Assembly (NCBI RefSeq): GCF_000250635.1
Contig: NC_016940.1
Span: forward strand, 2,776,001-2,840,000
DNA: 64,000 nucleotides
Direction: 5' to 3'
Source of the DNA: Saprospira grandis str. Lewin
GTDB taxonomy: Bacteria; Bacteroidota; Bacteroidia; Chitinophagales; Saprospiraceae
Shown here piece after piece: positions 1-64,000 of this stretch (position 1 is the stretch's first letter; each line of letters opens with the position of its first letter). A program made the position numbers and the translations under genes. Under the pieces are notes generated by a model. It made no database searches and was not told the DNA's origin. It saw only the letters and a program-made list of their open reading frames with translations.

Positions 1-603
1 AGCCCCCTGAGTAGCATAATGGTTAATGTTCGGTACCTCAATATCATCCCAAAAGAAGCGGTTCTCATTGGGCGCTCCCCCCCGAATAATTAGGTCGTTG
101 CGAAAAGAATTGGTGGTGGTCACCCCAGGCAAAATCCGAATGACCTTAGAAATATCTCGGTTTCCCCCCGGATTCCGCTGAATCTCTGCCGTTCCAATGG
201 TCTGCAAAGAGGTCGGACTCTCCGCTTTTTGCTTAAAGGGAGAGGCCTTAATCACTACTTCTTCTACGGCTTCACTTTCTTCTTCTAAAAAAAAGTCGAT
301 ATTAGCGGGCCGAGAGTTGGTCACTTGAATTTCAGATTTGGTCTGGCTCTCATAACCCAAATAGCTTACGGTAAGCGTATAAAAGCCGGGCTCCAAATTG
401 GCAATTTCATACTCCCCCTCCAAATTACTGATACCGCCAAGGCCCAAACTAGGGATACCCACACTAGCCCCCATAATAGGTTGGCTGTTTTTGGCATCTA
501 AAATTCGTCCTTTAATCAAGCCGTTTTGTCCCCAAATAGGCAGCGATAAAAGAATGGAAACCATCCAAATACTCCCTAAGCTAAAGTTTTTTAGTGCGTT
601 CAT
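1..603 (-). CDS. TonB-dependent receptor, N-terminal part (runs off window)
   Basis: Outer-membrane importer driven by TonB; only the first 201 residues lie in the window and the reading frame is open to base 1. It begins with a signal peptide (MNALKNFSLGSIWMVS..., ending near IWGQN), then a carboxypeptidase-regulatory-like beta domain (about residues 28-105, with GYESQTK), and the start of the plug domain (EEVVIKAS, then VIRILPGVTTTNSFRNDLII, RGGAPNENRFFWDDIEVPN). The family is usually 700-1000 residues, so most of the barrel is missing. The substrate cannot be told from this part. It is transcribed divergently from the MarR-type gene starting at 719, leaving 115 bases for both promoters. 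The start is the ATG at 603, directly before the signal peptide. Confidence 0.9.
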   Translation of the reverse strand, partial: MNALKNFSLGSIWMVSILLSLPIWGQNGLIKGRILDAKNSQPIMGASVGIPSLGLGGISNLEGEYEIANLEPGFYTLTVSYLGYESQTKSEIQVTNSRPANIDFFLEEESEAVEEVVIKASPFKQKAESPTSLQTIGTAEIQRNPGGNRDISKVIRILPGVTTTNSFRNDLIIRGGAPNENRFFWDDIEVPNINHYATQGA

Positions 604-718
604 GCTCTTTTTATACAGTTTTAGCGTTTAATATGCAGCGGAAACACAACACTTTTTGATTTGTTTAATTTTGTTTAAGATTTACCGCTAAATCGTTCAA
701 CAAATATGCTTTTATAGT

Positions 719-1369
719 ATGATGAAATACGATCAGTTGATTCGTTTGCTGCCTTATTTGGCCGCATTCGAAGAGGAGGGACCCAAGGCCGATTGGACGG
801 CCAAGGATTTTGCCTACTGGATTCTAGAACAGGATATTGAGGTGGATAATGTAACCGAACTAGAGCCCGCAATGCCTCTACAAGGCGACCTAGCCGCCCA
901 AATTACTCAGTTAGTTACCCTTAATTATAAATATCTTCGCTTTTACCTCAAGAAAAAGTTTAAAGATGAGCCCATCTCTACCATAGATGAGTTTGGTTTT
1001 CTAGCCAGCCTATTGGTGGATGGAACCATGCAGAAAAAACAACTCATCGATAAAAATACGATGGAGTTTAGCTCGGGCATGGAAATTATCCGCCGCCTGA
1101 AAAGAGGCCAGTTCATCAGCAGCCGCCCCGATCCCAGCGATGGCCGGGCAAAATTGGTCTCCTTAACACAAAAGGGGGAGGCCCTCATTATGCAGCTTTT
1201 GCCGCAGATGGGGCAGCTCGGCCAATTGGCAATTGCCCCCCTCAGCCCCAAGGAACAACAGCAGCTGCACTACTTGCTCCAAAAACTAAATGTCTATCAT
1301 AATCCCATCTTTTACCAAGCTCATCAAGAGGATATGCAAGCTATTTTAGCCGAAAAATTAGGGGAGTAG
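719..1369 (+). CDS. MarR-family winged-helix transcriptional regulator
   Basis: Cytoplasmic DNA-binding regulator of about 216 residues. The C-terminal two thirds shows a MarR-type winged helix: a recognition region around TMQKKQLIDKNTMEFSSGME and a wing with SRPDPSDGRAKLVSLTQKGE, the hallmark D-x-R-x(4)-L-T-x-x-G pattern. The first 60 residues are an acidic extension not typical of short MarR proteins. Ligand and targets are unknown. It is divergent from the TonB receptor at 603 and might control it (inference from position only). Two ATG codons are adjacent (719 and 722), so the exact start is open. Its stop is followed 8 bases later by a copy of the dispersed modular element. Confidence 0.8.
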   Translation: MMKYDQLIRLLPYLAAFEEEGPKADWTAKDFAYWILEQDIEVDNVTELEPAMPLQGDLAAQITQLVTLNYKYLRFYLKKKFKDEPISTIDEFGFLASLLVDGTMQKKQLIDKNTMEFSSGMEIIRRLKRGQFISSRPDPSDGRAKLVSLTQKGEALIMQLLPQMGQLGQLAIAPLSPKEQQQLHYLLQKLNVYHNPIFYQAHQEDMQAILAEKLGE

Positions 1370-1377
1370 TCTTTTTT

Positions 1378-1518
1378 GGGGCTGCCCCTCCCTGCGGTCG
1401 GGTCGGGCTGTCTCGCAGCTCGCTGTTCGCTCGGCCCTGCGCCAGCAAGCTGGCTGGGTCTGCGGCTTCGCCGCACTGCTGCCCATCCCTCAGCCAAGGC
1501 GCTGCGCGCCTTTCTAGA
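1378..1518 (+). repeat. Modular interspersed element, copy 1 (class A)
   Basis: Head GGGGCTG starts 8 bases after the MarR stop codon. The core reads CTCGCTGTTCGCTCGGCCCT, then a variable stem CCAGC-AA-GCTGG, then GGTCTG-type core and a hairpin CGGC-TTC-GCCG. Tail CATCCCTCAGCC ends in CAGCC, which is complementary to the GGCTG of the head. A last small hairpin (AAGGCGC-TGC-GCGCCTT) follows. There is no coding potential beyond shadow frames. Confidence 0.85.
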
Positions 1519-1603
1519 CGCAAAAAAATAAAATTTCTTTAGGTTGAAAATGAGAGAGTTATCGCTTTTGCTTCAAAAAGTCTAGGTTTTTTTTGTGAAA
1601 AAG

Positions 1604-1635
1604 TTTGGACAAACCGAATACCCGCCCTATATTTG
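1604..1635 (+). promoter_or_regulatory. Promoter of tRNA-Ser (TTTG-N20-TATATTTG)
   Basis: TTTG at 1604-1607 and TATATTTG at 1628-1635 are separated by exactly 20 bases, matching the Bacteroidota primary sigma consensus (TTTG / TAnnTTTG). Transcription would begin about 30 bases before the tRNA. The same boxes with the same spacing precede tRNA-Ala at 24601. Confidence 0.75.
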
Positions 1636-1672
1636 CAATCGCAAGGACGGAACGATATCGTTCTTCTACGCA

Positions 1673-1762
1673 GGAGGTTTGGCAGAGTGGTCGAATGCGT
1701 CGGTCTTGAAAACCGAAGACCCTTCACGGGGTCCGGGGGTTCGAATCCCTCAACCTCCGCCA
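1673..1762 (+). tRNA. tRNA-Ser (anticodon TGA)
   Basis: Cloverleaf of class II length: acceptor GGAGGTT pairs with AACCTCC, anticodon stem around CTTGAAA with anticodon TGA at 1707-1709, a long variable arm (GACCCTTCACGGGGTC), a T loop TTCGAAT, then discriminator G and a genomically encoded CCA (1760-1762). The long variable arm is diagnostic of serine tRNA. It reads UCA and wobble UCN codons. Confidence 0.96.
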
Positions 1763-1764
1763 CA

Positions 1765-1800
1765 AAAGCCTGATGGTTAACCATCAGGCTTTATTTTTTT
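1765..1800 (+). terminator. Intrinsic terminator of tRNA-Ser
   Basis: Perfect 28-base palindrome at 1765-1792 centred on GGTTAACC, followed by a T-rich run (TTATTTTTTT). It begins two bases after the CCA end of the tRNA. Confidence 0.88.
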
Positions 1801-1809
1801 GGGCCAAAA

Positions 1810-1841
1810 TTTCTTTCTTTCTCAAAAGAATATTATTTTTG
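1810..1841 (+). promoter_or_regulatory. Probable rplU-rpmA promoter
   Basis: TATTTTTG at 1834-1841 matches TAnnTTTG. TTTC lies exactly 20 bases upstream (1810-1813), one mismatch from TTTG. This would give a leader of about 55 bases before the rplU ATG at 1904. Confidence 0.5.
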
Positions 1842-1903
1842 CCCGCTGCCAAAAGGCAAGTACGCAATTTTATTAATTATTCATTTTCACTCATCCAGGT
1901 AAG

Positions 1904-2209
1904 ATGTACGCAATCGTAGAAATTAAAGGACAACAGTTTAAGGTGAGCGAGGGTCAGGAGATCTTTGTTCATCGTCTGGATGCTAAAGAGGGCGATCAAG
2001 TTACTTTTGATAAAGTACTCCTCCTAGCAAAAGACGACACTTACCAAGTTGGTCAGCCTACCGTAGAGGCTAAAGTTAACACCACAGTATTAGAGCACCT
2101 AAAAGGTGACAAGGTAATCGTTTTCAAAAAGAAGCGCCGTAAGGGCTACCGCAAGAAAAACGGTCACCGTCAATCTTTCACAAAAATCAAGATTGACAGC
2201 ATTGCATAG
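1904..2209 (+). CDS. rplU: 50S ribosomal protein L21
   Basis: Structural protein of the large ribosomal subunit that binds 23S rRNA. At 101 residues it is the usual length. It starts [18 protein letters not shown], the conserved L21 N-terminus, and carries the basic rRNA-binding stretch [19 protein letters not shown] near residues 77-95. It is followed 58 bases later by rpmA, the standard L21-L27 pair, so the two are expected to be co-transcribed. The only visible terminator is after rpmA. Confidence 0.98.
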
Positions 2210-2267
2210 GCTTATATCTATGCGAAGTTCATTATTTGTTAAATTAGTACGCTAAACATATAAAGTC

Positions 2268-2540
2268 ATGGCACACAAGAAAGGTGTAGGTAGTACGGAC
2301 AACGGACGGGATAGTAATAGTAAACGACTCGGTGTAAAGAAATACGGCGGTCAACTCGTTCGCTCTGGAAACATTATCGTTCGTCAGCGTGGTACAAAAT
2401 TCCACCCCGGCGAAAATATGGGTAAAGGTAGAGACTTTACTCTTTTTGCTCTCTGCGACGGTATCGTAGAATTCAAGAAAGGCTATAAAAATCGCACTTT
2501 CGTGAATATCATCCCTGCAGAAGTAGAAGTGGTTTCTTAG
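2268..2540 (+). CDS. rpmA: 50S ribosomal protein L27
   Basis: Large-subunit protein whose N-terminal tail reaches the peptidyl-transferase centre. It has 90 residues and begins [20 protein letters not shown], the unprocessed form that starts with A-H-K-K directly after Met, so the N-terminal prepeptide known from Firmicutes is absent. The conserved [21 protein letters not shown] block is present. It is second in the rplU-rpmA operon and is followed by an intrinsic terminator at 2562. Confidence 0.98.
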
Positions 2541-2561
2541 GAAATTTCACATCAATGATAT

Positions 2562-2606
2562 AAAAAAGCTTTCTTTGACCCTTGGGTTGGAGAAAGCTTT
2601 TTTTAT
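2562..2606 (+). terminator. Intrinsic terminator after rpmA
   Basis: The stem AAAAAAGCTTTCT pairs with AGAAAGCTTTTTTT around a loop of about 18 bases and ends in a T run. It lies 22 bases after the rpmA stop. Confidence 0.82.
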
Positions 2607-2610
2607 TTTG

Positions 2611-2840
2611 AGGGGCAAAGCCCCTTTTTCGCCCTTTAGGGCGCACAATTGGCCACAACAAAGCCTTTAGGCTGCAGTTCGACGACCAAAGGGAGTAACC
2701 GAGGGCTAGCGCAATTGGCCTAGCGATGTGCAGGGGTGGCCGAAGGCCAGACCTAGGCGGCAAAGCCGCCGCAGGGCCGAGCAGACCTGCGAGCCCCGAA
2801 ACGTAGCGCAGCAAGGCGAAGCCGCAGCTGAGGCCCCAAA
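2611..2840 (-). repeat. Modular interspersed element, copy 2 (class B, extended)
   Basis: Read on the minus strand: head GGGGCCT (near 2837), core CTCGCAGGTCTGCTCGGCCC, variable stem GGCGGC-TTT-GCCGCC, hairpin GGCC-TTCG-GCC, tail CATCGCTAGGCC. The AGGCC of the tail complements GGCCT of the head. Beyond the tail is an extra module (2675-2699, GTTACTCCCTTTGGTCGTCG...) and two further small hairpins (GCCC-TAAA-GGGC type). It lies between rpmA and the transglycosylase, with its head 32 bases before the next gene start. Confidence 0.85.
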
Positions 2841-2871
2841 TTATCATTCATTCAAAAAATCCCCTTAAAAT

Positions 2872-3972
2872 ATGATTGCTCGACACACATTTAGTCAGGA
2901 AGATATAGCTGGCCGCCTAGCCAATATTCGACGTTATGAGCCCGTACTAGATTATTACGGACAACAGCTCAAGGTAGAGGCCGCCTTGCTCAAAGCTATC
3001 GTAGCCGTAGAGTCTTCAGGCAATGCTCGAGCAGGAGCAGGCCGTTATAGCGGGGCCAAGGGCCTGATGCAAATCACTCGGCAGACCTGGATCGCCACGA
3101 TTAAGCAATATCCAGATTTGCGCTACAGAAACACCAAATTGAGCGAGTATTTGGACCGAGATAAAAATGATGTTTGGGCCGATGCTTCTTTAAATACCTT
3201 GATTGGTACCCTAGCCCTCATCCTAAAGGCCCGTAGCCTGAGCCGCATGACCGGCCTAGCCATTTCGGCCAATGATCCCAAGGATGCCCCTATGTTGCTC
3301 ACGGCCTACAATGCTGGCGAATATACCGTAATGAAGGCCTTCAAACGCGCCCAAGCCGCTGCTAGCTCCAACCCACAAATGGACTTTTTAGAGCGGGCGC
3401 ATCTGCAAGGCGCTATTCAAGATGTAGTGACCCGCTTTAATCTCAGCTGGGATACCGCCGCTAAGTTTAAGGAAATTAGCCAGTACGCTAGCAAAGTCTT
3501 TAGTTTTCTAGATGTTTTTCGGGGAACAACTAGCCCAACTAATAACACAGCAAGCAATAACAATACAACAAGCCCTCAAGAAGAGGAGCCGACACCTACA
3601 CCCACGCCACAAGCTACAACTCAATATTATTCGGTGGTATCTGGAGATACCGGCTATGGCATTGCTCGAAAGCTAGGGATTTCCTTTAGCAAGTTATCTG
3701 CCGCCAACCCAGGCGTGAACTGGGCGCGCCTGTCTTTGGGCCAAAAGCTAAAAGTAGGAGAGGGGCAGCCTCCAAAAGAAACGCCGGTTCGTCCAGAACC
3801 CCCAAAAACACCCAAAATCTATAGGGTGCAAAGAGGCGATAGCCTAGGTGTGTTGGCCCGTAAATTCAATGTGAGCATAGCCGCCATCAAGGCGCTAAAT
3901 AAGAGCCAATTACAACGTTGGGGTAGGGTAGAAGGCTTTTTCGTAGGAGCCAAAATCAAAATTCCTCAATAA
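2872..3972 (+). CDS. SLT-type lytic transglycosylase with two LysM domains
   Basis: Predicted peptidoglycan-cleaving enzyme of 366 residues. The SLT fold shows the catalytic Glu at about residue 47 in AIVAVESSGNARAG, then SGAKGLMQITRQTW and the LTAYNAGEYTV block near 145. A Thr/Pro/Asn-rich linker (about 215-250) leads to two LysM repeats, one beginning QYYSVVSGDTGYGIARKLGI (about 252-297) and one IYRVQRGDSLGVLARKFNVS (about 317-364). LysM domains bind the glycan. No signal peptide is evident at the chosen start (MIARHTFSQED), which is odd for a wall enzyme; an upstream start is blocked by the repeat element, so export may use another route. It is followed by a hairpin at 3988. Confidence 0.88.
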   Translation: MIARHTFSQEDIAGRLANIRRYEPVLDYYGQQLKVEAALLKAIVAVESSGNARAGAGRYSGAKGLMQITRQTWIATIKQYPDLRYRNTKLSEYLDRDKNDVWADASLNTLIGTLALILKARSLSRMTGLAISANDPKDAPMLLTAYNAGEYTVMKAFKRAQAAASSNPQMDFLERAHLQGAIQDVVTRFNLSWDTAAKFKEISQYASKVFSFLDVFRGTTSPTNNTASNNNTTSPQEEEPTPTPTPQATTQYYSVVSGDTGYGIARKLGISFSKLSAANPGVNWARLSLGQKLKVGEGQPPKETPVRPEPPKTPKIYRVQRGDSLGVLARKFNVSIAAIKALNKSQLQRWGRVEGFFVGAKIKIPQ

Positions 3973-3987
3973 ATTACTCTAGCATAA

Positions 3988-4019
3988 AGGGCCCCCAATC
4001 TGAGAAGATTGGGGGCCCT
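3988..4019. terminator. Hairpin between convergent genes
   Basis: The 13-bp perfect stem AGGGCCCCCAATC / GATTGGGGGCCCT with a 6-base loop separates the transglycosylase from the convergent BrkB-like gene. T runs are weak on both sides, so termination is likely but not certain. Confidence 0.65.
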
Positions 4020-4025
4020 GCTACT

Positions 4026-5075
4026 TTAAATCAGTTCGTTGGGTAAGGGACTTTCATAGAGTTCTATGACCCGACCCTTATCGTCTTTTCGGCGACTTTT
4101 CTTGACCCATTGCCGCTCTTTCTGCATCTTCTTGGCAAAGGCCTTGGGCTGAATAATAACCCCTCTGTATTCACAAATCGCCTTAATAAACTCGGCTCCA
4201 ATAAAAATCAATTGGGCCGAATAATAAACCCAAAGCAAAATGATAATGAGCGAGCCCGTGGCCCCATAGGCACTCACAATACTTGTATGGCTGAGGTAGT
4301 AGCCCATCAGCAACTGACCCAACCAAAACAAAATGGCCGAAAATATTGAGCCCCACCAGATGTAGCGCCAACGAAGACGGGCCGCAGGCAAAATCTTATA
4401 CATCAACATAAAGAAAATCGCAATGATGAGAATAGATACCCCCAAATTGAGAAAGACCAAAAAGTTGGAGGTAAAATAGCTTACCGCTGGCGCCAATTGA
4501 TCTGGCAAATGACTAGCCACCCAATCCTGATGCCCTTTGATATAGGTGCTGAGCCCCAAAATTAGTCCGTTGAGTAAGATAGAAAGGACCAAGAGCCCCC
4601 CAATGCTGAGAATCATCCCAAAAGATAAAATCCGATTGATGATCATTTGCACAATCTGCATCTTTCGAGCGACCTCTCTCACCCCAAAAATGGTGTTTAG
4701 GGCCTCCTGTAAGGCATAGAATATATGAGTAGATAAAAAGATCAGAAAGCCCAAACCCAAAATGGTCGCTAACCAATTGGTACTCGGACTGCCAATATTT
4801 TTTACCGCATTCTGAATCTGCTCAGCCGCAGCCTCCCCCACAAACTCAACAATGGTGTCGTAAATACGACCCTCTACAGCAGCCTCCCCCAAAAAGAAGC
4901 CCACCAAACCAATAATGATAATCAAAATGGCTGGCAAAGAAAAGATGGTGTAGTAGGCCAAGGCCGCCCCCATCCGCTGTACTCGGTCTTGCCCATAGCT
5001 ATTTATTGTGGCCTGAATAACCAAATAAATCGGACGAAGATAGAGCCGGAAAAAATTTCTAAAAATGCGTAACAT
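4026..5075 (-). CDS. YihY/BrkB-family inner-membrane protein
   Basis: Integral membrane protein of 349 residues in the YihY/virulence factor BrkB family. Function is not firmly established; the old RNase BN label is incorrect for this family. About six hydrophobic segments are seen, the first around MGAALAYYTIFSLPAILIII (a family signature), later ones around ILSIGGLLVLSILLNGLILG, LNLGVSILIIAIFFMLMYKI and SIVSAYGATGSLIIILLWVY. The family motif P-x-x-x-x-x-W-R-W-Y is reflected by LPAARLRWRYIWWGSIFSA. The C-terminal 50 residues are basic and probably cytoplasmic. It is a single-gene unit, with a probable small RNA gene immediately upstream on the same strand. Confidence 0.88.
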   Translation of the reverse strand: MLRIFRNFFRLYLRPIYLVIQATINSYGQDRVQRMGAALAYYTIFSLPAILIIIIGLVGFFLGEAAVEGRIYDTIVEFVGEAAAEQIQNAVKNIGSPSTNWLATILGLGFLIFLSTHIFYALQEALNTIFGVREVARKMQIVQMIINRILSFGMILSIGGLLVLSILLNGLILGLSTYIKGHQDWVASHLPDQLAPAVSYFTSNFLVFLNLGVSILIIAIFFMLMYKILPAARLRWRYIWWGSIFSAILFWLGQLLMGYYLSHTSIVSAYGATGSLIIILLWVYYSAQLIFIGAEFIKAICEYRGVIIQPKAFAKKMQKERQWVKKSRRKDDKGRVIELYESPLPNELI

Positions 5076-5116
5076 GCTTAGCTGATTTTCCTCAAAATAG
5101 GGAGATTAGTAGATAT

Positions 5117-5238
5117 AAAAAAAAGCAGATTGCCAATTAGGCAATCTGCTTGCTGTAGGTATACGTTTCATCTTATCAAACGAGCGTAAGCCTTGGAAAA
5201 TTTCACTCATATGGGGTAGTATTGCTTTAACCTACAGC
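5117..5238 (-). ncRNA. Probable small structured RNA of about 120 nt (unassigned)
   Basis: On the minus strand the segment 5238-5152 is closed by a 9-bp stem (GCTGTAGGT with ACCTACAGC). It contains a possible inner stem GAGTG/CGCTC and a hairpin CGTTT/AAACG. Directly afterwards (5150-5124) comes an 11-bp hairpin AGCAGATTGCC/GGCAATCTGCT followed by eight T, a textbook intrinsic terminator. A TAnnTTTG box (TACTTTTG, 5248-5241) sits where a -7 element should be for a start at about 5238. No open frame fits. Promoter, closed structure and terminator together indicate an independent RNA gene. 6S-like RNA is one possibility, but I do not recognise a family signature. Confidence 0.6.
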
Positions 5239-5240
5239 TC

Positions 5241-5248
5241 CAAAAGTA
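5241..5248 (-). promoter_or_regulatory. -7 box of the small RNA gene
   Basis: TACTTTTG on the minus strand fits TAnnTTTG and lies 2-3 bases before the first paired base of the RNA. No clear TTTG is seen 20 bases further upstream, so the -33 element is weak or absent. Confidence 0.5.
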
Positions 5249-5415
5249 TCAGTCAGAGATGATACAGTTCATTAGTAAAAATACAAGCTTAATCCATAAA
5301 AAAGGCATCTTAATAGAGATTTTTAATGCTAAAAGCAAAGGCTTTATTATAAAACCGTATGATTTTAGTCTAAATAAGCTTCCATTTATCTAAAAAAAGC
5401 GCTAAAAACTGCATT

Positions 5416-6618
5416 TTATTCGGCCCAAGGGTCTGCTTGCAAAAATGGGTCAGCCCATTCGGCCTTATTGACATAACTAGTATCGGTCAGGGCATGCAAA
5501 AAGGCAATGATGTCCTGTTTTTCTTGGGCCGTCAAATGAGGCAGCTCTGGCGCAGTGCTGAGCTCATTGGCCACATTCGGCCCCCTACTCCCTGAGGTGT
5601 GCTCGGTATAATGGTCCAAAACTTCTTCTAAGGTAGCAAAACGACCATCATGCATATAAGGAGCCGTAAGGCCCACATTTCGCAAACTCACTTCTCTAAA
5701 TCGACCATTGTCTACGACCGAGCCCGTAACATCTCCCAATCCGTTATCACTAAATTCCATAAAGCTGCTCACCGAGTCAATGGCATTATTAGAAAAACTA
5801 TTGCGGGCAAAAATAGCCGCATCCCGAGTAAAGCTATGACAATGCGCACATTCCGCATCCTTGGTGCTGGCACTGCCCAGCGCATCTCCCAAAAAGAGCA
5901 GCTTCCCTCTTTGAGCCGCCTCACTCATATACTCAAAAGGTACCCATTCGTCTCGGTCATATTCAGAATCTGCCGAGTTGAGGGTCCGTAGAAATTGAGC
6001 AAGGGCCTTGGCCGCCAATTCTTTGCTCATCTCATCAATATGTTCTATCCCAAAGGCCTGACGAAACATCCGAGGATAATGCTCATGCGCTTTCAAACGC
6101 TGCATCACATCCTCCCAATTGCTCATCATTTCTAAGGGGTGCTCTACTGGCGAAAGCACCTGCTCCTCTAAGCTGGCAAATTTGCCGTCCCAGTTGAAGT
6201 TGTGCTGGCTGTTTTGTTTCCAGTTGTAGCCCACATTGATTAAGGACATGCTGTTTCTGGTCCCCACAGCACCCCCAACCCCTATTCCCACAGGGTTCCC
6301 ATCGGTAAAGGCCCTATCCTGATGATGACAGCTGGCACAAGAAATACTGCTGTCTATAGAGAGTTTTCGCTCGTAAAATAAATATCGACCCAATTTAACC
6401 CCCGCTTCTGTCGCTCTATTGTCACTGGGCTCTTCCATGGTCGGTAAGCCGTTAATCTCAGGGTAGTCATAGGCTACTGGGTTATACGGAATGCTATCCA
6501 AGCTCCCCACAGTAGGAGAAACCGGACCAATGTCATCGGGCTTGGGGTCGCAGGCCGTTTCCAAAAGTAACAAGCTGCCCAAGCCTAAGCTCAAGTAAAG
6601 AAGGGATTTTTTAAACAT
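5416..6618 (-). CDS. Di-heme cytochrome c peroxidase / MauG-MbnH family lipoprotein
   Basis: Periplasm-side di-heme enzyme of 400 residues. The N-terminus has a lipoprotein signal ending LLLLETAC (Cys 23). Heme-binding motifs are CASCH at about residue 94-98 and CAHCH at about 256-260, the spacing of bacterial di-heme peroxidases. Typical blocks include LGRYLFYERKLSIDSSISCA, GKFASLEEQVLSPVEHPLEM and VSLRNVGLTAPYMHDGRFAT. It lies 3 bases downstream of an MbnP-like gene on the same strand (6622-7401). In characterised systems (established for methanobactin operons) MbnH, a MauG relative, oxidises a Trp of its partner MbnP. That pairing, rather than simple peroxide removal, is a reasonable inference here. 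The two genes form an operon with MbnP first. Confidence 0.9.
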   Translation of the reverse strand: MFKKSLLYLSLGLGSLLLLETACDPKPDDIGPVSPTVGSLDSIPYNPVAYDYPEINGLPTMEEPSDNRATEAGVKLGRYLFYERKLSIDSSISCASCHHQDRAFTDGNPVGIGVGGAVGTRNSMSLINVGYNWKQNSQHNFNWDGKFASLEEQVLSPVEHPLEMMSNWEDVMQRLKAHEHYPRMFRQAFGIEHIDEMSKELAAKALAQFLRTLNSADSEYDRDEWVPFEYMSEAAQRGKLLFLGDALGSASTKDAECAHCHSFTRDAAIFARNSFSNNAIDSVSSFMEFSDNGLGDVTGSVVDNGRFREVSLRNVGLTAPYMHDGRFATLEEVLDHYTEHTSGSRGPNVANELSTAPELPHLTAQEKQDIIAFLHALTDTSYVNKAEWADPFLQADPWAE

Positions 6619-6621
6619 AGT

Positions 6622-7401
6622 TTATTGCAATTCTAGGGCCTGGCCCATATTCGTAATAACGGTTTTTACAATGGCGTATTCGGCAGTGCTGGGGTCGCCA
6701 GAATGACTGACGTTGTTGTCCGCAATCGGAATTTCTTGCCCCGTTTTGTAAAATACCTCTTTTATATCAATCGTAAAATTCAAGCTGGTCGCTTGCTCCA
6801 AATTGAATTGTTTACTGAAATTCTTTTGCTGATACATGCCATCTACCCCAGAGTGATAGAGAAAATTAACATCTCCACCCGCTGCAGCTGGCAAACTATC
6901 AATTTTACCTTCCGTTCGCGTAAAAATATAGCTGTCCCAAGCAGTCCAGTAATTTCCCGCATCCCCCAAGGCCACCGCACTGCTAAAGTCCGCAGGGTCC
7001 ATGGCATTCAAATCAGGCGCTACCCCCAAACCAAAACGAATGGCCGTAAAATTCCCCGTCTCCGCCAAACTATAACTCAAATCAACCCCAGCCTCAGCAT
7101 CCGCCAAGTCGACCAAGCTATTAAAATTAACGTAGGCCGAACTGTCCACCAATACCCAATCGCCATTTTCTTTTTGCACTTCTATATAAGAAAGAAAAAA
7201 ATTAAATACTTGCAACTGAAAGTTTTCTCCATTCGGGGCCGTAACATCCGTAAACATCGGCAAGGCCTGCCCATCAAATTGCGCCTTGAAGTTTAAGGTC
7301 AGGTTTTTTGTCTCCTCCACCGGAGGATCTACAGGGTCCTTTTTACAAGATGCAGCCCAACCCACTAGGGCCAAAATTAAAAATGCTGATAAATAACGCA
7401 T
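6622..7401 (-). CDS. MbnP-like lipoprotein, partner of the di-heme peroxidase
   Basis: Secreted lipoprotein of 259 residues, signal ending VGWAASCKKD (Cys 19). The body matches the MbnP-like domain: LTLNFKAQFDGQAL at the start, FFLSYIEVQKENGDW, and the family block YWTAWDSYIFTRTEGKID near residue 148, in which Trp residues are conserved. In the founding system a Trp of MbnP becomes kynurenine through MbnH and helps bind copper (established knowledge). Whether the same modification happens here is inference. It is first in a two-gene operon with the peroxidase 3 bases downstream. The upstream spacer holds a repeat element in a divergent gene gap. Confidence 0.82.
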   Translation of the reverse strand: MRYLSAFLILALVGWAASCKKDPVDPPVEETKNLTLNFKAQFDGQALPMFTDVTAPNGENFQLQVFNFFLSYIEVQKENGDWVLVDSSAYVNFNSLVDLADAEAGVDLSYSLAETGNFTAIRFGLGVAPDLNAMDPADFSSAVALGDAGNYWTAWDSYIFTRTEGKIDSLPAAAGGDVNFLYHSGVDGMYQQKNFSKQFNLEQATSLNFTIDIKEVFYKTGQEIPIADNNVSHSGDPSTAEYAIVKTVITNMGQALELQ

Positions 7402-7444
7402 AAGTCAAAATTAAGTGAATAAACAAGTCTGATTCTATTATTTT

Positions 7445-7640
7445 GGGGCCTCCTGCCTGCAGCAGGCGGTTACTCCCTTCGCTCGTCGAACTGCGCCCTA
7501 AAGGGCTTGTTGTCGTTTCGGGGCTGGGGCCTCCTGCCTGCGGCAGGCGCTACGTTTCGGGGCTCGCTCTCTGCTCGGCCCTTCGCCGCTTGCAGCGGCT
7601 CGGTCTGGCCTTCGGCCCCCCCTGCACATCGCTAGGCCGC
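7445..7640 (+). repeat. Modular interspersed element, copy 3 (class B, double head)
   Basis: Two heads GGGGCCTCCTGCCTGC are visible, at 7445 and near 7526, separated by a GTTACTCCC...TCGTCGAACTG module (7469-7493) and a CGCCC-TAAA-GGGCT stem. Then follow core GGGCTCGCTCTCTGCTCGGC, variable stem GCCGC-TTGCA-GCGGC, hairpin GGCC-TTCG-GCC and tail CATCGCTAGGCC. The copy lies in a divergent gap (MbnP-like gene leftward, GGGP synthase rightward). The head duplication suggests an insertion of one element or module into another. Confidence 0.82.
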
Positions 7641-7867
7641 TCAACAAATGGCTTTACGCTTGCCTTTTTTCTCCGGCCCCAAAATTTCTTATTATAAGAT
7701 AAAAAAGCTGGACCAATTAGTCTGTAGCAGCAGTTACCTATACCGCAATAGCAGCATAAAAGTACGCTTTTGTAATATGCCCAAGGGCCAAGCCAACAAC
7801 TTCAGCCAAAAGCTAGGGGCAGTCGCCAAAAGTTCACTATCTTTCGCCCAAAGATTAAACGAGGATT

Positions 7868-8620
7868 ATGCTAAAAGGATTGGCGAACTTTCCGCTTTAC
7901 CAAAATTTATTGGCGGCTAAGGCCCAAAAACAAAAGGGCTTTGCCCTGCTTATCGACCCCGATAAACTTAAGACGAAGGAATTGAACGAAACGATTGAAC
8001 GAGCGGTTTGGGCTGGTGTAGATTATTTCTTTGTGGGAGGAAGCTTGCTGCTCAATGATGCCCTAGAAGAGGTGGTGGCCCTGCTCAAAAGCCAGACGGA
8101 TATTCCCGTTTTTCTTTTCCCCGGCTCGCTGCGCCAAATTAGCCATAATGCCGATGCCCTACTGCTGCTTTCACTCATTTCTGGCCGTAACCCCGATCTG
8201 CTGATTGGCCAACATGTAGAGGCCGCCGCCTATTTGCGCAAAAGCCCACTAGAAATTCTACCCACAGGCTATATGCTCATTGATGGCGGAAAACCCACTT
8301 CGGTTTCTTATATTAGTAATACCCAACCCATTCCAGCCAATAAAGAAGATATTGCTATCTGTACCGCACTAGCAGGCCAACTTCTAGGCCTCAAACTGAT
8401 TTATATGGATGCCGGCTCTGGAGCCCTTCAGCCCATTTCTAGCCAAATGATCGAGGCGGTTTCTTCTGCCATAGAGCTGCCGCTCATTGTGGGCGGGGGC
8501 ATCCGCACTGCCGAAAAAGTGGCCCAAAATATTCATGCTGGAGCCGATCTGGTGGTGGTGGGCAATGCCCTAGAAAAAGCCCCCCAACTCATGGCCGAAA
8601 TGGTGGCCGCCTGCCATTAA
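7868..8620 (+). CDS. Geranylgeranylglyceryl phosphate synthase family protein (bacterial group II)
   Basis: TIM-barrel prenyltransferase of 250 residues. The family joins a polyprenyl diphosphate to sn-glycerol-1-phosphate, giving an archaeal-type ether bond. Motifs seen: FALLIDPDKL (phosphate-side loop, about residue 25-34), VDYFFVGGSLLLND, IPVFLFPGSLRQIS, ILPTGYMLIDGG, then the glycerol-phosphate binding LKLIYMDAGSGA and LPLIVGGGIRTAEK, closing with ADLVVVGNALEK. Bacteroidota members of this family are known and are distinct from PcrB of Firmicutes. The product's role in this organism is unknown. rsgA follows 39 bases later, so the two are probably co-transcribed. Confidence 0.88.
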   Translation: MLKGLANFPLYQNLLAAKAQKQKGFALLIDPDKLKTKELNETIERAVWAGVDYFFVGGSLLLNDALEEVVALLKSQTDIPVFLFPGSLRQISHNADALLLLSLISGRNPDLLIGQHVEAAAYLRKSPLEILPTGYMLIDGGKPTSVSYISNTQPIPANKEDIAICTALAGQLLGLKLIYMDAGSGALQPISSQMIEAVSSAIELPLIVGGGIRTAEKVAQNIHAGADLVVVGNALEKAPQLMAEMVAACH

Positions 8621-8659
8621 ATATGGACCAATTTTTAGAATTTAGATCTAACGCCTTTT

Positions 8660-9598
8660 ATGCAAGGAACTGTAATTAAATCTACTGGCGCTTGGTATCG
8701 TGTCCAAACGCCCGACCATAAAGTTTATGACTGTCGAATCAAAGGAAAGTTTAGGCTCAAAGGCTATAAACTGACCAATCCCGTCGCCGTAGGCGATGAG
8801 GTCCTCTTTGAACAGGAAAAAGGCCTAGAAACAGGCATGATCCACAAGATTTTGCCCCGCCAAAATTATGTGCTCCGCCGTTCTACCCGCCAAAAGCACC
8901 ACCAACACCTCATTGCCTGCAATTTGGACCAAGCCCTTTTGGTGGTCACGCTCCGAGAACCCAATGTGAAGCTGGGCTTTATTGACCGCTTTTTGCTGAC
9001 TACCGAAGCCTATTCTATTCCCACTTATATTATTCTCAATAAGGCCGACCTCTATGATGAGGGGGACCTCGAAATGTATGAGGGACTCAAAATTTTGTAT
9101 GGCCGAGCAGGCTACCAAACTCGCTTGGTTTCTGCAGAAACTGGAGAGGGCCTAGAGGAACTGCAATTGTTGCTCAAAGATAAGCGCAGCCTTTTTTCGG
9201 GCCACTCTGGAGTGGGCAAGTCTTCTTTGATTAACAGCCTAGCTCCTGGCCTTGGCCTAAGAACAGGAGAAGTTTCGGATTATACCCAAAAGGGGATGCA
9301 CACCACTACTTTTGCCGAGCTATTTACTTTGCCCCAGGGCGGCGAAATCATTGATACTCCAGGCATCAAGGAGCTGGGCTTCCTCAATTTGGAGCCCCAA
9401 GATGTGGCCCATAATTTTCCCGAAATTTTTGAGGCCTCTAAAAATTGTAAATACAATAACTGCTTGCATATCAATGAGCCACATTGTGCCGTAAAAGCAG
9501 GCCTAGAAACAGGCGAAATACATGAGCTGCGCTACCAAAGCTATTTGTCAATTATGGAGGAAATCCAAGAACAAAACCATTGGGAGCGACATTTATAA
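8660..9598 (+). CDS. rsgA: Ribosome small subunit-dependent GTPase A
   Basis: Circularly permuted GTPase of 312 residues that acts in late 30S maturation. Order of domains: OB fold (1-70, with GTVIKSTGAWYRV), GTPase domain with G4 (NKAD, about 127) before G1 (GHSGVGKSS, about 180-188), a threonine-rich switch (THTT variant MHTTTF), G3 (DTPGI, about 231), and a C-terminal zinc finger (C-x4-C-x-H-x5-C, about 263-276). The permuted order is diagnostic. It follows the GGGP synthase gene on the same strand. A class A repeat element starts just downstream. Confidence 0.96.
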   Translation: MQGTVIKSTGAWYRVQTPDHKVYDCRIKGKFRLKGYKLTNPVAVGDEVLFEQEKGLETGMIHKILPRQNYVLRRSTRQKHHQHLIACNLDQALLVVTLREPNVKLGFIDRFLLTTEAYSIPTYIILNKADLYDEGDLEMYEGLKILYGRAGYQTRLVSAETGEGLEELQLLLKDKRSLFSGHSGVGKSSLINSLAPGLGLRTGEVSDYTQKGMHTTTFAELFTLPQGGEIIDTPGIKELGFLNLEPQDVAHNFPEIFEASKNCKYNNCLHINEPHCAVKAGLETGEIHELRYQSYLSIMEEIQEQNHWERHL

Positions 9599-9599
9599 A

Positions 9600-9757
9600 T
9601 TGGGCCAGTTAGGCGGCGAAGCCGCCCCGGCTGAGGGATGGAAAAGGGTGGCCGAAGGCCAGACCCAGCTTTTTGAGCAAAGCGAAAAAAGCGCAGGGCC
9701 GAGCAGACCTGCGAGCCCTGACACAGCCCGACCCGCCCGCAGGGCGGGGCAGCCCCA
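9600..9757 (-). repeat. Modular interspersed element, copy 4 (class A)
   Basis: Minus-strand reading: head GGGGCTGCCCCGCC (at 9757), core GGGCTCGCAGGTCTGCTCGG, an A/T stem GCTTTTT...AAAAAGC in the variable slot, hairpin GGCC-TTCG-GCC, tail CATCCCTCAGCC and a last GGCGGC-TTC-GCCGCC type stem. The head CTG and tail CAG are complementary. It fills the gap from rsgA to the DUF2480 gene, with the head 28 bases before that gene's ATG. Confidence 0.85.
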
Positions 9758-9784
9758 AAAAAATATAAAAAAGAAGAAAAGAAC

Positions 9785-10303
9785 ATGAAAAACCAACCCC
9801 TAGTCAATAGAGTGGCTCAAAGTAGCCTCATCAACTTTAATTTGGAAGATTATTATCCGCAGGCCGAAATTTTGGTCTTTGATATCAAAGATTATCTCTT
9901 TAAAGGCTTAATTTTGAGGGAGAAAGATTTTCGACAGGCGCTCAAAGAGATGGATTGGAGCCAATATGCGGGCAAAAACTTGCGGGTTTGTTGTTCTGCG
10001 GATGCCATTGTGCCAACTTGGGCCTATCAGTTGGTGGTCAGTTTGGCGGCCCCCTATGCTTTGGCTGTTCGTTTTGGGAGCCAAGAAGAGTTTTTGGCTG
10101 GGCATTATCAGGCTGTTTTGGGCCAACTAGATTTGGCCGCTTTTGAGGGCAAGCCCGTGGTGATTAAAGGCTGTAGTGATAAGCCGGTGCCGGTGGCGGC
10201 CTATATGGAAATCACGCGGATTTTGCAGCCAGTGGCCAAAAGCATTATGTTTGGAGAAGCCTGTTCGACCGTTCCGATTTATAAGCAAAAAAAGAAGAAA
10301 TAA
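9785..10303 (+). CDS. DUF2480 family protein
   Basis: Protein of 172 residues matching the DUF2480 family, found widely in Bacteroidota and of unknown function. It begins MKNQPLVNRVAQSSLINFNL, then EDYYPQAEILVFDIKDYLF and FRQALKEMDWSQYAGKNLRV, a conserved family opening. Conserved Cys lie at VCCSAD (about 69-70) and KGCSDKPVP (about 131). No signal peptide or membrane segment, so cytoplasmic. The stop codon lies one base before the ATG of the transglycosylase gene, so the two form an operon. Confidence 0.8.
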   Translation: MKNQPLVNRVAQSSLINFNLEDYYPQAEILVFDIKDYLFKGLILREKDFRQALKEMDWSQYAGKNLRVCCSADAIVPTWAYQLVVSLAAPYALAVRFGSQEEFLAGHYQAVLGQLDLAAFEGKPVVIKGCSDKPVPVAAYMEITRILQPVAKSIMFGEACSTVPIYKQKKKK

Positions 10304-10304
10304 G

Positions 10305-11228
10305 ATGAAAACGCTATCCTCCTTATTGGTTTACAGCTTGGGCACTACTGCCTTTTTGGCCTTTTTGGTCCTGACCTCTTATACGGACCCCAAGGACCAG
10401 CCCGAGGCGGCTCCTCAGGCCCCTCGTTTAGAGCATGTGCAGCAGGTGCAAATGCCCAAGATTCCCGATTCATTGAGTTTTGCTGGCGAGGCTGTGCCTA
10501 TTCAGGATATGGATATGCGGGAGCGTTTTGACCGAGAGCAATTGTCGATTTGTTTTCGACATTCGGCCACTATTCATAGTATGAAATTGGCCAATCGTTA
10601 TTTTCCGATGATGGAGGAGGTGCTCAAAAAAAATGGAGTGCCCGATGATTTTAAGTATTTGGCCGTTACCGAAAGTAATTTGCTAAATGCGACCTCGCCA
10701 GCTGGGGCCAAGGGGATTTGGCAGTTTATGCCGGCTACGGCTCGTATGTATGGTTTGGAGGTGAATAAGGAGGTAGATGAGCGTCTAAATTTCTATTTGG
10801 TGACGGAGGCCGCTTGTAAGTTGCTCAAGCGCTTAAAAAACAAATTTGGCAGTTGGACCTTGGCTGCGGCAGCCTACAATTGTGGAGAGGGCAGAGTGCA
10901 AGAGCGGCAGCGAGCGCAGGGCGGAACGGCTTATTATGAGTTGGAATTGCCTGCGGAAACGATGCGTTATTTGCCTCGTATTTTTGCGACCAAATGTATT
11001 TTGTCTAATCCAGAAAACTATGGGTTTTTCTATGAGCAGGACGATCTTTATCCCGCCTTTCCCGATTATCGTTTAGTGACCGTTAATGGACCAACCAACT
11101 GGGCTTCTTTTTGTAAGGAGCAGGGCGTGAGTTATCGGACCCTCAAATTGCATAACCCTTGGATTCTCAGTAGCAAATTGACCAATGCCAAGCGAAAAAG
11201 CTATACGGTTCGCTTGCCCAAACAGTAG
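10305..11228 (+). CDS. MltD-like lytic transglycosylase
   Basis: Exported peptidoglycan lytic transglycosylase, 307 residues from the ATG at 10305. This start is preferred over the longer frame because it gives a signal sequence (MKTLSSLLVYSLGTTAFLAF) and sits one base after the DUF2480 stop. The SLT domain has the catalytic Glu at about residue 122 (YLAVTESNLLNATSPAGAKG), then GIWQFMPATARMYGL and AAAYNCGEGRVQ. The C-terminal 60 residues resemble a degenerate LysM (TNWASFCKEQGVSYRTLKLH). It is a shorter relative of E. coli MltD, which has two LysM repeats. A strong terminator follows at 11247. Confidence 0.88.
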   Translation: MKTLSSLLVYSLGTTAFLAFLVLTSYTDPKDQPEAAPQAPRLEHVQQVQMPKIPDSLSFAGEAVPIQDMDMRERFDREQLSICFRHSATIHSMKLANRYFPMMEEVLKKNGVPDDFKYLAVTESNLLNATSPAGAKGIWQFMPATARMYGLEVNKEVDERLNFYLVTEAACKLLKRLKNKFGSWTLAAAAYNCGEGRVQERQRAQGGTAYYELELPAETMRYLPRIFATKCILSNPENYGFFYEQDDLYPAFPDYRLVTVNGPTNWASFCKEQGVSYRTLKLHNPWILSSKLTNAKRKSYTVRLPKQ

Positions 11229-11246
11229 GGCAGGAGCTGAAGTCAA

Positions 11247-11287
11247 AAAAGCGCAGTTATCAATTTAGATAACTGCGCTTTTGTTTT
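11247..11287. terminator. Intrinsic terminator after the transglycosylase
   Basis: The stem AAAAGCGCAGTTATC / GATAACTGCGCTTTT (11247-11282) has a 6-base loop. Another perfect 9-bp palindrome (TTGTTTTGG-T-CCAAAACAA, 11281-11299) and an AGGCTCTAG/CTAGAGCCT inverted repeat (11308-11336) follow before rpmF, so the whole convergent gap is hairpin-rich. Confidence 0.82.
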
Positions 11288-11363
11288 GGTCCAAAACAAC
11301 ATAGCTTAGGCTCTAGCTGCCGAGCAACTAGAGCCTGAGATATAAAGCAAAAAGGGGATAGAC

Positions 11364-11594
11364 TTAATCGTCTAGGCCTTCATTGCCAAAGTCTACTGCG
11401 GGAGCAGCTACTTCTTTAACCTTAGGAGCTACCATAAGGCGGCCACGGTAAAAGCCACACTCGCCACAAACGTGGTGAGGCAATTTAGGAGCGCCACAGT
11501 TTTGGCAGTCGATTACGTTAGGAGCCTCGATTTTATAGTGGGTACGACGCTTACGCTTACGCTGTTTTGATATTCTACTCTTAGGATGTGCCAT
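11364..11594 (-). CDS. rpmF: 50S ribosomal protein L32
   Basis: Small large-subunit protein, 76 residues. Starts MAHPKSRISKQRKRKRRTHY, the standard L32 opening. It carries a zinc ribbon with four Cys (CQNCGAPKLPHHVCGECGFY), so it is the zinc-binding form. The C-terminus is slightly extended and acidic (VDFGNEGLDD). It lies 50 bases downstream of the yceD-like gene on the same strand, the usual yceD-rpmF pairing. Confidence 0.97.
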   Translation of the reverse strand: MAHPKSRISKQRKRKRRTHYKIEAPNVIDCQNCGAPKLPHHVCGECGFYRGRLMVAPKVKEVAAPAVDFGNEGLDD

Positions 11595-11644
11595 TTCTAC
11601 AGAATTTTATAAAGTACTATTTTTTCAATAATAAATGTGAAGGG

Positions 11645-12175
11645 TTATTCTAAGTCTAAATCTTTGAGAGCATCCCAGACAGAAGAACTTGGAGTTTCCT
11701 CCTCTTCCTCTTCTTCAGGAAGTTGGCTGTATTGGTCCAGCAAATCCAAAATTTCGGCAGGGCAACCCTCATCGGGGTGGACCTTTCGGATTGGAATGGC
11801 GAGCACCAACAACTCATAGAGCGTATTGGCCAAATCTAGCTGACTAGCGCCATGTTGCAGATAAATGAGCTCGGGCTCAGGCAATTCAGGCAATTCATGC
11901 ACAAACTTAACAATCATTTGCTCATCTAGCGCAATGGGCAAGTCAAAATCTTGTCCACAAAGGTCGCATTGGGCCGGAACATGGCCAGAAAGCTGAAAGT
12001 CAAGCTGCATAAACTGCTGCTTTTTGAGCATTTGCAGTTTAACTACGACTTGGGCCTGATCTAGAGGGGCATCCTCAAAGGCACTTAAGAACTTTTCATT
12101 GAGCTCATAATCAAATTGATGTTGACCATCGGCCAAACTCAGAAAGTTGATTGCGTAGGCTCTAAGATGTTTCAT
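11645..12175 (-). CDS. YceD/DUF177 family protein
   Basis: Protein of 176 residues from the ATG at 12175 (MKHLRAYAINFLSLADGQHQ). An earlier in-frame ATG at 12214 is less likely because a TAnnTTTG box lies between the two. DUF177 proteins are linked to 23S rRNA accumulation and L32 (established for plant and E. coli members). A C-x2-C pair is present (VPAQCDLCGQDFDLPI, about residue 82), as is the family acidic tail (PEEEEEEETPSSS). It is first in an operon with rpmF, which is the expected neighbour. Confidence 0.85.
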   Translation of the reverse strand: MKHLRAYAINFLSLADGQHQFDYELNEKFLSAFEDAPLDQAQVVVKLQMLKKQQFMQLDFQLSGHVPAQCDLCGQDFDLPIALDEQMIVKFVHELPELPEPELIYLQHGASQLDLANTLYELLVLAIPIRKVHPDEGCPAEILDLLDQYSQLPEEEEEEETPSSSVWDALKDLDLE

Positions 12176-12201
12176 GTCTCCGCTTTTTTTGGAAACGCCT
12201 G

Positions 12202-12209
12202 CAAAAATA
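12202..12209 (-). promoter_or_regulatory. Candidate -7 box for yceD-rpmF
   Basis: TATTTTTG on the minus strand fits TAnnTTTG, 27 bases before the chosen ATG at 12175. The -33 region has no clear TTTG. Confidence 0.4.
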
Positions 12210-12290
12210 GGCAATTTTCAATAAAATAATAATTTTTACAGCCTAGATATTAAAAAACAGTCTTTTAGGCTGCTGCAGACCCTCAAAAGG

Positions 12291-12320
12291 AAAAAAAGGG
12301 GCAAGAAGTTCCCCTTTTTT
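12291..12320 (-). terminator. Intrinsic terminator overlapping the dnaB stop
   Basis: The stem AAAAAAGGGG / CCCCTTTTTT with a 9-base loop, T-rich on both strands, serves the minus-strand dnaB transcript. It overlaps the dnaB stop codon at 12319-12321. Confidence 0.7.
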
Positions 12321-13851
12321 AGAAGGGGATATCATCTATGCTGCCATTATCATTATTCATTTTAGAGGAAAGGGGGCTAGGTTCGCCGCCTAGGTTGGAG
12401 GGGAGTTGGAAATTGCCGCCAGCTTGTTGTAGGCCATTAAAGTCTTGGTCCTCCAAATTAGAGAAGAGAGCATATTGGCCATCCCAGCGCAGGCGAACGG
12501 TTTCTAGCGAACCATTACGGTGTTTGGCGATAATAATTTCGCCAATATTTTGAAGCGAGTTACCTTCTTCATCTTCTAGAATATCATAATATTCTGGGCG
12601 ATAAATAAAGGTCACGATATCGGCATCTTGTTCGATGGCACCAGATTCCCGAAGGTCGGAAAGCATGGGGCGTTTGGAGCCGCCACGGGTTTCTACGGCA
12701 CGGCTCAGCTGCGAGAGGGCGATAACGGGCACATTGAGTTCTTTGGCCAGGGCCTTGAGTCCACGAGAGATGGTTGAAATCTCTTGTTCTCGGTTTCCGT
12801 TTTTATCGCCACCGCCTGCGGTCATTAGTTGGAGGTAATCGATAATAACGAGTTGGATATCGTGTTGCATTTTGAGGCGGCGGCATTTGGCGCGCAGTTC
12901 AAAGATGCTAATCCCTGGGGTATCATCAATAAAGATGGGCATTTTGCCCAATTGGTCCACCTGCGCATAGAGTTGTTGCCACTCATAATCTTCGAGTTGG
13001 CCCTTGCGGAGTTTTTCTGAAGAGATTTGGGTCTGCATAGAGATGATCCGATTGACCAGCTGCACGCTAGACATCTCTAAAGAGAAAAAGGCGACCCCCG
13101 AGCTAAACTGTGCGGCGGCATTTTTGGCCACGGCTAGGGTGAAACTGGTTTTACCCATACCGGGACGGGCGGCAACGATGACCAAATCACTGGGTTGCCA
13201 GCCAGAGGTCACTCGGTCGAGGGCGGTAAAGCCAGAAGGCACCCCGGTCAGTCCATCTTCTTTTTCCGATAGCTCTTCAAATTGTTTGATGGCCATATTG
13301 ACCAGGGTACTCATCCCCATAGAGCCTCGGCTGAGGTTTTGTTCGGTAATGCCAAAGAGGCCTTGTTCGGCCTTATCGAGAAGGTCAAAAACATCGGCGG
13401 TATCTTCATAGGCCTCATTGATGGTTTCTGTAGACACCCGAATGAGTTCTCTTTGGATAAACTTTTGGGAAATGATGCGGGCGTGATATTCTACGTTGGC
13501 GGAAGAGGCCACGCGGTTGGTCAGTTCTACCAATTGGTAGGGGCCGCCTACGGCCTCTAGTTTGCCCATTTTGCGGAGTTCTTCGGTCACGGTCAGCAAA
13601 TCGACGGGATTACTATCTTCAAAGAGTTTGCAGATGGCCTTATAAATATGTTGGTGGCGTTCGACATAGAAGCTTTCTGGAGAAAGGATATCGATGACGA
13701 TGGCCAGGGCATCTTTATCGAGCATGAGTGCGCCCAAGACGGCCTCTTCGAGGGCGGGGGCTTGGGGTTGCACTTTGCCAAAGGCGTTATTGCCTTGGGC
13801 TTGCTTGAAGCTCTTGAGATTTTTCTTTTGGTCAGTCTTATTAAAATTCAT
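12319..13851 (-). CDS. dnaB: Replicative DNA helicase DnaB
   Basis: Hexameric helicase of the replication fork, 510 residues from the ATG at 13851 (MNFNKTDQKKNLKSFKQAQG); eleven more codons are open upstream. The N-terminal domain (about 25-130: PQAPALEEAVLGALMLDKDA) is the primase-interacting DnaB_N. The RecA-like C-terminal domain has Walker A ARPGMGKTSF at about 228-237, Walker B LVIIDYLQLM near 334-343, and KELNVPVIALSQLSRAVETR. The tail is Asn/Gly/Ser-rich and ends GSIDDIPF, resembling the acidic tip seen in SSB-type tails (observation only). The length is slightly above the usual 450-470 because of N- and C-terminal extensions. A repeat element lies upstream. Confidence 0.97.
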   Translation of the reverse strand: MNFNKTDQKKNLKSFKQAQGNNAFGKVQPQAPALEEAVLGALMLDKDALAIVIDILSPESFYVERHQHIYKAICKLFEDSNPVDLLTVTEELRKMGKLEAVGGPYQLVELTNRVASSANVEYHARIISQKFIQRELIRVSTETINEAYEDTADVFDLLDKAEQGLFGITEQNLSRGSMGMSTLVNMAIKQFEELSEKEDGLTGVPSGFTALDRVTSGWQPSDLVIVAARPGMGKTSFTLAVAKNAAAQFSSGVAFFSLEMSSVQLVNRIISMQTQISSEKLRKGQLEDYEWQQLYAQVDQLGKMPIFIDDTPGISIFELRAKCRRLKMQHDIQLVIIDYLQLMTAGGGDKNGNREQEISTISRGLKALAKELNVPVIALSQLSRAVETRGGSKRPMLSDLRESGAIEQDADIVTFIYRPEYYDILEDEEGNSLQNIGEIIIAKHRNGSLETVRLRWDGQYALFSNLEDQDFNGLQQAGGNFQLPSNLGGEPSPLSSKMNNDNGSIDDIPF

Positions 13852-14035
13852 AGCAGGCGAGTCTTTCAAATAATTGTATATCAATTAGATGAGGTCTTAA
13901 TTGGTGGTGCTTGTCTGATTTGCGGAGGGCAAATTTGCTAAGAAAAAAAGGGAATAAAAAATTTGTTCTTTGGAACTCCTTTTTTGGGGGCCATAAAATG
14001 GGCTTTTGGGGCTTTTTCTGGCCAATATTTTTTTT

Positions 14036-14182
14036 GGAGGGGACAGGCGGCGGAGCCGCCGCAGGCTGAGGGGCTGTAGCAGGGCCGCCGCAGGCGGCAG
14101 ACCAAGGCGCTTTGCGCCGCAGGGCCGAGCGAGCAGCGAGCTGCGCAATGGCCCGACCCGAGCGAAGCGAGTGGGCAGCCCC
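14036..14182 (-). repeat. Modular interspersed element, copy 5 (class A)
   Basis: Minus-strand head GGGGCTGCCCACTCGC begins 3 bases after the stop of the lipoprotein gene (stop ends at 14186). Core CTCGCTGCTCGCTCGGCCCT, variable stem GGCGC-AAA-GCGCC, GGTCTG, hairpin GCCGCC-TGC-GGCGGC, tail CCCCTCAGCC (pairs with GGCTG), and a closing GGCGGC/GCCGCC hairpin. It separates this gene from dnaB. Confidence 0.85.
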
Positions 14183-14185
14183 AAA

Positions 14186-14935
14186 TTATTCTTCTTCTAG
14201 AATTAGAATTTCTTCAGCGATAGGGCCATACACTTTTTCTTTTTGGGCATTGTAGAGGCTGAGTTGAATTTGGTGTGGGCCTGGGGGGAGGTTTTGGAGG
14301 CTATGGGCCTGCCAGTTTTGGATCCACCAGCTTCGTTTTTGGTCGAGCTCGAGCAGGACCTGATAATTTTTGGGGCCAATTTCGCAATTATAGCGATAAA
14401 AATCGACAATTACATTTTGGCTTTCTTGGGGGCTAAATTGGCCGAGCGGGCTGGCGTAGGCAATTTGGGCTTGGCGGTTGGGGATGCTTTTTCGGACCGA
14501 TTGCTTGAGGATTTCTATATCTCGGCAAACGAAGGCCTGTGGGGCGCGAATCACTTGGCCGTTGGGGGCCGAGAGGAAGGCCTTAAAAAGCTGGGGGCCA
14601 TCGGGAATATCAATTTGGAAATTGCGGTCATTTTGGGCGGCATGCAGGCTATCGTTGAGCACCAAATGCAGGTGCAGCCCTAGAGGAATATACTTTTGCC
14701 CTCTTTTTCGCAGGCTATCAACGGCTTGGCCCAACAAAAGGTTCTGGACAATCATGCTGAGGCGGCCATTTTGGTAATTGAAGCCACGCATTTGGATGCT
14801 GCTGTCTTGATCGAGGGCCAAAGCAGGCAGGGGCAAAAGCTTAACTTTTGATAAGTCCTGTTTTTTCGTAGAACTTTGGCAGCTTAGGAGGAAAAAAGAA
14901 AAGAGAAAGAGAAAAAATGCTAATTTTACGCGCAT
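14186..14935 (-). CDS. Uncharacterised lipoprotein
   Basis: I do not recognise a family. The 249-residue product has a lipoprotein signal (MRVKLAFFLFLFSFFLLSCQ, Cys 19) and so should be anchored in a periplasm-facing or outer membrane. The rest is soluble and beta-rich, with two probable Ig-like halves: one around MRGFNYQNGRLSMIVQNLLL and one around LQNLPPGPHQIQLSLYNAQK, the latter resembling sugar-binding or cadherin-type sandwich edges (weak). There is a single Cys pair (FVCRDIEI, YRYNCEIG) that could form a disulfide. It is transcribed alone, with a 208-base gap to the divergent PorP-like gene. Confidence 0.7.
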   Translation of the reverse strand: MRVKLAFFLFLFSFFLLSCQSSTKKQDLSKVKLLPLPALALDQDSSIQMRGFNYQNGRLSMIVQNLLLGQAVDSLRKRGQKYIPLGLHLHLVLNDSLHAAQNDRNFQIDIPDGPQLFKAFLSAPNGQVIRAPQAFVCRDIEILKQSVRKSIPNRQAQIAYASPLGQFSPQESQNVIVDFYRYNCEIGPKNYQVLLELDQKRSWWIQNWQAHSLQNLPPGPHQIQLSLYNAQKEKVYGPIAEEILILEEE

Positions 14936-15142
14936 AAACCTATAATTTTGGGGCCCCCTTCTTTTGGGGCAGATTATTTTAAAGCATTTAAGCCAAAGAG
15001 TTAAGCCCTTTAGGAGTACTTAGTTTAGTTAAAAAATAACTATATTTAACGCTAAATAATTATTCCGGCTCCAGTAGCCTTGACTGGGCCAAAAGAAAGC
15101 GAAAACTCTGAAGCATTAACATTGTACAAAATTATCAGTCAG

Positions 15143-16216
15143 ATGAAAATTTTAAAACCTATACTCCTTTTTTGCATCCTCGCAAGCTGGGGGCAACTGC
15201 AGGCGCAGGACGTTCACTTTAGTATGTTCGACATGTCGCCAGTGAACCTCAACCCTGCCTATACGGGCTTCTACGAGGGGACCTTCCGCGTGGGAGGGAT
15301 CTACCGTAGCCAATGGCAAGGTTTGGGCACCAACAGTCTGCTTCCCCAGGGCGCTACAGGCAATGCCTATCCCACTTCTTTTTCGGGCTACAAAACGCCC
15401 TCTGCTTTTATTGATGCCCCAATTATTGGCATTAAGGGCAAAGACAAATTTGGCGCTCCCAAACATTGGTTTGGTGCGGGAATCAACTTCTATAACGACC
15501 AAGTTTCTTATTTGTCGACCCTAAAAGCAGAATTGGCCCTAGCTTTTCATGCTGGACTTGGCGCTAGAGGCAATACTCGCCTCTCTTTTGGCTTTAAAGG
15601 AGGTATCCTGCAACAGTCGGTTGGCGATGCTAGCGACTATACTTTTGAGAATGATATTACTGGCGGAACGCCCGAAACTTTTGCCAGCGGAACCGCTAGC
15701 GGAATGGATTTCTCGGCCGGTTTGATGCTTTCTCATGTGGCTGCTGGCTGGAATATCGAGGCGGGAGTGGCGTATAACCACCTCAACTCACCCGAATTGA
15801 CGATCACCAATGATGTCTATAAGCTGCCTTCTAATATTATCGGTAGTGTTCGCTCTAATATTAGCCTAACGCGCAAGTTGTCTGTTCGCCCGATGGCTTT
15901 TGTTCAGTATATGGATAAGGCCTTTGAGGCCAACTTGCAGGCCCTTGCCGCTATCCACTTCAATGACACTAAGGACTTTAATCTATTGGCAGGTGCTGGT
16001 TACCGCCTTTCTGATGCTGCCTTTGCTCGCCTCGGTCTAGAATACCGCGGCCTTTCTTTTGGCGTAGCCTATGACTTCAACCTCTCTGGCTTGTCTAATA
16101 GCAACTACAGCGGTAGCAATCTTCGTGGCCAAGGCTTCGAATTGGGCCTTACTTATATTGCCAAAATTTACAGAACTCCTGTGGTCAAAGAAATTCTCTT
16201 TAACCCTCGTTTCTAA
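15143..16216 (+). CDS. PorP/SprF family type IX secretion membrane protein
   Basis: Outer-membrane beta-barrel of 357 residues from the ATG at 15143, chosen because it opens a signal peptide (MKILKPILLFCILASWGQLQ, cleavage near QAQ); upstream codons are open to 15080 but give no signal. The mature start DVHFSMFDMSPVNLNPAYTG is the PorP/SprF signature. Repeated aromatic-ended beta strands and a terminal Phe (FNPRF) fit an outer-membrane barrel. Members of this family anchor secreted adhesins such as SprB, or act within the secretion complex. It is followed on the same strand by a PorE-like gene, supporting a role at the cell surface. Confidence 0.85.
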   Translation: MKILKPILLFCILASWGQLQAQDVHFSMFDMSPVNLNPAYTGFYEGTFRVGGIYRSQWQGLGTNSLLPQGATGNAYPTSFSGYKTPSAFIDAPIIGIKGKDKFGAPKHWFGAGINFYNDQVSYLSTLKAELALAFHAGLGARGNTRLSFGFKGGILQQSVGDASDYTFENDITGGTPETFASGTASGMDFSAGLMLSHVAAGWNIEAGVAYNHLNSPELTITNDVYKLPSNIIGSVRSNISLTRKLSVRPMAFVQYMDKAFEANLQALAAIHFNDTKDFNLLAGAGYRLSDAAFARLGLEYRGLSFGVAYDFNLSGLSNSNYSGSNLRGQGFELGLTYIAKIYRTPVVKEILFNPRF

Positions 16217-16233
16217 TGCTGTTCTGCTGTTTT

Positions 16234-16352
16234 GGGGCCTCCGCAGCAAAGCTGCGGCGCTACGCTACGGGGCTCGCTATTCGCTCGGCCCTTCGGCGCT
16301 AAAGCGCCTCGGTCTGGCCCTGCGGGCCACCCGCTCCGCATCGCTAGGCCGC
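16234..16352 (+). repeat. Modular interspersed element, copy 6 (class B)
   Basis: Head GGGGCCTCCGCAGC starts 17 bases after the PorP-like stop. Core CTCGCTATTCGCTCGGCCCT, variable stem GGCGC-TAAA-GCGCC, GGTCTG with hairpin GGCCC-TGC-GGGCC, tail CATCGCTAGGCC pairing with GGCCT of the head. It lies between porP- and porE-like genes. Confidence 0.85.
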
Positions 16353-16450
16353 TCCACCAAAAGCCTCCGCCCAAGGAAGCTCTCCGGCCCCCCAAACAAA
16401 CAGCCCGCATATTTTAAAAAGCATCTCCCTTAAAATTTAGAAAAATAGCA

Positions 16451-18736
16451 ATGAAAAACTATTTCCTATCGGCCTTGCTAGTTTTACTAGCCATGCCATT
16501 CGTCTGGGGACAACCTGTGGGCAACAACCAACCCACAGAAAAACTAGAAGAAATTGCCTCTAGTAACCTCGAACGCTACGATACTTGGAACGCCTTGGAT
16601 TACTTCAAACAGGTCCGCGAACGCAAACCCAATGATGTAAAGGCCAATTATGACGTAGCCTACACCTATTTCCTCCTTCGCGATTATACTTCTGCCGAAA
16701 AAGAATTTCAGCAGCTCATCGAACTCGATAAGGAAAACTTTATGCCTATGGCTGGCTGGTACTATGCCCAAAGCCTAAAGCTAGCCGGCAAGTACAGCGA
16801 TTGTATTCCCGCCTTTGAAAGCTTCAAAAGCAAATACAATGGCGAAGATGTCGACCGCATGAAAACTTTGGCCGATGTGGAAATCGCAGGAGCCAAATGG
16901 GCCCAAACTATGACTTCTCCTAAAGAGGAACTCATTATTAAGCCCCTAGATAAAACTATCAACTCTCCACTTATGGAGAATTACGCTTACCCTATTGGCC
17001 GTAATAAAATTGTCTTCTCTGCCCTCCGTGGCGATAGCATTATCGTTTTGGAAGATGCGGAAGAAGAAGCTAAGTTTACTCGTATCTTTGTGGCCGAAAA
17101 AGCAGAAGATGGCGAAAAATGGGAAAAAGTAGAGCCCTTTAGCGCTTCTACACTAGCCGCTGAAGGTTTTCATGTGGTTAACCCTACCTTTAATAAGGAT
17201 ATGAACCGCTTTTTCTTCGCTAAAGCACAGTTGGTAGGTAACCTCCTTCAAAATAGTAAGATTTATGGCGCAGGCTATGACGGTACTAATGTTACTGAGC
17301 CTACTGCTCTTGATTTTAATGACGGAGAATATAGCTGCAAAAACCCCGCAGTCGGTATGCTAGATGGCCAAGAAGTACTTTTCTTCGCTTCTAATATGCC
17401 CGGCGGTAAAGGGGGCTTCGATATCTGGTATGCAGAAATCAATGCCGACGGAACTACTCGCACGCCCCTCAACCTAGAAGCCGTAAATACGGTAGGTGAC
17501 GAAAGCCACCCCTTCTTTGATGAGCGCGATAACCGTCTCTATTTTGCTTCTAATGGCCACCCCGGTATGGGCGGTATCGACCTTTTCCAAACAGAGCGCA
17601 ATGAAGCAGGAAATTGGTCTGCTGTAGAAAATATGGGACCTGGCTTTAATACTAGCGTAGATGAATTTGGTTTCATCGTGACTCGCGAAGGCCGCGATGA
17701 TTGCTTTGGCTACCTGATCTCTAACCGTGAAGGAAGTAGCGGAGCTGTACAAAGCCAAACTTCTACCGATGATATCTTCTCTATCTTGATGCCCGAACGT
17801 TGTGATGTTGATCTAATCGTTAAGGTAACTGATGATAAAACAGGAGAAGAAGTAGTAGGTGCTACGGTGAAAATTGTAGACAAAGAAACTGGTGAAGTAG
17901 TTGCCGAACAAACCAATACAGAGAATAACAAATTTGTATTTCCTCTAGAACAAGGTAAAGAGTATGAAGTAGTGGCTAGCAAAGAAGGCTGGGAAGCTGG
18001 CTCTAGCACTTCTGCAGATACTCGCCGCCCCGCTCTAGAAAATCGCTTTGGTAGCGTTTCTGGCCCTATGGAATGGGAAGAAACCACTACCTTGAAAGAA
18101 GCTGGCTTGATGGTGCAAACCTTTGACCGCAACAGCAAAGCTCCTTTGAATGGCGTAACCGTAATGGTTTATGATGGTGATAAGTTGGTTGAGGAAAAAA
18201 CAATGACTGATGGCAATCAGTTTAGCTTTATCTTGGACAACAACAAAGAGTACAAAATCAAAGCTCGTCTAGAAGGCTATATTGGCGACTTTAAGACCGT
18301 AAAAGCTACTGAGGCTAAAGAGATGCACAAATTGTATTTGGCTCCTCCTCCCTTGTTTGTAAATGTATTGTTCGACTTTAATAAGTCGAATATCCGTACT
18401 GGCGCAGCCGATACCTTGGACCGCATTGCTGAAGTAATGACTGACTACCCCGAAATGGTAGTAGAAGTACGTGGTTTTACCGATGCTGTTGGTTCTGATA
18501 GCTATAACGATCGTCTTTCTAAGCGTCGTTCTAAAGCAGCCATTGACTACCTAGTAGAAAAAGGCATTGCTGCTGAGCGCTTGATCTCTAAAGGTTTTGG
18601 TGAAGCGGAGCCTGTTGCACCCAACGAAAACGAAGATGGTAGCGATAACCCTGAAGGTCGTCAGCTCAACCGTCGTGTAGAGTTCAAGATTATTGAAGGT
18701 AATGTTGGCGCTGTAGAAACAGAAAAAAAAAACTAA
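16451..18736 (+). CDS. PorE-like T9SS/OmpA-family protein (TPR, propeller, regulatory domains, OmpA)
   Basis: Cell-envelope protein of 761 residues with the PorE domain order: signal peptide (MKNYFLSALLVLLAMPFVWG), TPR region (about 35-115), a PD40/WD40-type propeller (about 165-420, with EVLFFASNMPGGKGGFDIWY and NRLYFASNGHPGMGGIDLFQ), two carboxypeptidase-regulatory-like domains (about 455-540 and 560-625) and a peptidoglycan-binding OmpA domain (about 640-755, FDFNKSNIRTGAADTLDRIA and GFTDAVGSDSYNDRLSKRRS). PorE is known to tie the type IX secretion machine to peptidoglycan. It follows a PorP-like gene. The gene ends in a run of ten A (18723-18732); a -1 slip there would extend the protein by a DUF1573 domain (18733-19095). 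Confidence 0.88.
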   Translation: MKNYFLSALLVLLAMPFVWGQPVGNNQPTEKLEEIASSNLERYDTWNALDYFKQVRERKPNDVKANYDVAYTYFLLRDYTSAEKEFQQLIELDKENFMPMAGWYYAQSLKLAGKYSDCIPAFESFKSKYNGEDVDRMKTLADVEIAGAKWAQTMTSPKEELIIKPLDKTINSPLMENYAYPIGRNKIVFSALRGDSIIVLEDAEEEAKFTRIFVAEKAEDGEKWEKVEPFSASTLAAEGFHVVNPTFNKDMNRFFFAKAQLVGNLLQNSKIYGAGYDGTNVTEPTALDFNDGEYSCKNPAVGMLDGQEVLFFASNMPGGKGGFDIWYAEINADGTTRTPLNLEAVNTVGDESHPFFDERDNRLYFASNGHPGMGGIDLFQTERNEAGNWSAVENMGPGFNTSVDEFGFIVTREGRDDCFGYLISNREGSSGAVQSQTSTDDIFSILMPERCDVDLIVKVTDDKTGEEVVGATVKIVDKETGEVVAEQTNTENNKFVFPLEQGKEYEVVASKEGWEAGSSTSADTRRPALENRFGSVSGPMEWEETTTLKEAGLMVQTFDRNSKAPLNGVTVMVYDGDKLVEEKTMTDGNQFSFILDNNKEYKIKARLEGYIGDFKTVKATEAKEMHKLYLAPPPLFVNVLFDFNKSNIRTGAADTLDRIAEVMTDYPEMVVEVRGFTDAVGSDSYNDRLSKRRSKAAIDYLVEKGIAAERLISKGFGEAEPVAPNENEDGSDNPEGRQLNRRVEFKIIEGNVGAVETEKKN

Positions 18737-19095
18737 CTGAATCGGCAGCTCCTATTCAAGAGAATAAGCGGCCGAAGACAACAGTAAAGTTTATTGAGCC
18801 AGAACTAAAGCTGGGAGAACTCAAATATGGAGAAGTTAAGGAAGCGACTATTGAATTTGTCAATACTGGGACCGAAGACTTGAAGATTGAGTTTGTGCAA
18901 GGCGGATGCAGCTGTACGGAGCCTACTTCATGGAGCCGCAAAGCCATTGCCCCGGGCCAAAAAGGCTATGTCAAAATTAAGTTTGACTCTTCTAAGGCCG
19001 ATATTAAAAAAGGCTACGAATCTGCTGTAGAGCTTTATGGAAATGTAGAAGGTGACCTTCTGCTGTACTATATTAGCGCAGATATTGTAAAATAG
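18733..19095 (+). CDS. DUF1573 domain in the -1 frame after porE (probable frameshift extension)
   Basis: The frame encodes about 120 residues of clear DUF1573 type: LGELKYGEVKEATIEFVNTG, LKIEFVQGGCSCTEP, then IAPGQKGYVKIKFDSSKADI. No ATG or GTG start lies upstream; the only bacterial-type start, TTG at 18880, would cut the domain in half. There is also no signal peptide, although DUF1573 proteins are normally exported. The frame overlaps the A10 run that ends the PorE-like frame. Reading gaa aaa aaa aaa cta instead of gaa aaa aaa aac taa joins PorE to this domain. Either programmed -1 slippage, a recent frameshift, or a homopolymer sequencing error explains this. A terminator follows at 19111. 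Confidence 0.72.
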   Translation, partial: LTESAAPIQENKRPKTTVKFIEPELKLGELKYGEVKEATIEFVNTGTEDLKIEFVQGGCSCTEPTSWSRKAIAPGQKGYVKIKFDSSKADIKKGYESAVELYGNVEGDLLLYYISADIVK

Positions 19096-19110
19096 CTTTT
19101 CAGTTAGCTG

Positions 19111-19150
19111 AAAACCCCTAAACGACTAGTTTGCGTTTAGGGGTTTTTTT
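19111..19150 (+). terminator. Intrinsic terminator after the DUF1573 domain
   Basis: The stem CCCCTAAACG / CGTTTAGGGG with a 9-base loop is followed by seven T. It closes the porE-DUF1573 unit, showing the DUF1573 segment lies within the same transcript as porE unless another promoter exists. Confidence 0.85.
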
Positions 19151-19164
19151 ATGTTTAGGGCCAG

Positions 19165-19357
19165 CTTGTTTTGCGTCTTGCAGGCCCGGAGGGGCCGCAG
19201 GCCACAACAAGGCCTTTAGGCCGCAGTTCGACGACCAAAGGGAGTAACCGATGGAAGGCAGTGGCCCGCAGGGCCAGACCGAGCCGCTGAAAGCGGTGAA
19301 GGGCCGAGCAGACCTGCGAGCTGCCGAACGTAGCGCCTGCCGTAGGCAGGAGGCCCC
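19165..19357 (-). repeat. Modular interspersed element, copy 7 (class B with extra module)
   Basis: Minus-strand head GGGGCCTCCTGCCTACGG at 19357, 14 bases before the next ATG. Core CTCGCAGGTCTGCTCGGCCC, variable stem CCGCT-TTC-AGCGG, hairpin GGCCC-TGC-GGGCC. The class B tail is altered: CATCG runs into the GTTACTCCCTTTGGTCGTCG module (19224-19248), followed by GGCC-TAAA-GGCC and TTGTTGTGGCC. This is one of two copies where the direct head-tail pair is displaced. Confidence 0.82.
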
Positions 19358-19371
19358 AAAAGAAAAAAACT

Positions 19372-20331
19372 ATGAATCAAATTGTATTGCTTTTTGCGCT
19401 TTTAGTTGCCGCTCCCTTGCAGGCACAAGTAGATGCCTATGCTTATTTGGGCCTAAAATTGGCCCCGCAAGAAGTAACAAATATTCGCCTGAAAGAGACC
19501 TATGTCATCAATACTTCTAAGGACTCAAAGTTTAAGGAGAAGTATTTATTTTCGAGAGAAGAGTATAATGAACAAGGCCGCCGCTCCCTCAATTTGTTTT
19601 TTAAGCCAGACGCTAGTTTAGAGTCGAAAATTGTGGCTTTTTATCCCGACTCGACCAAAGAAATTAACATCTTTCAGCAAAAAGGGGAGGTGGTGGATAG
19701 TGCCGTTTTTCTCTTTCATCCTGATGGCCGCAGGAAAATGGAAATTTGGTATTGGGGAGATAACTGCAGCACCGATAGTCTGCTGTTTTCTTATAATGCC
19801 CGCAAACAATTATCTAAGGTGTTTAGGCGCTATGATTGGGATGAAAAATGGGACACACTTTTTTATAAGGCCGATGGCAGCCTAGATAAGGCCATTTTTT
19901 ATAGCAAGGCCGATGGTTTGCAAAAGCAGGTAGACTTTTTGTTTTCTCCAGACTCTTTTTTGTTAAAAACGGCTAGTCGTAACCGCGATCGCTTGATTGT
20001 AGAAGAAGAATACTTTTTTTATGATAAAAAAGGCCGCTTAGATTATACCACCACCCGTTATTTTCCAGATGGAGAAGAAAAGCCAGAAACCCCTCGATTA
20101 ACCAGCCGCTATAGCTATTGGCGAAATGGGGAGCTGAAGCGGGTAAAAAAGGTGTTATCGTCTAAGAAGAAAAAGCGGATTTCGGTGTCTATCTTAAAAT
20201 ATAATCGTTCTGGCCGCCTAATTTATCAGCGAGACCGAAATAAGTCAGAGGGGATAGATAGTAAAATTATTATAGAATATAGAGCTCGGCCCAAGGGCTG
20301 GAAGCCTCGGCAGGGCTCAAATTTTTGGTAG
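19372..20331 (+). CDS. Uncharacterised secreted protein with MORN/YD-like repeats
   Basis: I cannot assign a function. The 319-residue product has a signal peptide (MNQIVLLFALLVAAPLQAQ). The rest is built of degenerate beta repeats of the type FYKADGSLDKAIFYSKADG, FFYDKKGRLDYTTTRYFPDG, ILKYNRSGRLIYQRDR, reminiscent of the antitoxin YwqK/MORN or RHS-YD style (short beta hairpins around DGxL or DKKGRL). These repeats often fold as elongated beta structures. The C-terminus is basic. It is followed 3 bases later by another exported protein gene, so they form an operon. Confidence 0.72.
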   Translation: MNQIVLLFALLVAAPLQAQVDAYAYLGLKLAPQEVTNIRLKETYVINTSKDSKFKEKYLFSREEYNEQGRRSLNLFFKPDASLESKIVAFYPDSTKEINIFQQKGEVVDSAVFLFHPDGRRKMEIWYWGDNCSTDSLLFSYNARKQLSKVFRRYDWDEKWDTLFYKADGSLDKAIFYSKADGLQKQVDFLFSPDSFLLKTASRNRDRLIVEEEYFFYDKKGRLDYTTTRYFPDGEEKPETPRLTSRYSYWRNGELKRVKKVLSSKKKKRISVSILKYNRSGRLIYQRDRNKSEGIDSKIIIEYRARPKGWKPRQGSNFW

Positions 20332-20334
20332 CAG

Positions 20335-21141
20335 ATGAAGAAATTATGGATCCTATTGCTCTTTGTTTTCTTTGCCGGCAAAGAGCTAGCTGCTTGTAGC
20401 TATGCCTATCAGTATAGTCTATTTTTATTGGGCAGCAGTTCGGGAGAGCTCATTTGGTTAGAGCTAGAACTGGAGCGCTATGTGAGTGGGGCTGCGGGCA
20501 GTTTGCCCAATTTTCAGCCCATGGGGCGAAGCAAAAATTTGGGGCAGACTCGCTGGAAGGGGCAGCTCAAATTGAAAAAAGGGCAGAAGGTGGACCAATT
20601 AGAGCAGTATAAGCATATTGCTTGGGTCGATTTGGCCGATGAAGATTATCAAGCGTATCTGGCCCCTCATTTTGAAAAGGCCCAAGATTTGGCTGAGGAG
20701 CTGCCTTTTTTTCAGCCCGCCCAGCTATTGGAAGAGGCCATTTGTGATTATGACCGCAGTTGTGGCCAAATGCAACTAGAGGCCGATAGTTTGGCCCTTT
20801 GGGCGGCCTTGCCAGGCCAGAAGGGAGCCAAAGCTCATTTTCCAGGGCCCGTTTTGAGTAAGTTTGAAAACCTCACTCGACTCAATTATAGAGAAATGGG
20901 CAAACTGGCCGCAGAAGAGCGCCTCAACTTTTTTCAGGCCTGGAAACCCTTCTCTGTTCGGCATTATCGGCTGGCCGGCCAAGAGATTTATGTCTATAGT
21001 CTAGGCTGGGGCCTAGCCAAGGGCTATAAACCGCAGCCTTCTGCGGCTTGGGTGCCCTGGGGCCGTCCCCTAAAAGATTATATTCGAGGAAATAAAGTAA
21101 TGATGCATGGGCAGCGTTTCGACTTCTTCCAAATTTTGTAA
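20335..21141 (+). CDS. Uncharacterised exported protein
   Basis: No family recognised. The product is 268 residues with an N-terminal signal (MKKLWILLLFVFFAGKELAA, then CSYAYQYSLFLL; the Cys follows ELAA so a lipoprotein cleavage is possible). Features seen: WLELELERYVSGAAG, a Trp-rich middle, and a CDYDRSCGQM pair of Cys around residue 140 that could be a disulfide. The gene starts 3 bases after the preceding stop and ends 41 bases before the coiled-coil lipoprotein gene, implying co-transcription. The similar lengths and export signals suggest a shared envelope role (inference). Confidence 0.68.
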   Translation: MKKLWILLLFVFFAGKELAACSYAYQYSLFLLGSSSGELIWLELELERYVSGAAGSLPNFQPMGRSKNLGQTRWKGQLKLKKGQKVDQLEQYKHIAWVDLADEDYQAYLAPHFEKAQDLAEELPFFQPAQLLEEAICDYDRSCGQMQLEADSLALWAALPGQKGAKAHFPGPVLSKFENLTRLNYREMGKLAAEERLNFFQAWKPFSVRHYRLAGQEIYVYSLGWGLAKGYKPQPSAAWVPWGRPLKDYIRGNKVMMHGQRFDFFQIL

Positions 21142-21182
21142 ATTTGCAAATCAAAAAATTAAACGAGATCAATTTATTTAAA

Positions 21183-22100
21183 ATGTTAGGAGTCAAGCGT
21201 ATTTTATTAGGATGTGGCCTAGGCCTATTGCTGAGCTGTTCATCGGAGGAGCCAAAGATGAATGTAGGCGAAATCGCCAAGGAAACAGATAGTTTATATA
21301 CAGCCTTGCAAAGCGAGCTGGCTTTTTATCGAGAAAAGGCCGATAGCCTCTATCCCGCCCTTCTAGATAAAGAGGCCGAGCTAGATAAGCAGTACCTAAA
21401 GATTAAAAACCTTTTGGCCCAGGCTGATCAGCAGAAAAATAATGCGCGCAAATTAGCTAGCCAAGTAGAGGCCCTACAAGAAGAACTCAAAAAGCTGAGA
21501 GCTTTTGTAGATGAACAAACCCTAGATTTGGCCGAATTGCGTCGGCAAAATGCCCAACTAGTAGAGGAACGCAGCGAATACCGAAAACTCTATGAGCAAG
21601 AACAAGATCTAAAAGACTCTTTGGCCCAAAAAGCTGCCAACCTAAAAGCAACCACCGAAGAGCTCAATAAACAACTCGATAAAGGCGCTATCCTCCGGAT
21701 CTCTAATTTAGAGTTTATTGCGGCCAAACTGACTAGAGGGGGAGAAACCAAGGCCACCAACCGCCGAAAACGAGCAGAGTTTTTTCAGGCCTGCTTTAAG
21801 ATGGTAAAAAATGAGGTGGTGCAGCCCGGCCCCAATAAGTTTTATATGCAAATTGTAGATCCCAATGGCCATATTATTGTCGAAGAAAAAATGGGCGGCG
21901 GCTATTTCTCCGATGCAGAAGGTAATAAATTGCCTTATACCATCGTAAAAAGCTTTGAGTATTATCCCGATAAAGAGGACCTTTGTATTAGTTGGAGCCC
22001 CGCAGTAGGCAGTAAATGGACCTTTGAAAAGGGAGAGTATAGCCTGCAACTCTATAATAGAGGCCTTAAGGTGGGCTTCCAAAAATTATCGCTCCGCTAA
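21183..22100 (+). CDS. Coiled-coil lipoprotein
   Basis: Lipoprotein of 305 residues from the ATG at 21183, preferred over an upstream in-frame ATG at 21144 because it begins a proper lipoprotein signal (MLGVKRILLGCGLGLLLSCS, lipobox LLSC). Residues about 35-175 form a long coiled coil of heptads (ALQEELKKLRAFVDEQ, LAELRRQNAQLVEERSEYRK). The last 120 residues are a globular beta domain (MVKNEVVQPGPNKFYMQIVD) followed by a C-terminal FEKGEYSLQLYNRG block. No function known. The stop overlaps the ATG of the HD-domain gene (TAATG), so translation is coupled. Confidence 0.75.
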   Translation: MLGVKRILLGCGLGLLLSCSSEEPKMNVGEIAKETDSLYTALQSELAFYREKADSLYPALLDKEAELDKQYLKIKNLLAQADQQKNNARKLASQVEALQEELKKLRAFVDEQTLDLAELRRQNAQLVEERSEYRKLYEQEQDLKDSLAQKAANLKATTEELNKQLDKGAILRISNLEFIAAKLTRGGETKATNRRKRAEFFQACFKMVKNEVVQPGPNKFYMQIVDPNGHIIVEEKMGGGYFSDAEGNKLPYTIVKSFEYYPDKEDLCISWSPAVGSKWTFEKGEYSLQLYNRGLKVGFQKLSLR

Positions 22101-22669
22101 TGCAATTGCCCTCCCTAATTACAGCCTGCCAACAGCAGCTGCAACAACAAAGAAGCAGCCTTTGCTACCATAATTTGGCCCATACCAAAGGCGTTGTGGC
22201 CGCTGTGGCCGCCCTGCATATTGCTCCCGAAATCCTGATTCCAGCCGCCTATATCCACGATTTAGGCTACGAACAATCGGCCCAAGGACATGAGGCTATA
22301 GCCATAGCCTGGGGGCAAAAACAGCTGCCCAAATGGGGCTTTAAGCAAAAACAAATTCAAGAAATTTGTCTAGCCATTGAAGCGACCCAATTGGGCCAAA
22401 AACCAAAGACAATTTTAGGCGCCTACCTAAAAGATGCCGATATTTCCTATAGCTTGAGTAGCCATTTCTGGAGCCGTGGAGAATTGCTCCGAACAGAATG
22501 GCAACTAGAAAACCAAAGGCAATATAGCGATACAGCCTGGCTGAAACTGCAATATCATTTTCTAGAAGAACTCTTGTTTTTTAGCCCCTGGGGGCAGCTT
22601 TATTTAGAACCACTGCGGCGCTATTATCTTCAGCAAATTACTGAACGGCTGCAAAAAATGAACATATGA
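22100..22669 (+). CDS. HD-domain phosphohydrolase
   Basis: Cytoplasmic protein of 189 residues with an HD-superfamily metal site: His in CYHNLAHTKGVV (about residue 24-27), the HD pair in AAYIHDLGYEQ (about 52-53), and Asp in YLKDADISYSL (about 115). The family hydrolyses phosphate esters or nucleotides; substrate unknown. It is about the size of small stand-alone HD hydrolases. It is sandwiched between a lipoprotein gene (1-base stop/start overlap) and a 557-residue exported protein gene (ATGA overlap), so it is part of a translationally coupled run, an odd place for a soluble nucleotide enzyme. Confidence 0.82.
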   Translation: MQLPSLITACQQQLQQQRSSLCYHNLAHTKGVVAAVAALHIAPEILIPAAYIHDLGYEQSAQGHEAIAIAWGQKQLPKWGFKQKQIQEICLAIEATQLGQKPKTILGAYLKDADISYSLSSHFWSRGELLRTEWQLENQRQYSDTAWLKLQYHFLEELLFFSPWGQLYLEPLRRYYLQQITERLQKMNI

Positions 22670-24339
22670 ATTATCCCCAATCTATTTTTTTATTGCTTTG
22701 GGCCTGCCTCTGTGCCAATAACCTGACAGCCCAAACAAAAGAGGATAAAGAACAAGCCCCTAAACGCTATTATACTATCGATATGACGGTGGCCTCTATG
22801 AAAAAAGCTGCCGAATCCTCTAAAAGCGGATACCGAAAGAATCCCTGGAAAACCATCGAACATAATTGCGAAATCGAATTGCCCTTTGAGCTAGATAATG
22901 CCTTTTTGGGCGTGCCCAAACAATCACAGGCTAGTCTGCTCAATCTGGTCAAAGGAGGCGTCAAAATCTCTAATCAGGTGATCCAACCCATCGAAAGACA
23001 ACTGATGGCCTCCGAGTATTTTCGCCCCGGAATTAGTAAGGAGCTCTTCGAATGCCTGACGGGCTGCACCCTGGCCGAAAAAGATTTTCAACAAAGCCAT
23101 TTTCTCTATATCGAGGACCTGAGCCGAGATATCGCCTACGCCCGTAGCGAACTCTACGGCGAAAGCTCTTTCGACTCCCCTTTGCCTTACGCTACGCCCT
23201 GGGGCAATTATAAGTGCCGCATGATCAGAACTAAGGCCGATCTCGATAGCGTGATGAGCCATCCCAACGAAATTGGCCTGACCTACAGCCTGCGTGGCGG
23301 CCATGTGTTTAGCGACCTCTTTGCCCTGCGCCCCGATGAAGAAAGCGGAGAAACAAATCTGGAAATCTTGGGCCGACAAGAGTTTGGCCAGCTGGTCCTC
23401 AATAGTGTCAACCAACTCAAAGGCATTTTGCCCATCCGCCAAAAAACAGGGGAGTACCTCAGTGTTCCGATTTTTTCCATTAGCTTCGGCAATTATTTTG
23501 AAGATGGTATCGTGGGCAAGGTCTCCAGATTTAATAGCGCCCAAGAAGAGGTTTTTGGCGAACAAAATAGCCTCGGTAAAGGCTTTACCGAACTGGGCCA
23601 ATGGGTCTGTCGCCGCCTACTCGACAAAAAGGTGGGCCGCCGCATCTTAGTCGATGTAGCCGATATGAGCCTAGACGGCCGCCTCTGGTTCTATAGCTAC
23701 CTCAAAGAAGAACGCTTCCGAAAAGATACCATCCCCGCCCTAGCCCTCAATGTGGGCATCAGCGGCCTTTCTTATAAAGATAATGCCTATAGCGGAAGCG
23801 ATGAACCGGTCAAAAATCAACAGTCTTTTTTCAATAATCGCCAAGCCAATTTGTGCCGCCAAGATATTAAGGCAATCGTCAAATCAAAGGGCCTGGTGGG
23901 CATTTCTCTAGATAGAGACCGCCTGATGGGCAAGGCCTTCCAAACCCGATATAATTCTACCGTGCCCGGCTCCGCCAACCGAAGAGCCGTAGCCGTAGAG
24001 GCCATTGTGGCCAATATTTGCCGCTTTATTTATGTAGCCCAATCTATCGATGCCTGGGAAATGATCAGCATTTCTTCCTCTTTCGATATGTACGCCCGCC
24101 CCCTAGAGGTCTATGATAGCTCCGATGATATGGAGCAGCTTTATCGCGACCTGATCGCATTTTTTGAAAACCCCCAGGATATTGAAGGCCTCTATACCGC
24201 CGAAGATATTCAAACTTTTATGTATAGTTTTTCTGCCGAGGAATTGGTCGATCGGATTATGTATAAAAATGCCCTGAATTTTATGTACAAGCATTTGCCT
24301 GAAGTAGATCTAACGGAAGAAGAAGCGAATAATAATTAG
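22666..24339 (+). CDS. Uncharacterised exported protein, possibly a degenerate M19-type amidohydrolase
   Basis: Exported product of 557 residues (signal MNYPQSIFLLLWACLCANNL, cleavage near TAQ). Its order of blocks recalls membrane dipeptidase (M19) TIM barrels: TIDMTVASM near the start in the place of a metal-binding D-x-H-x-D, EIGLTYSLRGGHVFSDLF in the place of the IEGGH block, LGQWVCRRLL then RRILVDVADMS in the place of DLSH, and VGISLDRDRLMG in the place of the GSDFDG block. The histidines expected to bind zinc are mostly absent, so activity is doubtful and the fold call is weak. It overlaps the HD-domain stop by 4 bases. A class C repeat follows. Confidence 0.6.
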   Translation: MNYPQSIFLLLWACLCANNLTAQTKEDKEQAPKRYYTIDMTVASMKKAAESSKSGYRKNPWKTIEHNCEIELPFELDNAFLGVPKQSQASLLNLVKGGVKISNQVIQPIERQLMASEYFRPGISKELFECLTGCTLAEKDFQQSHFLYIEDLSRDIAYARSELYGESSFDSPLPYATPWGNYKCRMIRTKADLDSVMSHPNEIGLTYSLRGGHVFSDLFALRPDEESGETNLEILGRQEFGQLVLNSVNQLKGILPIRQKTGEYLSVPIFSISFGNYFEDGIVGKVSRFNSAQEEVFGEQNSLGKGFTELGQWVCRRLLDKKVGRRILVDVADMSLDGRLWFYSYLKEERFRKDTIPALALNVGISGLSYKDNAYSGSDEPVKNQQSFFNNRQANLCRQDIKAIVKSKGLVGISLDRDRLMGKAFQTRYNSTVPGSANRRAVAVEAIVANICRFIYVAQSIDAWEMISISSSFDMYARPLEVYDSSDDMEQLYRDLIAFFENPQDIEGLYTAEDIQTFMYSFSAEELVDRIMYKNALNFMYKHLPEVDLTEEEANNN

Positions 24340-24347
24340 AGGGTTTT

Positions 24348-24500
24348 GGGGCCCGCGGCCAGCTAGGCTTCGCCTAGCTCGGCCGCCGCTATGCTGCGGG
24401 GCTCGCAGGTCTGCTCGGCCCTGCGTTTTTTTCGCTGCGCTCAAAAAACTTGGTCTGGCCTTCGGCCACCCGCTCCGCAGCGCTGGGCCTGCCCGCCGCA
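24348..24500 (+). repeat. Modular interspersed element, copy 8 (class C)
   Basis: Head GGGGCCCGCGGCC starts 8 bases after the upstream stop, with inner hairpin AGCTAGGC-TTC-GCCTAGCT and the class C block CCGCTATGCTGCGGGGCTCG. Core CAGGTCTGCTCGGCCCT, variable A/T stem GTTTTTT...AAAAAAC, GGTCTG, hairpin GGCC-TTCG-GCC, tail CAGCGCTGGGCC whose GGGCC pairs with GGCCC of the head. Confidence 0.85.
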
Positions 24501-24600
24501 AACGGAAAGGCTGCGCTAAAAAAAAAGCCTAGCTAAACTTTTGACAATCAAACAAAAAGAAGAATGTGGCTAAAAAATCTCATTTTTTAGCTAGAAAAAG

Positions 24601-24632
24601 TTTGGCAAAATAAAAAAGCCGTCTTATATTTG
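24601..24632 (+). promoter_or_regulatory. Promoter of tRNA-Ala (TTTG-N20-TATATTTG)
   Basis: TTTG at 24601-24604 and TATATTTG at 24625-24632, spaced exactly 20 bases. The flanks also match the tRNA-Ser promoter (AGTTTGG before and GCAA after). Confidence 0.78.
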
Positions 24633-24666
24633 CAACGCACTCAAAGGAATGCAATGTTAAGTTGAA

Positions 24667-24741
<75 letters not shown>

Positions 24742-24742
24742 C

Positions 24743-24778
24743 AAAGAGACCAACAATTTTGTTGGTCTCTTTTTTTTT
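24743..24778 (+). terminator. Intrinsic terminator of tRNA-Ala
   Basis: A 13-bp stem AAAGAGACCAACA / TGTTGGTCTCTTT followed by a long T run, starting two bases after the tRNA. Confidence 0.9.
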
Positions 24779-24822
24779 GCTTTTTGTCCAAAAGCAGCTG
24801 CTTTATAACAGAAAATCAGTAA

Positions 24823-24840
24823 CTTAGTTAAATAACTAAG
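24823..24840. promoter_or_regulatory. Palindrome CTTAGTTA-AA-TAACTAAG, candidate operator
   Basis: A perfect 8-bp inverted repeat with a 2-base spacer, ending 9 bases before the ATG of a small basic protein. The position covers the probable promoter or ribosome-binding region, so binding here would block expression. The autoregulation idea is inference. Confidence 0.5.
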
Positions 24841-24849
24841 ACTAAAGTT

Positions 24850-25023
24850 ATGGACAAAAAGCGGACAAAAAAGCCTATATATCTACTTTCTTCTTGGATC
24901 CTTCGGGCCCTTAGGAAAGAGAAGAACACTCGGCCGATTAGCCAGCGCCTAGAGTTTAATTGTCGGCCCAGCCTGATTAAGGAGTTGGCCTACAAACAAA
25001 AAATGAAAAAAAAGAGCCTCTAA
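24850..25023 (+). CDS. Small basic protein of 57 residues
   Basis: Not recognised. The frame from the ATG at 24850 runs to TAA at 25021-25023, starting MDKKRTKKPIYLLSSWILRA and ending in a Lys-rich tail (KQKMKKKSL). About 30 percent of residues are Lys or Arg, so nucleic-acid or ribosome binding is possible. Reasons to take it as real: it sits alone between the tRNA-Ala terminator and its own strong terminator that begins at the stop codon, and a perfect palindrome lies just upstream. The middle (RPISQRLEFNCRPSLIKELA) could form two helices with a turn, but a helix-turn-helix cannot be claimed. Confidence 0.6.
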   Translation: MDKKRTKKPIYLLSSWILRALRKEKNTRPISQRLEFNCRPSLIKELAYKQKMKKKSL

Positions 25024-25048
25024 AAGCCCGCTATAGCGGGCTTTTTTT
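25023..25048 (+). terminator. Intrinsic terminator of the small basic protein gene
   Basis: AAAGCCCGC-TATA-GCGGGCTTT followed by TTTTT; the stem begins at the stop codon. Confidence 0.88.
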
Positions 25049-25079
25049 CGTTAGAGCCAAAGAAAAAAGCCAAGAGCGG

Positions 25080-25198
25080 GTCGGCCTAGCGATGTGCAGC
25101 AGTGGCCCGTAGGGCCAGACCAAGCCGCTGCAAGCGGCGAAGGGCCGAGCAGACCTGCGAGCTGCGAAACGTAGCGCCTGCCGTAGGCAGGAGGCCCC
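25080..25198 (-). repeat. Modular interspersed element, copy 9 (class B)
   Basis: Minus-strand head GGGGCCTCCTGCCTACGG, core CTCGCAGGTCTGCTCGGCCC, variable stem GCCGC-TTGCA-GCGGC, hairpin GGCCC-TAC-GGGCC, tail CATCGCTAGGCC. Head GGCCT pairs with tail AGGCC. A minimal full copy, useful as a reference for the class. Confidence 0.87.
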
Positions 25199-25271
25199 AA
25201 AAAAATAATAGTCACTTAATAGAAAACTTGTACCTTAGCAATTCTAAGTAAAATCAAACCTTTTGACCAGT

Positions 25272-27713
25272 ATGCGAGAGCAGATTAGCTTGTTTATCCT
25301 GATTTGTTGTAGCCTGTTTGCCCTAAATCTACAGGCTCAAATTCCCCCTATTGTGCCTCCCGTTATTGATCCGGGCCAAGTAGATCCCAGTGGAAATGGA
25401 AATGGCGGAACCATAGAAGCGCCCAAAGTAGATCCTAAGGCTAGTGAAATGAATGCCGAGGAGCAAAAAGTAAAGGAGCAAATTGAAGAGGAGCGGAAAG
25501 CGCAGCGCAAAAAAGAAGAAGAAAAAGATATTTTGGCCCGCAAACGCCAAGAAGAATTGCCCGAACCCAAAATTTGGGGACAGCAGTTTTTTAGAGACCA
25601 AAGTATCAAACTCTTTGATCGCTCCAAAAACCAGAGAGCGATAGAAAGCTATCGGGTGGCCTCTGGCGATGAAATTGAAGTGACCGTTTGGGGAGCCGTA
25701 GATTTTAGTAAAAGCGTGAGCGTAAATGACAATGGCTATATCGACCTCTCTATTCCCGATTTGTTGGTGCCCAGATTGTACATCAAGGGCATGAAATTTA
25801 AAGATGTGCGAGATGCTATTTATCAGCGGCTTTCTCGGCATATGAATATGAAAGGCTCTAATTATGATGTGCAACTGAATTACTCTAGAAGTATTACGGT
25901 CAATATTACGGGAGAGGTATTTAGCCCAGGAAGCTATACTATTCCGGCCACCAACACGGCCTTTAATGCCCTAGTAGCTTCTGGCGGCCCCTCGCAGATT
26001 GGTAGCGTCCGTCGGATCAAAGTGATTAGTAGCGATCACCCGACCAGACAGCTAGATGTCTATAAGTTTGCAAGCGACCCCAATGTTTCTGAGGAATTTT
26101 TCTTAGACAATAACGACTATATTTTTGTGCCCCTAGCCGAAAAAGTAGTGGAGGTCCGAGGATCTGTGAAGCGCCCTTTTGACTACGAATTACTAGAGGG
26201 CGAACAACTCCTAGAGGCCTTGGCCTTTGCGGGGGGAGTAAAGGCAGATGCCTATTTGCGCAATATTCAGATTAAGCGCTACGCCAATGATGAAGAGCGA
26301 ATTATTGATGTGAATTTGGCCAAAATTATAGCCAATGGAGAGAACTTCCCTTTGATGAATGGGGATATTATTGAGCTTTCGCCCATTTCTGAGGCCTACT
26401 CTAATTATGTGACCGTAGAAGGGGCGGTAAAGCTGCCTGGAGAATACGAATTGGGGGCGGGGACCCGTATCCTAGAAGTCTTGCAGAAGTCGGGCATTAT
26501 GCTCTCTGCGGTTAAAGAAAAAATTTATGTGCGCCGCCTTCGTCCCGATTTCTCCATTGAATACATCGATGTAAGCATTGATAGCATTTTGGCGGGCCAA
26601 GAAGAGGCTAATATCGCTTTGCGGGCCCTGGATAAAATTGAGGTAAAATTCAAATCGGAATTTGTAGATGAGTATCAGGTGCAAATTTATGGCGCCGTGC
26701 GCAAATCAGGAGCCTACGCCCATAGTGATAGCCTCACTCTAGCCGATCTGCTCTATCTGGCTAATGGCATCGAAAAAGAAGCGGCCAACTCTATTCTAGA
26801 AATCTCTAGATTGGTCCCTCAAGCTGATGGAAGCTCTAAGGTAGAGCTGATGAGCTATGATATCAATGAAGACCTAGAGGTGGTTGGGGCCGAAGGCCTG
26901 ACCCTAGAACCCCAAGACCAAATTTTTGTCCGTCTAGCCAAAAATTATAAGCTCCCCCAAAATGTAAGCATCCAAGGGGAAATTGCTTACCCTGGCGCCT
27001 ATACCTTGCAAGATAATGGCGAACGGATTGCCGACCTCTTGGCTAGAGCAGGAGGGACCACCCCTCTGGCTTTTCTAGAAGGGGCTCGCTTGATTCGTCA
27101 AGGTGAAGGCTTTGTGGTCCTAGACCTTAAAGATGTGGTGAATAATCCGGATTCTCGCTTTAATTATATTTTGCGCCCTGGCGACCGACTTTCTATTCCG
27201 GTCGTTAAAGATTTGGTGGCCATCGCAGGCCGAATTAACCACCCCGAGGTGAAAAATAAATCGGAAATTGCCGAAATCGAACTGAAGTTGAAGTTGCTAA
27301 AAACTGAGAATAAGATCGAAAGAGAAGAAATTCAGGCCGAAGAAGCCATTAGCCGAAAAATTAAGCCCGACCGTATCAATGTGCCTTTTCATAAAGGTAA
27401 ACGAGCCAATTATTACCTTAAAGAATATGCTGGGGGAATTGACCGAGCCAATGGTGGCCGCAAACGCCTGGTCTATGTTCGCTACCCCTCTGGTGCCGTG
27501 AAGAAAACACGCAACTATTTCTTCTTTAAATGCTACCCCAAAGTGACCAAGGGCGCTATGGTGTATGTAGACACCAAAACCAAAACCGACAAACAAAATA
27601 TTCCTAAGAAGAAACGAGAGCCTATCGAATGGAACCGTATCATCCAAAATGGAGTAGCCATTACTTCTTCTACCTTGACCCTCTTGCTCGCTATCCGAGC
27701 CCTAAACAACTAA
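25272..27713 (+). CDS. Wza-like polysaccharide export protein with SLBB domains
   Basis: Outer-membrane polysaccharide exporter of 813 residues from the ATG at 25272 (MREQISLFILICCSLFALNL, signal to about residue 22); a TTG three codons upstream is less likely. A Pro/Gly/Glu-Lys-rich stretch follows, then the polysaccharide export domain (YRVASGDEIEVTVWGAVDFS, about 130-220), then several SLBB domains (ITVNITGEVFSPGSYTIPAT; VVEVRGSVKRPFDYELLEGE; VTVEGAVKLPGEYELGAGTR; VQIYGAVRKSGAYAHSDSLT; VSIQGEIAYPGAYTLQDNGE). A last hydrophobic segment (GVAITSSTLTLLLAIRALNN) ends the protein. It is longer than E. coli Wza (379) as is common in Bacteroidota. A Wzz-like gene follows within 7 bases. Confidence 0.9.
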   Translation: MREQISLFILICCSLFALNLQAQIPPIVPPVIDPGQVDPSGNGNGGTIEAPKVDPKASEMNAEEQKVKEQIEEERKAQRKKEEEKDILARKRQEELPEPKIWGQQFFRDQSIKLFDRSKNQRAIESYRVASGDEIEVTVWGAVDFSKSVSVNDNGYIDLSIPDLLVPRLYIKGMKFKDVRDAIYQRLSRHMNMKGSNYDVQLNYSRSITVNITGEVFSPGSYTIPATNTAFNALVASGGPSQIGSVRRIKVISSDHPTRQLDVYKFASDPNVSEEFFLDNNDYIFVPLAEKVVEVRGSVKRPFDYELLEGEQLLEALAFAGGVKADAYLRNIQIKRYANDEERIIDVNLAKIIANGENFPLMNGDIIELSPISEAYSNYVTVEGAVKLPGEYELGAGTRILEVLQKSGIMLSAVKEKIYVRRLRPDFSIEYIDVSIDSILAGQEEANIALRALDKIEVKFKSEFVDEYQVQIYGAVRKSGAYAHSDSLTLADLLYLANGIEKEAANSILEISRLVPQADGSSKVELMSYDINEDLEVVGAEGLTLEPQDQIFVRLAKNYKLPQNVSIQGEIAYPGAYTLQDNGERIADLLARAGGTTPLAFLEGARLIRQGEGFVVLDLKDVVNNPDSRFNYILRPGDRLSIPVVKDLVAIAGRINHPEVKNKSEIAEIELKLKLLKTENKIEREEIQAEEAISRKIKPDRINVPFHKGKRANYYLKEYAGGIDRANGGRKRLVYVRYPSGAVKKTRNYFFFKCYPKVTKGAMVYVDTKTKTDKQNIPKKKREPIEWNRIIQNGVAITSSTLTLLLAIRALNN

Positions 27714-27719
27714 GTGACT

Positions 27720-28838
27720 ATGGATCTTTCTCAGTTGCTGACGGCTGAAAATATACAGAAACAACTTAAGCGCTATGCTTGGCTTTGGCTAAAATGGTCT
27801 TGGCTGGTGCTAATTTTAGCAGCCGCCTTGGGCTATTATCTCTATCAGTCTAAAGCAAAACTCCCTACCCGATATGTCGCCCGCCTCTCTTTTAGCATGA
27901 ATGAAGGAGGCGGAGCCGACCAAGGCTACCTACAGCAGGTGCTAGGCGGAGGCCTTTTTGCAGGCCTAGGTGGAAGCTCTGAATTGGCCTCTGGAAATAT
28001 GGGCCGCTTGCAAGAGTTGCTATCTACCCGCCGCCTTTTGCAAATGGCCCTCTTTGAAGAGGTCGAAATGATATACCCCGAAGGCCCTAAGAAGGACTTT
28101 ATGATCCACCATTATCTAGAGCTACAAGGTATGCGGAAACAATGGGCAGAAGAAGAGCGAGCGCTAGCAAATGTTTATTTTAAGCATAAAAAATTTGAGA
28201 CCTTTAGTCGCCAAGAAAATGTGGTCTTACAAGCAGCTGTGGGCCGAATCCAACAACAGCTGACCCAAGAGCTTAGCCCCTCCGAAATTCTGAATATTCG
28301 CTTTGTGAGCAATTCAGAGGTCCTCTCTCATGATTTTATCAATCTGCTCTACGACAAACTCAATACTTACTATAGCAACCAGTCGGTAGAAAAACAACGC
28401 CGAATCTTTGAGGCCGCCCGCAGCCGTAGAGATTCGCTAGAACAGGAAATGGACCAGGCCGAAGAGGATTATATCAAATACCTCAACCAACATAATGCTA
28501 CCGCTCAAGGCCGCTATGCCGAAAGTATCCGTACCCAGTATTTGGCCCGAAAACTCTCTGGCGAAATGGAGGGCTATTTTCTGGCCATCAAAAATGTAGA
28601 AACGGCCAAATTGGCCCTAGAACAACAAACTCCCTTGCTGCAGGTCATCGACCGCCCACTTTATCCACTCTATGCCGAACGACCCAACCCCCGCCTGTTC
28701 CTATTTATTGGCCTCTTTTTAGGCTTTTTCTTAGGGACCTCTCTCGTTCTAGGTATACAAGGAGCCAAAGATTTAATGAAGTTTTTAAAGGCCCAGCAAG
28801 CCGCCAAAAAAGAACATCCAACGGAAGATGATGCCTAA
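27720..28838 (+). CDS. Wzz-like chain-length determinant / polysaccharide co-polymerase
   Basis: Inner-membrane protein of 372 residues. ATG at 27720 is chosen; a GTG two codons upstream is also possible. An N-terminal transmembrane segment (WLWLKWSWLVLILAAALGYY, about 22-45) is followed by a large periplasmic part with coiled-coil heptads (about 215-290: QRRIFEAARSRRDSLEQEMD) and a C-terminal TM helix (RLFLFIGLFLGFFLGTSLVL, about 322-345). The Pro-rich sequence VIDRPLYPLYAERPNPR before the second helix is the classic Wzz signature. No BY-kinase domain is attached. It works with the upstream Wza-like exporter. Glycosyltransferases are not in this window. The last 11 bases overlap the hydrolase gene. 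Confidence 0.87.
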   Translation: MDLSQLLTAENIQKQLKRYAWLWLKWSWLVLILAAALGYYLYQSKAKLPTRYVARLSFSMNEGGGADQGYLQQVLGGGLFAGLGGSSELASGNMGRLQELLSTRRLLQMALFEEVEMIYPEGPKKDFMIHHYLELQGMRKQWAEEERALANVYFKHKKFETFSRQENVVLQAAVGRIQQQLTQELSPSEILNIRFVSNSEVLSHDFINLLYDKLNTYYSNQSVEKQRRIFEAARSRRDSLEQEMDQAEEDYIKYLNQHNATAQGRYAESIRTQYLARKLSGEMEGYFLAIKNVETAKLALEQQTPLLQVIDRPLYPLYAERPNPRLFLFIGLFLGFFLGTSLVLGIQGAKDLMKFLKAQQAAKKEHPTEDDA

Positions 28839-29592
28839 GCTTTTTTATCAAGAGACTGGCCAAGAAAAGGGCCCCGTTTTAGTCTATCTACACGGCTTTT
28901 GTGAGGATCACCGCATTTTTGCTCCCTTTCAAGAGCAATTGGGCCAAAAGTATCGGCAGTTGCTGCCCGACCTGCCCGGCTTTGGCCAATCAGTAGGGGC
29001 AGCAGAGGATCTCGGCCAATTGGCCGAGATCCTCTGGCAATGGCTAGACGATTTGAAGGTAGAAGAAATTAGCCTTTTGGGCCATTCTATGGGCGGTTAT
29101 CTGGCCCTGGCGATGCTCGAAAAACGCCCCCAAGCTATTGAAAGACTCTGCCTGCTGCATAGCCACCCCTTTGCCGATCCCCCCGCCAAACAGGCCAAAC
29201 GAAAAAAATCAGCCGCTTTTATTGAGAAATATGGGGTAGCCACTTACCTCCAACAACTGATTCCCCAACTTTTTCCCGCAGAACTCCGTAAAACAAAATT
29301 GGTCCAAGCCTTTTTGCAAGAACAAAGCGGACATAGCGCCCAAGGCGTACTGGCCGCCCTCAAAGCGATGTGGTCTCGACCCGATCGTTCTGCTGTTTTG
29401 GCCCAATATGAAGGCCCCGTACTGGCCCTGATTGGCGAACTCGATGAGGTGATTCCCCCCGCTTTTTCTGCCGCCCAAGCCCAAGAACAACTGTCTCCCA
29501 ATTGGCAGTGCAAAACGATTCCGCAAATTGGCCATATGGGCTTTTTAGAAGCGCCAGACCAACTGAACGAAATTTTTAATCATTTTTTTTAG
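28828..29592 (+). CDS. Alpha/beta hydrolase
   Basis: Soluble alpha/beta-hydrolase fold enzyme of 254 residues. Oxyanion-hole motif VLVYLHGFCEDHRIF, nucleophile elbow LLGHSMGGYLALAML (Ser about 86), acid GELDEVIPPA and His IGHMGFLEAP. It resembles the MhpC/BioH-like group; substrate unknown. The start (ATGATG at 28828/28831) lies inside the end of the Wzz-like gene, so expression is coupled to polysaccharide export genes, though a functional link is not certain. A hairpin terminator follows at 29705. Confidence 0.88.
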   Translation: MMPKLFYQETGQEKGPVLVYLHGFCEDHRIFAPFQEQLGQKYRQLLPDLPGFGQSVGAAEDLGQLAEILWQWLDDLKVEEISLLGHSMGGYLALAMLEKRPQAIERLCLLHSHPFADPPAKQAKRKKSAAFIEKYGVATYLQQLIPQLFPAELRKTKLVQAFLQEQSGHSAQGVLAALKAMWSRPDRSAVLAQYEGPVLALIGELDEVIPPAFSAAQAQEQLSPNWQCKTIPQIGHMGFLEAPDQLNEIFNHFF

Positions 29593-29674
29593 CTCCACAC
29601 ACCTCTTTTTTGCTTCCCAACATCTATTAAGGTGTTTGCAGCAATTTTAATTATGTTTTTTCAGACAGAAGAGT

Positions 29675-29692
29675 CATCTGATTTATCAGATG
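29675..29692 (+). promoter_or_regulatory. Hairpin CATCTGA-TTTA-TCAGATG in the leader
   Basis: A 7-bp perfect stem with a 4-base loop in the spacer between the hydrolase gene and the membrane-protein gene, just before a terminator-like hairpin. Two consecutive hairpins resemble an attenuator layout, but no leader peptide or ligand site was found. Confidence 0.35.
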
Positions 29693-29704
29693 TGTTGTGT
29701 GTGA

Positions 29705-29738
29705 GCCCTAGGTTTTTGGTCCTAGGGCCCTTTTTTTT
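29705..29738 (+). terminator. Intrinsic terminator GCCCTAGG/CCTAGGGC with T8
   Basis: An 8-bp stem and 8-base loop followed by CC and eight T. It ends the wza-wzz-hydrolase unit and lies only 5 bases before the ATG at 29743, so readthrough would be needed for the next gene unless it has its own start inside. Confidence 0.8.
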
Positions 29739-29742
29739 GCCT

Positions 29743-30681
29743 ATGCCTTCATTTCCTCGCCTTGTCGATTTCCTTTTTTATCTGCTGATTAAGCTGATTC
29801 CCCTTTTGCTGGCCCTCGCCCTGCCGCTGGCCTTGCTCTACTGGAATTGGCGCTGGACACTAGCCTATTCTATTAGCTCAGTGTTTATTTTGGGCCAAAT
29901 TGGAGAATGGCGAAAATTATTGGCTTATTCCCCCTCTCCCTGGCTGCATCTGGCCCTCTTTGCCGCCTTTATCGGCTGGGGCTTCCTCATCTATTATGTC
30001 CCGCTCTCGCCTTGGTGGACCGGCAGCCTGATCGCCGCCGCTGTGCTGGCAAGTACCTATGGCCTCGATTGGATAAAAGCCCAACCCCAACGCTATTTCT
30101 ATTATCTGCAAAGCCCAAATGTCGATTGGGAGCTCTGGCTGGATAAGGAGCTGAATGAGGAGGATTGGCAAGAAATCATTGGCGGCCTGCGAGAGAAAAA
30201 ATGGTCGGCGCCTATTCTGGAACTACAAGACCGCTTTTTACAACAAGATGACTTGCCCGATGCTCTCAATAGAGTACTCTGGCAAGATGCAAAACAGCTT
30301 TTTGAACAGGAGGAAAGCGGAATATTGCCCCTAGAGCGCTATTATCATCTCCCCACTTATCTGCATTTTTTCCTCCAAAGCCCTTATTTTATCGATGGCC
30401 TCTGCGCCAGTATACAGGCCCCAACAGACAACCAGCTTTTCGAGAGCCTGATCGCCAAATGCAATGATTTACTGGCCCAAACCCTAGCCGAAGAACCCCT
30501 AAATATAAACAGTCGACTGAGCAGCTACCTCGATCCTCAAGCGCTTTATGCCTATTTTGATAGCTGGCCCCAATTAAGTCCGCATACCCCAAAATTAGCC
30601 CTACTACTCGAAGATTTTAAGGCCCAATTACTGCTGCTGGCTATTCAATATCAAGCCATTAAGGAGGAAGAGGAGGATTAG
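29743..30681 (+). CDS. Uncharacterised membrane protein
   Basis: Product of 312 residues from the ATG at 29743. The frame is open further up (GTG 29632, ATG 29653), but those starts would translate through a strong terminator hairpin, so the later ATG is chosen. Residues about 10-110 hold four hydrophobic segments (LIKLIPLLLALALPLALLYW, LAYSISSVFILGQIG, LHLALFAAFIGWGFLIYYVP, GSLIAAAVLASTYGL). The remainder (about 130-312) is a soluble, acidic, helix-rich domain (DWELWLDKELNEEDWQEIIG). No family recognised. The stop codon's last G is the first base of a repeat element. Confidence 0.7.
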   Translation: MPSFPRLVDFLFYLLIKLIPLLLALALPLALLYWNWRWTLAYSISSVFILGQIGEWRKLLAYSPSPWLHLALFAAFIGWGFLIYYVPLSPWWTGSLIAAAVLASTYGLDWIKAQPQRYFYYLQSPNVDWELWLDKELNEEDWQEIIGGLREKKWSAPILELQDRFLQQDDLPDALNRVLWQDAKQLFEQEESGILPLERYYHLPTYLHFFLQSPYFIDGLCASIQAPTDNQLFESLIAKCNDLLAQTLAEEPLNINSRLSSYLDPQALYAYFDSWPQLSPHTPKLALLLEDFKAQLLLLAIQYQAIKEEEED

Positions 30682-30820
30682 GGGCCTCCGCCTCCCTTCG
30701 GTCGTCGGCGCTACGCTTCAGGGCTCGCAGCTCTGCTCGGCCCTTCGTCGCCTTCGGCTCCTCGGTCTGCGGCTTCGCCGCCCCCTTTCGCATCGCTAGG
30801 CCTGCGGCCCTTCGGGCCTG
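30681..30820 (+). repeat. Modular interspersed element, copy 10 (class B)
   Basis: Head GGGGCCTCCGCCTCCC begins on the last base of the preceding TAG stop. It has a CTCCCTTCGGTCGTCGG block, then GCTACG, core GGGCTCGCAGCTCTGCTCGG, short variable stem GCC-TTC-GGC, GGTCTG with CGGC-TTC-GCCG, tail CATCGCTAGGCC, and a further GCGGCCC-TTC-GGGCC hairpin. Confidence 0.85.
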
Positions 30821-30830
30821 CTATCTGGGC

Positions 30831-31078
30831 CTGTAGGTTGAAACCTACAGCCAGGCAACGGTTGGTATTGCTCCGCAATGATATACGTATGAGGGTTGAA
30901 ACCCTCATACAATTAACTCCTTCCCCGCCTAATCTATACCCCCTTATTATCTCCACAGCTTTTAACAGCCGTTTTTATGATTTAAACCGCCCAGAAGATG
31001 TTTATTTATGGAGGGTTGAAACCCTCCATTTTATATTAAAATGCATTCGTTAATTGGCTGTAGGTTTCAACCTACAGC
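30831..31078. repeat. Cluster of four short palindromes with a shared GTTGAAAC-type centre
   Basis: Four perfect inverted repeats: 30831-30850 (CTGTAGGTT-GA-AACCTACAG), 30887-30910 (11-bp arms ending AGGGTT), 31008-31029 (10-bp arms ATGGAGGGTT) and 31057-31078 (GCTGTAGGTT-TC-AACCTACAGC, opposite orientation). The centre GGTTGAAACC is constant while outer arm bases differ in step on both sides. The intervening sequence is AT-rich and without genes. This is a family of small mobile or protein-binding hairpins, not CRISPR: spacers differ widely in length and there is no direct repeat. Confidence 0.8.
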
Positions 31079-31157
31079 TCTAGGATCTACGGCCTTTAGG
31101 CTGCAGCTAGCGGCAATGCCGCTATGGCCCAAGGCCAAACAGCTCATCAAAACCTTT

Positions 31158-31189
31158 ATGCCCTATTCTGCAGCTGCAGAATAGGGCAT
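31158..31189. repeat. 32-bp perfect palindrome
   Basis: ATGCCCTATTCTGCAG followed immediately by its reverse complement, with no spacer. It lies 18 bases before the 42-bp tandem array. No T run follows, so it is not a clear terminator. Confidence 0.8.
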
Positions 31190-31207
31190 TTCATTTGGGC
31201 TAAGCCC

Positions 31208-31875
31208 TTCGCAATTTGTGAAATGGCAATTGTAAAGCGGGGGATGCTATTTGCAATTTGTGAAATGGCAATTGTAAAGCGGGGGATGCTATTCGCAATT
31301 TGTGAAATGGCAATTGTAAAGCGGGAGATGCCCTTCGCAATTTGTGAAACGGCAATTGTAAAGCGGGGGATGCTATTCGCAATTTGTGAAATGGCAATTG
31401 TAAAGCGGGGGATGCTATTTGCAATTTGTGAAATGGCAATTGTAAAGCGGGGGATGCTATTTGCAATTTGTGAAATGGCAATTGTAAAGCGGGGGATGCT
31501 ATTTGCAATTTGTGAAATGGCAATTGTAAAGCGGGGGATGCTATTTGCAATTTGTGAAATGGCAATTGTAAAGCAGGGGATGCTATTCGAAATTTGTGAA
31601 ATGGCAATTGTAAAGCGGGGGATGCTATTCGAAATTTGTGAAACGGCAATTGTAAAGCGGGGGATGCTATTCGCAATTTGTGAAATGGCAATTGTAAAGC
31701 GGGGGATGCTATTCGCAATTTGTGAAATGGCAATTGTAAAGCGGGGGATGCTATTCGCAATTTGTGAAACGGCAATTGTAAAGCGGGGGATGCTATTCGC
31801 AATTTGTGAAACGGCAATTGTAAAGCGGGGGATGCTATTCGCAATTTGTGAAATGGCAATTGTAAAGCAGGGGAG
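31208..31875. repeat. Tandem array of a 42-bp unit, 16 copies
   Basis: Units begin at 31208 and every 42 bases after (last at 31838, cut short). The consensus contains GCAATTTGTGAAATGGCAAT and TGTAAAGCGGGGGATGCTA. Copies differ at few positions (TTC/TTT at the start, A/G in GAAATGG versus GAAACGG, GCGGG/GCAGG, GCAATTT/GAAATTT). Because 42 is a multiple of 3 the array is open in more than one frame on both strands (14-residue units such as FAICEMAIVKRGML forward and PFHKLRIASPALQL reverse). No ribosome-binding context, signal or flanking domain supports translation, so I treat it as a noncoding minisatellite. Confidence 0.9.
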
Positions 31876-31879
31876 GGGC

Positions 31880-31949
31880 TGTTTAAGATTTTGTGTGAGA
31901 CTTTTCGGGACTGTTCAGAGGGACTGTTCAGGACTGTTCAGGATTTTGT
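31880..31949. repeat. Cluster of truncated IS ends left of the intact IS
   Basis: Several partial copies of the IS terminal sequence lie in tandem: CTGTTTAAGATTTTGTGTGA, GGGACTGTTCAGA, GGGACTGTTCA and GGACTGTTCAGGATTTTGT. The last of these is the left half of an end into which the intact element inserted. Confidence 0.75.
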
Positions 31950-33308
31950 GGGACTGTTCAGGATTTTGTGTATCAGAATAAAATTTGGTCAATAGAGACT
32001 AGGAGGCGAGTGGTAAAATTTAGATGACCCGGTCAGGGAAACAGACACAAAGCTGGCTGAAAACTTTGGTCCAACCAGCTCGTTTGACCTTCCATCGTTT
32101 TTGAATTTGCATAGCGGCTAAATAGATAGATTTTATGGCCGCAGCATCATTTGGAAATGAGCGTTTGTTATTGGTATATTTTCTCAGGCCAGCATTAAAG
32201 CCTTCAATAATATTTGTGGTATAAATAAGCTTTCTGATTTCTTGAGGATAGTATAAAAAGACAGTGAGATTGTCCCAGTTTTTCTCCCAAGATTTAATGA
32301 TGTAAGGATAGCGATCACCCCATTTTTCTTCAAAATCTTGAAGCCGATTTCTGGCCTCAGCTTCATTAGGAGCTGTATAAATGAGCTTAATATCTTTGGC
32401 CACTTTTCTTCTATTAGAGGCTTCAACAACCTTCATAGAATTGCGAATTTGATGGACCACACAAATTTGATGAGCTGCCTGAGGAAAGACGGCCTCAACG
32501 CTTTGGTCCAAGCCAGCTAGATTGTCTGAGCAGATAAATAAAACATCCTTTACCCCTCTTGTTTTAATGTCATTCAAAGTTGTGGCCCAATTTGCAGCAG
32601 TCTCTTTTTCAAAGAGATACATGCCAATAATGTCTTGATAGCCTGCTAAATTAACCCCAAGTACAATCATGCAAACCTTGCTTTTAATCTGCCCATCCTC
32701 TCTAATTTTATAGTGAATCCCATCAATCCAAAGAATCGCATACTTCTCATCAAGAACCCGATTTTGCCACTCTCGAATACTATCTAAGAGGCTATTAGTA
32801 ATGGTTGTAATTTGACTCTTAGAGTACTGCTGACCATAAATTTCATCCATATACTCTACTATATCAGACAGGCTCATACCTTTAGCATACAATAGTGTAA
32901 TCACACTCTCCAGCTTAGCCGTCATCGATTTGTGTTTGGGGACTGTTACAGGGTCAAATTTACCCTCTCGATCTCTTGGTATTTCTATTTGTAATTTGCC
33001 ACTTTCCGTCTTGATCTTCTTTGAAGAATGGCCATTTCTGCGATTTTCTCCTTGGACTTCTTCGCCACGAGCATACCCTAAATGCGCTGACATTTCTCCT
33101 TCTAACAAACTTTGAATTCCTCGTTTTTTGAGGTCATCTGTTAGCTTGTCTAGCTCCTCAATGTTCTTCACATCTCCTAGTAGGCGGTTTAATAACTCTT
33201 CTTGTTTCTTGTCCATAGCGGTACTTTTTTTCTAAGTAATTAAATTGATATTAAACCTCCTAATCTTTACCCCTTTTTTAGCCCATACACAAAATTTTAA
33301 ACAGTCTC
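31950..33308 (-). mobile_element. Intact IS256-family insertion sequence (1359 bp)
   Basis: Left end GGGACTGTTCAGGATTTTGT and right end (reverse complement) GAGACTGTTTAAAATTTTGT are imperfect terminal inverted repeats continuing with GTAT. Flanking 8-bp direct repeats GATTTTGT are present at 31942-31949 and 33309-33316, the duplication size of IS256 elements. It carries one full transposase. Removing the element and one duplicate rebuilds GGACTGTTCAGGATTTTGTG, i.e. an end of the same family, so it inserted into a relic of itself. Confidence 0.85.
32020..33216 (-). CDS. IS256-family (Mutator-type) transposase
   Basis: DDE transposase of 398 residues, full length for the family. Seen: N-terminal DDLKKRGIQSLLEGEMSAHL, then LGYARGEEVQGENRRNGHSS and KTESGKLQIEIPRDREGKFD; catalytic Asp in ILWIDGIHYKIRED (about 164), second Asp in LFICSDNLAGLDQSVEAVFP (about 232), the H-x(5)-H-type stretch PQAAHQICVVHQIRNSMKVV, and catalytic Glu in YTTNIIEGFNAGLRKYTNNK (about 341). 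All three catalytic residues are present and there is no frameshift, so it may be active. It is the only gene in the element. Confidence 0.95.
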   Translation of the reverse strand: MDKKQEELLNRLLGDVKNIEELDKLTDDLKKRGIQSLLEGEMSAHLGYARGEEVQGENRRNGHSSKKIKTESGKLQIEIPRDREGKFDPVTVPKHKSMTAKLESVITLLYAKGMSLSDIVEYMDEIYGQQYSKSQITTITNSLLDSIREWQNRVLDEKYAILWIDGIHYKIREDGQIKSKVCMIVLGVNLAGYQDIIGMYLFEKETAANWATTLNDIKTRGVKDVLFICSDNLAGLDQSVEAVFPQAAHQICVVHQIRNSMKVVEASNRRKVAKDIKLIYTAPNEAEARNRLQDFEEKWGDRYPYIIKSWEKNWDNLTVFLYYPQEIRKLIYTTNIIEGFNAGLRKYTNNKRSFPNDAAAIKSIYLAAMQIQKRWKVKRAGWTKVFSQLCVCFPDRVI

Positions 33309-33373
33309 GATTTTGTGTATCAGAATAAAAGGGACTGTTCAGGATTTTGTGTATCAGAATAAAATTGGGCCTT
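33309..33373. repeat. Split and solo IS ends right of the intact IS
   Basis: 33309-33330 is the right half of the interrupted end (GATTTTGTGTATCAGAATAA). Immediately after comes a further complete end, GGGACTGTTCAGGATTTTGT followed by GTATCAGAATAAAA (33331-33364), with no transposase attached. Confidence 0.75.
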
Positions 33374-33400
33374 TAGCTTGTTAGGATTTGGCCAATCATC

Positions 33401-33568
33401 GCCTAGGGACAAGCCCCTAGGCTAATCCAATGGAGTCAGCCCTCTGCGAGGGCCTCAACTATTGATATACAAGGCCTTGTTCAGTTGTTATCGCAAAGAA
33501 GTAGCTTATCCAAAGGCCCTCTTTAGAGGGCTGTCTAAAAAAGCTAGCCTAGGGGCTTGTCCCTAGGC
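33401..33568. repeat. Nested inverted-repeat element (168 bp)
   Basis: Outer arms 33401-33424 and 33545-33568 are exact reverse complements over 24 bases. Each arm is also self-complementary (CCTAGGG-ACAAG-CCCCTAGG). Inside, CAGCCCTCTGCGAGGGCCT (from 33437) is mirrored by AGGCCCTCTTTAGAGGGCTG, each again a small hairpin (GCCCTC/GAGGGC). The 60-base centre is AT-rich and has no gene. The arrangement resembles a MITE-like or stem-loop element with hairpin-tipped arms. No target duplication is obvious. Confidence 0.78.
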
Positions 33569-33581
33569 AGCAAAAAGGAGA

Positions 33582-33606
33582 AACACAAAATTTTAAACTG
33601 GCTCGA
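33582..33606. repeat. Relic IS right end
   Basis: ACACAAAATTTTAAACTGGC followed by TCGAT matches the intact IS right end (ACACAAAATTTTAAACAGTC then TCGAT) with two mismatches, 270 bp away from the intact element. It bounds the gene-free zone on the right. Confidence 0.65.
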
Positions 33607-33617
33607 TCCAATAGCAT

Positions 33618-33811
33618 AAATAAGCCGCCCTATGGCCGAAGGCCAAACGGCCACAACAAGCCCTTTAGGGCGCAGTTCGACGACCAACGGGAGTAACCGA
33701 TGTGCAGCAGTGCGGCGCAGCCGCAGACCAAGGCGGCAAAGCCGCCGCAGGGCCGAGCGAATAGCGAGCTGCGCAACGTAGCGCCGACGACCGAAGGGAG
33801 GCGGAGGCCCC
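33618..33811 (-). repeat. Modular interspersed element, copy 11 (class B with extra module)
   Basis: Minus-strand head GGGGCCTCCGCCTCCC at 33811, 6 bases after the stop of the TauE-like gene. Core CTCGCTATTCGCTCGGCCCT, variable stem GGCGGC-TTT-GCCGCC, GGTCTG with CGGC-TGC-GCCG. The tail is replaced by CATCG plus the GTTACTCCCGTTGGTCGTCG module (33673-33697), then CGCCC-TAAA-GGGC, TTGTTGTGGCC and GGCC-TTC-GGCC. Confidence 0.82.
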
Positions 33812-33817
33812 AAAAAA

Positions 33818-34561
33818 CTATTTAAAAATCAGAATGAGTCCGAGGATAATGAGCAGGCCATAAACCAATTTATTGAAGAGGGCGGGATTGGATAATTTTT
33901 GGTTAAAAAAGCGGCCGAGGAATACGCCTAGCGCAATTGGAATTAAAGCAAAAGCAGCCATTTTTAGGATCTCAGGAGAGTAGCGGCCCATATAGGCGTG
34001 GCCCGAAACGACGGCTATGCCCAAAAGCATAAAATAGCCTTGCATAGTTACGCGGAAAATGGCGGGTGGCCATGCTCTGAAGTTGCCGTAGAGCACTCCG
34101 GCGGGGCCAGCCACATTATAGGCGCCCCCAAACAGTCCGCCCAAAAGGCCAAAGAGGTAGCCCCATTTTCGGCCTTCGGGCCCTTTGGGCTCGCCCAAAT
34201 CTTCGGCAATTTGATAGCTCTGATATAGTTTGAAGACGGCAAAGGCCATAATGAGGAGGCCCAGCAATTTGCGCATCCAAAAGGCGGGCAAATACTCGCC
34301 CATAGAAAGGCCGATGGGGGCGGCCAACAAGGCCCCAATTAAGAAGGGCCAAAGCTCTTTCCAGTCGACCTGCTTAAAATCTTGAAGGAGAATATAGGCG
34401 CTGCCGCCCAAGGCCAAAATGGCCACCAAGGGTACCGCCTGATCTAAGCCCAATAATAAGGTCAGCAAAGACATATTGACCATCCCCTCGCCAAAACCAA
34501 AAGTAGATTTGACCAAAGAAGCAAGAAAAATAACAGCCATGACCCCAATAAAAATTAACAT
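33818..34561 (-). CDS. TauE/SafE-family (sulfite exporter-type) membrane protein
   Basis: Inner-membrane permease of 247 residues from the ATG at 34561 (MLIFIGVMAVIFLASLVKST). The frame runs 54 codons further upstream, but those codons cross the promoter found at 34671-34702. About eight hydrophobic segments are seen. The family signature is STFGFGEGMVNMSLLTLLLG near the N-terminus, repeated in the second half by GYLFGLLGGLFGGAYNVAGP. The substrate (sulfite, sulfonate or other anion) cannot be told. It is divergent from tex, 205 bases apart. Confidence 0.86.
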   Translation of the reverse strand: MLIFIGVMAVIFLASLVKSTFGFGEGMVNMSLLTLLLGLDQAVPLVAILALGGSAYILLQDFKQVDWKELWPFLIGALLAAPIGLSMGEYLPAFWMRKLLGLLIMAFAVFKLYQSYQIAEDLGEPKGPEGRKWGYLFGLLGGLFGGAYNVAGPAGVLYGNFRAWPPAIFRVTMQGYFMLLGIAVVSGHAYMGRYSPEILKMAAFALIPIALGVFLGRFFNQKLSNPALFNKLVYGLLIILGLILIFK

Positions 34562-34670
34562 AATTGCTTGTTTACTGAACTTCAGCCAGACTGCATTCTT
34601 GGGCCAAAAGGAGGGGAGCAAGGAGAGCAGAATAACCGTCTTAGCAAAGCTCAAATCAGAAAATATGGGG

Positions 34671-34702
34671 CAAAAGTACGCTTTTCTGGCCCGCCAAACA
34701 AA
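34671..34702 (-). promoter_or_regulatory. Promoter of the TauE-like gene
   Basis: On the minus strand, TTTG (34702-34699) and TACTTTTG (34678-34671) are separated by exactly 20 bases, matching the Bacteroidota consensus. The start site would be near 34664, leaving a leader of about 100 bases. Confidence 0.65.
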
Positions 34703-34765
34703 AGGCGTTTGCAAGCTCCCCAAAAAGCCATTATCTTATGCCCCTTAACTCAAAGCGCTACTTTT

Positions 34766-36883
34766 ATGATCGAACGTATTGCGAAACTGCTAAATATTCA
34801 TGCTCAGGCTGTATCTAGAGTCATTGAGCTCTTTGAATCTGGGGCCACTATCCCCTTTATTGCTCGTTATCGAAAAGAGGCCAGTGGGGGCCTGAATGAG
34901 GTAGACCTCATGGCGATTAAAGACGAATGGGAAAAACAACAGGAAATAGAAAAGCGGCAGGCTTTTATCCTAGAAAAAATTGAGGAGCAAGGCAAGCTAA
35001 GCGATGAGCTGGCCAAGAAAATTAAGAACTGCTTTGAGCTGCATCTGCTCGAAGATCTTTATTTGCCCTATAAGAAAAAGCGAAAAACCAGAGCCGATAA
35101 GGCCCGTGAGTTTGGTCTAGAGCCCTTGTCGGAGCTGCTTTGGGCCCAAAAAGATTTTGATCTAGATGCCATTGTAGAGCCCTTACTCTCTGAGGAAGTT
35201 TTGGATGAAGAGGATGCCCTAGAAGGGGCCAGAGATATTATTGCCGAGCGGATTAACCAAGATGAAAGAGCTCGGGCCACCGTTCGCCAGCATTATCAGA
35301 AGCGGGCTCGCTTTAAGGCGGAAGTGGTAGCGGGCAAAGAAGAAGAGGCCCAAAAATATAAAAACTACTTCGAGCTGGACCGTCCGCTCAAGCAATTACA
35401 AGCGCATCAGATATTGGCTGTTTTGCGGGCCGAAAAAGAGGGCCTGCTCAAGGTCCAATTGGCCCCCAATGAAGATTATGTACTCAATGATCTTTGTGGG
35501 CAGTTTATCCGCAGAAGTTGCCCTGATCGTTGGGCCGAACAACTGGATATGGCCATAGAAGATGCCTATAAACGGCTGATGAAGCCCTCTATTAGCAATG
35601 AGTTTGTGAAGCAAGCCAAGGCGCAGGCCGATTTGGCCTCCATACAGATTTTTGCCGATAACCTCCGCCAATTGCTGTTGGCCTCTCCCTTGGGCAACAA
35701 AAGAATGATGGCCATTGACCCTGGCTATGCCACCGGTTGTAAGCTAGTTTGTTTGTCGGCTACTGGTGAACTACTTGAAGATACCGTCATTTATCCCACA
35801 CCACCTCGTAACCGCAAGTTTCAGGCTACCGATACGGTTTTGGACCTGATTGAAAAGCATCGGATAGAAGCGATTGCGATTGGGAATGGAACGGCAGGCC
35901 GAGAAACAGAGCAGTTTATTCGCCAACTTCCCTTTGAGGGAACGCCCCCAGCCATTTTCTTGGTCAATGAAAGTGGGGCTTCTATTTACTCGGCTTCTGA
36001 AATTGCTCGCCAGGAGTTTCCCGATAAAGATATTACGGTTCGTGGAGCGGTTTCTATTGGGCGCCGTTTGATGGACCCCTTGGCCGAGTTGGTAAAAATT
36101 GATCCTAAATCTATTGGGGTGGGGCAGTACCAGCATGATGTGGACCAAAAACAGCTGCAAAATAAATTGGGTGCGGTAGTCGAAAGCTGCGTAAATGCGG
36201 TAGGGGTGGACCTCAATACCGCCAGTGAATATCTACTTACCTATGTTTCGGGTTTGGGGCCTGCCTTGGCCCGCAACATTGTCGATTATCGCCGCTCGAA
36301 GGGGGCCTTTAAGAGTCGGCAAGAACTGCGCTCGGTTAAGCGCTTGGGCGAAAAAGCCTTTGAGCAGGCAGCGGGCTTCTTGCGCATTCGGAAAGGGATT
36401 CATCCATTGGATAATACGGGGGTGCATCCAGAGGCCTATCCGATTGTAGAGCAGATGGCCAAGGATCTCAATGCCAGCATTGCGGACCTTATTGCGGATA
36501 AGAGTTTGCGCAAAAAGATTCAGCTCAAAGATTATGTACAGGGTGAAATTGGGCTACCTTCTTTGCATGATATTATGAAAGAGCTGGAGAAACCTGGCCG
36601 CGATCCTCGTCCGCCCCGCCAAGTTTTCCAGTTTGCCGATGTGCATCAGATAGAGGACCTCAAAGAGGGGATGAAGTTGCCGGGCATCGTGACTAATATT
36701 ACGGCCTTTGGGGCTTTTGTGGATATTGGAATTAAGGAAAACGGGCTTTTGCATAAGTCTCAGATGAGCCATCAAAGAGTAGATGATCCTGGTCGCTTTG
36801 TGAAATTGGGCCAAGAGTTAGAAGTGACTATTGTGGGTTTGGAGCTAGGCCGCAAAAGGATCCAGCTCTCGATCATAGAGTAG
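34766..36883 (+). CDS. tex: Tex-family S1 RNA-binding protein
   Basis: Transcription accessory protein of 705 residues from the ATG at 34766 (MIERIAKLLNIHAQAVSRVI). The upstream in-frame extension to 34568 crosses the divergent promoter and is rejected. Order of domains: N-terminal helical Tex region with TIPFIARYRKEASGGLNEVD, YqgF-like RNase H fold (MAIDPGYATGCKLVCLSATG, about 315-440), helix-hairpin-helix (TYVSGLGPALARNIVDYRRS, about 492-520), and a C-terminal S1 domain (LPGIVTNITAFGAFVDIGIK, about 632-703). Full length for the family. Cytoplasmic nucleic-acid binding; exact role is uncertain even in model species. Confidence 0.96.
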   Translation: MIERIAKLLNIHAQAVSRVIELFESGATIPFIARYRKEASGGLNEVDLMAIKDEWEKQQEIEKRQAFILEKIEEQGKLSDELAKKIKNCFELHLLEDLYLPYKKKRKTRADKAREFGLEPLSELLWAQKDFDLDAIVEPLLSEEVLDEEDALEGARDIIAERINQDERARATVRQHYQKRARFKAEVVAGKEEEAQKYKNYFELDRPLKQLQAHQILAVLRAEKEGLLKVQLAPNEDYVLNDLCGQFIRRSCPDRWAEQLDMAIEDAYKRLMKPSISNEFVKQAKAQADLASIQIFADNLRQLLLASPLGNKRMMAIDPGYATGCKLVCLSATGELLEDTVIYPTPPRNRKFQATDTVLDLIEKHRIEAIAIGNGTAGRETEQFIRQLPFEGTPPAIFLVNESGASIYSASEIARQEFPDKDITVRGAVSIGRRLMDPLAELVKIDPKSIGVGQYQHDVDQKQLQNKLGAVVESCVNAVGVDLNTASEYLLTYVSGLGPALARNIVDYRRSKGAFKSRQELRSVKRLGEKAFEQAAGFLRIRKGIHPLDNTGVHPEAYPIVEQMAKDLNASIADLIADKSLRKKIQLKDYVQGEIGLPSLHDIMKELEKPGRDPRPPRQVFQFADVHQIEDLKEGMKLPGIVTNITAFGAFVDIGIKENGLLHKSQMSHQRVDDPGRFVKLGQELEVTIVGLELGRKRIQLSIIE

Positions 36884-36887
36884 GTTT

Positions 36888-37022
36888 GGCCCAGCGCTGC
36901 GCAGCCGTGGCCCGCAGGGCCAGACCCAAGCCGCCGCAGGCGGCTGCAGGGCCGAGCAGACCTGCGAGCGGCGCAGCATAGCGGCGGCCGACCTAGGCGA
37001 AGCCTAGCCGGCCGCGGGCCCC
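36888..37022 (-). repeat. Modular interspersed element, copy 12 (class C)
   Basis: Minus-strand head GGGGCCCGCGGCC with inner hairpin GGCTAGGC-TTC-GCCTAGG and the CCGCTATGCTGCGCCG block, core CTCGCAGGTCTGCTCGGCCC, variable stem GCCGCC-TGC-GGCGGC, GGTCTG with GGCCC-TGC-GGGCC, tail CAGCGCTGGGCC that starts 5 bases after the tex stop. Head GGCCC pairs with tail GGGCC. Confidence 0.86.
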
Positions 37023-37053
37023 AAATCCTAGTTATTATAGGTATAGGTAAAAT

Positions 37054-37092
37054 AAAAATGCCATTCCCCGAGAAGAGGAATGGCATTTTTTT
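37054..37092. terminator. Bidirectional terminator between tex and the T9SS cargo gene
   Basis: The stem AAAAATGCCATTCC / GGAATGGCATTTTT with a 9-base loop and A/T runs on both sides, between convergent genes. Confidence 0.85.
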
Positions 37093-37108
37093 ATGCTGCA
37101 CCAAAGGC

Positions 37109-38767
37109 TTAGTGCGTTTTGATCAGCTCTTTAGTTTGTTGGAAATCGGGAGCAGCGACTTGGATGAGGTACAAGCCAGCGGGCCAATCTTGAGCGGGAA
37201 GTTGAATCAACTGATGTCCGACTTGAGTTTGGGCATCTTGCTCATAAATCAATTGGCCGATAGCATCAAAAACGCGGATTTGTAGGTCGCGCTCTTGGCT
37301 AGACAAGATATCGATTTGGGCGTTACCGCTAGCGGGATTGGGGAAAATGCGAATATTTTCCTCTGCTGTTTCGCCATAGAGGCGAGCGACCACCGTGGGG
37401 CTATAGCTGAAAGTGCCATCATTATTGACTAGGCGAAGGCGGTAGTAATAATTGACATTAGGCAAGACCTCATAATCATCTAATTGATAGTCTTGGATCA
37501 ATTGGCTATTGCCTTGGGCATAAACCTGATCTAAAAAGCTAAATTGGCTGTTGTCTAAGCTGCGTTCTACCTCAAAATGAGCGAGATCATCCTCTTCTTC
37601 GGTGCTCCAATCTAGCTGAATGTAGTTATTTTCGATAGGCGTAGCCTCTAGGTCCAGCAGCTTATTTTGGGCCAAAAGGATGTCGGCAGCGGCCAGCCCA
37701 AACTGAGAGAAGCCATTGAAGCCCGTGCGCTCTAGAGAGACGGGGCTACCGCCACAATCGTCGGCGGTACCGGCAACGGCATTATCTTTAGTCACTAGCC
37801 AAACGGTTTTGGCGGGAAAGTTATCATCTTGTGGCCAAACTCTTACGGCATAATCGCCAGCGCCAGCGCCTGTAAAATCATCAAAGACCCATTGGCCATG
37901 ATCTAGGCCGCCCCAGTAATCAATTTGGTAGCCGCTACATTCTAGCTGGCTGCCAAAGCTATTGTCTAGGCCAGTTTGGAAGTAGCCCGTGATGACATCA
38001 TAATTATTGGCACCAGAAAAATCGAGATGAATGTACTGCATACCTCTTTGAGCGCCCGCTGCGGCGGGTTCTAGGCCCAAGACATAGCCATAGGTTCCGC
38101 CAGCGGCAGAAATAGCTCGGCGGAGTTTTCCTTGTACATAGCCATTATCAAAGGCCGACATATTTCCGTTGGTATTTACGGTATTGTCGAGCATATTGGC
38201 TAGGCCAGCTGTGGGGTTCATTAGGCCAAAAACGGCGGGATAAGCAGCGCCATTAGTGGGTAGGGCAGAGGGATCTGCGGTGATAATTCGGTTGGCCGTA
38301 GCGGCTCCGGGGCCGTTAAAATCTACGGTATTGCGTACATCGGCTACATTTCCCGTTCCATTGAGCCAAACCACGCCTTGGTCATTGGCCAATTGAAGGT
38401 TATAAAAAGAGCCATCATCTACGCCAGTGGCGGCCTGTCCACCTCGAACGGCATAACTACCGCTAATGAACTGCGTTTGTCCAGCATTGACATCATCATT
38501 GATGAGTTTGGTTGTTCCCGTTCCTCTTTGCTGAAAGAGGTTATCGGAGTACATATTTCCCTGTACTTCTAGGTAGCCGTCATGGTCCATCAGGGCGGTT
38601 GCGCCCATCTGATGCACATCTCCCATAACATAAACATCGGCTCCGGCTTGGACCTTAATCAGGGCGCCATCATTGTAGAGCTCATTATTGTGCTGTGCCC
38701 AGCTACTTAGGCTAAGTAATAGAAAGCTACTACTGAGCAGCCATTTTTTGTAGTTGTTCAATGTCAT
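37109..38767 (-). CDS. Secreted protein with type IX secretion C-terminal sorting domain
   Basis: Exported protein of 552 residues. The N-terminal signal is MTLNNYKKWLLSSSFLLLSL (cleavage near SSWAQ). The first 250 residues are Gly/Asn/Asp-rich with beta-helix-like or autotransporter-like composition; residues about 370-470 form a fibronectin-III-like domain (IQLDWSTEEEDDLAHFEVER). The last 75 residues are a T9SS type A sorting domain (IRIFPNPASGNAQIDIL, then WPAGLYLIQVAAPDFQQTKE), which directs export through the type IX system and attachment or release at the surface. It agrees with PorP- and PorE-like genes at 15-19 kb. Binding target unknown. Confidence 0.88.
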   Translation of the reverse strand: MTLNNYKKWLLSSSFLLLSLSSWAQHNNELYNDGALIKVQAGADVYVMGDVHQMGATALMDHDGYLEVQGNMYSDNLFQQRGTGTTKLINDDVNAGQTQFISGSYAVRGGQAATGVDDGSFYNLQLANDQGVVWLNGTGNVADVRNTVDFNGPGAATANRIITADPSALPTNGAAYPAVFGLMNPTAGLANMLDNTVNTNGNMSAFDNGYVQGKLRRAISAAGGTYGYVLGLEPAAAGAQRGMQYIHLDFSGANNYDVITGYFQTGLDNSFGSQLECSGYQIDYWGGLDHGQWVFDDFTGAGAGDYAVRVWPQDDNFPAKTVWLVTKDNAVAGTADDCGGSPVSLERTGFNGFSQFGLAAADILLAQNKLLDLEATPIENNYIQLDWSTEEEDDLAHFEVERSLDNSQFSFLDQVYAQGNSQLIQDYQLDDYEVLPNVNYYYRLRLVNNDGTFSYSPTVVARLYGETAEENIRIFPNPASGNAQIDILSSQERDLQIRVFDAIGQLIYEQDAQTQVGHQLIQLPAQDWPAGLYLIQVAAPDFQQTKELIKTH

Positions 38768-38863
38768 GAATTTATATTTTAGTTGAAGTCGTTTTCTGCA
38801 AACGAGCTAGTTTAATTTTTTGTTTTGTCTCTGCTGGGTTTAGCCTATAATAATACGTAAAAA

Positions 38864-39919
38864 TTAGCGATAAGGCTTCTTTGGACCTGCAGCAACCTGT
38901 AATTTTGCCGATATATTTAGATCCTGTTCTTGGTCCAAAAAGGCATTTTCATCTGATTTCCCCCAATAGTTGGGCCCAATGACAATGGGCGCAGGCTCAT
39001 CCGAACAAGGCGAAAAAAGGGCCAATTGATAGCGCTTGCAGTCCATAAAGTTATTTTCTTCTACCAAAGTCTTGCCTTTATTGGCATATTGGCAAGAAAG
39101 CTTGAGGTTAGTCGAATTGCCCTTAAATTGATTCTGTCGAATATTCAGGCTAGACCGCCGACTCATTTTCTGCAACTTGATGGCCACTCCCTCAAATTGC
39201 TCAAATTCATTGTTTCGGATGTTAATTAGGCCGCCACCTAGCATCCAAACCACTAGGCCCGAATGTCGTCCGTAGTTTGTAAACTTTTTGAGCTGGTTGT
39301 TCTCAAAATCAGTGCTGCCCCCCAACATAATCGAGTTGCAGTTTTCTATTTCATTGCCCATCACTTTGGCCATGCTGCTGTTGCGCACATTCAGGGCCCG
39401 GTCGCAGTTTCTAATCTCCGAGTCAATCAACTGAATTTTTGCTTGCCGCTCCGACTGAATGGCCGTATAGCAGTCTTCTATTTTGCAGTTTCTAATGCTC
39501 AAATGACAGCCTTCGGTCCGCAAAAGCTGGGCGGGAGCTTCACCAATGCCAAAAAACTCACAATATTCAAATTGTGTGCTCCGAACTTGGCCCTCTTCAT
39601 AATGCAGGCAATTATGATAGAAGCGCAAACCGTTCCAAGGTGCATTATTATGCCCCAAAAAACGAATCGGCTTGCGTTTGCTGCCTATGGCCGAAAGTCC
39701 ACCTTTGACCAAAATTTGGGTTTCATGCGCAAATTGCAGCTCTACGCCCGCCTCAATCCGCAAACAGGCCCCCTCGGCAATGAGTAGGTTTTGCGTAATA
39801 ATATAAGGGCTATTGGCCCGCAACCATTCGGTATCTTCCAAAATGGGCCCTTCTATATAGGTGGTGGCCCCCAAACTGAGCGGCAGTAAAAAAAATAATA
39901 AAAATATCTTGCTCCACAT
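38864..39919 (-). CDS. Secreted right-handed beta-helix protein
   Basis: Exported protein of 351 residues, signal MWSKIFLLFFLLPLSLGATT. The body consists of repeating short strands typical of a right-handed parallel beta-helix (LIDSEIRNCDRALNVRNSSM, AKVMGNEIENCNSIMLGG, LVEENNFMDCKRYQLALF), with N-x-F and asparagine-ladder patterns as in pectate-lyase-like or NosD-type folds. No catalytic site is identifiable, so binding or structural roles are as likely as polysaccharide cleavage. It has no sorting domain at the C-terminus (ends VAAGPKKPYR). It is a single gene, upstream of (same strand as) the T9SS cargo gene. Confidence 0.8.
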   Translation of the reverse strand: MWSKIFLLFFLLPLSLGATTYIEGPILEDTEWLRANSPYIITQNLLIAEGACLRIEAGVELQFAHETQILVKGGLSAIGSKRKPIRFLGHNNAPWNGLRFYHNCLHYEEGQVRSTQFEYCEFFGIGEAPAQLLRTEGCHLSIRNCKIEDCYTAIQSERQAKIQLIDSEIRNCDRALNVRNSSMAKVMGNEIENCNSIMLGGSTDFENNQLKKFTNYGRHSGLVVWMLGGGLINIRNNEFEQFEGVAIKLQKMSRRSSLNIRQNQFKGNSTNLKLSCQYANKGKTLVEENNFMDCKRYQLALFSPCSDEPAPIVIGPNYWGKSDENAFLDQEQDLNISAKLQVAAGPKKPYR

Positions 39920-40044
39920 AAGTATTAGCTAATTAGGGTTGGACAAAACAGCCTAAAGATAAAGAACTTAGCTCGAAATATCATAGCAAAATAAATTCCT
40001 TTTACCGCAGGAACAACTGCTTGTAAGCTAGTTTTTCTTTTTTT

Positions 40045-40178
40045 GGGGCTGCCCCTTCGGCCCTTTGGGCCTTGGGTCGGGCCATTTCGCAGCTCGCAGG
40101 TCTGCTCGGCCCTGCAGCGGCTGCGCCGCTTTGGTCTGCCGCCTTCGGCGGCCCTGCTACAGCCCCTCAGCCGAGGGC
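40045..40178 (+). repeat. Modular interspersed element, copy 13 (class A)
   Basis: Head GGGGCTGCCCCTTCGG with inner hairpin GGCCC-TTT-GGGCC, GGTCGGGC, core AGCTCGCAGGTCTGCTCGGC, variable stem AGCGGC-TGC-GCCGCT, GGTCTG with GCCGCC-TTC-GGCGGC, tail CCCCTCAGCC. Head GGCTG pairs with tail CAGCC. It lies in the gap between the beta-helix gene start and a TonB receptor gene end. Confidence 0.86.
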
Positions 40179-40209
40179 AATTTCTTTGCTTTGGTGGCTT
40201 GAGCATAAA

Positions 40210-40245
40210 AAAAGGTCCAAAGTCAAAGCTTTGGACCTTTTAGGT
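40210..40245. terminator. Hairpin AAAAGGTCCAAAG / CTTTGGACCTTTT
   Basis: A 13-bp stem with a 6-base loop between repeat copies 13 and 14. It could end transcripts from either side, but no gene reads into it directly on the plus strand. Confidence 0.6.
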
Positions 40246-40292
40246 GGTGATTAGCGGGATAAACTGCCTAGGCATTAAAAAAGGGCCAAGAG

Positions 40293-40417
40293 CAATTGGC
40301 CTAGCGATGTGCAGCAGTGCGGCGCAGCCGCAGACCAAGCAAAAAACTTGTTTTTTGCGCAGGGCCGAGCGAACAGCGAGCTGCGAAACGTAGCGCCTGC
40401 CGCAGGCAGGAGGCCCC
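40293..40417 (-). repeat. Modular interspersed element, copy 14 (class B)
   Basis: Minus-strand head GGGGCCTCCTGCCTGCGG, starting 8 bases after the stop of the TonB receptor gene. Core CTCGCTGTTCGCTCGGCCCT, variable A/T stem GCAAAAAA-CAAG-TTTTTTGC, GGTCTG with CGGC-TGC-GCCG, tail CATCGCTAGGCC. Compare copy 9: same class, but an unrelated stem in the variable slot. Confidence 0.87.
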
Positions 40418-40425
40418 AAATCCAA

Positions 40426-42702
40426 TTATTGAAAATTCCAGCGAAGGCCCAGATAAAACTCACGGCCATGTAGGGGGCTGTAGGCGTAGGCCGTATCAAA
40501 ATAATCGCCAAATCCAGCTTGTACATTGGGATCATTGAAGCCAGAGAGGGGCGAAATGGCTTGGCGATAATCAAAGAGATTTTGAGCGCCTAGATAAATG
40601 TCTAGTTTTTGTTTGGGAAATTGTTTGGTGATTTGCAAATTATGGATGCTAAAAGGGGTAGAACTCGTACTTCTAGATTCTGCCAGAGGATCTCCATTTT
40701 CATCTAAATCATAGACCTCGGGTAATTGCATTTTGCCTGTAAAATTAGCGGTATAGGCCATGAGTAAATTCCATGGCTTATATTCATAATTGACCGTAAG
40801 GACGCTCGAAAAAACGGGACTAAACTCTAGCGGATTCTGTTCTTTAACCCCTTGTTCATTGCTACGATATTCAAAGGCATTTTGGTAAGTCGCACCCAAA
40901 TTGATTTGGAGGCCAGAGGGGAGGCCATAATTAAAGTTAAGGGCTAGTCCACGACTTTGGGCATAGCCATCGAGGTTTTCATAAATAATTGTATTGGCTT
41001 GATCATAATTGGGGATAATCGCATTGGTAAAATGAGTATAAAAAGCGTCTAGGTCAATGCTTCCTTGTCCTTGGCCCAAATTAAATATGCGTTGGATGTT
41101 AAGTGTACCGCTGACCGCCTGTTCGGGGTTTAGTTTTTCGGCAAGGACCAATTGTCTGTTGCCCGTAACAAAGGCGTGATCTTCGGCAAAAAGGTTCACC
41201 AAACGGAAGCCTGTCCCTGTATTCAGGCGAATTTTCCAATTGGCTTGAGGCTCATATTTTACACTAATTCGGGGAGAGGGGATAAGGCCATGGGCTTCAT
41301 AATAATCTAGTCGTAGGCCAGAGAGGAGGGTTAATTTTTCGCCATTGGGTTTCCATTCATGTTGTCCCCAAACTCCAGGGATAAACTGTTTTTCGGCTTC
41401 ATTGGTTGCCACCGTATTATCATCATAGTATTGATATCGGGCCGTCAAACCAGTTGTTAAACTATGTTTGGGGCCCAAATTGGGCATATAAAGGGCATTG
41501 AGGTAGGCAATGCGCTGCTCGGCAAAATAACCATCTGCCCCATAATAGCTATCTTGATAGTGCTGGCTAAAACTATAATCGAGTCGGATAGGGGCAGTTG
41601 TCGGAAGTTCATAGCTGCCCATCAGCTCAAAGCGTTGGGTATAAATACTCTCGCCATAAATAGAGTCGCTGCCCCGAATTTCTCGATAGGCTCGCTCTTT
41701 CATGTATTGCTCCACGCCATTTCTGCGGTCTTCATAGTAGTATTTAGCAAAGAGGTTGGCCTTCTTATTTTTAGGGCGATCGAAAGTGAATTTTCCGAAA
41801 ACTGAAAGTCTATCCATGCCAATATTATCCCCAAAGCCATCCTGATTAGCATCTTCATAGCGATCGAGATAAGCATGTTGGAGGCCAATAGTAGTATTGA
41901 GCTTGCCAATTTTTTGAGAGAAGGCCAAATTAGAAAAGGCTTCTGCATGGGTGGTCCCCATAAGGTCCAAAGAAATCCTTGGCTGCTTGCTCGGCGCTTT
42001 GGTAATAATGTTAATGACCCCAGCCATAGCCTCCGATCCATAAAGCGTGGAGTTGGGCCCCTTAATGACCTCAATGCGGTCAATCATATTTTTGGGAATG
42101 CCATTTAGCCCATAAACCGAGGCTAAGTTGCCATAGGCAGGAGTACCATCTATGAGGACGGCAGCATAAGGGCCAGGCAATCCATTGATACTAATCGAAT
42201 TGGTAAAGCATACCCCACAAGCAACCACCTCTTGTACGCCATTGATGAGCTTTAGGGCTTGCATAAGATTAGTTGGGGCCACTGTATTATCTAGATACTC
42301 AGCTCTGTAGACTTGAATTTTTACCGGAGAGTTTTTGACAAAATTTTCTTTGAGTTGGCCCGAAACCACCACTTCCTCTAGGCCCAAAATATCCTCTTTT
42401 AAAAAAATGCTGTCTAGCTCAAGGACTTCATTCTCCTTGAGCTGAATCATCAGCTTTTGGGACTGATAACCAATGGCTTGAATTTGTAACTCAAAGCTTC
42501 CCGCAGCTAATTCACTAAGCTGAAAGTAACCCGATTCATCTGTTGAGCAGCCTTTTTGCTGCTCAAGCAGACCAATACCCGCAAAGGGGATCGGCCGCCC
42601 TTTTTGGTCCAATAAATAACCTTGAAGACTAGCCGTCTGGGCCGAAATAGCTAGGCTGAAGAAGGATAGAAGTAAAACTAAGTACTGCTTTGCAGCTGAC
42701 AT
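40426..42702 (-). CDS. TonB-dependent receptor, probably for a metal or metal chelate
   Basis: Outer-membrane receptor of 758 residues, complete. Signal MSAAKQYLVLLLSFFSLAIS, carboxypeptidase-regulatory-like domain (about 25-105, IGYQSQKLMIQLKENEV), plug (about 120-235: EEVVVSGQLKENFVKNSPVK, ISINGLPGPYAAVLIDGTPA, IDRIEVIKGPNSTLYGSEAM), and a 22-strand barrel ending in FYLGLRWNFQ. A Cys pair in the plug (VVACGVCFTNS, about 162-165) is notable and could touch a metal. Two DtxR-like operators flank its promoter (42712-42729 and 42788-42803), pointing to metal-responsive repression by iron or manganese. Substrate remains unproven. Confidence 0.9.
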   Translation of the reverse strand: MSAAKQYLVLLLSFFSLAISAQTASLQGYLLDQKGRPIPFAGIGLLEQQKGCSTDESGYFQLSELAAGSFELQIQAIGYQSQKLMIQLKENEVLELDSIFLKEDILGLEEVVVSGQLKENFVKNSPVKIQVYRAEYLDNTVAPTNLMQALKLINGVQEVVACGVCFTNSISINGLPGPYAAVLIDGTPAYGNLASVYGLNGIPKNMIDRIEVIKGPNSTLYGSEAMAGVINIITKAPSKQPRISLDLMGTTHAEAFSNLAFSQKIGKLNTTIGLQHAYLDRYEDANQDGFGDNIGMDRLSVFGKFTFDRPKNKKANLFAKYYYEDRRNGVEQYMKERAYREIRGSDSIYGESIYTQRFELMGSYELPTTAPIRLDYSFSQHYQDSYYGADGYFAEQRIAYLNALYMPNLGPKHSLTTGLTARYQYYDDNTVATNEAEKQFIPGVWGQHEWKPNGEKLTLLSGLRLDYYEAHGLIPSPRISVKYEPQANWKIRLNTGTGFRLVNLFAEDHAFVTGNRQLVLAEKLNPEQAVSGTLNIQRIFNLGQGQGSIDLDAFYTHFTNAIIPNYDQANTIIYENLDGYAQSRGLALNFNYGLPSGLQINLGATYQNAFEYRSNEQGVKEQNPLEFSPVFSSVLTVNYEYKPWNLLMAYTANFTGKMQLPEVYDLDENGDPLAESRSTSSTPFSIHNLQITKQFPKQKLDIYLGAQNLFDYRQAISPLSGFNDPNVQAGFGDYFDTAYAYSPLHGREFYLGLRWNFQ

Positions 42703-42711
42703 AATGATCTA

Positions 42712-42729
42712 TTTTAGTGTAGCCTAAAA
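42712..42729. promoter_or_regulatory. DtxR/MntR-like operator, downstream copy
   Basis: TTTTAGTGTAGCCTAAAA contains a 16-base core differing at 2 positions from the DtxR-family type box TTTAGGTTAGCCTAAA (from memory of published motifs). It lies between the promoter and the ATG of the TonB receptor, so a bound repressor would block transcription. Confidence 0.6.
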
Positions 42730-42751
42730 ATAAGTTTCTCATATTTTGATA

Positions 42752-42783
42752 CAAAGCTAAATTAAAATAGTTTACACTACAAA
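42752..42783 (-). promoter_or_regulatory. Promoter of the TonB receptor gene
   Basis: On the minus strand TTTG (42783-42780) and TAGCTTTG (42759-42752) are separated by exactly 20 bases, a full match to the Bacteroidota consensus. Confidence 0.75.
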
Positions 42784-42787
42784 TTAA

Positions 42788-42803
42788 TTTAGATTAATCT
42801 AAA
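42788..42803. promoter_or_regulatory. DtxR/MntR-like operator, upstream copy
   Basis: TTTAGATTAATCTAAA is a perfect 16-base palindrome just upstream of the -33 box. It matches 13 of 16 positions of the DtxR-type box. With the copy at 42712 it brackets the promoter. Confidence 0.6.
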
Positions 42804-42819
42804 AATTAGGCAGAAGCAT

Positions 42820-42851
42820 AAAAAAAGCCCGCTTGAAAAGCGGGCTTTTTT
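42820..42851 (-). terminator. Terminator after the TerB-like gene
   Basis: The stem AAAAAAGCCCGC / GCGGGCTTTTTT with a 7-base loop and T runs on both strands. It lies 22 bases after the TerB-like stop on the minus strand and upstream of the TonB receptor promoter. Confidence 0.88.
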
Positions 42852-42872
42852 GTTTTGGGCCAAATGATGGGT

Positions 42873-43784
42873 TTAGCCTAGGCGCTTAGACATGCGGATT
42901 TGTGCACGTTCGGCCTCAGAGCGGTCCATTCCAATTTGGTCAGCAAACTGATATACTTCTTCGCGAGACATATTGCCAGAGGCATGAATCGCATTTTCGA
43001 TGGTATAATCTTGGGCCAATTTGATGAGATCATCGCGCTTTTTCTCTTCAAAGCTCATCATTTCGGCATATTCGTAAAGCTTATCTTTTTCCGATTGGTC
43101 AAAGTCCTTATCAGAAAGGGCTACGGCTACCGTAATCATGAAAATATTTTCGCGACCTTCCGTAGATACTTCTTCCAATTCTACTCTAGATAGGGGGGCT
43201 TCACGCATTACCTGAGCAAAGCTACCGGTATCATCATCCAAAAAGCTCTGGAAGAATTCTTTTTCTTCGGCAGCAATTTGGCCATCGGCTTTGGCCATTT
43301 CAATAAGCATACGGGCCAAGGTTTTCTTGTCGTAGGCAGAAGATAGAGGCGTTGCTTTTAGGCGCTTTTCAAACTCTGACAAACGACGAGCAATTTTCCA
43401 GCTTCTGCTGTCCTCATCATAGTAAAAATTGAAAGCCACACGCTCAAAGGCTTTTACTACAGCGGCCTTTTTCTCGGCAGCCGAAAAGCTATTGTGAGAG
43501 GTGTTGGCACGCACTACTTCGTTACCCGCCATAGAGGCAATGTTACCTGCCATACCGCCACCAACAGCGCCACGGACCATACGCATCAAAGAAGAGCGCA
43601 TACGGCTCATCACGGTACGGCGGACCATATTTTTTACCTTGCTACCGGTGTCTTTTGAGTCAATACGAATGGTTCCTTTTCCTTCAAAGACCTCGCCTTC
43701 TACTTGGAATTTGCAAACCATGGTGCTATTTTCAGCCTTTTCTTCTAGGATAATCGGCTTGATTAAGTCATAAGTAATTTCCAT
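42873..43784 (-). CDS. TerB-like domain protein
   Basis: Soluble protein of 303 residues. The first 70 residues are a beta domain (YDLIKPIILEEKAENSTMVC). A Met/Gly/Ala-rich segment follows (SRMRSSLMRMVRGAVGGGMA, about 80-110), amphipathic and perhaps membrane-contacting. The last 140 residues are a TerB-like all-helical domain: ARMLIEMAKADGQIAAEEKE (about 158-178, with the acidic D-G-x-I-x-x-x-E metal-binding type motif) and its second half VALSDKDFDQSEKDKLYEYA. TerB domains occur in tellurite-resistance and membrane-stress systems (established); this protein's own function is unknown. No other ter genes are nearby. Confidence 0.8.
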   Translation of the reverse strand: MEITYDLIKPIILEEKAENSTMVCKFQVEGEVFEGKGTIRIDSKDTGSKVKNMVRRTVMSRMRSSLMRMVRGAVGGGMAGNIASMAGNEVVRANTSHNSFSAAEKKAAVVKAFERVAFNFYYDEDSRSWKIARRLSEFEKRLKATPLSSAYDKKTLARMLIEMAKADGQIAAEEKEFFQSFLDDDTGSFAQVMREAPLSRVELEEVSTEGRENIFMITVAVALSDKDFDQSEKDKLYEYAEMMSFEEKKRDDLIKLAQDYTIENAIHASGNMSREEVYQFADQIGMDRSEAERAQIRMSKRLG

Positions 43785-43937
43785 CTGCTTTTAATACTTT
43801 TAGTTGGGTGGCGAACTAATTTTAGTTCAGTAAAAAATGTGGATGTAGGTTTCGTACGCAACAAGTTTAATAAAAAAACTTGAGATTTTGCCCAGACTCT
43901 TCTCCTTTTCTTTTCTAAGGCCTGCAGGATGTTTTTT

Positions 43938-44074
43938 GGGGGCTGCCCCAGCCTTCGGCTGGGTCGGGCTGTGCCGCAGCTCGCAGGTCTGCTCGGCCCT
44001 GCGCCGCCTTCGGCGGCTGGGTCTGGCCTTCGGCCACTGCTATCCATCCCTCAGCCAAGGCGCTTCGCGCCTTC
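43938..44074 (+). repeat. Modular interspersed element, copy 15 (class A)
   Basis: Head GGGGGCTGCCCC with inner hairpin AGCC-TTCG-GGCT, GGGTCGGGCTG, core GCTCGCAGGTCTGCTCGGCC, variable stem GCCGCC-TTC-GGCGGC, GGTCTG with GGCC-TTCG-GCC, tail CATCCCTCAGCC, closing hairpin AAGGCG-CTT-CGCCTT-like. All four stems are perfect. It lies in a divergent gene gap. Confidence 0.87.
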
Positions 44075-44214
44075 CGGACCGTTTAAAAAGCTATTGCTTG
44101 GCTATTGTGGTCCATTGGCTTGGGTGCTTGATAGCCAGGGCTTTGCGCTTTGCCCCAAAAGCTCTATTTTATGGCTTTCTTCCCTTTATTTTCTCCACCT
44201 AATTGGTTAATCAA

Positions 44215-44649
44215 ATGAATCAGCGTTCTTGGGCTACGGCCTTGCTTTTTATCTTGCTGCCTTTGGGCCTTTGGGCCATGGCGGCGCCTCCTGTAGAGTA
44301 CCCCAGCACTATTACAGGCATTTTAGCCTTTGTATTTAGTTTGTTGGGCCTATTTCTGTCTATTAGTTTGACGCCTTGGTATTGGTTTTTTGGCGGTCTC
44401 TTATCTATTGGCTTTAGTTTTTGGACCCGCTACTTGGCCGATAGGGATAAAACAATGCGCTTTTGGTTGGGCTGGCATGGCTTCTGGCAGCTCATTTTAG
44501 GCGCAGCCATTTTAAATGACCCAACTTGGCTACTTACTGGCCTTTCTGCGGGCTTGACCCTTAGTTTTTTGGCTTTGGCGGTTTTGCAGGCGGTAGTGGG
44601 CTGTCTTTTCTTATTTTGGGCTATTCGGAATTATTTTGGCTGGGATTAG
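44215..44649 (+). CDS. Small uncharacterised membrane protein
   Basis: Inner-membrane protein of 144 residues from the ATG at 44215 (MNQRSWATALLFILLPLGLW); a TTG start four codons earlier is less likely. Four hydrophobic helices are seen: about 5-20, 30-52 (TGILAFVFSLLGLFLSISLT), 58-72 (FFGGLLSIGFSFW) and 110-138 (LSAGLTLSFLALAVLQAVVG). No family recognised. It stands alone between a repeat element and a terminator. Confidence 0.68.
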   Translation: MNQRSWATALLFILLPLGLWAMAAPPVEYPSTITGILAFVFSLLGLFLSISLTPWYWFFGGLLSIGFSFWTRYLADRDKTMRFWLGWHGFWQLILGAAILNDPTWLLTGLSAGLTLSFLALAVLQAVVGCLFLFWAIRNYFGWD

Positions 44650-44656
44650 GGCCAAA

Positions 44657-44690
44657 AAAAAGTCCAGTTGCAAAAAGCAACTGGACTTTT
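44657..44690. terminator. Intrinsic terminator AAAAGTCCAGTTGC / GCAACTGGACTTTT
   Basis: A 14-bp perfect stem with an AAAAA loop, 8 bases after the membrane-protein stop. Confidence 0.87.
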
Positions 44691-44710
44691 CTGGTCCATG
44701 GGCGTCCTAC

Positions 44711-44862
44711 AGGCGGCTTTAGCCGCCGCAGGCTGAGGGATGAGAGCAGGGCCGCCGCAGGCGGCAGACCCAAGGCTTTTGAAGCGAAGCGAAAAAGCCT
44801 GCAGGGCCGAGCGAGCAGCGAGCTGCGGACAGCCCGACCCGCCCGCAGGGCGGGGCAGCCCC
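44711..44862 (-). repeat. Modular interspersed element, copy 16 (class A)
   Basis: Minus-strand head GGGGCTGCCCCGCC, 11 bases after the proS stop. Core CTCGCTGCTCGCTCGGCCCT, variable stem AGGCTTTT...AAAAGCCT, GGTCTG with GCCGCC-TGC-GGCGGC, tail CATCCCTCAGCC, closing GGCGGCT/AGCCGCC hairpin. Confidence 0.86.
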
Positions 44863-44873
44863 AAAACCTTCTT

Positions 44874-46355
44874 CTAATAAGCTTTGGCAAAAAGCACTCT
44901 AGCTTTGGCGGGCGCGCCAGTGAGCACACATTTGGGCTCGGCAACTTCCTCGGCGCCAGTGGGAGTTTCTAGTGGAATACAGCGGCTAGTGGCGCCAGTG
45001 AGTTCCTTAATTTTGAGCTCGGTTTCGGTGGTCCCATCCCAATAGGCATAGGCAAAACCGCCTTTATTTTCGATTACATCGACAAACTCCTCCCAGTTGT
45101 TCACGATATGTGTTCCTTGGTCTAGGCGGGCTTTGGCCTGATTGAAAAGGTTGCTTTGAATCTCCTCGAGAAGGTTTTTGATATTTTCGGCTAGGCCTTC
45201 TAGGGGGTAGCTCATTTTTTCTTTGGTATCGCGGCGGGCCACTTCAATTTGGCCATTGGCGAGGTCGCGTTTACCGAGAGCGAGGCGGACGGGGATACCG
45301 TGCATCTCATGTTCGGCAAACTTGAAGCCGGGGCGGCGTTTGCGGTCGTTATCATACTTCACGCTAATGCCAAGCGCCTTGAGTTCCTCCATAATTTTGG
45401 CCACCACGGCATCAATTTCCTCATTGGGTTTGGGAATGGGAATGATGACCACCTGAGTGGGGGCGATGCGGGGAGGAAGGACCAGGCCTTCATCATCGGA
45501 ATGCGTCATAATGAGGGCACCCATTAGGCGGGTAGACACCCCCCAAGAGGTGGCCCAAACGTATTCTTCCTTATTCTTTTCGTTGAGGTATTTCACATCA
45601 AAGGCCTTGGCAAAATTTTGTCCTAAGAAGTGAGAAGTACCGGCTTGTAGGGCCTTACCATCTTGCATAAGGGCCTCGATAGTATAGGTATCTTCGGCGC
45701 CGGCAAAGCGTTCGTAGGCTGTTTTTTCGCCTTTATAGACAGGCATAGCGAGAATTTCCTCGGCAAAACTGGCGTAAACCTCTAGCATTTGGCGGGCTTC
45801 GGCTACGGCTTCCTCTTGGCTAGCGTGGGCGGTATGGCCCTCTTGCCAGAGGAACTCTGCGGTACGGAGGAAAAAGCGGGTCCGCATTTCCCAGCGCATC
45901 ACATTGGCCCATTGATTAATGAGTAGGGGAAGATCGCGATAAGAAGAAATCCAGTCGCGGTAAGTATCCCAGATAATGGTTTCGGAAGTGGGGCGGATAA
46001 TGAGCTCCTCTTCTAGTTTGGCATCGGGGTCAACGACAACGCCTTGGCCATCGGGATCATTCATGAGGCGGTGGTGAGTGACCACGGCGCATTCTTTGGC
46101 AAAGCCCTCTACATGTTCGGCTTCTTTAGACAAAAAGCTTTTGGGGATGAGGAGTGGGAAATAGGCATTTTGGTGGCCTGTTTCTTTAAATCTGCGGTCC
46201 AAATCGTCGCGCATCTTTTCCCAAACAGCATAGCCATAAGGCTTAATAACCATACAGCCGCGCACCTTAGAGTTGGCGGCTAGATTGGCCTTTTTAACAA
46301 TGTCTAAGTACCACTGAGAGTAGTCTTCTTGTTGGGCGGTAATCTCCTTTGCCAT
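44874..46355 (-). CDS. proS: Prolyl-tRNA synthetase (archaeal/eukaryote-like, ProS type 3)
   Basis: Class II aminoacyl-tRNA synthetase charging tRNA-Pro, 493 residues, the short form without the editing insertion of the E. coli type. Motif 2 and neighbours: [20 protein letters not shown] (about 155-174); substrate-loop [20 protein letters not shown]; motif 3 region [20 protein letters not shown] with [19 protein letters not shown]. The anticodon-binding domain follows and the protein ends in a C-terminal domain with a Tyr terminus ([10 protein letters not shown]), as in archaeal-type enzymes. Divergent from a Tyr/Asn-rich secreted protein gene. Confidence 0.96.
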
Positions 46356-46572
46356 TGGTATATTGGTATATTTTTTGGTCCATTAATGAAGTGGACCTGA
46401 ACGATAAAAGCTTAAATTAATGGAGCTTTTGGCGGCCAGAACGTTAAAGTTTAGGCAAGCGGCTGCTTTTCAAAACTTAAGCTTTAAAAAAGCTGTATAT
46501 TCATTAGGCGGCCAAAAGGCCCACAAAGTTAAAAAAAGGACTAAAAGTACAGTTGAAAATACCGAAATATCT

Positions 46573-47868
46573 ATGAAAAATCACGCACTCCCTATTTTCT
46601 TGGCTTTCTTTGCCATCTTTCTATTGGGGCCTCAGGCTTGGGGCCAATACGATGATATTTACTTTGATGGCGAGGAAGAAACTGCGGCTCAGCAGCAGAA
46701 TTATCAGCAGCCGCCTAGTAATTATGATCAAAATAGCTATGATCGTCCAGAGCAAGAGTATGTAGATGCTCGTTACGATAATGCTTATGCGGCTCGTATT
46801 CGCCGCTTTCATCGTCCTGCTCGGGGCTTTAATTATTATAGCAACTACTATGTAGATAGTTATTGGTACAACCCTTATCAGCCAGGGATGAATATCTATT
46901 GCTATAATAGCTATCGTCCCCGTCGTTGGAGACGTTGGGGCTGGAACTACAGTTATGGTTGGGGCTACAATTCTTACTACAATCCTTATGATCCTTGGTA
47001 TAATCCTTACAATCGTTGGGGACACAACCCTTACAACAATTGGGGCTGGGGTTATAATCCCTACAGAAGAGCTTATAATCAGGGCTATTGGAATGGCTAC
47101 TATAATGGTGGTGGTGGAAACAATTGGTATTATGAAAGTTCTGCCCCCAATGCAGCCAATTATGTAACGACTCGTTACAGCCGAGGAAGCGATCCAAATA
47201 TTCAGAGAAGCCGCAGCCGTGGCGTAAATGGCTATGATACGCATCAGCGGCAGCTAAATCCTTCTGCCTTGCACGCTAGTGGAAATAGCGGCAACCTAAA
47301 TGCAGGCCGTAGCCGTGGGACAGAAAATAACAATAGTTATAATAGTGGCCGCAATAACAGCAGCAGCAACAATGGCGACTTAAATGCAGGTCGCAGCCGT
47401 GGGACAGAGAATAACAATAGTTATAATAGTGGTCGCAATAACAGCAGCAGTAATAATGGCGACTTAAATGCAGGCCGTAGCCGTGGGACAGAGAATAACA
47501 ATAGTTATAATAGCAACCGCAATAACAGCAGCAGCAACAATGGCGACTTAAACGCAGGTCGCAGTCGTGGTTCGGAGAATAACAATAGTTATAATAGCAA
47601 CCGCAACAACAGCAGCCGCAATAATGGAAATATTAACAACGGACGCAGTCGCAACAACCGTAGTTATAATAACCGCAGTAACAACTCGACGAGAAATAAT
47701 GGCAGCATGAATAACCGCAGCCAGAACAACAACCGAAGTCGTTCCTTCAACAATTCTTCTCGCTCTTCTTCTCCTTCTCGTTCATCGGGAAGAAGCAGTA
47801 GCCGAAGCAATAGTTCTTCTCGTTCGTCTTCTAAATCTAAATCTTCTGGAAAGAGCAGAGGACGTTAG
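46573..47868 (+). CDS. Secreted Tyr/Trp/Asn-rich low-complexity protein with 28-residue repeats
   Basis: Exported protein of 431 residues from the ATG at 46573 (MKNHALPIFLAFFAIFLLGP, signal to about residue 25). The frame is open from 46420, but that start lacks a signal. Residues about 60-190 are extremely rich in Tyr, Trp, Asn, Pro and Gly (YNPYDPWYNPYNRWG). Residues about 235-355 carry four near-perfect 28-residue repeats (NAGRSRGTENNNSYNS, 84 bases each). The tail is Ser/Arg-rich (SRSSSPSRSSGRSSSRS). Similar surface proteins occur across Bacteroidota without known function. Adhesive or matrix roles are inference. A terminator follows at 47890. Confidence 0.78.
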   Translation: MKNHALPIFLAFFAIFLLGPQAWGQYDDIYFDGEEETAAQQQNYQQPPSNYDQNSYDRPEQEYVDARYDNAYAARIRRFHRPARGFNYYSNYYVDSYWYNPYQPGMNIYCYNSYRPRRWRRWGWNYSYGWGYNSYYNPYDPWYNPYNRWGHNPYNNWGWGYNPYRRAYNQGYWNGYYNGGGGNNWYYESSAPNAANYVTTRYSRGSDPNIQRSRSRGVNGYDTHQRQLNPSALHASGNSGNLNAGRSRGTENNNSYNSGRNNSSSNNGDLNAGRSRGTENNNSYNSGRNNSSSNNGDLNAGRSRGTENNNSYNSNRNNSSSNNGDLNAGRSRGSENNNSYNSNRNNSSRNNGNINNGRSRNNRSYNNRSNNSTRNNGSMNNRSQNNNRSRSFNNSSRSSSPSRSSGRSSSRSNSSSRSSSKSKSSGKSRGR

Positions 47869-47889
47869 TGGGTCCAATTAAGCGTGTAG

Positions 47890-47925
47890 AAAAGCCAGCT
47901 CCCTTTTGGGGAGCTGGCTTTTTTG
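47890..47925 (+). terminator. Intrinsic terminator after the Tyr/Asn-rich gene
   Basis: The stem AAAAGCCAGCTCCC pairs with GGGAGCTGGCTTTT around a short TTTTG loop and is followed by more T. Confidence 0.87.
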
Positions 47926-47926
47926 C

Positions 47927-48157
47927 GTCTAGAAAGCGAGCGCAGCGAGCTTTGGCCTAGCGATGTGGAAGGGGGGGCGAAGGCCAGACCGAGGCAGCAA
48001 AGCTGGCGACAACAAGGCTGAAAGCCGCAGTTCGATGACCGAAGGGAATAACGGCCGAGCAGAGAGCGAGCCCTGACAACCAGCCTCGAAGAGGCGCCAG
48101 TTCGACGACCAAAGGGAGTAAACGTAGCGCCGACGACCGAAGGGAGGCGGAGGCCCC
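47927..48157 (-). repeat. Modular interspersed element, copy 17 (class B, two extra modules)
   Basis: Minus-strand head GGGGCCTCCGCCTCCC, then two copies of the GTTACTCCC-type module (48098-48123 and 48028-48052), each followed by its own variable stem (GCGCCTC/GAGGC; CGGCT/AGCC) and TTGTTGTC-like end, around core GGGCTCGCTCTCTGCTCGGC. Tail CATCGCTAGGCC remains and pairs with the head. It is the longest and most composite copy here. Confidence 0.82.
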
Positions 48158-48166
48158 AAAATACAA

Positions 48167-48203
48167 TAAAAAAAGCCCTTCTACTGAGCAGCAGAAGGGC
48201 TTG
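48167..48203 (-). terminator. Terminator of the subtilase gene
   Basis: The stem AAGCCCTTCT / AGAAGGGCTT with a 10-base loop; on the minus strand it ends in seven T. It lies 22 bases after the subtilase stop. Confidence 0.82.
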
Positions 48204-48224
48204 ATTATTTAGCTTAGAAGTCGT

Positions 48225-49829
48225 TTATTTCTTCTCCTTAACCATTTTTTCGGCGAGTTCTAGTGCTTTATAAGCGTTGACTACACCGCCTTTTTTACAA
48301 AGGTCTGTAAACTTAACGAGTTCAGAAGTACCTGGTTTGTTCACCTCATAATTGATAGGCACAACAGATTTTTCTAGGCATTCTTTGAGCTCTTGGCCAG
48401 AAAGTTCGGGATAGTAAGCTTTTACCAAAGCGGCAACACCGGCCACAACGGGAGCGGCCATACTAGTACCACTGAGGGCCTCGTATTCTCCTTCGGGAAC
48501 AGTAGAGTAGATATCTACGCCGGGGGCAAAAATGTCTACTGTGCTAGCGCCATAGTTAGAGAAAACGGCTGGAGCTTCGGCGGCGCCTTTCCAAGAAAGG
48601 GCCCCTACTTCGATCCAGTTATCGGCTTCTTTGGGGCCGCGTTTGTAAGGATCTTTTCCTTTTTGGTAGAAAGGAGTAGGGAAGTTATACTCTACATCCG
48701 TGTTTTTGTTGTCGTTACCAGCGGCATGCACCAACAAAACGCCTTTTTTGGCGGCATATTTTACGGCTTTATCAACAATTTTCTTGTTGTAAGAATAAGC
48801 TTTACCGAAGCTCATATTGATAATATCGGCGCCATTGTCTACGGCATAGCGGATAGCATTGGCCACATCTTTATCGCGCTCATCTCCGTTAGGAACGGTG
48901 CGGATCGACATAATTTCTACATTGTCGGCAACGCCCATCATACCAAGGTCATTTGTACGAACGGCGGCAATGATACCGGCAACATGGGTACCGTGTTCGG
49001 CATCGGGGCCATAAACATCATTGTTTCCGTAGCGGCGTTCCGATTGTTTTTTGTAGTTATCGCCAACGGTGGGGCGGGGGTCAAAATCCTCATTGAGGAA
49101 ATAATCTACATTCATGCTGAAGTAGTTCACGGCGCCTTCTAGCTGCTCTTTCATGACTTTGCTAGGCACTTGAGCCAAAGAGGGAGCCATCATGGCTGCG
49201 GCTTGCTTGAGGTCATCGCTAGCATCTTCGGGGATTTTCTCTAGGTCTTCAGCTGTAAAGTCATCGGTACCTAGTTCTTTTTCCACCAACTTGAAAGCGT
49301 CGAGGATCATGCTATATTGAGATTTGCGTTGCTTCATCTCTTTACGGCGAGTTTCGTACTCTTCTTTAATTTTCTCAAAGAAAGCCTTTTCCTTTTTGTT
49401 GAGTTTTTTCTTGGCTTTGAGCTCGCGATAGAGGCGAGTGAGTTCCAAGTTCTCATAATTGACATTTTTGCCATCGGCTCCACCAATGAAGTTCCAGCCA
49501 TGGATATCATCCACATAGCCGTTTTTGTCATCATCGATACCATTGCCAGCAATCTCATCAGGGTTTACCCACATGACATCCTTGAGGTCCTCATGTTCGG
49601 GATCTACACCAGAGTCAATAACGGCCACCAAGACTTTTTTCTTGGGTTTTTTGTCCTTAAGGAGCTCTTTGTATGCTTTTTCGGTGCTTACTCCATGTAC
49701 TTTATCTGCGGTAAGGTCCAAGTTGAACCAATTTTCGGGAGCTTTTTCTGCTGGGGCTTGTGCCTGTAGGCTAAGAGAAAGGGCCAAAAAGCCGATTCCT
49801 GCCACTTTAGATTTCCAATTCCAAGTCAT
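48225..49829 (-). CDS. S8 family subtilisin-like serine peptidase
   Basis: Exported protease of 534 residues, signal MTWNWKSKVAGIGFLALSLS (cleavage near LQAQA). The catalytic triad is complete: Asp about 72 (VLVAVIDSGVDPEHEDL), His about 280 (DAEHGTHVAGIIAAV), Ser about 456 (ALSGTSMAAPVVAGVAALVK); oxyanion Asn in LLVHAAGNDNKNT. A large charged helical insertion (about 130-230, rich in Lys/Glu) separates Asp from His, a pattern seen in Bacteroidota subtilases. There is no C-terminal sorting domain, so it may stay periplasmic. Single-gene unit. Confidence 0.94.
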   Translation of the reverse strand: MTWNWKSKVAGIGFLALSLSLQAQAPAEKAPENWFNLDLTADKVHGVSTEKAYKELLKDKKPKKKVLVAVIDSGVDPEHEDLKDVMWVNPDEIAGNGIDDDKNGYVDDIHGWNFIGGADGKNVNYENLELTRLYRELKAKKKLNKKEKAFFEKIKEEYETRRKEMKQRKSQYSMILDAFKLVEKELGTDDFTAEDLEKIPEDASDDLKQAAAMMAPSLAQVPSKVMKEQLEGAVNYFSMNVDYFLNEDFDPRPTVGDNYKKQSERRYGNNDVYGPDAEHGTHVAGIIAAVRTNDLGMMGVADNVEIMSIRTVPNGDERDKDVANAIRYAVDNGADIINMSFGKAYSYNKKIVDKAVKYAAKKGVLLVHAAGNDNKNTDVEYNFPTPFYQKGKDPYKRGPKEADNWIEVGALSWKGAAEAPAVFSNYGASTVDIFAPGVDIYSTVPEGEYEALSGTSMAAPVVAGVAALVKAYYPELSGQELKECLEKSVVPINYEVNKPGTSELVKFTDLCKKGGVVNAYKALELAEKMVKEKK

Positions 49830-49930
49830 TAGAATATAATTATAATTTAAGGTAGATAATATCTTGCGATCAATAAGAATACGCTTTTTTGTCTTGATTT
49901 ATTCCTTGAGTTTTTGCTTATCCGACAAAA

Positions 49931-49961
49931 GACCGCCCTAAACCGACAGTTTAGGGCGGTC
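49931..49961. terminator. Terminator of fabH
   Basis: A 13-bp stem GACCGCCCTAAAC / GTTTAGGGCGGTC with a 5-base loop, 24 bases after the fabH stop (minus strand). Confidence 0.8.
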
Positions 49962-49984
49962 TTTATACTAATGCCAAAGCGGCT

Positions 49985-51043
49985 TTACCATTCAATCAAG
50001 GCAGAGGCCCAAGTAAATCCACTACCAAAGGCGGCCAAACAAACCAAGTCGCCTTCTTTGATCTTGCCTTCTTCCCAAGCTTCGCAAAGCGCAATTGGAA
50101 TAGAAGCCGCAGTGGTGTTCCCGTATTTCTGAATGTTGTTGTAGACCTTATCATCGCTTAGGCCCATGCGTTTTTGTACAAACTGAGCAATACGCAAATT
50201 CGCCTGATGCGGAATCAACATATCAATTTCTTCAACCCCTCTTTGGTTGGCCTGTAGGGCTTCCATGATTACTTCAGGAAAACGAACTACAGCATTCTTA
50301 AAGACAAAGGGCCCGTCCATATTGGGGTAAATATGCCCAGCTTCTACCATCTCCGGCGTAATGAGCATAGAATCCCAAGCACTGTCGGTATGAAAGTCTT
50401 CGGTATCTCCCGTGAAAATTCCTCCATGTGCACCCGGATTGATATAAGCCAAACGCTCGGCATGCTCTCCCTGTGCATGCAAATGCGTAGACAAAATACC
50501 TTGGCCTTCTTTGGTAGTGGGTTGCAAAACAACAGCTCCCGCACCATCGCCAAAAATAACGGTCACATTACGGCCTCTAGTGCTAAAGTCTAAGCCCGCA
50601 GAATGCGTCTCAGAACCGACCACCAAAATATTTTTATACATGCCCGTCTTGATAAACTGATCGGCTACCGATAAGCTATACACAAAACCAGAGCATTGGT
50701 TGCGAATGTCTAAGGCGCCAATATGGCTCTTGATGCCCAATTCGCGCTGTAATAATACTCCACAACCAGGGAAGTAATAATCCGGACTCAAGGTCGCAAA
50801 AACAATAAAGTCAATATCGTCTTTGGTGATCCCCGCCCGCTCAATCGCAATTTCTGCAGCCTTTACCGCCTGTGTGGTGGTGTTCTCCTTATAACGATCT
50901 ACATAACGGCGCTCCTTAATTCCAGTGCGCTCCTGAATCCACTCATCACTGGTCTCCATCACCTCTGTCAGGTCATTGTTGCTGATTACATTCTTGGGGA
51001 CATAATGCCCAATTCCAGCTATTTTACTGCGTACTTGCGTCAT
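49985..51043 (-). CDS. fabH: 3-oxoacyl-ACP synthase III (FabH family)
   Basis: Condensing enzyme that starts fatty-acid synthesis from acetyl-CoA (or another acyl-CoA) and malonyl-ACP; 352 residues. Begins MTQVRSKIAGIGHYVPKNVI, with the Cys-His-Asn triad: Cys about 115 (IRNQCSGFVYSL), His in DMLIPHQANLRIAQFV (about 278), Asn in NNIQKYGNTTAASIPIAL (about 308). The SDEWIQERTGIKERRY block and closing GSGFTWASALIEW are typical. Slightly longer than E. coli FabH (317), and no other fab genes are adjacent, so a paralog role (for example in branched or secondary lipids) is possible. Confidence 0.93.
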   Translation of the reverse strand: MTQVRSKIAGIGHYVPKNVISNNDLTEVMETSDEWIQERTGIKERRYVDRYKENTTTQAVKAAEIAIERAGITKDDIDFIVFATLSPDYYFPGCGVLLQRELGIKSHIGALDIRNQCSGFVYSLSVADQFIKTGMYKNILVVGSETHSAGLDFSTRGRNVTVIFGDGAGAVVLQPTTKEGQGILSTHLHAQGEHAERLAYINPGAHGGIFTGDTEDFHTDSAWDSMLITPEMVEAGHIYPNMDGPFVFKNAVVRFPEVIMEALQANQRGVEEIDMLIPHQANLRIAQFVQKRMGLSDDKVYNNIQKYGNTTAASIPIALCEAWEEGKIKEGDLVCLAAFGSGFTWASALIEW

Positions 51044-51084
51044 AGTTTTTCTTTTTTTGTAGAATTTTGAAAAGCTCTGGGCGG

Positions 51085-51092
51085 CAAAAATA
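51085..51092 (-). promoter_or_regulatory. Candidate -7 box of fabH
   Basis: TATTTTTG on the minus strand fits TAnnTTTG, about 42 bases before the fabH ATG. The -33 element is not clear. Confidence 0.4.
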
Positions 51093-51187
51093 AGTTTTTT
51101 CTCCTTTTTGCTAAGATAAATTAAACGCTAATTTCATATATAGTTTAAGATCAGCCAGATGAAGCCAATAGTTTTTTGCCCCAACAC

Positions 51188-51225
51188 AAAAAAAGCGATT
51201 TAGCCCAATCGCTAAATCGCTTTTT
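51188..51225 (-). terminator. Terminator of the NqrM-like gene
   Basis: The stem AAAAAGCGATTTAGC / GCTAAATCGCTTTTT with a 6-base loop and T runs both ways, 18 bases after the stop. Confidence 0.87.
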
Positions 51226-51242
51226 ATAACATGCAAAAAGAC

Positions 51243-51455
51243 TTATGTCTCTTCTACTTCCGGAAGCTGACATTCCTCCTCCGGCTTGCGGCCACATACC
51301 GTGCATTCCCCAATCTGATTCTTCAATAAAGGGTTGTTCTGTGCACATGTCCCCCGAAAATCCTCTCCCACAAAAATTTTGCGGATGTTAATGAGGAGAA
51401 AAGCAAGAATAAGTGCCCCAAATGCTACGGCTATGGTCAATAAATTGCTCATCAT
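51243..51455 (-). CDS. NqrM-like (DUF539) small membrane protein
   Basis: Protein of 70 residues with one N-terminal helix (SNLLTIAVAFGALILAFLLI) and a short soluble part with four Cys (FRGTCAQNN, IGECTVCGRKPEEEC), matching the G-x-C ... G-x-C-x-x-C-G-R ... C layout of NqrM, which supplies iron for assembly of Na-translocating NADH:quinone reductase (established in Vibrio and Klebsiella). An in-frame upstream start at 51509 is possible but the double ATG at 51455/51452 opens directly on the membrane helix. No nqr genes are in the window. It may alternatively be a relative of unknown role. Confidence 0.7.
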   Translation of the reverse strand: MMSNLLTIAVAFGALILAFLLINIRKIFVGEDFRGTCAQNNPLLKNQIGECTVCGRKPEEECQLPEVEET

Positions 51456-51541
51456 AAGCGCTATGTTTTTATAAATGATGTCCTTATAAACTAACGCAAA
51501 ACTAAGCATTTTTTAGCGAAAAGTCGGCTTTTTAGATTTCC

Positions 51542-51904
51542 TTAATCTTCCTCCTCATCATCATCCCAATCAAAGTCGTCATCATCATCGTCATCGTCAT
51601 CATCGTCATCATCATCATCATCATCATCATCATCGTCATCATCATCATCATCATCGTCGTCGTCATCATCATCCCAGTCAAAATCCTCTTCTTCCGCCGC
51701 CATTTCAACAACTTCCTCTTCCACCACCACAGTTTCCTCTACCACCGCCTCTTCCTGAGGGGCTTCCACTTCAGCAACTTCTTCTAGCGGTTTTTCTTCT
51801 TCCTGCCCGCCTATTTGGGCCGTAGAAAATTGCACTTTGGTCAATCCTCGCTTAAAAAATTTGGCTCTCTCTTCCTTAGAACGGCGCGATACTAATTTTT
51901 TCAT
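51542..51904 (-). CDS. Acidic protein with a run of about 33 aspartates
   Basis: Protein of 120 residues in three parts: a basic N-terminus (MKKLVSRRSKEERAKFFKRG), a Glu/Val-rich middle (EEAVVEETVVVEEEVVEMAA), and a C-terminus with about 33 consecutive Asp flanked by DFDW on both sides and closing DDDEEED. Asp codons are a mix of GAT and GAC, so the run is not a single-codon slippage product. No domain is recognised. Possible roles are binding of cations or basic proteins, or DNA mimicry; all are inference. The basic head could bind nucleic acid or membrane. The gene is alone, with the NqrM-like gene 86 bases further on the same strand. Confidence 0.7.
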   Translation of the reverse strand: MKKLVSRRSKEERAKFFKRGLTKVQFSTAQIGGQEEEKPLEEVAEVEAPQEEAVVEETVVVEEEVVEMAAEEEDFDWDDDDDDDDDDDDDDDDDDDDDDDDDDDDDDDDDFDWDDDEEED

Positions 51905-52079
51905 TTCCTTTAGTTTTTTTCGTGAAAAGCAACAGCAGTTGCCTGAGTTTGTTTGCCAAACAAATTAGGAAAAAAAAACGGCTTATCTGTTTTATCTGCT
52001 GATAAATCTATTCAGCGCTTTAGATTATGTAACTCCTCCTTATTTTAACCAAATTTATGTTGGTTGTTCTGTTTTTTTA

Positions 52080-52217
52080 GGGGCTGCCCCTGCGGCCTTT
52101 CAGGCCTTGGGTCGGGCTGTGTCAGGGCTCGCAGGTCTGCTCGGCCCTGCAGTTTTTTCGCTACGCTCAAAAACTTTGGTCTGCGGCTGCGCCGCCCCCT
52201 TTTCCATCCCTCATCCG
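52080..52217 (+). repeat. Modular interspersed element, copy 18 (class A, altered tail)
   Basis: Head GGGGCTGCCCCTGCGG with GGCC-TTTCA-GGCC, GGGTCGGGCTG, core GGGCTCGCAGGTCTGCTCGG, variable stem AGTTTTT...AAAAACT, GGTCTG with CGGC-TGC-GCCG, tail CATCCCTCATCC. The tail has CATCC where CAGCC is expected, so head-tail pairing has a mismatch. After it, 52218-52482 is AT-rich spacer in which I see no gene or clear signal. Confidence 0.83.
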
Positions 52218-52482
52218 CTCATCATTGGCCCTTCTCTTTGGCTTTTTCTTCGGCCCTCTTTTCCTTTTTTTTAAGGCAAAAAAGGCCTTTTACCCCTTTT
52301 TTAAGCCAAAACCCCTTGTTTTTGTCATTATTTTGACTAAAAACTGGAAATCTATTTACTTTTTGCGTATAAAATAACTAACTTGTCTTATCTCTTAGAT
52401 GTTGAGCAGTATAAAGGTATGGGCCTTTCACAATTTTAATCTGCCCCTTTACCTCAAATCCTGCTCTTTAGACTGAAGTCTT

Positions 52483-55347
52483 ATGATTGTACGTTTTGGT
52501 TTGAGCCTGCAAGAGCAAATTTTTCCGCTCTGGGAAGAAGGCATCGATTATAGTTGTGGCCCACAACAACTCATTGAGTTCCTAGAGGAACAGTTGGGCA
52601 TTGGTTATCCCGATAATAAGGCCTTTTTGCGCGTAGAGCAATATCGGCAACTCCTCGCTTTGTATCTAGAAAAAAATAAAGAGGCCTTTTTTGCTGCCTC
52701 TTTTTCAGCAGATCCATTAGCTACTGCCCAAGCGCTGCTCGATCGCCGAGATGAACTCTATCTCTCTAGCTGGGATTTTGCTATCAGAACCCAAATGCCT
52801 AGCCGCTTGCGTACGCTAGCCGAATTAGAACGGCTGCTCCAACGCCAAGAGGAAATTCAACTCGCCCCCGCTTTTGCCGAGCGCTTCCGCCAGGTCTTTT
52901 CTTATATCGAAAAGGGCCGAAAACAACCCATTTCTAAGTTGTTGCTGCAAGAAGCCGAAACCCTCTGGCCCCCTTACTGGCAGCGCTTTTTTGAGTTGAT
53001 GAAGCAGGAGGGTGTCCTGATTGAAAATTTAGCAGAACCCCAACCCCTAGCCAATAAACAGTTGGGCCAATTGCAAGCCCGCCTGCTCGGCCAAGAGATC
53101 CCTAAAGCCAATACCGAAAAAGCCGACGGCTCTATTTTGGTCCTCAAAGCAGAGAGTGAAGCCTATGCCGCCGCTTATTTGGCCAAGCTTTTTGCCCAAA
53201 TGCCCGATCTAAAACCGCTTTGCCTACTCTCTAATAAAAATAGAGCTTTAGATAATGCATTGGTCCAAGAAGGCTTGCCCTCTTTTGGGGTAGAATCAGC
53301 CTCTCTGGCCCGACCCAGCCTGCAAATTCTTAAGCTCATTAGCTCTTTTCTCTGGCAACCCCTCAACCCTTACCGTTTACTGGAGTTTTTGTCTCTCCCC
53401 AATATTCCGCTGCATAAGGGCCTAGCGGTTAAATTAGCAGAGTCTATTTCTGAAAAACCTGGCCTCTTTAGCGCCCTCTGGTTTCGCAAAAAAGAGGAGT
53501 TCGTTCAAGACATGAAGGCCCAAATCGAAAGAGCAGGCCCCCGTATTGCCAAAAAACTAGAAGCAGAATTGGCCCAAGCCGAAAAAGATTATAGCTTCTG
53601 GTTCGAACGCCGCCGCTACGACTCTCGCCAATTATTACCCGTCCGAGAATTAGTCGAAATTTTCGATTACCTCCGCCTTTGGGCCCTCAAATTGGTGGAT
53701 GAGCAAAAGAAGCAAGTTGATAAGATTGATAAAAAACTCAATAAATCAGATCTAGAAGAGGCCAAGGAACAACAACTAGAACGCCAAAGAGAAGAAATTT
53801 TGGCGGCCCAAAAACCCATTCTCCGCCTCTATGAACAAGCTGGCCGCCTCCTGCTTTTGCTGCAGAGTTTGGCCAAAAAGGAACAAGGAGTGGGCTACCT
53901 ACAGCTCGAACGCTTGGTCAAACAGGTTAACCAAGCCGTAGCTATTCCTTTCCGCCCTAGCGAATTGGGCCATGCGCCCTTTGTCTATGAACCCGCCGCA
54001 ATTGTGGGCAATAGCCCTCAGCTGCTTTGGTGGAATTTTGTCGACCCACAGCGAAATATTGGCTTTGAACGCTGGTATAAGCAAGAACGGGCTTATCTGG
54101 AAAAAAGAGCAATTGAGCTGGAGACCTTGAGCCAAATTAACTTGCGCAATATCTGGCAACGCATCCGCCCAATCTTACACTGTAGAGAACAACTCATTTT
54201 GGTCCTTCCCGCCAAAGTAGAAGGCCGAGAACAACATCCTCACCCGCTTTGGGGCGATATGCAGGCCCTTTTTGGCGATTTGCTCGATAGCTTTAGTATT
54301 CAACTAGAAGAGGCCAAAAGCTCTACTTATTTTCAACAGTATTTTGAGCTGGCCCAAGAAGAAAAATTGCGGCCTAGCCCACTCAAGTCGCCCTCGCCTT
54401 ATATCCGTTTGGGCCAACAAGAAGGAGGCGCTGGCCTGCTCAGCGAACGAAAAAATGAGTCCTTTAGCTCTTTAGATAAGCTGTTTTATTATCCTTACCA
54501 ATGGGTGTTCCGCTACCTGATTGGCCTGAATAAGTCTTCTATTTTGCAGGTCTCTAGCGAAAATCGCCTAAAAGGGAATTTATCGCATGTGCTTTTTGAA
54601 CGCCTCTTTGATCTGATGGTGGAAGAGCCTAAAACTTGGAGCAAAACAGAATTAGAAGCTTGGATTGATAAAACCTTACCGACAATTATTGAACGAGAGG
54701 GAGCGGTTTTGCTAATGTATGGCAAAGAAGCCGACCGCATTAGTTTTATCAATAAAATGAAGTTTTCTGCCTGGACCCTCATTTCGGCTATTCAGCGGAA
54801 TGGCTGGAGCGTGAAAGCTTCTGAAATGGCCGTAGAAGGCGAACTTTGTGGCCAAAAAATTAAAGGTATTGCCGATTTGGTCCTTTATCGAGAACGGAAT
54901 GGCCAAGCAGAAACTGCTGTTTTGGACCTCAAGTGGAAGGGCAAGAGTTTTTATCGCCAAAGTCTACAAAATAATGATGATTTGCAGCTGGTGGTTTACT
55001 CTAAGTTCCTTTCTGAACAAGAAGGACAATGGGCCCATAGTGGTTATTATATTATTAGCGAGGGAATTATTTTGTCTCGAAATAACCAAGCCTTTGCCGA
55101 AGCCGAAGCCGTTTCTCCCGAAATTGATGCGATCCAACAACAAAGCAAAACTTGGCAGGAGATGGAGAATACTTACCTCTGGAGAATGCAACAACTTCAA
55201 GAGGGCCAAATTGAGCTGCGCAATGAACACACGCAATCTGCCTTAGAAGAAATTTTGCAGTCGCAAGGGTTGCTAGACCTTTTAGAAATGCGCCAAGAAT
55301 CGGCCAAATATGATATTTATAGAGTGTTGGTCCAACCCATGGCTTAA
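52483..55347 (+). CDS. Large PD-(D/E)XK nuclease family protein (AddB-like)
   Basis: Protein of 954 residues with a RecB/AddB-type nuclease at the C-terminus: His in HVLFERLFDLM (about 704), Asp in KIKGIADLVLYRE (about 797) and D-x-K in AVLDLKWKGKSF (about 813-815). The N-terminal 600 residues are helicase-like but show no intact Walker A (first part FGLSLQEQIFPLWEEGIDYS), as in AddB, where the helicase fold is partly inactive. Its partner AddA would be expected elsewhere. A coiled-coil stretch (about 405-440, KQVDKIDKKLNKSDLEEAKE) separates the parts. Role: double-strand break end processing (inference from family). Single gene flanked by repeat elements. Confidence 0.8.
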   Translation: MIVRFGLSLQEQIFPLWEEGIDYSCGPQQLIEFLEEQLGIGYPDNKAFLRVEQYRQLLALYLEKNKEAFFAASFSADPLATAQALLDRRDELYLSSWDFAIRTQMPSRLRTLAELERLLQRQEEIQLAPAFAERFRQVFSYIEKGRKQPISKLLLQEAETLWPPYWQRFFELMKQEGVLIENLAEPQPLANKQLGQLQARLLGQEIPKANTEKADGSILVLKAESEAYAAAYLAKLFAQMPDLKPLCLLSNKNRALDNALVQEGLPSFGVESASLARPSLQILKLISSFLWQPLNPYRLLEFLSLPNIPLHKGLAVKLAESISEKPGLFSALWFRKKEEFVQDMKAQIERAGPRIAKKLEAELAQAEKDYSFWFERRRYDSRQLLPVRELVEIFDYLRLWALKLVDEQKKQVDKIDKKLNKSDLEEAKEQQLERQREEILAAQKPILRLYEQAGRLLLLLQSLAKKEQGVGYLQLERLVKQVNQAVAIPFRPSELGHAPFVYEPAAIVGNSPQLLWWNFVDPQRNIGFERWYKQERAYLEKRAIELETLSQINLRNIWQRIRPILHCREQLILVLPAKVEGREQHPHPLWGDMQALFGDLLDSFSIQLEEAKSSTYFQQYFELAQEEKLRPSPLKSPSPYIRLGQQEGGAGLLSERKNESFSSLDKLFYYPYQWVFRYLIGLNKSSILQVSSENRLKGNLSHVLFERLFDLMVEEPKTWSKTELEAWIDKTLPTIIEREGAVLLMYGKEADRISFINKMKFSAWTLISAIQRNGWSVKASEMAVEGELCGQKIKGIADLVLYRERNGQAETAVLDLKWKGKSFYRQSLQNNDDLQLVVYSKFLSEQEGQWAHSGYYIISEGIILSRNNQAFAEAEAVSPEIDAIQQQSKTWQEMENTYLWRMQQLQEGQIELRNEHTQSALEEILQSQGLLDLLEMRQESAKYDIYRVLVQPMA

Positions 55348-55430
55348 GTAAAAATGAAGTTCTATTTTGGCGCCTCCATTTGAAGAAGGCGCCTTTTTTT
55401 TGCAATTTTGTTTGCCGCCAAGCGTATCTT

Positions 55431-55571
55431 GGCCCAGCGCTGCGGAGTGGGTGGCCAAAGGCCAGACCGAGTTTTTTGAGCGTAGCGAAAAAAACGAAGG
55501 GCCGAGCGAAGAGCGAGCCCCGCAGCATAGCGGCGGCCGACCTAGCCGAAGGCTAGCCGGCCGCGGGCCCC
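55431..55571 (-). repeat. Modular interspersed element, copy 19 (class C)
   Basis: Minus-strand head GGGGCCCGCGGCC with GGCTAGCC-TTC-GGCTAGG, CCGCTATGCTGCGGGGCTCG, core CTCTTCGCTCGGCCC, variable A/T stem GTTTTTT...AAAAAAC, GGTCTG with GGCC-TTT-GGCC, tail CGCAGCGCTGGGCC. Head GGCCC pairs with tail GGGCC. Confidence 0.86.
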
Positions 55572-55589
55572 AAAAAAAACAGAAGAATT

Positions 55590-56237
55590 ATGCAAAAATG
55601 GATATGGATTTGGGCCTTGGCCCTTTGTTTTTCCTGCCAAACAGAAGGTCCAAAAAAAGAAACTGTTGCCCGCCCAAAAGTAGAAAGCGATAGCTTATTG
55701 CCTGCCGCCAGAGCCTTGAAAAGCAATCGGGCAAAATCCTTTGAGGCCTACTGCTTTTTTGAAGGAGACGACCCACAAAACCAGCTGGATAGCTTGGCCG
55801 CCGCCGCTTGGTGGGCCCAAATGCAGCAGGAAGAGGGCTGGCATCAGGCCAAAAATTTACTGAAAGAAAAAGGCGGAGGCCCCTTGGGCGCAGAATGGAA
55901 CGCCAATACCGATTTGTATGTCTTGCTCCGTTTTCCAGCAGACTATAATGGCGATTTTCGCTTGAGTTATGGAACCCTAGAGCAAGATTTTAAGGGTGAA
56001 CCCTATCGACAGGCGGAGGGGCTTTTGCTTTTCCGTTTGCCGCAGGAAATTTGGGCCATGAAAGCCAGCCAACAGCCCCAGCCCAAGGATTATCCGCTCC
56101 TTTTTTCTGAAGAAGAAATGCAAGCGCATGCCGAGGATCCCGCTATTTTTCGGGCGGCCGAGTTTTTGCCGATACGTATATATTATAAGGGGGAGCTATT
56201 CCGTAGTTTCTACCTGCGCTTTGCTTATGGCGAGTAG
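55590..56237 (+). CDS. Uncharacterised lipoprotein
   Basis: No family recognised. The 215-residue product has a short lipoprotein signal (MQKWIWIWALALCFSCQTEG, Cys 16). The mature part is Ala/Glu/Trp-rich in the middle (LAAAAWWAQMQQEEGWHQAK) and beta-rich at the end (YNGDFRLSYGTLEQDFKGEP, LPIRIYYKGELFRSFYLRFA). The 3' end overlaps the convergent hydrolase gene by 42 bases, an unusual arrangement that leaves no room for a terminator; both frames look genuine. Confidence 0.7.
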   Translation: MQKWIWIWALALCFSCQTEGPKKETVARPKVESDSLLPAARALKSNRAKSFEAYCFFEGDDPQNQLDSLAAAAWWAQMQQEEGWHQAKNLLKEKGGGPLGAEWNANTDLYVLLRFPADYNGDFRLSYGTLEQDFKGEPYRQAEGLLLFRLPQEIWAMKASQQPQPKDYPLLFSEEEMQAHAEDPAIFRAAEFLPIRIYYKGELFRSFYLRFAYGE

Positions 56238-57122
56238 CCAATTGCGTAAATATTCGCCTTGGCCTTTTCGCTTTTTGGCTTTGTAGTACCATTTTGCGGT
56301 AACGGCCAGATGGCTGGCGCCTCGGATGCAATAAAAAGAGTAGGGCAGGCCCTTCTGCTCTAGGCTTCGGGCGAAAGAGGCCGAAGCTCGAAAATCGACT
56401 AGGCCATCTCGGTTGCCATGTAATAAAAGAGCGGGGAAGTCGTCTTGGACATCGATTAAATAAACGGGATTGGCCAATTTGAAATTAACAGATTGCTTAC
56501 TTCCTGCATATTGCCGCAGGGGCAAACTTGGCTCCATCTGATTGAGGTCTAGCGCGCCAGCAATAGAAAAAAATCCGCTAATATTTGCGCTGCTTAGGCC
56601 CAAATTGGCTAGCCGTTCTTGGTCGTAGGCCAAAAGAGCCGCCAGGTTTCCCCCTGCAGAACTTCCGCCAATAACCCATTGACTTTTGGGGAGCGAAATG
56701 CCCCAATGCTTGCTAGCGGCTAAAATAGCCTGGTCAATATCGAGCTGTAAATCTTCTTGGCAATAATCGGGGGCCAAGCGATAGGCGGGCATCACCAAAC
56801 GGTAACCCAAATCGGTAAATAGTTGGGCCAAATGCTGATGCTGCTCAGGCTTGCCCGTTCGCCAAGCGCCACCATGCACATAAAAAATAATGGGGGCTTG
56901 TTCGGCCCCGCCCAAAGGCTCGTAGAGCCAAAGATACTGCCGCTCTTCTGGACCATATTGAAGGCGTTGCCGCTCTGCTTGGGCCGGAGCTTGCCGATTG
57001 AGCCGAAAAGCGTGAACGGGATAAGCGAGTACTTCCCAAATACTGCCCGAGGTTTTGTTCTGGGCCCAACTGCTGGCCGAAAAGACCAAAAAAAAGAGCA
57101 AAAAGTAAAATTTCAGTTTCAT
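56196..57122 (-). CDS. Alpha/beta hydrolase, HSL-like esterase
   Basis: Exported esterase or lipase of 308 residues, signal MKLKFYFLLFFLVFSASSWA. It has the oxyanion motif HGG (APIIFYVHGGAWRTGKPEQH, about 79-82), nucleophile G-x-S-x-G-G (VIGGSSAGGNLAALLAYDQE, Ser about 156), acid in LLHGNRDGLVDFRASA (about 240) and His in RGASHLAVTAKW (about 270). The HGG and GSSAGG pair places it with hormone-sensitive-lipase-type or kynurenine-formamidase-like enzymes; substrate unknown. It converges on the lipoprotein gene with a 42-base overlap. The thioredoxin gene lies 63 bases downstream of its start, on the same strand. Confidence 0.88.
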   Translation of the reverse strand: MKLKFYFLLFFLVFSASSWAQNKTSGSIWEVLAYPVHAFRLNRQAPAQAERQRLQYGPEERQYLWLYEPLGGAEQAPIIFYVHGGAWRTGKPEQHQHLAQLFTDLGYRLVMPAYRLAPDYCQEDLQLDIDQAILAASKHWGISLPKSQWVIGGSSAGGNLAALLAYDQERLANLGLSSANISGFFSIAGALDLNQMEPSLPLRQYAGSKQSVNFKLANPVYLIDVQDDFPALLLHGNRDGLVDFRASASFARSLEQKGLPYSFYCIRGASHLAVTAKWYYKAKKRKGQGEYLRNWLLAISKAQVETTE

Positions 57123-57184
57123 TGAACAACTGTTTAGTTTTTACTTTTTGCTCCACAAAGAAAGCACCAAAAATAGTGGGGAAA

Positions 57185-57466
57185 TCAATCTTCAAATCGA
57201 AGTTGATAGGGCCGTTGCATTTGGGCGGCCAGCTCGCCTAAAGAGAAGGCCCCAAAGAAACGGTAAAACTCTTTGCCCTCAAAAAAAACGAGGAGCAGCG
57301 GGACCGAAAAGGCGTTGTGCTGGGCGGCTCGCTCGGGCTCAGTCATACAATCAATGACCTCTAGTTCCATTTTGGGATAATGCTCGGCCACAAACTCCGA
57401 AAGTTTGGGCAAAAGGGCATGGCAAACCCCACATTGGGGTTGCGTGAAGTAGAGAAATTTATCCAT
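57185..57466 (-). CDS. Thioredoxin-like protein
   Basis: Short thioredoxin-fold protein of 93 residues with a redox pair CGVC (Cys 12 and 15, in FTQPQCGVCHALLPKLSEFV) and the cis-Pro strand VPLLLVFFEGKEFYRF. It is shorter than classic thioredoxin (about 105) and has no export signal, so it is cytoplasmic. Variants with CGVC instead of CGPC are common among thioredoxin-family proteins of unknown partner. The esterase gene lies downstream on the same strand. Confidence 0.85.
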   Translation of the reverse strand: MDKFLYFTQPQCGVCHALLPKLSEFVAEHYPKMELEVIDCMTEPERAAQHNAFSVPLLLVFFEGKEFYRFFGAFSLGELAAQMQRPYQLRFED

Positions 57467-57478
57467 CTTATTGCAGTT

Positions 57479-57516
57479 AAAAAGGGCTGACTCTAAGAAG
57501 AGTCAGCCCTTTTTTG
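57479..57516. terminator. Intrinsic terminator between hydrolase and thioredoxin genes
   Basis: A 15-bp stem AAAAGGGCTGACTCT / AGAGTCAGCCCTTTT with a 4-base loop, A and T runs on both sides. On the minus strand it ends the hydrolase transcript 20 bases after its stop. Confidence 0.88.
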
Positions 57517-57535
57517 AGTCAAAAGACCATCAAAT

Positions 57536-58297
57536 TTAGTTCTGATGGGCCAAAAAAGCACTCAAAATGCGGTTAAACTCATCAGGACGCTCCATCATTG
57601 GGGCATGTCCACATTTATCGATGTAATATAGCTGAGATTTCTCAATTCCTTTGTGAAAATCCTCACCAACAAAAGGGGGCGTAATGCGGTCTTGCTTTCC
57701 CCAAATGAGCAAAGTAGGAACCTTAATATTATGTAGGCGATTTTCTACATTATCACGAATTGCAGAACGAGCACAAGCGACCACGCGAATGGCTTTTTCG
57801 TTATTGTTGACAATCTCGAAAAGGCTGTCTACCAACTCTTTGCTAGCCGTAGCGGGATCGTAGAAGGTATATTCTGCTTTGCGTTCAATAAAAGTATAGC
57901 TTTTCCGCTTGGGAAAGGTGTTGCCCAAAGTGTTCTCAAAAAGTCCAGAGCTACCCGTTAGGATAAGGCTTTTTAGGCGATCTTGCTCTTCTAGGGCCAT
58001 AAATAGGCTGACGTGCCCACCCAAAGAATTGCCCAAAACGTGCATTTTTTCTGTCTCTCCTTTGGCTTCTAAAAATTCGACCACATAATTCTTAAGATAG
58101 CCCACAGAAAGCTCTCTTAGTGGCGCTTCATAGATAGGAAGTACAGGGACCAAAATGCGGTAATCCTTGCGAAAGTGTTCGATAATAGTACCGAAGTTAC
58201 TAAGGGCCCCAAAAAGACCATGCAAAAGCAAAAGGGTTTCCCCTTGCCCTTCTTCTATATATTGGAACTTTCCTAGCTCCTTGACTTTGTAGTCCAT
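57536..58297 (-). CDS. Alpha/beta hydrolase
   Basis: Cytoplasmic alpha/beta-hydrolase of 253 residues. Oxyanion motif LLLHGLFGALSNFGTIIEHF, nucleophile HVLGNSLGGHVSLFMALEEQ (Ser about 92), acid LLIWGKQDRITPPFVGEDFH (about 203) and His KCGHAPMMERPDEF (about 231). The lid lies about residues 125-175. Similar to MhpC/YbfF-like esterases; the G-N-S-L-G-G elbow (Asn instead of His) is a frequent variant. Substrate unknown. Divergent from murF across 208 bases. Confidence 0.88.
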   Translation of the reverse strand: MDYKVKELGKFQYIEEGQGETLLLLHGLFGALSNFGTIIEHFRKDYRILVPVLPIYEAPLRELSVGYLKNYVVEFLEAKGETEKMHVLGNSLGGHVSLFMALEEQDRLKSLILTGSSGLFENTLGNTFPKRKSYTFIERKAEYTFYDPATASKELVDSLFEIVNNNEKAIRVVACARSAIRDNVENRLHNIKVPTLLIWGKQDRITPPFVGEDFHKGIEKSQLYYIDKCGHAPMMERPDEFNRILSAFLAHQN

Positions 58298-58505
58298 AAC
58301 TGAGAAATTCTTATGTTACTGATAATCAATCAAAAAGGCCCTGGAGGGGCCTTAATTGGCCTCAAAAATACATCTTTTAGATTAGTTATGGACCGCAAAC
58401 CCCTATTTTATATTAAAAAACTTTGATTTCTTTTACCTTACTGCAGGAGCACAAGCCTAAAAAAGGCTATTTTCGCCCATCCTTTTATAGACCAAAATTG
58501 ATCTC

Positions 58506-59819
58506 ATGCAGCTTGCTCAAATTTATACTACTTTTTTATCGGCTAAGGGCCTTTGTATCGATAGTCGCCAAGTTCAACCGGGCGATTTGTTTTTTGCCTT
58601 GGGTCAAAAAGATGAAAATGGCCAACACAAAGGCAATGATTTTGCAGAAATGGCCCTGCAAAAAGGAGCCTTGGCCGCTATTATCAATGCCCCGCAGCTA
58701 AAAGCCAAATATGCAGAGGATGAACGCTATATTTTAGTCGAAGATGTGGAAGTTTGTCTACAGCAGCTGGCCCAATATCACCGAAAACAAATCGATATTC
58801 CAGTAATTGCTGTGGTGGGCTCTAATGGCAAAACCACCTGCCGCCAATTACTTTATTTGCTGCTCTCTCAAAATTATGATTGTTGGGCCACCCCCGGCAA
58901 TTTTAATAACCATTTGGGCCTCCCCCTTTCTGTGCTGCAAATTAAAAACGAACATGAGTTGGCCATCCTAGAAATTGGGGCCAATCACCTAGGCGAAACC
59001 GCCGCCCTCTGCGAAATTGCAGCCCCTACTCATGGCCTGATTACTAATCACGGTAAAGACCATTTGGGCGAATATGGCTCGCTGGAAAATATCCAGAAAG
59101 CGAATCATGAGCTCTATGATTATTTGGCCAAAACAAACGGCCAAGCTTTTGTCTATGGTCAAGATCCAGTAATGATGAAGGCCGCCAAACAACTAAAAAA
59201 TCCCATTTTTTACGGCCGCTCTAAGGACTATACGCAGGCAAAAGTGCTCCAAGCTCCCGATCTAAAACTAGAGATCCAATTGGGCAAAAGAAAGTTGTCG
59301 GTAAAGATGAATCTCTTTGGCGAGTTTTGGGCGCCCACCGTCTTGGCCGCCGCCACAATTGCCGATTATTTTGCCCTGCCCGCCGCTGTCATTAAACAGG
59401 CCCTGCAAAGCTATAGCCCGCAATCGCTCCGCTCCGAACGCCGAAACTGGAATAATCAAGCCGTTTTACTCGATTGCTATAATGCAAATCCTAGCAGTAT
59501 GCAGGTCTTTCTGCAGGCCGCTCTAGCCGAGAAATCTGCCCCAAAAGTCTTTGTCCTTGGCGAAATGCTGGAGCTCGGTAACTTTAGCCAAAATGAACAT
59601 CAAACCCTTTTGGACCAACTCGCTAGCGAAAAAAATATTCAGCTTCTCCTCTTTGGCCCTAGCTTTTTGGGCTTGTCGCTGCCTCCTTTCGCCCAACATT
59701 TTGAGCATCTGGACCAACTGCAGCAGGCTTTGCCCACTTCTGCCCACGCCATTTATGTCAAGGGCTCTAGGGGCAACCGCCTAGAACAACTCTTTGAGGA
59801 AGTAAAGGAATTGAATTAG
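58506..59819 (+). CDS. murF: UDP-N-acetylmuramoyl-tripeptide--D-alanyl-D-alanine ligase
   Basis: ATP-dependent ligase that adds D-Ala-D-Ala to the peptidoglycan precursor, in the cytoplasm. 437 residues, normal length. N-terminal domain with GLCIDSRQVQPGDLFFALGQ, then P-loop VVGSNGKTTCRQLLYLLLSQ (about 106-112), the Mur block TPGNFNNHLGLPLSVLQIKN, GANHLGETAALCEIAAPTHG and TNHGKDHLGEYGS, and the C-terminal domain LLDCYNANPSSMQVFLQAAL followed by LGEMLELGNFSQNEH. Not part of a dcw cluster here: neighbours are a hydrolase and clpB. Confidence 0.96.
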   Translation: MQLAQIYTTFLSAKGLCIDSRQVQPGDLFFALGQKDENGQHKGNDFAEMALQKGALAAIINAPQLKAKYAEDERYILVEDVEVCLQQLAQYHRKQIDIPVIAVVGSNGKTTCRQLLYLLLSQNYDCWATPGNFNNHLGLPLSVLQIKNEHELAILEIGANHLGETAALCEIAAPTHGLITNHGKDHLGEYGSLENIQKANHELYDYLAKTNGQAFVYGQDPVMMKAAKQLKNPIFYGRSKDYTQAKVLQAPDLKLEIQLGKRKLSVKMNLFGEFWAPTVLAAATIADYFALPAAVIKQALQSYSPQSLRSERRNWNNQAVLLDCYNANPSSMQVFLQAALAEKSAPKVFVLGEMLELGNFSQNEHQTLLDQLASEKNIQLLLFGPSFLGLSLPPFAQHFEHLDQLQQALPTSAHAIYVKGSRGNRLEQLFEEVKELN

Positions 59820-59833
59820 TCTATTATTTTTTT

Positions 59834-59984
59834 GGGGCTGCCCCGCCCTTCGGGCGGGTCGCTCCCTTCTGGGCTCGCAGGTCTGCTCGGCCCTGCGCAA
59901 AAAAGCGCAAAGCGCTTTTTTGCTGGGTCTGGCCCTTCGGGCCACCCGACAGGCAGCTCAGCCTGCGGCGGCTTCGCCGCCTGT
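59834..59984 (+). repeat. Modular interspersed element, copy 20 (class A)
   Basis: Head GGGGCTGCCCCGCCC with GCCC-TTC-GGGC, core GGGCTCGCAGGTCTGCTCGG, long variable stem GCAAAAAAGCGC-AAA-GCGCTTTTTTGC, GGTCTG with GGCCC-TTC-GGGCC, tail GCAGCTCAGCC, closing GGCGGC-TTC-GCCGCC stem. Starts 14 bases after the murF stop. The long perfect A/T-and-GC stem in the variable slot is unlike any other copy yet fully paired. Confidence 0.87.
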
Positions 59985-60004
59985 AGAACGCAGAAATTTG
60001 GACC

Positions 60005-60039
60005 AAAAAAAAGCGATCCCACTGGGGATCGCTTTTTTA
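60005..60039. terminator. Bidirectional terminator between murF and clpB
   Basis: The stem AAAAAAGCGATCCC / GGGATCGCTTTTTT with a 4-base loop, between convergent genes. Confidence 0.88.
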
Positions 60040-60054
60040 CTTAGCACATAAAGT

Positions 60055-62691
60055 TTAGTCTTCCAACTCTAGCTCTTTCTCTTCTTCTTTTTTAGTAAAC
60101 AAGAGTTTTTCTTGCCCTTTTGGAAGATCGACATAAATGAGGTCGCCAGGCGCAAATTGGCTCGCCAATAGGGCCTTAGACAACTCATTGACCAATTCTC
60201 TTTGGAGTACCCGCTTCATGGGGCGGGCACCAAAGGCGGGCTCATAACCCAAATCGGCTAGGTAGTCAATGGCTGCTTCAGAAAGCTCAATATCAAAGCC
60301 TTGGCCCAACACTCTTTTGCGAATACCTTTCAATAGCAAATAAAGAATCTGCTTGATTTCTTCGCGGTTGAGCATAGTAAACATGACCGTTTCATCAATT
60401 CGGTTGAGAAACTCTGGACGAACATGGTCCTTGAGGCGCTCAATGACTTCCAGTTTGGTCGTTTCAATGATCGCTTGGCGTTTGCTGGCATCTACATGAT
60501 CTAAACCATCAAAATTATCTTGGATCACATCGGCCCCCATATTGGTGGTCATGATGATAATCGTATTCTTAAAGTCCGCTACACGGCCTTTGTTATCGGT
60601 AAGGCGGCCATCATCTAGGACCTGCAACAAAATATTGAAGGTGTCGGGATGGGCCTTCTCAATTTCATCCAGTAGAATGATAGAGTAGGGCTTCTGGCGA
60701 ACCGCATTGGTCAATTGTCCGCCCTCCTCATAGCCTACATAACCGGGAGGTGGTCCCACCAGGCGAGAAACAGCATGTTTCTCCATATACTCCGACATAT
60801 CAAAGCGGGTAATCGCTGTTTCATCATTAAAGAGAAGTTCCGCCAGGGCTTTGGCCAATTCTGTTTTACCGACTCCCGTTGTTCCCATAAAGAGGAAAGA
60901 ACCAATGGGCTTTTTGGCATCTTGTAGGCCCGCACGGCTACGGCGAACTGCATCAGAAACGGCTTGTACGGCCTCTCTTTGGCCAATAATTCGCTTACCA
61001 ATTTCATCTTCTAGGCGAAGCAGCTTCTCTCTTTCGCTTTCGAGCATTTTGGCCACGGGAATACCCGTCCAGCGAGCAACAACCTCAGCAATATCATTAG
61101 CATCTACCTCCCCATCAGTCAGGCGTTTTTCTGGAGAGAGGGTTTCTAGTTGGGCCTCTGCATTGGCCAAGATAGTTTCCTGCTCTTTAATTTTACCATA
61201 TTCCAATTCGGCCACTTTGGCGTAATCGCTATTGCGGCGGGCTTCTTCAGCTTCTAGGCGGTATTTCTCAATTTCAGACTTACAAGACTGAATGATATTG
61301 ATGAGTTCTTTTTCAGATTCCCAGGCGGCTTTTAGGACCGTCAGTTCTTCCGAGATATTGGCAATTTGCTCATTGATGGCATCCAATCGTTTTTGGTCGC
61401 CATCTCGTTTTACGGCCTCTCTTTCAATTTCTAGCTGACGGCCTTTGCGGTCCAATTCATCTAGTTTTTCGGGCATAGAGTTTAGCTCTAAGCGAAGTTT
61501 AGCGGCGGCCTCATCCATCAAATCGATCGCTTTATCGGGTAGGGCACGATCACTAATATAGCGATGAGAAAGTTCTGCCGCAGCAATGAGGGCCCCATCG
61601 AGAATGCGAACTTGGTGGTGGTTTTCGTAGCGCTCTCTGAGTCCGCGCAAAATGGCCACCGTTTCTTCCATAGAAGGCTGGTCGATGACAATTTTCTGGA
61701 ATCGTCTTTCTAGGGCTTTATCCGTTTCAAAGTACTTTTGGTACTCATCTAGGGTAGTGGCACCAATGGCCCGTAGTTCTCCACGGGCAAGGGCGGGCTT
61801 GAGGATATTGGCGGCATCCATGGCGCCTCCACCTCCGCCAGCACCAACCAGCGTATGAATTTCATCAATAAAGAGGATGACATTATTAGAGGTGGTTACT
61901 TCTTTGACCACCGCTTTGAGGCGCTCCTCAAATTCTCCTTTATATTTGGCTCCAGCAACTAGAGCGGCTAGATCGAGGCCAAAAACGGTTTTATCTTTTA
62001 GGTTTTCGGGCACATCATTATTAACGATACGCCAAGCTAGACCTTCTACGATGGCGGTTTTTCCCACACCGGGTTCTCCGATGAGGATGGGGTTGTTCTT
62101 TTTGCGGCGAGAGAGGATATGGAGCAGGCGGCGAATTTCATCATCGCGGCCGATAATGCGGTCCAATTTTCCGTTGCGGCATTGTTCATTATAGTTTACC
62201 CCATATTTGCGGAGGGCATTAAATTCATTTTCGCCACTTTCGCTTTTGACGGTGCGGCCTTTGCGCAATTCCTTAATGGCATCGCCAAGTAGTTTTTCGT
62301 TGGCGCCAAGGCTGCGGAGTAGGCGAGTGGTTTTATCGTCTACGGAGAAAATACCCGCTAAAATCATATCGAGGGCCACAAACTCATCGCCGAAATCGCG
62401 GGCCAGGTTTTGGGCATTTTGGATGGCTAGGCTGGCCTCTTTAGAGAGGTGGCTACCCGAGTTGCTACCATAGACTTTAGGGTAGGTATCCATAATCACC
62501 TCTAGCTTTTGCTTGAGGTCTGTAAGGTTGACGGATAATTTTTTGAGCAGGTAGCCCACTACATTATCATCCACTTCTAACATAGCGGCTAATAAATGGG
62601 CCAATTGAACGTCTTGTTGTTGGCGGCCACGCACGTATTCTTGTGCTTTGAGTACGGCCTGCCGGGCTTTTTCGGTGAATTTATCAAACAT
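60055..62691 (-). CDS. clpB: ATP-dependent disaggregase ClpB
   Basis: Hexameric AAA+ chaperone that rescues aggregated proteins with DnaK; 878 residues, normal length. Begins [20 protein letters not shown] (Clp N-domain, 1-150). NBD1 has Walker [21 protein letters not shown] (about 202-209) and Walker [16 protein letters not shown]. The long M-domain coiled coil lies at about 410-530 ([20 protein letters not shown]). NBD2 has Walker [21 protein letters not shown] (about 601-608), Walker [17 protein letters not shown] and a sensor in [13 protein letters not shown]. The C-terminus is acidic. The M-domain separates it from ClpC. No CIRCE or heat-shock operator was noticed upstream. Confidence 0.96.
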
Positions 62692-62877
62692 AATATATAG
62701 GGCTTATTGATATAGTAGATGGAGATTTATACAATTTGATCTTTTCTTTTCAAAAGCAAATCCAATTCTTGAAGTTAAGGCAAAATGGCAGTTTTCCAAA
62801 GCTTTAGCTGACATTTTGGGTGTTTTCGGTTCCTAATCCGTGACATTTTTTCCGATTGCCGATTTTAGGTCCAATAG

Positions 62878-63031
62878 GCGGCGGCGGAGCCGCCCCCAAG
62901 GCGCGCAGCGCCTCGGCTGAGGGATGGACAGCAGTGGCCGCAGGCCAGACCTAGCGGGCGCAGCCCACGCAGGGCCGAGCGAATAGCGAGCTGCGAAACA
63001 GCCCGACCCGCCTGCAGGGCGGGGCAGCCCC
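62878..63031 (-). repeat. Modular interspersed element, copy 21 (class A)
   Basis: Minus-strand head GGGGCTGCCCCGCCC with GCCC-TGCA-GGGC, core CTCGCTATTCGCTCGGCCCT, variable stem GGGC-TGC-GCCC, GGTCTG with GGCC-TGC-GGCC, tail CATCCCTCAGCC, then AGGCGC-TGC-GCGCCT and GGCGGC-TCC-GCCGCC type stems. Head GGCTG pairs with tail CAGCC. Confidence 0.86.
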
Positions 63032-63087
63032 AAAAAACAGCAGAAAAAAAGCGAATACTACAATAGCTTGCAGCATTCGCTTGGGGT

Positions 63088-64000
63088 TTAATTTTTATAG
63101 TAATTGAGGGCTTCATCGCCCATTTTGGCCATATTATCAATAAAAAAGCGGAGGTCGGCCAGTTGGTCATCGCTCATTCTTTCTTTGGTAAAGATGGGAA
63201 TCCCGCGCCAATTTTTGCCTGATTGATAGCGGTGGGCGGCATAAATAGAGTATTTGGCTTTGCCTTCAAAGTTGGCGGCTAGTCGTTTAAATGTTTTTTG
63301 GCGATTGTCTAGTTTGAATCGGCTATAGCGTTTTTCTTCATGGCAATGCAGGCAGCTTCGCTCATAAATTTTTCGGCCATTGAGAAAGCTATTGCTAGCG
63401 GGAGAGATCATTTGGCGGGCGCGTTCGTCTGGTGGGCGGACCAAATGGGCGGGATAAACCTCCGAGTAATATCGGCGAATGAGGTTTACGGCCCGGGCAT
63501 TACTGCGGTTATTTTTGATAGAATACTCGACCTTTTCCCAATCGGCTTTTTTCATCTCGAGTTCGCCCATTTTCAATTCTAGGGTCCAGAGATAGGCCAA
63601 AATGGCTTCTTTTTCCCAATCTTCCATTTCTCGGCCATCGGCAAAGAGTTGGTTGCAGGCATCCATAGATTTGCGCAGGTCAAAGTGGGCGCCTTTGAGC
63701 AGGTGGGCGTAGGGGCCGTCATAGAGCTTGGCAAAATCATTATTAAAAAAGAAGATGCGGTTAATCATGCCATAAAAACTAGGGCCGGGCAGAAAAGAGA
63801 GCTGGTTAGAGTCTACATATTTTAGGCGTTTTTGAGGATCCAGATTATCCAAACTAGGCTCTTCCCGAACGCTGAGGTGGCAGGAGGCGCAGCTCATTTT
63901 CTTGCTGAGTAGCTCGGTGCTACTACCTTCTTTGGTGGTAAATCCCTGTTCAATCAGTTCTTTTCCTTGCCGAATCGTCAGTTGGTCTTTGGCCTTGGCC
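63088..64000 (-). CDS. Di-heme c-type cytochrome, C-terminal part (runs off window)
   Basis: The frame is open to the right edge, so the true start lies outside; the internal ATG at 63897 is not it, because coding sequence continues upstream (QLTIRQGKELIEQGFTTKEG). Two heme motifs are visible: CASCH just after the internal ATG (SKKMSCASCHLSVREEPSLD) and CLHCH (SFLNGRKIYERSCLHCHEEK). The linker is helical (FADGREMEDWEKEAILAYLW). This order and the RGIPIFTKERMSDDQLADLR ending fit periplasmic two-heme cytochromes such as the thiosulfate-dehydrogenase/SoxA-like group, but no substrate motif is clear. Its Met/His axial ligands cannot be assigned confidently. Confidence 0.75.
   Translation of the reverse strand, partial: AKAKDQLTIRQGKELIEQGFTTKEGSSTELLSKKMSCASCHLSVREEPSLDNLDPQKRLKYVDSNQLSFLPGPSFYGMINRIFFFNNDFAKLYDGPYAHLLKGAHFDLRKSMDACNQLFADGREMEDWEKEAILAYLWTLELKMGELEMKKADWEKVEYSIKNNRSNARAVNLIRRYYSEVYPAHLVRPPDERARQMISPASNSFLNGRKIYERSCLHCHEEKRYSRFKLDNRQKTFKRLAANFEGKAKYSIYAAHRYQSGKNWRGIPIFTKERMSDDQLADLRFFIDNMAKMGDEALNYYKN

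Follow-up and report, generated by a model that had tools for sequence, protein, structure and literature searches.

The A10 run at the 3′ end of a PorE-like envelope protein gene of Saprospira grandis str. Lewin is quite probably a programmed transcriptional slippage site, by which one gene would yield a PorE-like protein with and without a C-terminal DUF1573 domain. The run lies at positions 18723-18732 of the forward strand of the window, i.e., the whole stretch of 64,000 nucleotides that was analyzed (NC_016940.1, positions 2,776,001 to 2,840,000). An earlier note on this DNA had predicted extension of PorE by DUF1573 through slippage on the A10, and with it two protein forms. This prediction has gained comparative support from conserved runs, from selection and from relatives in which the two parts are fused or separate. 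The note had left ribosomal and transcriptional slippage side by side; the length of the run, its phase and its variation in base favor the transcriptional one.

The 0-frame ORF of the PorE/CHU_0125-like protein (16451-18736, forward strand) encodes the default short product of 761 aa. Its final codons are GAA AAA AAA AAC TAA (...ETEKKN-stop), the stop codon TAA (18734-18736) standing right behind the ten A. The -1 frame contains no stop from 18703 to 19095. Past the run it forms a C-terminal extension (18733-19095, forward strand), which consists of the linker LTESAAPIQENKRPKTT and a complete DUF1573 domain (PF07610; 18787-19080, forward strand; 64.6 bits vs. a gathering cut-off of 26.1, E 8e-18). 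No ATG or GTG is present upstream of the domain in this frame of the window, and the earliest candidate start is a TTG that lies 52 codons past the run, within the domain. The two frames are joined in the DNA by A11 or A8, i.e., by one A more or two fewer, or by one additional nucleotide in the RNA. With one A inserted, the fused product is predicted to be 881 aa long, with the residues ..EKKKLTESAAPIQENK across the junction. An A9 version of the run still gives no fusion, as its product ends in ..EKKTN. Behind the DUF1573 stop, and only there, an intrinsic terminator was read by eye at 19115-19150 (forward strand). It consists of CCCCTAAACG and CGTTTAGGGG, separated by 9 nt, with a stem of 10 bp and followed by T7; a terminator scan with a loop limit of 8 did not report this hairpin, its loop being 9 nt. 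The earlier note had described the gene end, the open -1 frame lacking an ATG or GTG start and a signal peptide, and the position of the terminator in the same way, and all three were confirmed. It had also expected A9 or A11 to give a single frame, which holds for A11, whereas A8 is the correct alternative to A9. Past the terminator, a G+C-rich stretch is found at approximately 19180-19350; another G+C-rich sequence, of 26 nt (GGCCACCCGCTCCGCA..), occurs twice in the window (16325-16350 and 24464-24489), outside the main ORFs.

By Pfam, the PorE-like protein contains TPR (weak), CarboxypepD_reg and OmpA family domains, and a beta-propeller-like region is seen via the NCBIfam alignment alone. 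The OmpA family domain (PF00691; residues 640-730, E 5.5e-20; 18368-18640, forward strand) is the final domain ahead of the junction. Both the PorE domain order (TPR, propeller, CRD, OmpA) and a PorP-type neighbor are found in the window. The latter is a PorP/SprF family type IX secretion outer-membrane protein, the partner type of PorE, encoded directly upstream (15143-16216, forward strand). The protein scores 236 bits against T9SS_PorE (NF052230; cut-off 600) and 321 bits against the CHU_0125_OmpA model of NCBIfam (cut-off 620). Since both scores fall under the cut-offs, the gene is termed PorE-like and not confirmed PorE. Inspection by eye of the N-terminus, MKNYFLSALLVLLAMPFVWGQ, revealed a signal peptide and no Cys, and hence no lipobox. 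The label PorE-like, already used in the earlier note, is therefore right, with the qualification that the gene stays below the PorE cut-off and lacks the lipobox. PorE is thought to link the outer-membrane PorP barrel with peptidoglycan (PMC9143113; PMC7192894). The window gene resembles PorE of Porphyromonas gingivalis in the order TPR, beta-propeller, CRD and OmpA-like peptidoglycan-binding domain, and in having a PorP-type partner, here encoded by the adjoining gene. The published PorE stops at OmpA, however, whereas the window gene has a predicted slippage-dependent DUF1573 extension (PMC7192894; PMC9143113).

DUF1573 is an Ig/PapD/ASH-like domain with a GCSCT motif. Its predicted structure is a beta-sandwich (mean pLDDT 80) with PapD/ASH-like domains, e.g., of HYDIN, as top PDB matches. 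The PapD/ASH-like fold commonly serves binding. The short form would serve as an anchor and no more; the long form may add a docking domain with the conserved GCSCT motif. Three of the other DUF1573 genes in the window's genome that were read begin with a signal peptide or lipobox. Since this genome and its relatives export DUF1573 by own signals, the place of the domain is predicted to be outside the cytoplasm, in the periplasm with PorE, the fusion supplying the export. This is how the earlier note had explained the export of the domain, and both the fusions in relatives and the DUF1573 genes with signal peptides agree with it. One further locus of the same genome in which an OmpA gene is followed by DUF1573 (L032) has no similar split, as DUF1573 is a separate lipoprotein gene there.

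In the proposed mechanism, RNA polymerase would produce transcripts with 9, 10, 11 or more A on the run. Transcripts with A9 and A10 would give PorE ending one to two codons past the run, A10 yielding the 761 aa short form. One A more, or two fewer, would join PorE to DUF1573 in the 881 aa long form. The signal peptide of PorE would carry both forms into the periplasm, and the slippage rate would set the ratio of peptidoglycan-anchored PorE with and without the C-terminal Ig-like domain, both of which would be of importance to the cell.

Comparison with orthologous loci, which the earlier note had proposed, shows the split with a run to recur at 26 loci in six genera and one MAG. A search of 61 relatives located the orthologous junction in four further genomes of the window's genus and in one other genus, in every case with the same type of run and a shifted frame. 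A scan of the relatives' contigs with the window's genus left out yielded mainly distant PorE paralogs. For the wider family, loci were collected from DUF1573 matches and their OmpA and DUF1573 frames were scored by script; selection was on DUF1573 similarity and frame length, independent of the run. The resulting 61 loci comprise 26 overlapping splits, 33 in-frame fusions and two with a separate DUF1573 gene. The splits are distributed over genera g1 (6), g22 (8), g17 (4), g104 (3), g6 (2) and g30 (2) and a Chitinophagales MAG (1). All 26 have a run at the junction: A10 in 18, A9 in five, A11 in two, and T9 in the MAG (L232:4143-4180), where the split is built on T and not on A. In g6 the runs are A9 and A11. 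The flanking sequence diverges between splits; the run persists. The phase of DUF1573 is -1 in 24 splits and +1 in the remaining two (G004 and G142).

The other architectures in the family are as informative. In the 33 sampled in-frame loci, PorE and DUF1573 are contained in a single protein of about 800-950 aa. In genus g13 (L080 in G016; L246/L201 in G146) the parts are fused in frame through an A10, and adding or removing one A leads to a stop inside 8 codons, which is the mirror design, with a truncating slip. In L216 and L229, PorE is followed by a DUF1573 gene that has its own lipoprotein signal peptide. The earlier note had regarded relatives with a start and signal peptide for the domain as evidence against its proposal; they do exist, as an alternative architecture that strengthens the periplasmic argument. 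A non-fused pair without a run (L107 in G130) has non-overlapping ORFs and a separate DUF1573 gene. An order-wide search for PorE-sized open frames with DUF1573 returned none outside the window's family among the matches listed.

Runs of this kind are rare. In 108 bacterial genomes, A/T runs were found to be avoided in coding regions, which is evident at nine nucleotides in a large share of them (PMC1088944). A pattern search detected 19 A10 sites in the 4.4 Mb of the window's genome, five of them in copies of one transposase-like ORF. Of the others, two look coding: the one at the PorE-DUF1573 junction and one in the tail of a cytidylate-kinase-like ORF. No A/T run of at least nine was present away from the junction in 134 kb of related ORFs. 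Given these counts and the recurrence at 26 splits, the A10 at the junction is far beyond chance. As for the other sites, the transposase-like ORF (568 codons; L145, L149, L151, L158 and L159) has its A10 mid-frame in the context AAGGAAGAAAAAAAAAACTTAAGG, another possible transcriptional slippage site at which a slip would truncate the protein. The A10 of L157 (C1:3910335) lies close to the 3′ end of the cytidylate-kinase-like ORF, where slipped frames also stop soon and the tail alone would be altered.

Purifying selection acts on the DUF1573 frame. Past the run, its omega is 0.04-0.21 wherever dS is estimable, and changes are most frequent at third positions; between G000 and G002, the changes at codon positions 1, 2 and 3 number 7, 2 and 28. 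Furthermore, the fusion phase is the only one without an early stop in each of the 26 splits, the two other frames stopping 3-11 codons from the run start. The sequence features expected of a transcriptional slippage gene are present: at least nine A/T in a coding sequence, a conserved site, an extension under selection and nearby stops in the other frames.

Among the alternative explanations, the one that survives best is -1 programmed ribosomal frameshifting on A_AAA_AAA, with uniform RNA and the long form made by the ribosome. This heptamer, which the earlier note had named as the slippery site, does lie within the run, although the real tract is longer. The -1 position of the DUF1573 frame in 24 of the 26 splits also fits, and fairly stable downstream hairpins in G000, G001, G242 and genus g104 (z about -2.5 to -5.9) could act as stimulators. 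However, seven A suffice for -1 ribosomal frameshifting, and the split runs are 9-11 throughout and never 7-8. Two genomes require +1, and g13 retains its A10 in an in-frame fusion. RNA structure 3′ of the run is not conserved: its mean z is about -1, it is absent in G003 and it is consistently strong in genus g104 only, so that a shared downstream RNA stimulator was rejected as a general feature. Because the run is at least nine, with +1 phase in G004 and G142, in-phase A10 in g13, T9 in L232 and no conserved structure, RNA polymerase is favored over the ribosome, which is unlikely to be the site of slippage. The genomes with a +1 phase or a T9 are drafts, in which an error of 1 nt could alter the phase, so that the argument for transcriptional slippage is good, not decisive. 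The hairpin of genus g104 (L103, L113 and L122; z -2.5 to -5.9) follows right after the A10; it is absent from most other genera and might tune slippage.

A second alternative is phase variation at the DNA level, in which replication alters the tract length and cells switch between PorE and PorE-DUF1573. Homopolymers of at least nine are hypermutable, and G003 and G004 are in different phases, as are G009 and G142. Yet the consensus sequences have identical lengths in G000 and G242, which belong to the same species, and in the near-identical G154 and G227, and the run is A10 in all six genomes of the window's genus. Moreover, the g13 pair alone is in the fused phase among 28 junction-run loci, while a random phase predicts about one third. 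Because the length is constant within species and genus and only this pair is in the fused phase, switching by DNA phase variation is improbable. Still less credible is a broken fusion, i.e., a fixed frameshift mutation with a DUF1573 part that has fallen out of use or is decaying. Most of the family does carry the fused form, but the shifted frame is under purifying selection across large distances, the extension has no stops in close relatives, and the breaks occur invariably at a homopolymer and have originated repeatedly.

That the homopolymer was misread or misassembled, and that the true gene is a plain in-frame fusion, is very improbable. Several platforms are error-prone on long A runs, and drafts and MAGs are numerous among the genomes; nevertheless, independent assemblies concur, including the near-complete ones of 2-3 contigs (G000, G002, G242, G154 and G274), the 0-frame stop just behind the run is kept across genera, and nearly all loci are off by the identical step. 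Production of the DUF1573 frame as a separate protein, via re-initiation or an internal start, can practically be dismissed despite a TAATG overlap in G009 and the TTG in the window, as the window's first start codon falls inside the domain and in none of the 26 splits is a start followed by a signal peptide; a separate product would therefore remain cytoplasmic, whereas other DUF1573 genes in this genome and in relatives have signal peptides.

A maximum-likelihood tree calculated from the PorE part requires six changes of the split label, at least five of them on well-supported branches. The split has therefore arisen or been lost repeatedly, the tree leaving the direction of the individual changes, gain or loss, unfixed. 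With somewhat less confidence than for slippage itself, it seems likely that, at one and the same domain junction, a single envelope protein of the window's family has changed state at least five times, from plain fusion to homopolymer-slippage gene or back. The slippage versions would include default-short ones and the mirror, default-long type, and their tracts would consist of A or of T. In evolution, RNA-polymerase slippage would then have served again and again to set what share of a peptidoglycan-anchored PorE-like protein bears the Ig-like C-terminal domain.

Comparable designs are known from other bacteria. The tssM1 gene of Citrobacter rodentium (type VI secretion) has an A11 on which transcriptional slippage was measured at 20-25% (PMC4256274). 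It also encodes an envelope- or secretion-associated protein with a stop shortly past the poly-A tract, and a one-letter slip regains a conserved C-terminal domain, giving two length variants. The protein and the phylum are different, however, and slippage is demonstrated there and rare among tssM genes, while it is predicted for the PorE-like genes and recurrent across genera. Yersinia pseudotuberculosis tssM3 has the reverse design (PMC4256274), as does genus g13. In dnaX of Thermus thermophilus (A9; PMC1088944; PMC5009743), at least nine A in the coding strand are likewise combined with stops near the run in other frames, and transcripts of variable length are made; in that gene, reading without a slip gives the long product, and the function is unrelated. 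Escherichia coli dnaX, which employs -1 ribosomal frameshifting, shares the lysine-codon slippery tract and the two C-terminal variants. It depends on a defined heptamer with stimulators, in contrast to the PorE-like run, which is longer, occurs in several phases and is without conserved structure. In the open-access literature on DUF1573, PorE and slippage in Bacteroidetes, Flavobacterium and Saprospira, no such case is reported, and the GeneTack paper and a recoding review mention neither OmpA nor Saprospira. The mechanism itself is known; as far as could be found, novelty lies in the gene concerned, in its phylum and in the recurrent origin.

Should this hold, programmed slippage would be at work in a conserved cellular gene of Bacteroidota, one that encodes an envelope protein related to the type IX secretion scaffold PorE. 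Annotation that halts at the first stop misses DUF1573 and lists the short protein alone. The fused, split, mirror and separate-gene versions within one family would constitute a natural experiment on the two lengths, in which run length could be related to product ratio, and slippage sites would be able to re-arise many times at one place.
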